Shown: positions 1 to 25,180 of the stretch, piece by piece
How positions within the stretch are numbered: position 1 is the first letter of the stretch
How the letters are laid out: the number at the start of each line of letters is the position of its first letter
DNA from: a virus
Virus record (IMG/VR): IMGVR_UViG_3300030107_002948
Coordinates: 1-25,180 of that record
DNA length: 25,180 nt
Strand: one strand, 5' to 3'
Made by a program: the position numbers and the translations under genes
The notes under the pieces: generated by a model
The model's database searches: none
What the model saw: the letters and a program-made list of their open reading frames with translations, nothing else
What the model was told of the DNA's origin: nothing

Positions 1-283
1 AGAATTGCTTCATTGCTCTAAGACGGCTAAGTCTATAACAGGGAATGAATGAGGCAAAAGGTGATACATAATGTTAGCTACACGTCGTTAATCAACTAAG
101 ATGGCCATCGACCGGTAAGGGATTGGTCAGCACTTGTTCAAGTCAGTTTGTTATTGCTTGTCGTCTGTTTGGCGAATGGTGTATTCTTGTCTGAATACTC
201 AGGTCACTAATCGTATACGATGTTATACGTCTATAACCATAAGTGAGAGAGTCGGGATTCGGCCCCTGAAACTCTCTCTGTAA
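1..283 (-). ncRNA. Candidate structured RNA, left-edge locus (possibly incomplete)
   Basis: This stretch has its own promoter of the local family (281-308, reading leftwards) but no convincing coding sequence. The inferred transcript begins at about 283 and opens at once with a hairpin: GAGAGAGT pairs with ACTCTCTC (8 bp), with GGG/CCC stacked inside. Farther along the minus strand come GTTATA-gacg-TATAAC, the palindrome ATCGTATACGAT, GTATTC-agacaa-GAATAC, ACTTG-aa-CAAGT and GATGGCCATC. Such a string of local hairpins is unusual for spacer DNA. I recognise no tRNA, rRNA or RNase P signature. The 3' end is not visible and may lie left of the window. The palindromes could alternatively mark a replication or protein-binding region. 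Confidence 0.4.
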
Positions 284-308
284 TACCAATAGGGAGGGTC
301 TATTTAAC
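281..308 (-). promoter_or_regulatory. Promoter of left-edge RNA locus
   Basis: Reading the minus strand, TATA-like TTAAATAG is followed by the family element CTATTGGTAT at the usual distance. The T/A-box variant TTAAATAG is shared only with the promoter of the second non-coding locus (1763-1792). The stop codon of the upstream 99-aa gene (300-302) lies within the TATA box. Confidence 0.6.
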
Positions 309-599
309 CCTTTCTCCGTATTTCTTGACGTCGTGGACGTAGACGTCTCCGTATTCCCAACTACCGTAGGTCATGGGACTTCTCACGGCACAATACCATC
401 TAGCATACATATTAGCTTTTTCCATATGTGGCATTTGGTATTTCTTTAATACTCTCCATTCAAAACCGTTACCCTTGTAAATCTCATATGGGTTATCAAC
501 CTTTACAGTTTTACCACATGGGTTTTTACCTCGGCCTGTTTTGTATTCTTCGTATTTCGTGCTTGGTGAATATTCACTCGACTCCTTGTATTCTGTCAT
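300..599 (-). CDS. Conserved-looking small viral protein (99 aa)
   Basis: A 99-aa polar, aromatic-rich protein. Its second half carries the runs EWRVLKKYQ, ARWYCAVRSP and YGSWEYGD, which resemble from memory a family of uncharacterised proteins in tailed phages; I cannot name a function and cannot confirm the match here. The ATG lies exactly where transcription should start below a CTTTATATAG box, so the mRNA is probably leaderless. A 20-bp inverted-repeat operator sits 3 nt upstream of the TATA box. The stop codon overlaps the TATA box of the next locus downstream. No membrane segment or metal-binding cluster is visible. Confidence 0.75.
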   Translation of the reverse strand: MTEYKESSEYSPSTKYEEYKTGRGKNPCGKTVKVDNPYEIYKGNGFEWRVLKKYQMPHMEKANMYARWYCAVRSPMTYGSWEYGDVYVHDVKKYGERVK

Positions 600-628
600 A
601 TTATACCAATAGTGAGGGTCTATATAAA
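600..628 (-). promoter_or_regulatory. Promoter of the 99-aa gene
   Basis: Minus-strand order: CTTTATATAGAC, then CTATTGGTATA directly before the ATG at 599. TATA centre to ATG is about 25 nt, as expected for an archaeal leaderless transcript. Confidence 0.75.
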
Positions 629-631
629 GAT

Positions 632-651
632 TTTTTCACCCGCGTGGAAAA
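632..651. promoter_or_regulatory. Operator-like inverted repeat, copy 1
   Basis: Plus-strand TTTTTCAC-CCGC-GTGGAAAA, an 8+4+8 dyad. It ends 3 nt from the TATA octamer at 621-628, over the position where the TFB recognition element (BRE) would lie. One of four copies in the window. Confidence 0.65.
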
Positions 652-653
652 GC

Positions 654-673
654 GGGGGGAGGCCCTACCCCCC
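654..673 (-). terminator. G/C hairpin after tiny-gene operon
   Basis: GGGGGG (654-659) pairs with CCCCCC (668-673) around an 8-nt loop, about 20 nt beyond the last stop of the three-gene operon at 695-1025. It could end that transcript. No U-run follows on the minus strand, so the terminator call is tentative. Confidence 0.35.
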
Positions 674-694
674 TAGAGGTTGAAAACAAACGAG

Positions 695-772
695 CTATTT
701 GGCCTTTTTGAGAATCTTATTTATTCTGATTTGCTCTTTCCATGAAACTCTGGGCTTCTCAGTGTAGCTCAT
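695..772 (-). CDS. Tiny hypothetical protein (25 aa), third of operon
   Basis: A 25-codon frame, basic (many Lys/Arg), whose ATG overlaps the previous stop as ATGA, the usual sign of translational coupling. It begins MSYTEKPRVSW and ends KKAK. No family is recognised. The support is the tidy chain of overlaps from 1025 to 695 rather than the sequence itself. A G/C hairpin follows. Confidence 0.45.
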   Translation of the reverse strand: MSYTEKPRVSWKEQIRINKILKKAK

Positions 773-885
773 AAGTTACACCCGCAACAGGGTGCATCTT
801 CACACCCGCACAGGACTATATAATCTCCTGCTTCCTCTATACCAGAGATGACCATGTCATCTAAAATATCTAGTATACTTTTCAC
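769..885 (-). CDS. Cys-rich miniprotein (38 aa), second of operon
   Basis: A 38-aa frame with a GTG start that overlaps the TGA of the upstream gene by four bases. The first half is a likely acidic amphipathic helix; the end has five cysteines (C26, C28, C33, C34, C36) in the pattern CGC-x4-CCGC, which could bind a metal or form disulfides. Its stop overlaps the ATG of the next frame. No known family. The double overlap and the Cys cluster argue that it is real despite the small size. Confidence 0.55.
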   Translation of the reverse strand: MKSILDILDDMVISGIEEAGDYIVLCGCEDAPCCGCNL

Positions 886-1025
886 TTTCTCACATCCTCA
901 GCAAGACCCAGACGTATAGCCATGAGTTGCTCATGGACTCCTAAGTCAATCTTGTTTTTGGTGATGGTTCTGCGTGGTGCTCGGCGGAAACGAAAGTCGT
1001 TTCTCATGTCTTGTATTTTTGTCAT
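882..1025 (-). CDS. Small basic protein (47 aa), first of operon
   Basis: A 47-aa Arg-rich protein with the central run FRFRRAPRRTITKNK followed by a likely helix (HEQLMAIRLGLAEDVRK). The ATG sits at the expected transcription start under a family promoter, so it is probably leaderless. It heads a chain of three overlapping tiny genes (882-1025, 769-885, 695-772). The charge suggests nucleic-acid contact, but I recognise no domain. Confidence 0.65.
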   Translation of the reverse strand: MTKIQDMRNDFRFRRAPRRTITKNKIDLGVHEQLMAIRLGLAEDVRK

Positions 1026-1053
1026 AGTATACCAATGAGTGTGCCTATATAAG
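1026..1053 (-). promoter_or_regulatory. Promoter of three-gene tiny operon
   Basis: GCTTATATAGGC followed by CATTGGTATAC directly before the ATG at 1025. No operator dyad lies upstream, because the coding end of the next gene (stop at 1056) begins immediately. Confidence 0.7.
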
Positions 1054-1055
1054 CT

Positions 1056-1208
1056 TTACTCCTCCAATCCTGCCGCGATATAAAAACGGTCCCAATCAAA
1101 ATATTGATTCTCACCGGCGCACATTCTGGCGAAGTCCCTTATTAGCAGAGGGTCTGCTTTTCTCTCTCGGAGAATACTAGCTATCTTTCTAAAATGTTTT
1201 CTAGTCAT
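1056..1208 (-). CDS. Small phage-type hypothetical protein (50 aa)
   Basis: A 50-aa protein beginning MTRKHFRKIASIL and ending with YFDWDRFYIAAGL. The layout (basic KHF-x2-IA-x-IL start, a middle helix ending ARMCAGEN, then the FD-x2-RF-x-AAGL ending) matches, from memory, a short protein common in tailed phages (N-x-FD-x2-RF-x3-G type) of unknown role. I chose the ATG at 1208 rather than an upstream in-frame codon because a family promoter places transcription start at this ATG; a longer version would include the TATA box and operator in coding sequence. Confidence 0.7.
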   Translation of the reverse strand: MTRKHFRKIASILRERKADPLLIRDFARMCAGENQYFDWDRFYIAAGLEE

Positions 1209-1237
1209 ACTATACCAACGGGTGTGCCTATATAAAG
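1209..1237 (-). promoter_or_regulatory. Promoter of 50-aa gene
   Basis: CTTTATATAGGC followed by CGTTGGTATAGT and the ATG at 1208. The operator dyad at 1240-1259 is 3 nt upstream of the TATA octamer. Confidence 0.75.
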
Positions 1238-1239
1238 GT

Positions 1240-1259
1240 TTTTCCACCCGTGTGGAAAA
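1240..1259. promoter_or_regulatory. Operator-like inverted repeat, copy 2 (perfect dyad)
   Basis: TTTTCCAC-CCGT-GTGGAAAA: both 8-bp half-sites are perfectly complementary. The other three copies have one mismatch in the left half. Spacing to the TATA octamer (1229-1236) is 3 nt. Confidence 0.7.
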
Positions 1260-1279
1260 GCTGGCGCCCACCTGCCCCA

Positions 1280-1293
1280 CCACCTAGGGGTGG
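1280..1293 (-). terminator. Hairpin at the end of structured RNA locus
   Basis: CCACC (1280-1284) pairs with GGTGG (1289-1293) around a TAGG loop. It lies between the structured locus and the operator/promoter of the next gene, so it is a candidate 3' boundary. No U-run follows. Confidence 0.3.
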
Positions 1294-1676
1294 CCGACTC
1301 AGTGGGCTGGGGTTGCGTCGCTACGTTTAACGCTCGGGCGGGCTTATGTCACTGGCCCTTCGCCATCACTTGTCAGGCGACCCCTATTGTCCCCATGCTG
1401 GACAGTTTATTAGACTGACTCATACACCTGCCTCTTCCAAAAGGTGCGCCTACTCCTTGGGCTGACCATCTTACGGTGTTGGGGACTCATGGAACATAAG
1501 TGGATTAGTCGGTCTCGAGTTCGACTAATCCGGCGGATGTCTCAGAGTATAAGAACATCCTTTTAACTTAACTCTTGGGGTAGGGTTGCAATATTATTTT
1601 GCTATTATCATCTTTTTAGGTCGAGAGGCAGTCGATAGCCTCTCACTTCCCCTACCCGTTAGAGGTGTTTACATGT

Positions 1677-1748
1677 TTATCCTAGTTTTCTTGTTGCGTA
1701 TGATACGTTAACCATGTGACTGATTAACCATTTTTGATAGTTGTTCAT
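1677..1748 (-). CDS. Leader peptide of structured RNA locus (23 aa)
   Basis: A 23-codon frame starting at 1748 with a strong SD (AGGAGG, about 8 nt upstream) in an otherwise non-coding transcript. The peptide begins MNNYQKWLISHMV and ends ATRKLG. It lies directly before the first large stem of the structured region. It may be a true miniprotein or a leader peptide whose translation influences RNA folding. The SD is the main evidence; the peptide has no recognisable family. Confidence 0.5.
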   Translation of the reverse strand: MNNYQKWLISHMVNVSYATRKLG

Positions 1749-1762
1749 AGTTGTTTTCCTCC

Positions 1763-1792
1763 TGTAATACCAATAGAGAGTCCCTATTTAAG
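1763..1792 (-). promoter_or_regulatory. Promoter of structured RNA locus
   Basis: CTTAAATAGGG followed by CTATTGGTATTACAGGAGG. Same box variant (TTAAATAG) as the promoter at 281-308. The stop codon of the preceding 29-aa frame (1784-1786) lies inside the TATA box, the same arrangement as at 300-302. Confidence 0.65.
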
Positions 1793-1873
1793 GATTGCCC
1801 TCAACTGTCGGACCATGGTCCAAGTGTTGTCTGTCATCCTTTTTGGGCTTCCGCCGGTTTTCATTTTACTCAT
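1784..1873 (-). CDS. Tiny basic protein (29 aa)
   Basis: A 29-aa frame beginning MSKMKTGGSPKRM and rich in Lys/Arg. Its ATG at 1873 lies at the predicted transcription start of a complete family promoter that also carries an operator dyad, which is the strongest reason to believe it. The stop codon overlaps the TATA box of the structured RNA locus downstream. No family is recognised. Confidence 0.55.
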   Translation of the reverse strand: MSKMKTGGSPKRMTDNTWTMVRQLRAILK

Positions 1874-1903
1874 AATATACCAATAGCAGGTGTCTATATA
1901 AAG
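1874..1903 (-). promoter_or_regulatory. Promoter of 29-aa gene
   Basis: CTTTATATAGAC followed by CTATTGGTATATT and the ATG at 1873; operator copy 3 begins 3 nt upstream of the TATA octamer. Confidence 0.7.
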
Positions 1904-1905
1904 AT

Positions 1906-1925
1906 TTTTTCACTCGCGTGGAAAA
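1906..1925. promoter_or_regulatory. Operator-like inverted repeat, copy 3
   Basis: TTTTTCAC-TCGC-GTGGAAAA, same 8+4+8 layout and the same 3-nt spacing to the TATA octamer (1895-1902) as copies 1 and 2. Confidence 0.65.
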
Positions 1926-1928
1926 GTC

Positions 1929-2093
1929 CTACTTGAGCTGGCTTCCTTTGAAACCAGCCCACACGTGACCCTTATCCCAAATATATTTACTACCACCTGT
2001 AGCAGGGTCATAGACTAACCAATAGTTATTACCTCTGGCGTCTGTTCCTTTATTAATTATTTTATATCCGTCTTTGGTGTTTCTCTTTCTCAT
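1929..2093 (-). CDS. Small hypothetical protein (54 aa)
   Basis: A 54-aa protein with a basic start (MRKRNTKDGYK) and a Gly/aromatic-rich body (NNYWLVYDPATGG, KYIWDKGHVWAGF), suggesting a small beta fold. I recognise no family. The ATG lies at the transcription start expected from the promoter at 2094-2122, so it is probably leaderless. The stop codon (1929-1931) comes 3 nt from operator copy 3, so the next gene's control region begins at once. Confidence 0.65.
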   Translation of the reverse strand: MRKRNTKDGYKIINKGTDARGNNYWLVYDPATGGSKYIWDKGHVWAGFKGSQLK

Positions 2094-2122
2094 GGATTAC
2101 CAATAGGGAGTCTCTATATAAG
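2094..2122 (-). promoter_or_regulatory. Promoter of 54-aa gene
   Basis: GCTTATATAGAG followed by CTATTGGTAATCC and the ATG at 2093. No operator dyad upstream; the stop of the 25-aa membrane peptide (2135-2137) is close by. Confidence 0.7.
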
Positions 2123-2134
2123 CTTTTCTGTGTC

Positions 2135-2212
2135 TCATAAGTCAAATGCCTCCATTAGTGAATAAAACCAAATTGTCATGAATAAAGCTGATAGAATTAT
2201 TATTTCAATCAT
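2135..2212 (-). CDS. Single-helix membrane miniprotein (25 aa)
   Basis: A 25-aa frame that is almost wholly one hydrophobic helix (IEIIILSALFMTIWFYSLM) with a short acidic end. Its ATG directly abuts the stop of the zinc-ribbon gene upstream (TAA-ATG), so the two are probably translated together. The size and hydrophobicity fit a small membrane peptide, for example a regulator of a host membrane protein or a holin-like peptide, but neither can be assigned from sequence. Confidence 0.55.
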   Translation of the reverse strand: MIEIIILSALFMTIWFYSLMEAFDL

Positions 2213-2332
2213 TTATTCATCACCTGTCCAAAATGTCATAAACATTTGTGAATCACAATCTTCACATAGTCCGCCGAATAGTTCGGCAAATTCTAGGCCA
2301 CAGTCTTCGCAAGTTATTTCGTTTCTGTTCAT
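2213..2332 (-). CDS. Zinc-ribbon miniprotein (39 aa)
   Basis: A 39-aa acidic protein with two CEDC knuckles (C8/C11 and C23/C26), the four-cysteine pattern of a zinc ribbon. The ATG at 2332 has an SD (GAGGT, 5-nt spacing), so this transcript has a short leader instead of being leaderless. Two promoters lie upstream, a proximal one at 2340-2375 and a distal conserved block at 2387-2462. It is followed without a gap by a membrane miniprotein gene. Small zinc ribbons in viruses often bind nucleic acid or transcription factors; the target here is unknown. Confidence 0.65.
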   Translation of the reverse strand: MNRNEITCEDCGLEFAELFGGLCEDCDSQMFMTFWTGDE

Positions 2333-2339
2333 ATTTTAC

Positions 2340-2375
2340 CTCTATAATACCTATAGCGGGGGATGATATATTAGT
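2340..2375 (-). promoter_or_regulatory. Proximal promoter of zinc-ribbon gene
   Basis: CTAATATATC followed by CTATAGGTATTATAG, a diverged form of the family CTATTGGTAT element, then SD and ATG. Confidence 0.5.
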
Positions 2376-2386
2376 TTGGTTGGGTC

Positions 2387-2462
2387 CTATCGTCGTGAAC
2401 CTCAAAATCCTAAATAGGGGTATATAAAGGAATAAATCCCGCTCGCATTTTTTGGGGCGCGC
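2387..2462 (-). promoter_or_regulatory. Distal promoter block, copy A
   Basis: On the minus strand: GCGCGCCCCAAAAAA (2448-2462), a TATA box CTTTATATACCCC (about 2417-2429), then CGACGATAG (2387-2395) at start-site distance. The same three elements in the same order recur at 3529-3606 before the GIY-YIG-like gene, so this is a second promoter type distinct from the TTGGTAT family. Confidence 0.55.
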
Positions 2463-2467
2463 TGCTT

Positions 2468-2487
2468 TTTTTCACACGCGTGGAAAA
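2468..2487. promoter_or_regulatory. Operator-like inverted repeat, copy 4
   Basis: TTTTTCAC-ACGC-GTGGAAAA. Unlike copies 1-3 it is not 3 nt from a TATA box. It lies upstream of the distal promoter block on the minus strand and, on the plus strand, about 14 nt before a TTTATATA inside the hairpin at 2495-2516. Confidence 0.6.
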
Positions 2488-2494
2488 GTTTTTT

Positions 2495-2516
2495 GAGGGG
2501 GTTTATATACCCCCTC
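2495..2516. repeat. Inverted repeat with TATA-like loop
   Basis: GAGGGGG (2495-2501) and CCCCCTC (2510-2516) flank TTTATATA. It lies beyond the stop of the 46-aa gene on the minus strand, so it could be its terminator; the TATA-like loop could also be a control site. Confidence 0.4.
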
Positions 2517-2540
2517 GGATGGCGAATGGGCTATATATAC

Positions 2541-2681
2541 TTATAGCTGGTCGTGGATTTGGTCGACTATATCGTGTAATATATCCAACATATAACCACG
2601 AGTCAAAACACCATCATGGCCGTAGCGATTTTTTTGCATCTGGCCGATGTCGTATTTATCTAACTCTATCGTTAATTTCAT
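2541..2681 (-). CDS. Small hypothetical protein (46 aa)
   Basis: A 46-aa protein starting MKLTIELDKYDIG with a likely helical end (MLDILHDIVDQIHDQL). The ATG overlaps the stop of the 79-aa gene upstream by four bases (ATGA) and has an SD-like GGAGGT about 6 nt before it, so it is the last gene of the 2541-3098 operon. The helix has the heptad-like hydrophobic spacing of a dimerisation helix. No family is recognised. Confidence 0.6.
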   Translation of the reverse strand: MKLTIELDKYDIGQMQKNRYGHDGVLTRGYMLDILHDIVDQIHDQL

Positions 2682-2917
2682 TTTTTTACCTCCTTCATTA
2701 TTTCTGCGTATTCCTGAATTTCTTTTAAAACGTATTTTGCAAATTCATTCCACTCTCTTTTATTTCTGCAATCCTTTGCGAGTTCATCCCAAATTTTATA
2801 ATTGCTTGAAACATTCCATTCCCAAATATTTGCTTGGGCTCTTCTTTGTTCTTCTGAAAAAGCAGGTGCATTTTCTGCTTCTTCGAACATTCTTTTAAAG
2901 TTGCTTTTTGAAGTCAT
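2678..2917 (-). CDS. Small helical hypothetical protein (79 aa)
   Basis: A 79-aa, mostly helical, charged protein. Notable runs are FEEAENAPAFSEEQRRAQ near the start and YVLKEIQEYAEIMKEVKK at the end. I chose the ATG at 2917 because a strong SD (GGGAGGT, 8-nt spacing) lies before it; the frame is open farther upstream but that part runs through the neighbouring zinc-ribbon gene. It is the middle gene of a three-gene operon, with a 13-nt gap upstream and a 4-nt overlap downstream. No domain is recognised. Confidence 0.7.
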   Translation of the reverse strand: MTSKSNFKRMFEEAENAPAFSEEQRRAQANIWEWNVSSNYKIWDELAKDCRNKREWNEFAKYVLKEIQEYAEIMKEVKK

Positions 2918-2930
2918 AATTATACCTCCC

Positions 2931-3098
2931 TTAGTAAGGGCAGTCCCCCATTTCGTAATAACAGTCACTGCATACCCTGTAGCCTCTGGCCCTCTGGGTT
3001 TGGACTGCTTCATTACAGCACTCGCACATATCCTCTAGGAGGTCGTTAGCTGACTCGGATTCTTCGAATCCCATTCTGATTAGTTCGTTTGTATTCAT
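2931..3098 (-). CDS. Zinc-ribbon-like small protein (55 aa)
   Basis: A 55-aa acidic protein with CECC (C25, C27, C28) and CSDC (C43, C46) knuckles plus a late cysteine (C53), consistent with a zinc-binding fold. The ATG at 3098 has an SD (AGAGGAAA) and a TATA box about 35-45 nt upstream, so it has a short leader. The frame is open farther upstream, but that would place the promoter in coding sequence. It heads the operon 3098-2541. The role is unknown; adaptor or nucleic-acid binding is plausible. Confidence 0.7.
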   Translation of the reverse strand: MNTNELIRMGFEESESANDLLEDMCECCNEAVQTQRARGYRVCSDCYYEMGDCPY

Positions 3099-3111
3099 GT
3101 TTATTTCCTCT

Positions 3112-3141
3112 GTATTACACATAGCAAGCCTCTTTATAAGC
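3112..3141 (-). promoter_or_regulatory. Promoter of zinc-ribbon/helical operon
   Basis: GCTTATAAAGAGG followed by CTATGTGTAATACAGAGG. The CTATNNGTAAT part aligns with the family CTATTGGTAT element; an SD and ATG follow. Confidence 0.6.
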
Positions 3142-3152
3142 TTTTCCCTCAA

Positions 3153-3168
3153 GGGGGCTTATGCCCCC
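3153..3168 (-). terminator. Hairpin overlapping the GIY-YIG gene stop
   Basis: GGGGGC (3153-3158) pairs with GCCCCC (3163-3168) around a 4-nt loop that contains the stop codon of the 104-aa gene. It may end or stabilise that mRNA; no U-run follows. Confidence 0.35.
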
Positions 3169-3473
3169 CTGTGGCCGGTGTTGGCCATGCCTTGGCATTC
3201 TGGCTCGGTGCCGTATGCCCTATAGTGTTGAGCTACTAGGGATGCCTCATGTTCTAAAGCTTCCCATGGATTGTCAAACTCAGCTATAACTATTAAGCTG
3301 ATGTCATGACCTTTTTTAGGTCGGTGTTTGGATAGTCTACTTTGTGGGTCTTGAGTTAGACCATAGTAAACGGCTCCCTTGTTTATGCCGTCGCCCATTA
3401 CGACGTCATAATGATGATAGCTAGTCTTTTCTGACTGTCTGGCTAATTTGTAGATGTAATATTTTTCGTTCAT
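3159..3473 (-). CDS. GIY-YIG-like nuclease, single domain (104 aa)
   Basis: A 104-aa protein with the marks of the GIY-YIG nuclease fold: YIYKL (6-10, GIY strand), VYYGLT (35-40, YIG strand), R46 in SRLSKHR, a glutamate-bearing helix EALEHEASLV (71-80) supplying the likely metal ligand, and a late N-x-G element (98-100). The insertion between the two strand motifs (about 25 residues) is longer than usual. No DNA-binding module is attached, so it could be a stand-alone endonuclease, a homing-type remnant or a DNA-processing enzyme. SD AGAGG precedes the ATG at 3473. Two promoters lie upstream (3485-3516 and 3529-3606). Confidence 0.65.
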   Translation of the reverse strand: MNEKYYIYKLARQSEKTSYHHYDVVMGDGINKGAVYYGLTQDPQSRLSKHRPKKGHDISLIVIAEFDNPWEALEHEASLVAQHYRAYGTEPECQGMANTGHRGA

Positions 3474-3484
3474 ATTTTTGCCTC

Positions 3485-3516
3485 TAATATGTTATAGTCA
3501 AGCCTTCTTATACCGT
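3485..3516 (-). promoter_or_regulatory. Proximal promoter of GIY-YIG-like gene
   Basis: CGGTATAAGAAGG followed by CTATAACATATTAGAGG (start region and SD). A weak match to the family promoter. Confidence 0.4.
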
Positions 3517-3528
3517 TTATGGTGGCTT

Positions 3529-3606
3529 CTATCGTCGAGAGCCTATTTTTTCTATAGGGGGGTATATAAAGCGCCTACCATCCGGACGCGCTTTTTGGGG
3601 CGCGCG
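3529..3606 (-). promoter_or_regulatory. Distal promoter block, copy B
   Basis: GCGCGCCCCAAAAA (3592-3606), TATA box CTTTATATACCCC (about 3558-3571) and CGACGATAG (3529-3537) in the same order as copy A at 2387-2462, with similar spacing but diverged sequence between the elements. Confidence 0.55.
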
Positions 3607-3811
3607 CGCTATTCTCTTATTTTTTATCTCATCGCGCGCTATCCCCCCGTCTAAAAAATCATGGCGGCACCTATGCGCAACGTCGTCCGGAGGGGTTAAC
3701 AAATCGAGGTATTTTTTGAAAGTATAATATAGATATATATAGATAGTAGCTATATCACTACTAACAACAATACTAAGCTCTACTAAGCCTTCTCAGTTGG
3801 TGACATAGAAA

Positions 3812-3846
3812 CCTTTATATAGTTCAAAAGGTTAAAATATAATTGT
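3812..3846 (+). promoter_or_regulatory. Promoter of rightward block (MazG-like gene)
   Basis: CCTTTATATAG (3812-3822) about 30 nt before the ATG at 3847; no SD, so a leaderless or very short-leader transcript. It lacks the TTGGTAT element of the minus-strand promoters. Confidence 0.65.
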
Positions 3847-4368
3847 ATGACAAAAAGTACGCAGAACTCCATAAAATGGACATGTAATGAAATCAGGGAT
3901 TTGTTAATCTCGAAGAACAAAGCGTATGGGGATAGTGCTCTAGAACCAGACAATATTTTTAGTAAGCTCGACAATGCACAGGCTATCTGTGCACGAATCG
4001 ATGACAAGCTCAGCAGGATAAAGAATGTAGGGCTTAACGACAAAACAGAGGACACATTGGATGACCTCATAGGGTATTTAATTTTGCTCAAAATCGCACG
4101 GGAGCAAGACGGCAGCAAGACCACTGTATGGACTAGCTGTACTTGTGTCCATGGGTGGCATAATTGTACATGTCAAGATACAGGCGTTTGCACAGTAGAG
4201 CTTAATCCAGAGGATGGTACGATTGCAGGAGAAGGCTATGTGCCTCCATGGAGCTTAGAGATACCTAAGGACGCTGAAGTTAAGGTGTTCGTTTCTGACC
4301 CCGGTGATGAAATGAAGCCTATTGCTAAGAAAAGTAAAGATATAGACCTTAATCAGGAGGTAAATTAA
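3847..4368 (+). CDS. MazG/DUF1599-like protein with Cys-rich tail (173 aa)
   Basis: Residues 1 to about 92 resemble DUF1599/MazG-like phage proteins: SKNKAYGDSAL, then NAQAICARIDDKLSRI, then EDTLDDLIGYLILLKIA, the helical acidic pattern of all-alpha NTP pyrophosphohydrolase-like proteins, where Asp/Glu side chains hold Mg2+. Such viral proteins are thought to act on nucleotides or modified nucleotides; the substrate here is unknown. The tail (about 98-173) is an addition with SCTCVHGWHNCTCQDTGVC, a dense Cys/His cluster that may bind a metal, followed by an acidic end. It is the first gene of the rightward block, with a TATA box 30 nt upstream, and its TAA overlaps the next ATG by one base. 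Confidence 0.65.
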   Translation: MTKSTQNSIKWTCNEIRDLLISKNKAYGDSALEPDNIFSKLDNAQAICARIDDKLSRIKNVGLNDKTEDTLDDLIGYLILLKIAREQDGSKTTVWTSCTCVHGWHNCTCQDTGVCTVELNPEDGTIAGEGYVPPWSLEIPKDAEVKVFVSDPGDEMKPIAKKSKDIDLNQEVN

Positions 4369-5342
4369 TGTCCGACGCCAAATGGACTGCTAGCCATATG
4401 AGGCTTAGTCCTTCTAAAATAAACACTTATCTGAAGTGCCCCCGCGAATTTTACTACAACTACATAGCTAAGCTACCTCAGAAAAAGACTATACATCTAT
4501 TTCGTGGTACGTTAGTACACCAAGTATTGGAAGACTTATTTAAAAAACAATTCAAGACTTTACCCCAGTGGGAGAAAGGTGTACCAAAGTTATGGGTACA
4601 GGGCCAATTTGAAACAGGCTGGGAAGAAAAGATAGCTAAACATAAATGGTTGTGGGAAGTACACACTAAAGAAGAGATGGATGCTATGTACAAAGAGACA
4701 GAAGCATTATTACAGAACTTCGTTGACTCCGTCAACAAGAAATTAACTGAAATGGTTGATTGGAAGATATATAAGAATAAACAACAAGCATGGAATGCTG
4801 TAGCACCCAAGTATGCAGAGAAATGGGTTAAGTCCAAAGAGTACGCAATAGTAGGAGTTGTGGATGTTGTATGTAATGATTTCGATGGAGGTACTACACT
4901 TCTTGATTACAAAACAAGTAAGAGATATGGTGCATACTTACCAGAGGAGTACTATCGTCAACTAATTATCTATGCTTTTTTATATACCTTAGAAATGGGA
5001 GAGATGCCTAACTTTGTAGGTGTTAATTATTTACGTTTTGATGACACGTTTTTTGTTAAGGTTAATCAACAAGTACTTGATGAAGCAAAAGATTTGATTA
5101 AGATGGTACATGACTGCATTAAGGAACGAGAGGAATATGAAGATAGATATGAACAGAAGCCGCAAAACTTATGTAAGTGGTGTTCATTTCACAAATCGCA
5201 GGGTGGCCCCTGTGATGCAGAGATACCTAAATGGGAACCCAAAGGTAGAAAACGTAAAAAAGAAAGTTATGCAGATATAGATTCATCATTGAAAAAAGAT
5301 TTAGATGTAGATTCACAATCTCAATTTCCTGACTTCGATTAG
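4368..5342 (+). CDS. RecB/Cas4-like PD-(D/E)XK nuclease with Fe-S cysteines (324 aa)
   Basis: A 324-aa PD-(D/E)XK nuclease of the Cas4/RecB/AddB type. Motifs: C24 in TYLKCPREFYY, then RGTLVHQVLE with H51, D166 in GVVDVV, DYK at 180-182, Q198-x3-Y202 in RQLIIYAFLY, and C269, C272, C282 near the end. C24 with the three late cysteines gives the four ligands of a 4Fe-4S cluster as in Cas4 and AddB. The family cuts or resects DNA ends, so a role in viral replication, recombination or host DNA breakdown is likely. A strong SD (AGGAGGT) precedes the ATG, which overlaps the previous stop by one base. The Lys/Asp-rich tail after about 290 is not conserved in the family. Confidence 0.85.
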   Translation: MSDAKWTASHMRLSPSKINTYLKCPREFYYNYIAKLPQKKTIHLFRGTLVHQVLEDLFKKQFKTLPQWEKGVPKLWVQGQFETGWEEKIAKHKWLWEVHTKEEMDAMYKETEALLQNFVDSVNKKLTEMVDWKIYKNKQQAWNAVAPKYAEKWVKSKEYAIVGVVDVVCNDFDGGTTLLDYKTSKRYGAYLPEEYYRQLIIYAFLYTLEMGEMPNFVGVNYLRFDDTFFVKVNQQVLDEAKDLIKMVHDCIKEREEYEDRYEQKPQNLCKWCSFHKSQGGPCDAEIPKWEPKGRKRKKESYADIDSSLKKDLDVDSQSQFPDFD

Positions 5343-5347
5343 GGTAA

Positions 5348-5379
5348 TCTTTATATAGTCGCGCTGTGTAAAAAATAAC
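5348..5379 (+). promoter_or_regulatory. Promoter of surface-protein operon
   Basis: TCTTTATATAG at about 5349-5359, 25 nt before the ATG at 5380, directly after the nuclease stop. No SD, so probably leaderless. Confidence 0.65.
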
Positions 5380-6387
5380 ATGGCGCGCGATGATTACGGA
5401 GCTATTTCTGTAATCTCTGATGAAGAAAGAGAGATTTTAGGAATTGGTGGCTCTAAAAAACCTGATGAGGAAGAAGGATTATTTGAAACTCTTGGTAAAG
5501 CTGCGGATAAAGCAGGAGATACTAAGTTAGGTCAAAAGATAGCTTCTATACTTACAGTTTTTATTCTCGCGTTTTTTGGTAGTGGTACAGGCGATATAGG
5601 TATGCTACAAGATATTTTTGGAGGAGAAGAAGAAGAGCCCATGTTAAAGGGTGGATGCATGGACCCAACTGCTATAAACTACAAACCGGATGCAGATTTT
5701 GATAACGGTAGTTGTGCTTTTCCTCCTCCTGTTAAATATGGTTGTATGGATTCGTCGGCTACTAATTATGATAAACAAGCTACCCATGATAATGGTAGAT
5801 GTCAATATTTAAATCAAAATGGTACAGGTAATGAAACTCAAACTAATGAAACCGTTTATGGATGTATGGATATTGAAGCTAACAATTACAATGATAGAGC
5901 CACAGAAGACGATGGTTCTTGCGACTATGAAAACGAAGAGAACCACTGTAACCATACACAGTTAGTTCTCTGGGATGGGCTACAGTATGGTAATTACTCG
6001 AGGGAAGATAATACTTTAGATATATATGTCGATATGGACACTAATTGTGATGACCCTGACGAGCCTTTATCTGTGTTGGTGTATTATGACGTGGGTCACT
6101 TTTTCCTTGACGAAGAGGGAAACGAAACAACCCTAATGTATGACACCTTCGTATATGGAGAAACATTTTTTAATGTGTCAGGGTGGGTTGAAGATATTCA
6201 TTGGTTAAACTCAGGAGCAGAACCATATGAAGAAACGTTTGATAATTATACGGACGGAATTTATTATTTTTATGCAAGTTTTTTAGCTGATTGGAATAAT
6301 ACAGGGGAATATGAATATGTTACAAGTATTACAAATTATCCCTACTACAGCGAGGAAGATGAAGCATTTAGATTGGAGGAGGAATGA
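5380..6387 (+). CDS. Membrane-anchored GCMD-repeat surface protein (335 aa)
   Basis: Acidic 335-aa protein with one likely membrane helix (about 53-67, KIASILTVFILAFFG) after a charged start. Three repeats follow with the pattern GCMD-x2-A-x-NY-x3-A-x2-D(N/D)G-x-C (C93-C112, C122-C141, C162-C181); each may close a disulfide loop, and the Asp/Asn residues could hold Ca2+. Such repeats occur, from memory, in secreted proteins of marine microbes. The rest (about 185-335) is rich in Asp, aromatic residues and N-x-S/T sites. It could be a virion surface protein or one placed in the host envelope. It heads an operon to 7983 and its stop overlaps the next ATG. Confidence 0.6.
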   Translation: MARDDYGAISVISDEEREILGIGGSKKPDEEEGLFETLGKAADKAGDTKLGQKIASILTVFILAFFGSGTGDIGMLQDIFGGEEEEPMLKGGCMDPTAINYKPDADFDNGSCAFPPPVKYGCMDSSATNYDKQATHDNGRCQYLNQNGTGNETQTNETVYGCMDIEANNYNDRATEDDGSCDYENEENHCNHTQLVLWDGLQYGNYSREDNTLDIYVDMDTNCDDPDEPLSVLVYYDVGHFFLDEEGNETTLMYDTFVYGETFFNVSGWVEDIHWLNSGAEPYEETFDNYTDGIYYFYASFLADWNNTGEYEYVTSITNYPYYSEEDEAFRLEEE

Positions 6388-6509
6388 AGGCTAACCAGAT
6401 GTTAGTCTTAACAAATATGTTAGCGAAAATAATATCTGAATTGGATGATGTAAAAGCAATGATAAAAGAAAGTACGTTTGAAGAATCATACGGGGATGAG
6501 GAGGAGTGA
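6384..6509 (+). CDS. Tiny coiled protein (41 aa)
   Basis: A 41-aa helical, acidic frame (MKANQMLVLTNMLAKIISEL, then DDVKAMIKE). Its ATG overlaps the previous TGA, an SD (GGAGGA) precedes it, and its own TGA overlaps the next GTG start. The overlaps on both sides and the SD make it a real gene in my view. Size and position between two membrane proteins suggest an accessory peptide; no family is recognised. Confidence 0.65.
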   Translation: MKANQMLVLTNMLAKIISELDDVKAMIKESTFEESYGDEEE

Positions 6510-7039
6510 TAGAATGGATAGAAGTGTTAGAAATATTAGCCGTAGTTATGGCGAGCATAGCAGTTGCTATTGCTTTCGCGGTACTTGTCAAATTTGCGCG
6601 CCAAGCATTAAGACAAGTAAAACCAAAGCTAGTAGAAGTAGTGCCAAAGAAAACAATAAAGAAGGAGAAACCAAGTATGAGTAAAGAGAAAGGAGAAGGA
6701 GTAACATTTAACGACATATTTATGTTTATGATTGCTGTACCTTTAGTATTACTCTGGGTAGGTTTTGCAGGATTTGTTATACACAGTGGACTGCAAGACG
6801 ACTCTGTTCTTGAACAAATCGAAGGTTATACAACTTTGATAGCTATTTTAGGAGGACCAGCCCTTTTGATTATCAAAGATGCTTTAGATGTCTGGAAACA
6901 AGAACAAGCTGAGAAAACTGCATTTTACAAGGTAAAAGCACAAGCTGTTATTGATTATAATGACGCTGCTCAGAAACAAGCTCAGATGATAGAATCTAAA
7001 GCGCAAGACCAAGAACATAAGATGGAGAGTAAAAAATGA
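6506..7039 (+). CDS. Three-helix membrane protein (177 aa)
   Basis: A 177-aa protein with a GTG start overlapping the previous stop and an SD (GAGGAG) just upstream. Hydrophobic helices lie at about 7-29, 71-93 and 108-124. A Lys-rich linker (about 38-65) separates the first two, and the end (about 128-177) is a charged Gln/Lys-rich helix likely to form a coiled coil. A later ATG (at 6677) would give only the last two helices and has AAACC-rich sequence rather than a good SD before it. The topology resembles small holin-like or virion membrane proteins, but nothing is diagnostic. Confidence 0.6.
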   Translation: MIEWIEVLEILAVVMASIAVAIAFAVLVKFARQALRQVKPKLVEVVPKKTIKKEKPSMSKEKGEGVTFNDIFMFMIAVPLVLLWVGFAGFVIHSGLQDDSVLEQIEGYTTLIAILGGPALLIIKDALDVWKQEQAEKTAFYKVKAQAVIDYNDAAQKQAQMIESKAQDQEHKMESKK

Positions 7040-7149
7040 ACGACTTCGAAGTAAGAGACTTGTATAATCAAGTACAAGAATTAGAAGTGCGTATGAATGC
7101 ACTGGAAAAAAAATGTAGCAATTGTAATGATTGTTGCGAGGAGGAATAA
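7036..7149 (+). CDS. Tiny coiled-coil Cys-rich protein (37 aa)
   Basis: A 37-aa frame starting MNDFEVRDLYNQVQELEVRM, a good heptad coiled coil, ending in a cysteine cluster (CSNCNDCC: C27, C30, C33, C34). Its ATG overlaps the TGA of the membrane-protein gene and its stop is 2 nt from the next ATG. A coiled coil with an end cluster of cysteines suggests a small oligomer that binds metal or is linked by disulfides. Confidence 0.65.
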   Translation: MNDFEVRDLYNQVQELEVRMNALEKKCSNCNDCCEEE

Positions 7150-7151
7150 AT

Positions 7152-7454
7152 ATGGTAAAAGATATATTAAAAGGTGAACATTTCCACGGAAACAACCCAG
7201 ACATGAAGTTAGACTTTGCTAAACCAAGTAAAGCTGAAATAGATGAGATGAATTATAAAAAACCAATTACATCATTTAAAGAAGCAATACCTGCTAGTAA
7301 ACCTAGCACCGAAGAAAGTTATATGGGTGTACGTCCAGATTTAGGTTATGTTAACCAAACACCGAACGTCAACTTTGTAGATGACAAAAAGAACTATGCT
7401 AAGAATGATAGACCAGCTTTAACCAAAGATGGCAGACTATCTTCAGGAACATAA
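7152..7454 (+). CDS. Hypothetical protein (100 aa)
   Basis: A polar 100-aa protein with few hydrophobic stretches, rich in Lys, Asp, Asn and Pro, probably extended or partly disordered. I start it at the ATG at 7152, which has an SD (GAGGAGG, about 7-nt spacing); an in-frame TTG at 7131 would put the SD inside the gene. The gaps to both neighbours are 2 nt, so it is in the same operon as the membrane proteins. It may be a minor virion or head-associated protein by position; no family is recognised. Confidence 0.65.
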   Translation: MVKDILKGEHFHGNNPDMKLDFAKPSKAEIDEMNYKKPITSFKEAIPASKPSTEESYMGVRPDLGYVNQTPNVNFVDDKKNYAKNDRPALTKDGRLSSGT

Positions 7455-7456
7455 AG

Positions 7457-7705
7457 ATGGCAAGCGTATATAAAACAAATAAAAAAGAGAATATAGACAA
7501 GACTCTTACAATGCGTAAGAGTGGTTCCGGAGAGAAAGTTTTTAGTCACGTTGGTGGAAAAACACATGCTTTAGAACACAAAGCTATATCTAAAAAAGAA
7601 GCGTTGAAACAAATCCGAGATGTTACTGAGGAAGAACTTAAAGAAAGAAGTAGACACCACAAGAACATAGGAAAGAAACAACATTCTAAAAATAAATATA
7701 AGTAA
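7457..7705 (+). CDS. Small basic protein (82 aa)
   Basis: Lys/His-rich 82-aa protein with a basic start, a Gly-Ser stretch (RKSGSGEKVFSHVGG), a helix with KKEALKQIRDVTEEEL, and a basic end (KKQHSKNKYK). It lies 2 nt from each neighbour, with no clear SD, so it probably depends on coupling. The charge suggests nucleic-acid binding, perhaps together with the next, even more basic protein. No domain is recognised. Confidence 0.6.
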   Translation: MASVYKTNKKENIDKTLTMRKSGSGEKVFSHVGGKTHALEHKAISKKEALKQIRDVTEEELKERSRHHKNIGKKQHSKNKYK

Positions 7706-7707
7706 AC

Positions 7708-7983
7708 ATGGCACCTAGAAAGAAAACAGCAGCAGTTAAGAAGAAACAAGCAGCAGCACGTAAGAAGAAGGGTGGCTCTAACGTAGGAAAGTATAAGAAG
7801 GGTATAGCATTTGCTGGCCCTTCTGGAGGCGCGCCAGCCGGTAGTTTTCCTATTAATACATTAAAGAGAGCTAAATCAGCTCTTAAGTTAGCCCACAATG
7901 CTCCACGCCCTGCTGGTATAAAAAGAGCTGTTTATAAAAAATACCCTAGCTTACGCCCTTCAAAAAAGAAAGGCAAGAAGTAA
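7708..7983 (+). CDS. Very basic virion/DNA-binding protein candidate (91 aa)
   Basis: A 91-aa protein with a Lys/Ala-rich start like a histone tail (MAPRKKTAAVKKKQAAARKK), a Gly/Pro linker, a compact middle (FPINTLKRAKSALKLAHNA, then IKRAVYKKYPSL) and a Lys-rich end. The middle part resembles, from memory, short elements in phage head-related proteins of the FPI-x4-A-x-AL-x2-A type. A DNA-binding role, for example packaging or condensation of the genome, fits the charge. It is the last gene of the 5380-7983 operon; a new TATA box follows within 5 nt of its stop. Confidence 0.55.
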   Translation: MAPRKKTAAVKKKQAAARKKKGGSNVGKYKKGIAFAGPSGGAPAGSFPINTLKRAKSALKLAHNAPRPAGIKRAVYKKYPSLRPSKKKGKK

Positions 7984-7994
7984 GCTTTATATAG
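7984..7994 (+). promoter_or_regulatory. Promoter of sequon-rich membrane protein
   Basis: GCTTTATATAG directly after the stop at 7983. Expected start is near 8012-8016, leaving a leader of about 80 nt before the ATG at 8097, unlike the short leaders elsewhere. Confidence 0.65.
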
Positions 7995-8011
7995 ATAGAC
8001 CTTCTAAATAT

Positions 8012-8096
8012 GTATGGGCTCTCGCCTTAGGGCCATTGCCTCACAGGTTCTTTTCGCAAGTGCCACGTGGGAGTCCCAATATGGAGATATCAACAT
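8012..8096 (+). promoter_or_regulatory. Folded 5' leader
   Basis: TGGGCTC (8015-8021) can pair with GAGTCCCA (8071-8078) with one bulge, closing a region of about 60 nt that contains further short pairings and the palindrome CCACGTGG. The SD GGAG lies just after the closing stem. It may be a regulatory leader; no known riboswitch is recognised. Confidence 0.35.
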
Positions 8097-8552
8097 ATGA
8101 ATGAAACAAGTAATAACACAGCCGATAATGACGGTAATATGACAGCAGGAGACAACAACACTGCTGATGAAGGAAACATTACAGCTATTATTGAAACTGT
8201 AGAAGAATCTGGAATGTTAGATGCTTTAATGGATGAACCATTATTAGCAGCTTTAGCTGCATTAGTATTAGGATTAGGTGCATACGTTGCCTATACTGTA
8301 CCCGCAGTAAAAGAGTTAGTCTTTAAATATATAAAGAATAACGAAGCAGAGTTAATGGATTTATTAGATAAGAATCTAACCAAAGCCCAGATAAAAGCTT
8401 TTGAAAAGCTAGATGAAACAGCGCAAAAGCACGTAAAAGACTCTTTAGTTCGAAATGTATTGATTACAGCATGGGATGAGAAAGACGATGAACTTGCAGG
8501 ATTAGTTAAGTCTAAAGTCAAATCAGCCCTTGATGAAGGCAAAGCACTTTGA
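8097..8552 (+). CDS. Sequon-rich membrane protein (151 aa)
   Basis: The first 30 residues carry five N-x-S/T sites (NET, NNT, NMT, NNT, NIT) in an acidic stretch, then comes one membrane helix (about 48-68, LLAALAALVLGLGAYVAY) and a charged helical C-terminal half. This suggests an N-terminus outside the membrane with N-linked glycans and a helical domain inside the cell or virion. I use the ATG at 8097 with SD GGAG about 10 nt upstream; an in-frame start at 8067 would lie inside the folded leader. It has its own promoter and ends overlapping the next gene. No family is recognised. Confidence 0.65.
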   Translation: MNETSNNTADNDGNMTAGDNNTADEGNITAIIETVEESGMLDALMDEPLLAALAALVLGLGAYVAYTVPAVKELVFKYIKNNEAELMDLLDKNLTKAQIKAFEKLDETAQKHVKDSLVRNVLITAWDEKDDELAGLVKSKVKSALDEGKAL

Positions 8553-8887
8553 AAGACGTAGAGTTATACGAGCAAAGATTACGTCAGAGAGTCGGAGAAG
8601 CGGAATATGGTCGTCATAAAGAGCTTGTCCGTCTTCTGGCGCGCAATCTTGCTCTTGAAGACTTGCTGTGGGAAGAAATTCTTATATGTATTCGGGATGT
8701 TAACGCGAGAACAGAGCTCTTGCGACAAAGAAATCAAATCGTTCGTGACATACATACTGAATTCAGAGCATTAAATATAGAAGTCCCTACAGATGTAGAA
8801 AAGAACACAGAAACATTTGGGGCATTTTTAGAGGAATTAACACATGATGACAAACCAGAGCCACCTAAAGAAGGTATTGACAGGTAA
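8549..8887 (+). CDS. Candidate terminase small subunit (112 aa)
   Basis: A helical, charged 112-aa protein lying directly before and overlapping the large terminase gene (8844). The likely start is a TTG that overlaps the TGA of the upstream gene. The central part (LARNLALEDLLWEEILICI) and the following charged helix fit the all-helical, oligomer-forming shape of small terminases, which recognise viral DNA for packaging. The assignment rests on position and helical character, not on a recognised signature; it could instead be an unrelated head-module protein. Confidence 0.5.
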   Translation: MKDVELYEQRLRQRVGEAEYGRHKELVRLLARNLALEDLLWEEILICIRDVNARTELLRQRNQIVRDIHTEFRALNIEVPTDVEKNTETFGAFLEELTHDDKPEPPKEGIDR

Positions 8888-10511
8888 AGGTGGATTAGAT
8901 TCAAGACATTTAGAAAATATATTCAGTAAATGTAGACAAGATAAAGAAAAGATGAGAAAATTAGTTAGAGCCTTTTGCTCTGCTTACCTTGTTGACGGAG
9001 AACAACGACCTCTACGATTAAGACCCTTACAAGAAGATATAGTCTTAGAAGCACTTACAGAAAGAACAGACGACAAACAAAAGAAATTAGCTATTTTAGC
9101 ACCACGAGGTAGCGGTAAATCTTTTGCTCTTTCAGTAGCAGTTGCTATATATATGTTTTTTAATAGATTTAGAGATTTAGTATTTATACTGGCTCCTACT
9201 GAAGACCAAGCAGCTTTAATTTTTAATTATGTTTATAGACACTTTGCTGATAATTCATTTCTCAATGGCTTAGTAGCTAATTATAGGTTTCATAATAAGC
9301 CCAACATAACACTTAAGGGGGGCACAATTATGAGGAGGGCTCCATTGGCGCCAAGTAACCAAGGACAAGCTATACGAGGACAACATCCAACTTTCTTAGT
9401 TGTGGATGAAAGTCCCTTAATTGATGATAAATTGTTTATAGATAACGTAGAACCAGCGATAGTTTCAAATAAGGCCCCCTTCATAAATTTAGGTACACCA
9501 AAGTCAAAAGACAATCATATGTGGCGTTATTTGTATGACGATGGGTATGCAGATACCTTCACAAGATTACATTATACTTGGAGAGATGCAGTGAAACAAG
9601 GAGATGCTTATTCAGCTCCTTATACCGAAGAAGAAATGTTAGATAAGATGACTGAATGGGGAGAAGATTCTATCTATTGGAGGACAGAATATGAATGTGA
9701 GTTTGTAGAGTCGGTATCGAATGTATTTAATGCAGAAAAAATTAAAGGGTGTTATGATGATTACGAACTTATTAGATTGGATGGCGATGGACAGTCGGGA
9801 GGAGGCAATATTACTGTTGGGGTTGACATTGGTAAATCTGTTAACTCTACTGTTATTAGTGCATGGTCCCTTGATAAGTCTGATGACAAAAATATCGCAA
9901 GGCTTGTTTACATTGAAGAAATTAATGCCAGAACTGGTGGACATGATATTCCATACCAACGTCAACGTATTATGGATATTACCAATCAGCTTGGGGCTAA
10001 TAGGCTTATTGTGGATTGTACTGGTATCGGTGGGGCAGTTGAACAAGATTTACGGTTGGCGTGTATAGATGCTGGTGTTCATTTCGTTGCTTTCATTTTT
10101 ACGGGTGGTCCTAAAGGTACTAAAACACAAATGTACAGGGATTTTGTATCTTATGTCCAACAAGGAAGAGTAAAAGTGCCTAATCCTGAACATTTAGAAG
10201 CAGACCATGCTAAATTAATAAATAAATGGTCTCGCGAACATATAGAATTAGAATACACTATGGATGCTTCTCAAAAAACTGAAAAGATAGCAGCTCCTAG
10301 TGGAAAACATGATGATTATTGTGATAGTTCAGCAATGGGAGTACATGCTACATTATCCATGTTACCTATGTCCGGTAACTTTGGTAAATCTATTGTTTCT
10401 CGTCCTATTAATAAAAATACTAATCATGGTTCAAAATATTCAAAAGGGTCACTTTTTACGACAGGAAGACGTAAAGTAACTCTAAACAAGCAGCCTCTAC
10501 GTGGTTTCTAA
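8844..10511 (+). CDS. terL: Terminase large subunit (packaging ATPase and nuclease, 555 aa)
   Basis: DNA-packaging motor with both domains intact. ATPase: Walker A APRGSGKS (86-93), Walker B FLVVDES (184-190) and a coupling motif LGTPKS (216-221). RNase H-like nuclease: D328 in VGVDIG, D391 in LIVDCTG, and an Asp cluster KHDDYCD (488-494), the three acidic positions that bind metal for cutting concatemers. Length is normal for tailed viruses. The ATG at 8844 follows GAGGA and overlaps the upstream gene by 44 nt; an ATG one codon later is also possible. The next gene is the portal on which this motor docks. Confidence 0.95.
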   Translation: MMTNQSHLKKVLTGKGGLDSRHLENIFSKCRQDKEKMRKLVRAFCSAYLVDGEQRPLRLRPLQEDIVLEALTERTDDKQKKLAILAPRGSGKSFALSVAVAIYMFFNRFRDLVFILAPTEDQAALIFNYVYRHFADNSFLNGLVANYRFHNKPNITLKGGTIMRRAPLAPSNQGQAIRGQHPTFLVVDESPLIDDKLFIDNVEPAIVSNKAPFINLGTPKSKDNHMWRYLYDDGYADTFTRLHYTWRDAVKQGDAYSAPYTEEEMLDKMTEWGEDSIYWRTEYECEFVESVSNVFNAEKIKGCYDDYELIRLDGDGQSGGGNITVGVDIGKSVNSTVISAWSLDKSDDKNIARLVYIEEINARTGGHDIPYQRQRIMDITNQLGANRLIVDCTGIGGAVEQDLRLACIDAGVHFVAFIFTGGPKGTKTQMYRDFVSYVQQGRVKVPNPEHLEADHAKLINKWSREHIELEYTMDASQKTEKIAAPSGKHDDYCDSSAMGVHATLSMLPMSGNFGKSIVSRPINKNTNHGSKYSKGSLFTTGRRKVTLNKQPLRGF

Positions 10512-10516
10512 CAAAA

Positions 10517-10552
10517 ACTTTATATACTCATTAAGATTAATTATTTAAAGCC
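10517..10552 (+). promoter_or_regulatory. Promoter of capsid gene cluster
   Basis: CTTTATATAC (10518-10527) about 30 nt before the portal ATG at 10553, in a 41-nt gap. No SD, so probably a short or absent leader. Confidence 0.6.
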
Positions 10553-11857
10553 ATGTCGTTTATAGATAATGTTAGACGCAGGTTTGCATCTATTGGAAGC
10601 AACCCTTCGTACAAAAAAGACGACCCCCGTAGTTACGGTGAAGGAGTTATTCAACGTCTAAAAATTAACCGAGGTTTCGGTGGAGGACAATCTAAAGATT
10701 ATGAACCTCATATAGGTAAAAATAGAACTTATATGAATGTTTATCTTTCAGACCCTATCGTAAGAACCTTAATTGATTTACCATGTCTTTATGCTGTTAA
10801 AGATAATTTTGACATAGTAACAGATGATAATGACCTTCGAGAAGAATTAGAAGAAATGTTTAGAGATATTAATATAGAACATATCTTATATGGGTGGTTG
10901 AGAAATGCAAGAATATTCGGTACAGGATATTTAGAATGGACTGGAGATAATCTTATTTTAAGGTCTAGTCAGAATATGTTCGTTAAAAGGAACGAGCACG
11001 GACAGATTATGTATTATTATCAAAAAGTAGGAGATGACGAAGAAAATGTTAGATTCGAAGAAAATGAAATAATACAACTTAATAATAATTCATTTGATGA
11101 CTTAGCTTATGGTTTATCAGATATACATCCTATTTTATATTTAGTAGACTTAAAAGATTATGCAGAAAGAGATATCGGAGCTGCTTTAAATAAATACGCA
11201 TCTAGTCGTTTTGATGTAAGTGCAGGTCTACCAGACATGCCTTATGGTCCAGATAAAATTAACGAAATAGTAGATGCATTTAATAATCTTGCTCCGGGCG
11301 AAGACATTATACATGGAAACGACATAACAATAAAAGAATTACAAGGTACACAACGCGCTTTTGAATATGGAAAGTATACAGATGATATTTTAGATAAAAT
11401 ACACGTAGCACTTAAGACACCACGCACTATGTGGACAGACCCAGAGAAAGCACGACCTATATTCGAGCCATATGTTAGATACTTACAAACTATGGTAGAG
11501 GGAGCACTTAATGCCCAATTGATGCCACAATTAGAAAGTGGTGAAGCAAAGTTTAAGTTTAGGCAAATTAACGTTGATGATGCATTCACTAAAGCCAAGA
11601 CTGATATGATATATCTGTCTGAAGGAGTATTATCCCCCGGTGAAGTTAGAGAAGAGCGTGGTCTTGACCCTGAAGGAGTTGCAGAACTAGATATGGAAAC
11701 TTCTGAAGATATTAAGGCATCTCCAATTAAACAAGAACAAAGTGATAAGAATGCAAACATTTCTGGTGGAAAGGACCAAGATAAAAAGGAAGAATCTGCT
11801 AGAGCACAAAATAGGGGCAATAAGCCCTCCGCAAACGCAACAGGAGATAGAAAATGA
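10553..11857 (+). CDS. Portal protein (434 aa)
   Basis: The length, the position directly after the large terminase and the profile match portal proteins. Family-like segments are the start of the fold (YLSDPIVRTLIDLPCLYAVKDNFDI), the wing (NARIFGTGYLEW), a clip-to-stem area (LKDYAERDIGAALNKYA) and the late helix LSEGVLSPGEVREERGLDP, which is typical of phage portals. Twelve copies form the ring through which DNA is packed. The acidic Lys/Asn-rich tail (about 380-434) looks disordered. Its stop overlaps the next ATG. It has its own TATA box 30 nt upstream. Confidence 0.9.
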   Translation: MSFIDNVRRRFASIGSNPSYKKDDPRSYGEGVIQRLKINRGFGGGQSKDYEPHIGKNRTYMNVYLSDPIVRTLIDLPCLYAVKDNFDIVTDDNDLREELEEMFRDINIEHILYGWLRNARIFGTGYLEWTGDNLILRSSQNMFVKRNEHGQIMYYYQKVGDDEENVRFEENEIIQLNNNSFDDLAYGLSDIHPILYLVDLKDYAERDIGAALNKYASSRFDVSAGLPDMPYGPDKINEIVDAFNNLAPGEDIIHGNDITIKELQGTQRAFEYGKYTDDILDKIHVALKTPRTMWTDPEKARPIFEPYVRYLQTMVEGALNAQLMPQLESGEAKFKFRQINVDDAFTKAKTDMIYLSEGVLSPGEVREERGLDPEGVAELDMETSEDIKASPIKQEQSDKNANISGGKDQDKKEESARAQNRGNKPSANATGDRK

Positions 11858-13116
11858 CATTTGAAAAATGTATGATACAAACTAAATCAAACCTGAAGAA
11901 GAGGGGTTTTGATAACCCTGAAGAGATTGCAGCTGGCATGTGTAGCATGTGGGCGCAAGAGAATGGCGTAGAGCGGGAATTTGCAGAGGGTAAGTCTACA
12001 GAACCTACACAGAGAACATTTGCGTTGTCTATGGGTGATGAAGATAGCATGACATTTTCCAGTGATGAGGGAATTGACTCTGTAGAGTTTCCTGTAATCG
12101 CTATTACATCCGGACCTCATGAGTATGAGGTAGAAGGAGAAGAACATAAAGTTTATATTGAGGGAGGTATGTTGAAGGACAACCTAGAAAAGTTCTCAGA
12201 ACTCCCAATTTATATTGACCATCAAAGAACAGCTGAGGATTTAATCGGCATGGCAACGAAACCTGAGTTGATTGAGATGGATAATGGAAAAACCGCAGTC
12301 AAGATGTTGGCAACAGTATCTAATAAATATGGTCGCGGTCAAGAAGTGATGGACAAAGTCAAGGACGGGGACATGACTCACGTTAGTATAGATTGGTTTT
12401 CCAATGATATTGATGTGATGGGTGACACTTTCGCCACCAACATTCGTCCCACAGAGGTAAGTTTCATTGACAATGAAAAAATGGACCCCGTCTGTAAAGA
12501 ATGTACAATAGAAGAAAAGGAATGTGGTATACGCGCAGAAGGAGACGACCACGACTGTGGTTGTGGTGGTGAAACAGATGCGTGTGGATGTGAAGACGGG
12601 AAAACAGAGGTAGAAATTATGTCAGAAGAGACTAAAGAAACAACTGTAAAATCCGACGCAGAGAACATTGTCGAACGCGAGTTCGCTTCACTACGCTCAC
12701 AACTTGAAGAGATGTCTGCATCTAAGAAAGAAATCGAGTCAGAATTTAAAGCAGCCATGAAAGAATTAGAATCTTTCAAGAAAGCAGAAGAAGAAAGACT
12801 AGAAAAAGAAGCAGAAGCTAGAAAAGTTGAAGCAGTAGAAGCAATTATATCCAAAGAAGTTTTATTCGGTACTATCGAAGAAACTAAAAAGGATGCTCGT
12901 GTAGAGGAACTCTCTGCATGGGATGAATCCAGATTGACTGGATTTAGCGAAGCTTTAGCAGCAATGCCAGAGCCAAGCGCAGAAGTCGAGCGCTCTTTCG
13001 GAAAAGGTAAATCATCTGATGAAGGTGAAGTACCAGAAACCAAAAGAGAATTCGGTATGAAGATGGAAAATGGATTAGTTAAACTCAATCCAGCTTTCTA
13101 CAAAAGAGGTGACTAA
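11854..13116 (+). CDS. Prohead protease fused to scaffold region (420 aa)
   Basis: Head maturation protease followed by a scaffold-like region in one frame. Residues 1-38 (with FEKCMIQTKSNLKKRGF, then AAGMCSMW) resemble the small leader segment on phage prohead proteases. Residues about 80-210 carry the S78/U35-type protease fold with likely catalytic H123 (YIDHQ) and S178 (THVSIDW). A cysteine-rich linker (C214, C217, C224, C235, C237, C244, C246) leads to a long Glu/Lys/Ala coiled coil (about 257-360), the expected scaffold, which the protease would degrade as the head matures. The ATG overlaps the portal stop (ATGA). An internal start at 12619 may give scaffold alone. Confidence 0.85.
   Translation: MTFEKCMIQTKSNLKKRGFDNPEEIAAGMCSMWAQENGVEREFAEGKSTEPTQRTFALSMGDEDSMTFSSDEGIDSVEFPVIAITSGPHEYEVEGEEHKVYIEGGMLKDNLEKFSELPIYIDHQRTAEDLIGMATKPELIEMDNGKTAVKMLATVSNKYGRGQEVMDKVKDGDMTHVSIDWFSNDIDVMGDTFATNIRPTEVSFIDNEKMDPVCKECTIEEKECGIRAEGDDHDCGCGGETDACGCEDGKTEVEIMSEETKETTVKSDAENIVEREFASLRSQLEEMSASKKEIESEFKAAMKELESFKKAEEERLEKEAEARKVEAVEAIISKEVLFGTIEETKKDARVEELSAWDESRLTGFSEALAAMPEPSAEVERSFGKGKSSDEGEVPETKREFGMKMENGLVKLNPAFYKRGD
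12619..13116 (+). CDS. Possible nested scaffold protein (165 aa)
   Basis: Within the protease frame, the ATG at 12619 has an SD (AGAGG, 8-nt spacing) and would give a 165-aa protein starting MSEETKETTVK that is just the coiled-coil scaffold and its tail. In several phages the scaffold is made from an internal start inside the protease gene (for example lambda Nu3 within C), giving excess scaffold over protease. Here the evidence is the SD and the position at the domain boundary. Confidence 0.45.
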   Translation: MSEETKETTVKSDAENIVEREFASLRSQLEEMSASKKEIESEFKAAMKELESFKKAEEERLEKEAEARKVEAVEAIISKEVLFGTIEETKKDARVEELSAWDESRLTGFSEALAAMPEPSAEVERSFGKGKSSDEGEVPETKREFGMKMENGLVKLNPAFYKRGD

Positions 13117-13118
13117 AA

Positions 13119-13517
13119 ATGGCAACAGAAGTTTTAGTTAACGATGGAGGAGCACCAGCAAGAATTTTACCATTCACAGCTGGAACAGCCGTCACTGGTG
13201 GAAGAGTAGTAACTCTAGCTACCGATGGCGCTGTAGACCACTCCGGAGCAAACGCACACAATTCAATCGGTGTAGCCCTTATGGACGCAGCCGCAGGTGA
13301 CATGGTTTCAGTAGTAACTGGAAAAGGTGTTATATTGAACGTGTACTGTTCAGGAACCGTAGACGAAGGAAAATTGTTAGAAGTTACAGCTAACGGTGTA
13401 TTAGTAACTGGTACAGATGCTACATTAGCATTATCAGGTACAACCGTTGGAGTAGCTATGACAGGTGCAGCTTATGGCGCTACCTTAACAATGTCCCCAG
13501 TCTTAATGAGGAACTAA
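13119..13517 (+). CDS. Capsid decoration protein, DUF2190-like (132 aa)
   Basis: Gly/Ala/Val/Thr-rich 132-aa beta protein between the protease and the major capsid protein, the normal place for a head-decoration protein. The pattern (GGRVVTLATDGAVDHSG, IGVALMDAAAGDMVSV, GKLLEVTANGVLV, TVGVAMTGAAYG) matches DUF2190-type decoration proteins, which bind the outside of the capsid after expansion and brace it. An SD-like GGTGA lies about 8 nt before the ATG. Codons favour C-ending forms more than the fibre genes do, as in the next gene. Confidence 0.75.
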   Translation: MATEVLVNDGGAPARILPFTAGTAVTGGRVVTLATDGAVDHSGANAHNSIGVALMDAAAGDMVSVVTGKGVILNVYCSGTVDEGKLLEVTANGVLVTGTDATLALSGTTVGVAMTGAAYGATLTMSPVLMRN

Positions 13518-13527
13518 GGTGATTTAA

Positions 13528-14634
13528 ATGGTCGACGCAACTCCCGGTATATTGACAACCCTGAACACTGGTGCATACGCCAATACTGGCGGTACTGGTG
13601 AGCGAGTTCTCATTGACTATAAAGACGCAATCATTGACTACAAGGTTACAGACCTTCCAGTCATGCAGCTCTTTGCAGACCCAATGACAACAGATACAGG
13701 GGGTAATATTGATATTACTTTCGCAAAACCTTCCATGAAAATGGAACAGATAGATGAAGGAAACACTCCGCAATACCAACACACAAAACTACGCTCCGAG
13801 AGAGTGGCAGTTAAAGAGTGGGGTCTTGCTATTGGTGTAACCCGAAGAATGATTGAAGATTCAAGATTCAACGAAGTTGAAATGGCTTTGAACGAAGCAA
13901 GAAGAGCTGTCGACAGACACTTAACCAACCACGTTATTAATACTATCTTCGGAATTTACGACGCAACTTTAGGAACTGGTGTAGACGGAGCAGATATAGG
14001 CGCCGCCACCACTGAAGCAAACGTTGTTGATTTCTCTGATAATATATACGGTGGTTTCTTAGGTGCAGACGCAACCTTCGCTGGTCGTCTAGACCAATAT
14101 GCAGACCAAAGTTTAGCAACATTGTCTGGAGCTAAATCTTACAACAACACAACTACAAGCGCAGCTGGTTCATTCTCATTGGGAGATGTCGCAAAAGCTA
14201 TTACACGTATGTCCAAACACGGATACAACGCTAATACTATTTTGATGTCACCCGGCCACTACGAGCAAATGTTGAAGATGGCAGATTTCATAACTGCTTT
14301 CGACGCAACAATGGCTGGTTCTGGTGGAGCTACAGCTGGTGGTAACGAAGTACCTTCCAATTACGACCCAAGCAACCCATTATCAGGTATGCTAGGAACC
14401 CGTGGATTGAAAGGAACACTTTACGGCTGTAACGTCATCGTCAACGCTTATTGTCCTTCTGACAGAATCGGAATTTTCGATTTGAGTCAAAAGCCAATGG
14501 CATATGTCGAGAGACGCCCATTGACTGTAGAAGAAGCAAATCCGGGATTCGGAATTGTTGGTTCTTACATGTCTATGAGATACGGTCTAAAGGTCGTACG
14601 CCCAGAAGTTGGACAAATCTTAATTAACGCTTAG
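13528..14634 (+). CDS. Major capsid protein, HK97 fold (368 aa)
   Basis: 368-aa protein in the expected position after the decoration protein. The family-like course is an N-terminal arm, an E-loop region (about 60-90), the spine helix (EVEMALNEARRAVDRHLTNH), the A-domain (about 220-340) with ANTILMSPGHYEQMLK, and a final beta strand (LKVVRPEVGQIL). It forms the icosahedral shell. SD GGTGAT lies 5 nt before the ATG. There is no obvious long delta domain, which fits a separate scaffold in the protease gene. Codons favour C-ending forms, as expected for the most abundant protein. A hairpin terminator follows at 14662. Confidence 0.9.
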   Translation: MVDATPGILTTLNTGAYANTGGTGERVLIDYKDAIIDYKVTDLPVMQLFADPMTTDTGGNIDITFAKPSMKMEQIDEGNTPQYQHTKLRSERVAVKEWGLAIGVTRRMIEDSRFNEVEMALNEARRAVDRHLTNHVINTIFGIYDATLGTGVDGADIGAATTEANVVDFSDNIYGGFLGADATFAGRLDQYADQSLATLSGAKSYNNTTTSAAGSFSLGDVAKAITRMSKHGYNANTILMSPGHYEQMLKMADFITAFDATMAGSGGATAGGNEVPSNYDPSNPLSGMLGTRGLKGTLYGCNVIVNAYCPSDRIGIFDLSQKPMAYVERRPLTVEEANPGFGIVGSYMSMRYGLKVVRPEVGQILINA

Positions 14635-14661
14635 ACTGACTAACGTTTTTTAAACTGGTAC

Positions 14662-14692
14662 GGGGAGAACCATAATCTCCCCAATCATTTTT
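14662..14692 (+). terminator. Hairpin and T-run after major capsid gene
   Basis: GGGGAGA (14662-14668) pairs with TCTCCCC (14676-14682) around a 7-nt loop, with five T (14688-14692) soon after. A further T-run lies upstream (14646-14651). It probably ends or attenuates transcription before the fibre genes, lowering fibre levels against capsid. Confidence 0.6.
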
Positions 14693-14705
14693 AATTGGTG
14701 AAAAA

Positions 14706-17700
14706 ATGCCACGTTATACAAGAGTACTAAAAAGTTTAGCCCATAATGCTATAGGTAAAAGATATTCCAAAGATGAATCAGCAGCAGCTAATTATTATGT
14801 TACTGGAGCATCTTTAAATAACGACACCGATGTTCTCACTTTAGCGTTAACTGGAGCTACTGATGTAGAAGTTAACCTTTCACATTTAGCAGCCGGAGGT
14901 ACAGCACCCGGAGGAAGTGATAATGATGTACAATATAAAACAGGAGCTACTACTTTTGGGGGAGTAACTCTTGCTAAGGGTAAAATATTAAGTGCTAATA
15001 GTTCTGGTGTACCCACAGTATTAGCAGCAGGGACTAACGGGTACGCATTAGTAGCAGATAGTAGTGCAGCCACAGGATTAAATTGGGCTGTTAATCAAGA
15101 TGGTAATTATTATGTAACAGGAGGAACTTATTCTGCTGGAGCTATAGAATTTAGTGGTACTACAGGATTTAGTAATTTTACAGTTAGTAGTATACCAACA
15201 GGTACAACAACTGCAACTAACACACAGACATTTACAAATAAAACATGGAATGGAGTAGCTATAGCAGACGCATATGTAGCCTCGGCAACTAATTGGAATG
15301 ATGCTTATGATAATTACGTAGCCAGCGCAGCATATAGTGCTGGTACATTAACATTTACACAACGAGATGGTGGTACTTTTACGGCTACTGGTTTTAGTCA
15401 AGCTACAGGAACTATCGGTGGTTCTATAGCTGAAGACCGAATCGCAGTAGGAGCTGCTACTGCCAACACTATAGCAGGGTCAAGTAATTTTGAATGGGAT
15501 GCCGCTACATTGAAAATGACTAATACTGGTGACACTGCTATTACTTTACTTGGTGATTCAAATAGAACTAGTGCAGATGCACACGTAGCTGCCCTCCGAG
15601 GTAAATGGAACGGTACAGCTATAGGTACTTTTATGGTTATGAGTGGTCCTGATACCACTAACAAAGATGATGGTCAACTTACTTTCCAAACTGCAAGTGC
15701 AGGTACATTAGCAGAACGAATGCGTATAGATGAAACAGGTAATGTAGGTATAGGTACAACTGCACCTTCTTACAAATTAGATGTAGTTGGAACAACCCAA
15801 CTATCAGGAGCCGCTACAATTAGGGGAACTACAACAATATCTGCTGGTCAGTTAAAAGTTATAGATGGTGGGGCGTCATCTCCATTAGTTTCTATAGCCG
15901 CAGATGATGCTAGTCCTTGGGCTTTCCACATAGGTAACAACACATATTCTACATCTAAAGGTTCTGGTACTCAAATGTATCAAGGTAACACAGGGAAAAT
16001 GAATATATACCATAAAGACATACGAAGAATGCAATTTCTGGTTGATGGTGATTCTAGTTTAGGTACCGCAGACAATGTAGGTATATATGTGGAGTCCGGT
16101 GGTAATGTAGGTATAGGAACTACCGCTCCCGCAAGGTCACTAGAAATTAAAGGTAATGGTGCATATATGGCTTTCAATAGTACAGCCACCGATAATCATC
16201 AATATACTATAGGTAGTGATAATTCTGGTTTTGTAGTTTATGACGATACATTAAGTGCTTATAGATTTGTTATAGACCAAGATAGTGGTAATGTAGGCAT
16301 AGGAACTACCGCTCCCGCTTCTACTTTACATATTAAAGGTGATGGAGATAATTTCAGGATAAGTAGTGCAGATTACGATTTAATTACTATGGGTCCAAGA
16401 GGAAGTAGTGGAACCAATTTAGATAAAGCTTTTATTAACTTAATGTCTGGTGACGGTAGTAGTAAAGTATATTTTGATACTGCTTCTCATTCGTACATAA
16501 ACGGTGGTAACTTAGGTATAGGCACAGCTTCACCCGGAAGGCTCCTAGAATTAAAGGACAGTAATCCATATTTATCTTTTAATGGTACAGGAACTAATGA
16601 ACACGAATTTGTTATGGGTAGTGATGGTCACGGTTTTATAGTTTATGACGACACATTAGACACCTACAGATTTGTTATAGACCAAGATAGTGGTAATGTA
16701 GGTATAGGCACAACTGCACCTTCTAGAAAATTCCACGTGGAGAGTAGTGATAATGTAGTAGCTAGATTTGAAAGCACTAGTGATTTAGGAATGATTTCTG
16801 TTAGAGATAATGATACATATACTTATATTGGTTCAAAAGATGCTTATACATTCGTAGGATATAGTGCATCTCTATCTACTAACAATTTAGTTTTATCTAA
16901 TACTAATGCTGTCGTTAAAGTAGGAATAGGTACGATTGCTCCTGCATACAATTTAGACGTAGTAGGAACAACCCAACTATCAGGTAACTCTACTGTAGAA
17001 GGAACATTAGGGGTTTCAGGATTAATAACAGCATCTGGTGGTGTAACACTCCCAGCAACATCAGATAATTTCACAATGGGAGGTAACGCCGTAAATGACA
17101 TATTAATTGATGGCGATTCATATCCCGGTTCTTCTCAAGACGATTATTTAATTACAGCCAAATACCTTAACACAGTCTCAGGAGCTATTGTAGCTGCGGG
17201 AGGTGGAGGTACTATTGGTGGTTCCATAACTGACAACCAGATAGCCTTTGGAGCTACTACAGCAAACAGTATTGAAGGTAGTTCCAATTTAACATTTGAT
17301 GGTAACCACATGACACTAGCTGCTGGTAAACATATTTACTTTAATGATACAGATGCATCTATACATGCAGGTGCTGATTCACGATTAGATATAAAAGGTG
17401 ATTCGGTTACATTTGCTAGTGGTTCTACCGAAGTTATGCGTGTTAATGGTGGTGGTGTAGGTATAGGTACATCTTCACCCGGTCAAAAATTACACGTGGA
17501 AGGGGGCATAGCAGTATCTGGAGCAGAATCTGCTGGTGACTCGGGTTATGGTAATTCTTTTTATCAATACAATCAGTCAGGTGCTCAAACTCTGCGTTTA
17601 TATTCAGATTCTAGAGCCACTTCCGGTGGGAAAAGACAATTTATAAATGTTAGTGGAAGACTAACTATGGAAGCTACTGAGAATATGGGAATAGGTCCAT

Positions 17701-19589
17701 CTACATCAGGTGAATACCTACACTTATATTCAGCAGCTACAGCTCATATGTATTTAGATTCAGGAGATTCGTTTTTATTTAGAGATGCAGATGATAGTAG
17801 TGCTACACGAGCTAGATTATATAGTGCTTCAGGTAGATTCATATTATACGATAGTAGTGCTGCTGCTAAAATAGATTTACAACCATCGGGTGATTCTTAT
17901 ATAACTAATAATGTAGGTATAGGTACAACTGCGCCTGATAGAAAGTTAGACGTTCAATCTACCTCAACAGCAGTAGTAGTTTCAGGGGCAGGTAATGGTG
18001 CTAATGCAGTAGCACGTATTGTGGATACAAATGACACTACTGCTTTAGAAGTAGTTGGACAACGTGCTGATGGGGAAGGTCCAGTATTAAGATTAAATCA
18101 CGAAAGTGCTTCGGTAGACAATGGAGATTATGTAGGAACTATTAATTTCGAAGGTTATGATTCTGGGGGAGCACGGTCTCAATATGCTTATATTCGGGGA
18201 AGAATAAGAGATAAAACTGCTGGTGCAGAAGATGGTTCTTTATACTTCCAAGTAGCAGAAGGAAATAGTAGAACAGATGTAATGACGTTGTCTGGAACTA
18301 ATGTAGGCATAGGAACTACTAACCCTGCTAGAAAGTTCGAAGTTAATGTTGGCGCAAATTCTGGTTATATGAGATTTGTTGGTCAAAGTAGAAGTTTACT
18401 TATAGGTCAAGATTCTGTAGGAGCAACTGTTTATCAAGAAGATAATGCTCCGTTATATTTTGCTACTAATAATGCAACTAGAATGACTATAGCAGCAGGT
18501 GGTGATGTAGGTATAGGCACAGGTTCACCTGCTTACAAATTAGACGTAGTAGGAACAACTCAATTATCAGGAGCTATCACTGGAACCACTAATTTAAATC
18601 TTGGAACTAACGTAGAGTTACAGGGAGGAGGGAACAGTACTTTTTCGGCTGGTAACACCATTTTCGGAGCATCAGATGTAAGTCAAAATACTTATCTAAA
18701 AGTTATGGGTTCAGGTGCAGGATATACCTCAGCTGGTATTAAACTATTAACATACAATGGAAGCAATAGGCCCGGCGGTGTTTATTCATATGCTCATGAC
18801 GGTACACAAGCTTGGTATACCGGTCCTGTTTACGGTACGTCTTATGCGTGGGGAGTTAATTATAAATCTAGTATAGCTGACACTGGTTCAGGTTTAGAAG
18901 TAGTGGCTGATGACGCTCACAATCTTCTAATGATAACCACTGCTGGTAATGTAGGTATAGGAACAACTGGACCTAATTATTCGTTAGATGTTTATAAAGC
19001 AGATGCTGATGGTAACCCAACAATAAATATTAGTGATGGCGCTACTTACTTGAGAAGTACTATTACAGATGCTGCTTATCTTCAGACAGATGACGACTTA
19101 TATCTTTGGACTCGTGGTTCTGGTAAATATGCCATGTTACGTTCTAGTGGCTCAACCGTTACTGTCCAAGCCAACCAACAATTATATTTAAAATCCGGCG
19201 ATACTACAGCATTAACATTAGATACTTCTCAAAATGCTACCTTTGCTGGTACAATAAGCGCTACAGCGAAAAGCTTTAATATAGCACATCCCCTATATAA
19301 AGATAAGAGACTAGTGCATGGGTCTCTAGAAGGCCCTGAGCATGGTATATATATCAGGGGCACTATAGAGGCAATAGAAGGGTGCGAAATAGAGCTTCCT
19401 GAGTACTGGAGTGCTATGTGTGAGGATTATACAGTGCAATTGACGCCCCATGGACCTTACACTGTCTTTATTAGAGAAAAGCAAAAGGATAAAGTTATGG
19501 TAGGTTGTTCAAGTAAAAATTACAAATTTGATTACTACATTGTTGGTTCAAGGACTGACGAAACATTAGAGGTGGTGCAGGATGGCTGA
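14706..19589 (+). CDS. Giant tail fibre / adhesin with VGIGTTAP repeats (1627 aa)
   Basis: A 1627-aa low-complexity beta protein (Gly, Ser, Thr, Asn, Ala). The first 40 residues are basic and probably anchor it to the virion. From about residue 345 on, the motif NVGIGTTAP and variants recur about eleven times, each often followed by a KLDVVGTTQLSG-type strand, the layout of trimeric fibre shafts. Two units (16160-16320 and 16563-16722) are near copies. The end (about 1518-1627) is a separate domain with SFNIAHPL, LVHGSLEGPEHG and IELPEYWSAM, a type seen, from memory, at the ends of fibre proteins of marine viruses; it is not a peptidase S74 chaperone. SD-like GGTGA precedes the ATG; the next gene overlaps by 8 nt. 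Confidence 0.8.
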   Translation: MPRYTRVLKSLAHNAIGKRYSKDESAAANYYVTGASLNNDTDVLTLALTGATDVEVNLSHLAAGGTAPGGSDNDVQYKTGATTFGGVTLAKGKILSANSSGVPTVLAAGTNGYALVADSSAATGLNWAVNQDGNYYVTGGTYSAGAIEFSGTTGFSNFTVSSIPTGTTTATNTQTFTNKTWNGVAIADAYVASATNWNDAYDNYVASAAYSAGTLTFTQRDGGTFTATGFSQATGTIGGSIAEDRIAVGAATANTIAGSSNFEWDAATLKMTNTGDTAITLLGDSNRTSADAHVAALRGKWNGTAIGTFMVMSGPDTTNKDDGQLTFQTASAGTLAERMRIDETGNVGIGTTAPSYKLDVVGTTQLSGAATIRGTTTISAGQLKVIDGGASSPLVSIAADDASPWAFHIGNNTYSTSKGSGTQMYQGNTGKMNIYHKDIRRMQFLVDGDSSLGTADNVGIYVESGGNVGIGTTAPARSLEIKGNGAYMAFNSTATDNHQYTIGSDNSGFVVYDDTLSAYRFVIDQDSGNVGIGTTAPASTLHIKGDGDNFRISSADYDLITMGPRGSSGTNLDKAFINLMSGDGSSKVYFDTASHSYINGGNLGIGTASPGRLLELKDSNPYLSFNGTGTNEHEFVMGSDGHGFIVYDDTLDTYRFVIDQDSGNVGIGTTAPSRKFHVESSDNVVARFESTSDLGMISVRDNDTYTYIGSKDAYTFVGYSASLSTNNLVLSNTNAVVKVGIGTIAPAYNLDVVGTTQLSGNSTVEGTLGVSGLITASGGVTLPATSDNFTMGGNAVNDILIDGDSYPGSSQDDYLITAKYLNTVSGAIVAAGGGGTIGGSITDNQIAFGATTANSIEGSSNLTFDGNHMTLAAGKHIYFNDTDASIHAGADSRLDIKGDSVTFASGSTEVMRVNGGGVGIGTSSPGQKLHVEGGIAVSGAESAGDSGYGNSFYQYNQSGAQTLRLYSDSRATSGGKRQFINVSGRLTMEATENMGIGPSTSGEYLHLYSAATAHMYLDSGDSFLFRDADDSSATRARLYSASGRFILYDSSAAAKIDLQPSGDSYITNNVGIGTTAPDRKLDVQSTSTAVVVSGAGNGANAVARIVDTNDTTALEVVGQRADGEGPVLRLNHESASVDNGDYVGTINFEGYDSGGARSQYAYIRGRIRDKTAGAEDGSLYFQVAEGNSRTDVMTLSGTNVGIGTTNPARKFEVNVGANSGYMRFVGQSRSLLIGQDSVGATVYQEDNAPLYFATNNATRMTIAAGGDVGIGTGSPAYKLDVVGTTQLSGAITGTTNLNLGTNVELQGGGNSTFSAGNTIFGASDVSQNTYLKVMGSGAGYTSAGIKLLTYNGSNRPGGVYSYAHDGTQAWYTGPVYGTSYAWGVNYKSSIADTGSGLEVVADDAHNLLMITTAGNVGIGTTGPNYSLDVYKADADGNPTINISDGATYLRSTITDAAYLQTDDDLYLWTRGSGKYAMLRSSGSTVTVQANQQLYLKSGDTTALTLDTSQNATFAGTISATAKSFNIAHPLYKDKRLVHGSLEGPEHGIYIRGTIEAIEGCEIELPEYWSAMCEDYTVQLTPHGPYTVFIREKQKDKVMVGCSSKNYKFDYYIVGSRTDETLEVVQDG
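16160..16722 (+). repeat. Tandem near-duplicate units in the first fibre gene
   Basis: Two units of about 53 codons (about 16160-16320 and 16563-16722) share the order F(N)-x-T-x-T-x2-H-x2, then GSD-x2-GF, then VYDDTL-x2-YRFVIDQDSGN and VGIGTTAP. The similarity extends to DNA, so the duplication is fairly recent or kept by gene conversion. Confidence 0.7.
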
Positions 19590-22500
19590 TAATGTTACAG
19601 TAACCCCAGCAGGTTCCAAGATGGTGTTTGCTTCGGGAAGTACAGATTTACTTACACTATCAGGAAATGTTTCTGGTAGCGATGCTAGTTTAGGTTACTT
19701 AACTCTTTCTAATAATGCCGCTGCATCAACTACAGGTTTTTGGATAGTTAATAATAATGCTTCTTCAGTAGGAGGTAATCAATATGCAAATTTAGCATTT
19801 TCCTCTGCTGATGCTTCAATGATTAAATTTTACAAAGGTAGTGGTTCTGACGGAACTACTGCTCTAGATAACTTCACTATTTACTCAGAAGGTGATGGCT
19901 CAATGGCGCAGTTTGAGTGGAGAGGTTCTGGAAAGATGACCCTTCTCTCAGGAGGTAATGTTGGTATAAATACATCTACACCCGGTGAAAAACTTCATGT
20001 ACAAGGTACAGCACGTATTACAGGTAAGACAGCTATAGGTAGTACAACTGCTCCTACTCTGGATGGTGTTAGTATATCTAATACAATTCAAGTGGCAGAA
20101 AAGTCCAGTATATCTGGTCCTGCGGGCGCAGGATGGGGAACCTTCTGGGTTTCTGGTTCTACTCCTAATGTTCCTATGTTTACGGACGATGCTGGAACTA
20201 CTATTCAGTTAGGTGCAGGAGGAGGCACGTTTGGTGGTTCCTTATCTGACAATTATATCCCTATTGGTACAGCTGCTGACACTATAGGCAACTTCGTTTT
20301 AGGTTTAACTGAAAATAATGGTATTTGGATTGGAAGTGACCCTTCTTCAGTTACAGATACTGCTACTGGAAGTGTAGCATTAGGTATAACAGCACTAGAT
20401 TCAGTAACTACAGGAGATGGAAATACAGCTATAGGAAGAGGTGCAGGAACTGCTATTAATACTGGTGAATATAATACATTTGTAGGACATAAGGCTGGAG
20501 AGCAAGCTACAACATCAAATTATAATAATTTCTTTGGTAATCTAGCTGGTTATTCAGGAACTAGAGGTAATCAAAATAATGCTTTTGGTTATTACGCACT
20601 GTCTATTAATCAAGGTGATAATAATGTAGCTATGGGTCATAATGCTATGCAAGGAGAAGCCGGTGTCTCTACTTCTGATTCTATAGGTATAGGTGCATAT
20701 GCATTAAGAAATGTTTCAGGAACAGCTTCTCATAACGTAGCTGTAGGATATGGAGCTTTACAAGGTCCCGGTGCTGGTACGACAGCATCTTATAATACAG
20801 CTGTGGGAAGAAGTGCAGGAGATGGAACTACAACAGGTCACAGTAATGTATATATGGGATATAAAGCAGGTTATACCAATACTACTTATACAGGAAACGT
20901 TTACATTGGTTTTGAAGCAGGTTATGCTAACCAAATGAACCTTAACACATTTATAGGATGGAATGCTGGTAGATATGCTACAGGAGTCCAAAAATCTGTG
21001 TTTATAGGTTCTAATGCTGCTGGTGCAGATGCGGCTACTGGAGATGACAATACAATTGTAGGTTATAAAGCGGGTTATGACTTAACTAGTGGATATAGTA
21101 ATGTAATAATGGGTTATGCTACTGCTGAAAATATAACAGAAGGACATACAAATACTCTTCTTGGAATGCGAGCAGGTGATTCAATTAATACTGGTAATAG
21201 CAACACAGCTATCGGCTATAAAGCAGGAGCTAATGTTACTACCGGTACAGGGAATGTATTCATTGGGTTTGAAGCTGGGGACAACACAGACCACGACACC
21301 GAATCCGATAAACTAGTTATAGCTAATACTAATACTACATCTCCATTAATAGGAGGAGACTTCTCAAGTGGTGGAACACTTACATTCATAACATCAGGTA
21401 ATGCACCATATTCCACTGTATTTAAACACAGCCAAGTGTCAAGTGGTGGAGAAGATGGTATAGCTATTGACGCTCGTGAACCTAGATTAAGTTTAATAAA
21501 TAGACGTGATACAGATGAGACATGGAAAATAATGGCAAACAACGGTAACTCATCATTACAAATCGCTAAAGATAGTCAGTTAGTAAAAGCTATATTTAGT
21601 CCTGATGATGGTGGTGGTGTTACATTTGGTATTGCGGCAGCTGCCGCTACATCCGGTATAGCTATAGCACAAGGTGCATCTATGTCTTTTGATAACACTA
21701 CTACTAACCGTATTTATAGAACAGGTAGCGACATGTCGTATTTATCTAACGAATTACACTACTTTAATAATCCAGTCAAAGTTGACGGTAATCTTGCTAC
21801 AGCTTCTTTAGGACAAGCATTAGAATTTGCTGATAGAGATGATTTATTAATTAGAGGTACTGCAAGTTATGATATGGAAATAACTGCACCTCAAGATGTA
21901 GCCTTTGGTATAGATTCTGATGATAACGAAACAACACACGCGTTTTTGTGGAAAAAAGACACCAAAACACCATCAAGTGCTGGAACACAATTAATGAGGT
22001 TACAGGAAGATGGTAAATTAGGTTTAGGTACAACACCAACTGAACTATTCCACGTTTATAGTGCTTCTACTAATACAATGGCTTTATTTGAGTCTGGTGA
22101 TAATACAGCATCAATTAGATTAAAAGACCCCAATTCTACACAATATATTCATACTAATGCTTCAATATTATCATTGGGACCTCAGACAAGCGTACACGCA
22201 GGAAATATAAATATTAATTCAAGTGGTTACTTAGGCATAGGCACAACTACACCTGAAGGAGTTCTCCATACTGCTAATAATTCAGGAGTTAATATATTCC
22301 AAAGAAGTAATGACTCTGCATCTTATGGAACTAATTTGTATATTAGAAAGTCAAGAGGAACTGTAGGCAGTGAGAGTAATACACAAGATGGAGATATGAT
22401 AGGTCAAATAGGCTTTAGTCCATATTATGGAGATTATGATAATTATGCAGCTTCTATTTCAGCTAAGGTAACTGGAACATTAGCAGCAGATACAACGCCC

Positions 22501-23319
22501 GGTTATTTAGCTTTTTCAACAGCAGCAGCTGGAGCTAATACTGTTTCCCAAAGGATGTGTATAGATGCTGCCGGTAATGTAGGAATCGCTACAACTGCAC
22601 CAGCTCAGAAACTACACGTAGAGGGAGGATTTAGATTCCGTGATGGTAACTCATCATCTCAGCGATTAGAAGGTTATGGATGGAACGATAACTTTGCTTT
22701 AGTAGTAAGTGGTACTGATGCATTAGGTTTAGCTGGAGGAACGCCGGGTGTTAGATTCTTAGACCAATCAGCTAACGTACATTTAACTATTCAGGAAACA
22801 GGAACTAATAGTGCCCTCCTTTCAGGAGCCGACAGTGCAGGACTTTATTTTGCTACTCAATCAGGAACTAGATTAGAACTAACAGGAAATAATATTATAA
22901 AAACAGGACAGACTATTGATAATGCACAGGTATATTCTAATGGTGCTGTTAATACAGCAACTTCTGCAAGACAAGTTTATGTAGTAGAAGCTGTAGCAGA
23001 CCCGGGACAAGCTGGTGCTACATTCACCACTACACTTAATTTACCAGACGGTAATGAAGGAGGGGAAAGATTTACGGTAACTTGTATAGCTGTAGGAAAT
23101 TTCAAACCACCCGGTGTAGTTTTAACAGGTTCAGTAGTACTTGGTGGTACCTTTATAAATGGTACCAATTTCGTGTCCCCTACTATAACTTCGTTTACAG
23201 GAGCTACTGCTGCAAACACAAGTGTCATGCAAGTAAAAACATATAACTTTACATGGGTAGCAGCTCAACATGGGGTATCTAGTGTAGGTGGATGGGTCTA
23301 TACCGTTAATACGATGTGA
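19582..23319 (+). CDS. Second giant fibre with beta-solenoid repeats (1245 aa)
   Basis: A 1245-aa Gly/Thr/Asn-rich protein overlapping the first fibre gene by 8 nt. After a start with VGINTSTP, residues about 264-573 hold roughly eighteen repeats of 15-20 residues with the pattern N-(T/V)-x-(I/V/M)-G-x2-A-G, such as NTAIGYKAG and NVFIGFEAG, as in the head domains of trimeric autotransporter adhesins. Later parts return to VGIGTT-type shaft motifs (LGLGTTPT, YLGIGTTTP, VGIATTAP). The end is a distinct beta domain (about 1140-1245). It probably forms a second receptor-binding or side fibre together with the 1627-aa protein. Confidence 0.75.
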   Translation: MADNVTVTPAGSKMVFASGSTDLLTLSGNVSGSDASLGYLTLSNNAAASTTGFWIVNNNASSVGGNQYANLAFSSADASMIKFYKGSGSDGTTALDNFTIYSEGDGSMAQFEWRGSGKMTLLSGGNVGINTSTPGEKLHVQGTARITGKTAIGSTTAPTLDGVSISNTIQVAEKSSISGPAGAGWGTFWVSGSTPNVPMFTDDAGTTIQLGAGGGTFGGSLSDNYIPIGTAADTIGNFVLGLTENNGIWIGSDPSSVTDTATGSVALGITALDSVTTGDGNTAIGRGAGTAINTGEYNTFVGHKAGEQATTSNYNNFFGNLAGYSGTRGNQNNAFGYYALSINQGDNNVAMGHNAMQGEAGVSTSDSIGIGAYALRNVSGTASHNVAVGYGALQGPGAGTTASYNTAVGRSAGDGTTTGHSNVYMGYKAGYTNTTYTGNVYIGFEAGYANQMNLNTFIGWNAGRYATGVQKSVFIGSNAAGADAATGDDNTIVGYKAGYDLTSGYSNVIMGYATAENITEGHTNTLLGMRAGDSINTGNSNTAIGYKAGANVTTGTGNVFIGFEAGDNTDHDTESDKLVIANTNTTSPLIGGDFSSGGTLTFITSGNAPYSTVFKHSQVSSGGEDGIAIDAREPRLSLINRRDTDETWKIMANNGNSSLQIAKDSQLVKAIFSPDDGGGVTFGIAAAAATSGIAIAQGASMSFDNTTTNRIYRTGSDMSYLSNELHYFNNPVKVDGNLATASLGQALEFADRDDLLIRGTASYDMEITAPQDVAFGIDSDDNETTHAFLWKKDTKTPSSAGTQLMRLQEDGKLGLGTTPTELFHVYSASTNTMALFESGDNTASIRLKDPNSTQYIHTNASILSLGPQTSVHAGNININSSGYLGIGTTTPEGVLHTANNSGVNIFQRSNDSASYGTNLYIRKSRGTVGSESNTQDGDMIGQIGFSPYYGDYDNYAASISAKVTGTLAADTTPGYLAFSTAAAGANTVSQRMCIDAAGNVGIATTAPAQKLHVEGGFRFRDGNSSSQRLEGYGWNDNFALVVSGTDALGLAGGTPGVRFLDQSANVHLTIQETGTNSALLSGADSAGLYFATQSGTRLELTGNNIIKTGQTIDNAQVYSNGAVNTATSARQVYVVEAVADPGQAGATFTTTLNLPDGNEGGERFTVTCIAVGNFKPPGVVLTGSVVLGGTFINGTNFVSPTITSFTGATAANTSVMQVKTYNFTWVAAQHGVSSVGGWVYTVNTM
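20371..21300 (+). repeat. Coding repeat array: about 18 beta-solenoid units
   Basis: About eighteen 45-60 nt units, each encoding one G-x2-AG turn. The sequence between units varies, so this is a protein repeat rather than a DNA satellite or CRISPR array. Confidence 0.7.
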
Positions 23320-23330
23320 TTTTAACCAAA

Positions 23331-23407
23331 CCTTTAAATACTATCAACGATTAATTTTATAACTATGTACGACGTATGGCACGAGCCAGCGAAGTGAGGT
23401 ATATAAT
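23331..23407 (+). promoter_or_regulatory. Promoter and leader of 119-aa virion-type gene
   Basis: CCTTTAAATAC (23331-23341) is followed by a likely start near 23362-23366 and a leader of about 45 nt with SD GAGGT 8 nt before the ATG at 23408. It shows that the genes after the second fibre can be transcribed on their own. Confidence 0.55.
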
Positions 23408-23767
23408 ATGGCAAATTTTAAATCAGCACAACTAGTCACAGGTTCAGTAGCAAAGTCAGGAACATCTGAAGTAACTTTAATAGCTGCAATGGATGTCAAA
23501 AACGAAGACCGAGTGTCTTTTCAATTTTATAACGACGATGCAGATTCTGGGGGCGATGTAGTCAAAGTTTATGGAAGGTTGGGAGCAACCGCAGGAACTT
23601 TAGGCTCAGCATCAGAATGGACACAAATAGGCGATAACATCACGGTTAGTGGTGGAGCAAGTATGTTAAAATCAATAGCAACCACAGGTTTATATTGGGT
23701 TGGGGCTACAGTTACCCCTGCTACTGGTAGTGATAACATTACTTACGCAATGCTAGTTCAGGCTTAG
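23408..23767 (+). CDS. Small virion-type beta protein (119 aa)
   Basis: A 119-aa Gly/Thr/Val-rich beta protein with regular strands (SAQLVTGSVAKSGTSEVTLI, RVSFQFYNDD, GLYWVGATVTPATGSDN). It has its own TATA box and an SD (GAGGT). Placed between two fibre genes, it may be a fibre tip, adaptor or decoration subunit. No cysteines, membrane helices or enzymatic motifs are seen. I recognise no family. Confidence 0.6.
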   Translation: MANFKSAQLVTGSVAKSGTSEVTLIAAMDVKNEDRVSFQFYNDDADSGGDVVKVYGRLGATAGTLGSASEWTQIGDNITVSGGASMLKSIATTGLYWVGATVTPATGSDNITYAMLVQA

Positions 23768-23771
23768 GTAG

Positions 23772-25180
23772 ATGACAACAGTAACTTGGTATTCTGACGG
23801 TAATCACGACTGGGACGCAACCAACGCTTGGAATACTCAAGCAGACGGTGGTGGTACCGCAGGAAATCCAGACACTTCAGATGACCATGCAATAATTCAG
23901 AATGGTGACACTGTAACTCTTACGGGAGACGAAGAAACTGGTTCGTTGTTTATTGATGATACTGGAACCATCGTAGGAGGAGGTAATACTCTTACTTTAA
24001 ATGGTTCAAGCGATGATAATACATTCCGTTGGGATGGGACTATTTCAGCAGCTTCAGATTTAAATATATCTATAGAAGGTGGTGCTAATAAACATATTAA
24101 AGACAATGGTGGAACTAACAATATTAATAATTTAACTATTAATAATGCAGGTAATACTACAGAATTAGATACAGCATTAACATTAGATGGAACACTTACG
24201 ATAACCGCAGGCACATTGGATACTACAACTAGTAACTATGACCTTACAGTAACAGGAAAAACAACAATAGGGCCAGACAGTGGTGCAGCAGACCAAGCAA
24301 CATTAACTTGTAATGCTTCAACAATGAGTTTAGGTTCTACTAAGACAGATGGTTTAGGTTTGCACGTTAGGCAGGGAGGGACTTTTGTTGGAGGTTCAGG
24401 AACTCACACAATGGGAAGTCTTGGAGTAGACAATAATGCCGCAGCTAAATATACTAACACATCTGGTGTTAATACACTTAACGGACATTCCAATGATTCT
24501 ACAAGAGTTATAATTGGAGGTGCACTTTCTACTTGCACAGCGGCAGGAACTATAACTATTACTTATGCTGGAGGTGGTTATAATTTTCAAAACGGCAATG
24601 CAGCATTGATTAACAATTTAACATTAAATAGTAATGTTACAGCAAACCTTTCAGCAGCTACTTCCATTACAGGTGACCTTACAATATCTCAAGGAACGCT
24701 TACTACAACAGCAAGTGATTACGCACTTACAGTAACAGGAACAGTAACTTTAGCAGCTGGAGATTTATTCTTAAATGCTTCAGAAGCTACTATTGGCGGT
24801 TTTTCAGTAACTGGCGATGGAGAAATGACAGGGACAACTCACGCAAATGGATTAATAGTTCTTGGTAATTGGCGTTCAGCTGGTAGTAGATTTAACAATG
24901 CAGATGGTAAAGTAGTATTCAAAGGTACAAGTGGAGGAACAATCGCTATGAATGGTGCAGGAGGCACAGGTGAAGGATTTTATGATGTTGAGATTAATAT
25001 TGCAGGGCAAACTTACACTGTGAGTGAATGGGATTTAACAGGCATTGAAAATAATCTTACAATAACGGCAGGAACATTAGATACAGATTCCAGTAATAAT
25101 AGGGCACTTACAGTAGGAAAACAAATAAGTATAGCAAGTGGAGCAACATTAAATTGTAATGCTTCAACGATTACTAATGG
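23772..25180 (+). CDS. Third fibre / beta-helix adhesin, cut by right edge (470 aa seen)
   Basis: An open frame from the ATG at 23772 to the end of the window, with no stop. The start (MTTVTWYSDGNHDWDATNAWNT) is typical of beta-helix adhesin and autotransporter-like passenger proteins. The body repeats units such as LTITAGTLDT and LTISQGTLTT, each with a following LTVTG strand, at least three times, and is rich in Asn, Thr and Gly. It lies 4 nt after the 119-aa gene and probably shares its promoter. No clear SD. It is likely a further fibre or host-binding protein; its end is not visible. Confidence 0.7.
   Translation, partial: MTTVTWYSDGNHDWDATNAWNTQADGGGTAGNPDTSDDHAIIQNGDTVTLTGDEETGSLFIDDTGTIVGGGNTLTLNGSSDDNTFRWDGTISAASDLNISIEGGANKHIKDNGGTNNINNLTINNAGNTTELDTALTLDGTLTITAGTLDTTTSNYDLTVTGKTTIGPDSGAADQATLTCNASTMSLGSTKTDGLGLHVRQGGTFVGGSGTHTMGSLGVDNNAAAKYTNTSGVNTLNGHSNDSTRVIIGGALSTCTAAGTITITYAGGGYNFQNGNAALINNLTLNSNVTANLSAATSITGDLTISQGTLTTTASDYALTVTGTVTLAAGDLFLNASEATIGGFSVTGDGEMTGTTHANGLIVLGNWRSAGSRFNNADGKVVFKGTSGGTIAMNGAGGTGEGFYDVEINIAGQTYTVSEWDLTGIENNLTITAGTLDTDSSNNRALTVGKQISIASGATLNCNASTITN

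Follow-up and report, generated by a model that had tools for sequence, protein, structure and literature searches.

Introduction

Virus-encoded structured RNAs are exemplified by ROOL (659 nt) and GOLLD (>800 nt) of phages and prophages (PMC12286853). The manA RNA (RF01745), known from marine metagenomes, gamma-proteobacteria and cyanophages, has been placed among the candidate riboswitches with a cis-regulatory role (PMC2864571). Noncoding RNAs can also be structured by the protein L7Ae (PMC7994747, PMC5539422), which binds the kink-loop motif (PMC7994747); the D'/C' boxes read CUGA and RUGAUGA (PMC5539422). Among open-licence papers, none was found that describes structured RNAs in the viruses considered here, or an RNA of this kind in any archaeal virus, and the words noncoding, tRNA and intergenic are not used in a 2023 magrovirus survey.

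The DNA analyzed in this work is a stand-alone 25-kb virus record (IMGVR_UViG_3300030107_002948, 25,180 nt), hereafter referred to as the window. A sequence-only reading had proposed a large structured RNA of an archaeal virus at positions 1280-1766. Judged by comparison with homologous loci, the existence of a viral structured RNA on the minus strand is near certain, and its conserved element of ~240 nt (domain of ~200-250 nt; 252 nt in the window) is further called the core.

Homologues of the core

The first four homologues were reached via terminase relatives in IMG/VR, and the set was enlarged to 36 virus records by three exact-motif scans, one relaxed scan, one protein scan and one scan for the divergent clade. 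These records hold 31 distinct core sequences of two related types, with one copy per record; a second match in one of them (G031, E 0.004) lies on the strand opposite to that record's RNA and overlaps it. Both the core RNA and manA are missing from one 63-kb relative (L033/G019), and blastn gave no match in named phages. A number of further candidates (L086, L099-L103, L105-L110, L113-L118) were judged to be chance pattern matches. The sole type I motif match in 84,980 prokaryote genomes was rejected as a cellular copy and put down to chance, because it falls within a protein-coding gene of a Puniceispirillum MAG.

Organization and strand of the locus

The locus is composite and comprises, in the 5'-to-3' direction on the minus strand, a promoter, a leader with AGGAGG, a 23-codon ORF, module B, two private hairpins and the core (Table 1). 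The promoter (TTAAATA..TATTGGTATT) is of the virus's own type, as had been claimed from the sequence. Markov-resampled sequence would be expected to contain 0.29 sites of this type, whereas the window has six, every one of them on the minus strand; since this promoter and its five counterparts all point leftward, the RNA was assigned to the minus strand, the sequence-only reading having named no strand. At the other five promoters ATG follows 2 nt past the motif, whereas here it appears only after a 17-nt leader. The downstream genes in the window have promoters of their own, and positions 300-3473 (minus strand) hold clustered leftward genes of very small size, many of which have their own leaderless TATA promoter; the cluster is mostly common to the relatives.

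TABLE 1. Coordinates of the locus features in the window.
Feature	Position	Strand	Remarks
TATA-type promoter and initiator (CTTAAATAGGGACTCTCTATTGGTATT)	1766..1792	-	Predicted to drive the RNA transcript; one of six sites, all minus
23-codon ORF MNNYQKWLISHMVNVSYATRKLG	1677..1748	-	Conserved; both RNA types are preceded by homologous peptides, e.g., MNKYQSSLLTWLVGISYATRKL
Module B	1578..1657	-	Variable closing stem GGGTAGGG/CCCTACCC (1657-1650 with 1585-1578) around conserved GATGAAAATAGCAAAATAGTATTGCA; inner hairpin 1646-1623; 20 distinct copies in relatives
Hairpin GGATGT..ACATCC	1535..1560	-	Homologue not detected
10-bp hairpin GGATTAGTCG/CGACTAATCC	1502..1531	-	Without homologue in fetched relatives
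Conserved RNA core (type I)	1253..1504	-	End-to-end match by covariance model R1
PK1	1435..1494	-	UUCCA 1494-1490 with UGGAA 1439-1435 (P3 loop); 17/17 paired
P1	1486-1481/1394-1389	-	Encloses P2, P2b, P3, P4 (domain 1389..1486)
P2	1479-1475/1428-1424	-	Within P1
P2b	1468-1460/1450-1445	-	Within P1
P3	1444-1442/1433-1431	-	Within P1
P4	1417-1414/1406-1403	-	Within P1; loop CUAAUAA
P5	1384-1380/1313-1309	-	Closes four-way junction with P6, P7, P8 (1309..1384); common to types I and II
P6 hairpin	1361..1379	-	Kink-loop consensus CUGA-CAAG-UGAUG; 17/17 type I; sole such motif in the window
P7	1358-1355/1339-1336	-	In four-way junction
PK2	1274..1343	-	P7 loop GCCC 1343-1340 with P9-internal GGGC 1277-1274; 14/14 paired
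P8	1333-1329/1319-1315	-	In four-way junction
P9, 3'-end hairpin	1307-1301/1272-1266 (1266..1307)	-	Type I model
Promoter of the next gene	1211..1236	-	Independent, immediately 3' of the core; leaderless

The GC content is indeed raised, being 0.58 at 1251-1500 versus 0.33-0.46 in the flanks. Against shuffles, the minus strand folds with an MFE z of -2.9 versus -1.6 for the plus strand; such values by themselves do not prove a structure, the proof being supplied by compensatory changes in relatives. An RNA of the plus strand, with its weaker fold and no promoter, was rejected. The reported near-absence of coding capacity held for positions 1253-1680, where the longest open run measures 43 codons (minus strand) or 54 codons (plus strand), but not for the 5' end of the locus with its conserved 23-codon ORF. 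Since core lengths differ by non-multiples of three, a coding role of the core is argued against.

Both stems named in the sequence-only reading are exact on the minus strand. The 10-bp hairpin seems private to this virus, because an exact search with it returned zero matches, and the 8-bp stem closes module B, a separate small module. The core reaches ~27 nt beyond the lower boundary of the originally proposed extent.

Conserved fold of the type I and type II RNAs

For type I, RNAalifold applied to an unfitted MAFFT alignment of 15 sequences gave 49 pairs, 22 of them compensatory. In the alignment of 17 type I sequences (window included), which was fitted to the model and hence favours the structure, with the unfitted MAFFT alignment and type II as counterweight, 98.6% of base-pair cells pair and double-sided changes occur at 31 of the 49 pairs; none of 500 shuffles reached any of the measures, and slid controls gave 34-45%. 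Model R1 scored L104 at 85 bits and L111 at 80 bits, neither of which had been used in building it. Comparative analysis shows a core with a P1-P4 domain, a P5-P8 four-way junction, the 3' hairpin P9 and, in type I, two pseudoknots.

The two pseudoknots lie outside the nested model and are 100% paired and covarying, with slid controls far lower, in the same alignment on which they had been selected by eye or by a covariation scan. PK1 occurs as UUCCA/UGGAA, UUCCG/CGGAA, UUCCU/AGGAA and, in L104, CUACU/AGUAG; its variable position (UUCCN with N'GGAA) is A-U in ten sequences, G-C in five and U-A in two. PK2 occurs as GCCC/GGGC, GUCC/GGAC, GACC/GGUC and GUCU/AGAC, and is the weaker of the two because only 14 sequences and two variable pairs support it.

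The type II RNAs (13 distinct sequences) are devoid of P1-P3, and their P7 arm is extended and in most cases branched. RNAalifold predicted 48 pairs for them, 30 compensatory, with 96.4% of cells pairing and none of 500 shuffles reaching this; by sequence comparison, type II is an independent case of a covarying fold. Models R1 and R2 each recover members of the opposite type. R2, for which only type II sequences were used, picks up the majority of type I RNAs at the homologous position (in the window at 1425-1307 with 24.8 bits and E 8e-5; in L092 with 32.9 bits), and it scores at 86 bits the intermediate sequence L151, which bridges the types. On these grounds both types share P4 with its UAAUA-like loop, P5, P6, P8 and the base of P7.

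Compensatory changes thus exceed both shuffled and slid controls, and the plentiful covariation across homologous loci bears out the structured RNA proposed for a virus with archaeal-type promoters. None of the outcomes that would have spoken against it (a frameshifted coding gene, a known family, absent covariation) occurred.

The same hairpins could in principle act in single-stranded DNA, as a replication origin, a packaging or a recombination site. Such an element would fit the single copy per genome, the conserved position near a strand-switch region and the exchange of modules between genomes. Yet the locus is strand-asymmetric: the antisense alignments fold worse in all three cases (-43.5 versus -51.7, -28.9 versus -33.1 and -18.0 versus -42.8 kcal/mol), and G.U pairs are conserved, for instance at one P7-arm pair in 13/13 type II sequences and at two P2b pairs in 9/16 type I sequences. 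As these would become A.C mismatches on the other strand, they favour the minus strand. Considering also the linkage of the core to promoters and known RNA families, we regard a DNA-level element as improbable.

Elements adjoining the core

One or two mini-ORFs precede the core in nearly all loci with enough sequence. They belong to at least three mutually unrelated families, which recur with both RNA types and include the motifs MxxYQ...ATRKL and MKLTxIQKLWxKIGR. The closing stems of module B differ among its 20 copies in relatives yet stay complementary, and module C (TTTCAGGGGCCGAATCCCGA) likewise occurs with many different closing stems. The interior of module B (window 1612-1587, minus strand) is fixed, while the module takes several positions relative to the core and is present twice in one locus (L093). 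At window positions 1-292 (minus strand) there is a probable second noncoding RNA, with an initiator TATTGGTATTACAG near 291-278 and a module C hairpin at 278-245, followed by ~200 nt of 87-92% identity in L043 and L031; it has no 50-codon ORF and runs off the window.

The manA RNA was detected at E ≤ 0.001 in 16 of the 28 records examined, in 10 of them above the curated cut-off. It is co-oriented with the core and ends 58-114 nt 5' of it in seven type II records; in L111 it begins 22 nt 3' of the core on the same strand. The window itself gave no manA match, and in relatives manA lies apart from the core. The positions include 10625-10796 in L093, 7916-8087 in L111, 3828-4013 in L147 and 3900-4080 in L153. 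As far as seen, manA in these probable archaeal viruses adjoins small unknown ORFs and not sugar genes; such viruses may be the source of some of the manA copies in marine metagenomes. A tRNA-Glu(UUC) gene follows the type II core on the same strand 12, 16 and ~100 nt downstream in L167 (1088-1013), L147 (3501-3426) and L172 (4672-4597), respectively; these three type II records are the only ones with a tRNA next to the core, and the window has none. By analogy, the locus is an RNA island with a layout comparable to that of the tRNA islands with ROOL and GOLLD (PMC12286853).

The neighbourhood bears on two cis-acting alternatives. Instead of being a free-standing RNA, the core might be a 3' UTR element that stabilizes or regulates the mini-ORF mRNA, consistent with its place after mini-ORFs, homologous ones accompanying both RNA types, and with the AGGAGG-containing leader in the window, where ATG stands 17 nt past the promoter motif. 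On the other hand, the upstream ORFs are of unrelated families, several type II records have a complete manA RNA and further modules in between, and a multi-pseudoknot fold of ~240 nt exceeds the needs of mRNA protection; we consider a 3' UTR element possible, with perhaps one chance in four. Alternatively, the core could be a 5' leader or riboswitch of the downstream gene, as the classification of its frequent neighbour manA might suggest (PMC2864571). This is argued against by the independent promoters of downstream genes, the nearest being leaderless and immediately 3' of the core in the window, by TATA sequences that lie within 61 nt past the core at over half of the 31 loci, and by the variable downstream content (manA in L111, tRNA-Glu in L147 and L167), which together make a leader role very improbable.

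The virus and its host

The window encodes a terminase, a portal, an HK97-type capsid protein and a PD-(D/E)XK nuclease, and DNA polymerase B is present in 10 of 10 large relatives (50-72 kb); the combination of PolB and tailed-virus structural genes that marks magroviruses is thus found between the window and its relatives. The terminase is closest to that of Halogranum tailed virus 1 (24% identity), and the one PolB tested (L085/G003) is nearest to solved archaeal PolBs. Both TATA promoters and leaderless genes are characteristic of archaea. Among archaeal markers, thermosome and MCM were sought and are absent, the ERCC4-type nuclease (PF02732) was found in none of the 10 large relatives, for which the Pfam model is perhaps too strict, and the annotated phage collection contains no close relatives. 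The archaeal tailed virus of the sequence-only reading is retained with an archaeal host that is deduced from the promoters, the archaeal-like PolB and the nearest terminase: the virus is marine, probably with an archaeal host, and likely a magrovirus, i.e., a virus of Poseidoniales. The relative L085/G003 also carries a squalene/phytoene synthase-like gene (L182 6949-7551), possibly a viral gene of lipid metabolism.

The kink-loop and the proposed role of the RNA

In all 17 type I sequences P6 carries the helix-closed loop CUGA-CAAG-UGAWG, which follows the D'/C' kink-loop pattern. Chance expectation for such a loop with a 4-bp helix is 0.05 per 25 kb, and it was observed once in the window. 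In L111 the P6 stem is changed with compensation while the loop is kept; the pattern is also present in L151 and in L125, the latter being altered only at position 3b. The consensus is not followed by the P6 loops of 11 of the 13 type II sequences, which have A for the first G of the C' box (GAAUG, C' side), so that L7Ae binding may not be general. The Kt-23 precedent for an A in the kink-turn (position 2n, PMC3985660) proved inapplicable, as the type II change is on the C' strand (1b). Since the kink-loop was noticed after the fact, L7Ae binding is put forward as a hypothesis only.

The explanation that we prefer, if by a narrow lead over even chances, is a trans-acting viral noncoding RNA serving as a ribonucleoprotein scaffold. 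A short transcript starting at the TATA promoter would carry a mini-ORF first and the core as its 3' portion; the core, often in a row with further RNA modules of the virus (module B, module C, manA, sometimes tRNA-Glu), would act in trans; the P6 kink-loop could bind the abundant host L7Ae, keeping the RNA folded and protected, and the conserved loops might contact a putative partner during infection. That the mini-ORF families vary while the RNA is constant speaks for a trans-acting RNA, and the constant place after a mini-ORF is equally expected of a 3' UTR element. More speculatively, and at about the odds given above to the 3' UTR element, the whole RNA island (a manA-type domain, exchangeable hairpin modules, the core and in some cases tRNA-Glu) may combine with the L7Ae of the host to form a dedicated ribonucleoprotein of the virus; if so, manA would here be a trans-acting viral RNA domain and not a sugar-gene riboswitch.

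Because the fold is kept in 31 divergent sequences as a single copy per genome, it presumably has an important role in infection, the hosts being ocean archaea that are probably very abundant. Its function can be tested directly by way of the consensus, the two pseudoknots and the kink-loop.

Comparison with known RNA families

The core matched no Rfam family at gathering thresholds, nor even at E ≤ 5 (Rfam 15, window 1000-2000), and a type II locus matched none at E ≤ 1. The search itself works, since it detected manA and tRNA in core-bearing loci. A diverged member of a described family might be suspected, given that phage GOLLD and ROOL are likewise virus-encoded and structured, and are located near tRNAs (PMC12286853); in view of these searches we consider it highly improbable.

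Compared to archaeal C/D box sRNAs, type I P6 shares the D'/C'-like CUGA-N4-UGAWG kink-loop, but the core has no paired C/D motif with guide regions, and its kink-loop is placed inside a four-way junction. A terminal C/D kink-turn with 10-12-nt guides was not found, P6 being flanked by P5 and P7, and there is no Rfam C/D match. The manA RNA is likewise a marine viral RNA and about as long as the core; most of these viruses carry it in the same orientation, in some cases next to the core. The manA model misses the core, just as R1 and R2 miss manA; the linkage of the two RNAs opens a new approach to a riboswitch candidate that dates from 2010.

The likeness to GOLLD and ROOL drawn in the earlier reading holds in that these RNAs, too, are virus-encoded, elaborate and pseudoknotted (PMC12286853); they are often near tRNAs, while a tRNA adjoins the core in the three type II records only. 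It does not hold in size, the core of ~240 nt being much smaller than either. Neither covariance model matched it, and GOLLD is in addition distinguished by its length of >800 nt with a conserved 3' domain, as against 252 nt in the window. We therefore rate the core as a new family within the known kind of virus-encoded structured noncoding RNAs, set apart from ROOL and GOLLD by its archaeal-type promoter, mini-ORF leader and kink-loop, with a P1-P9 architecture that was derived independently.
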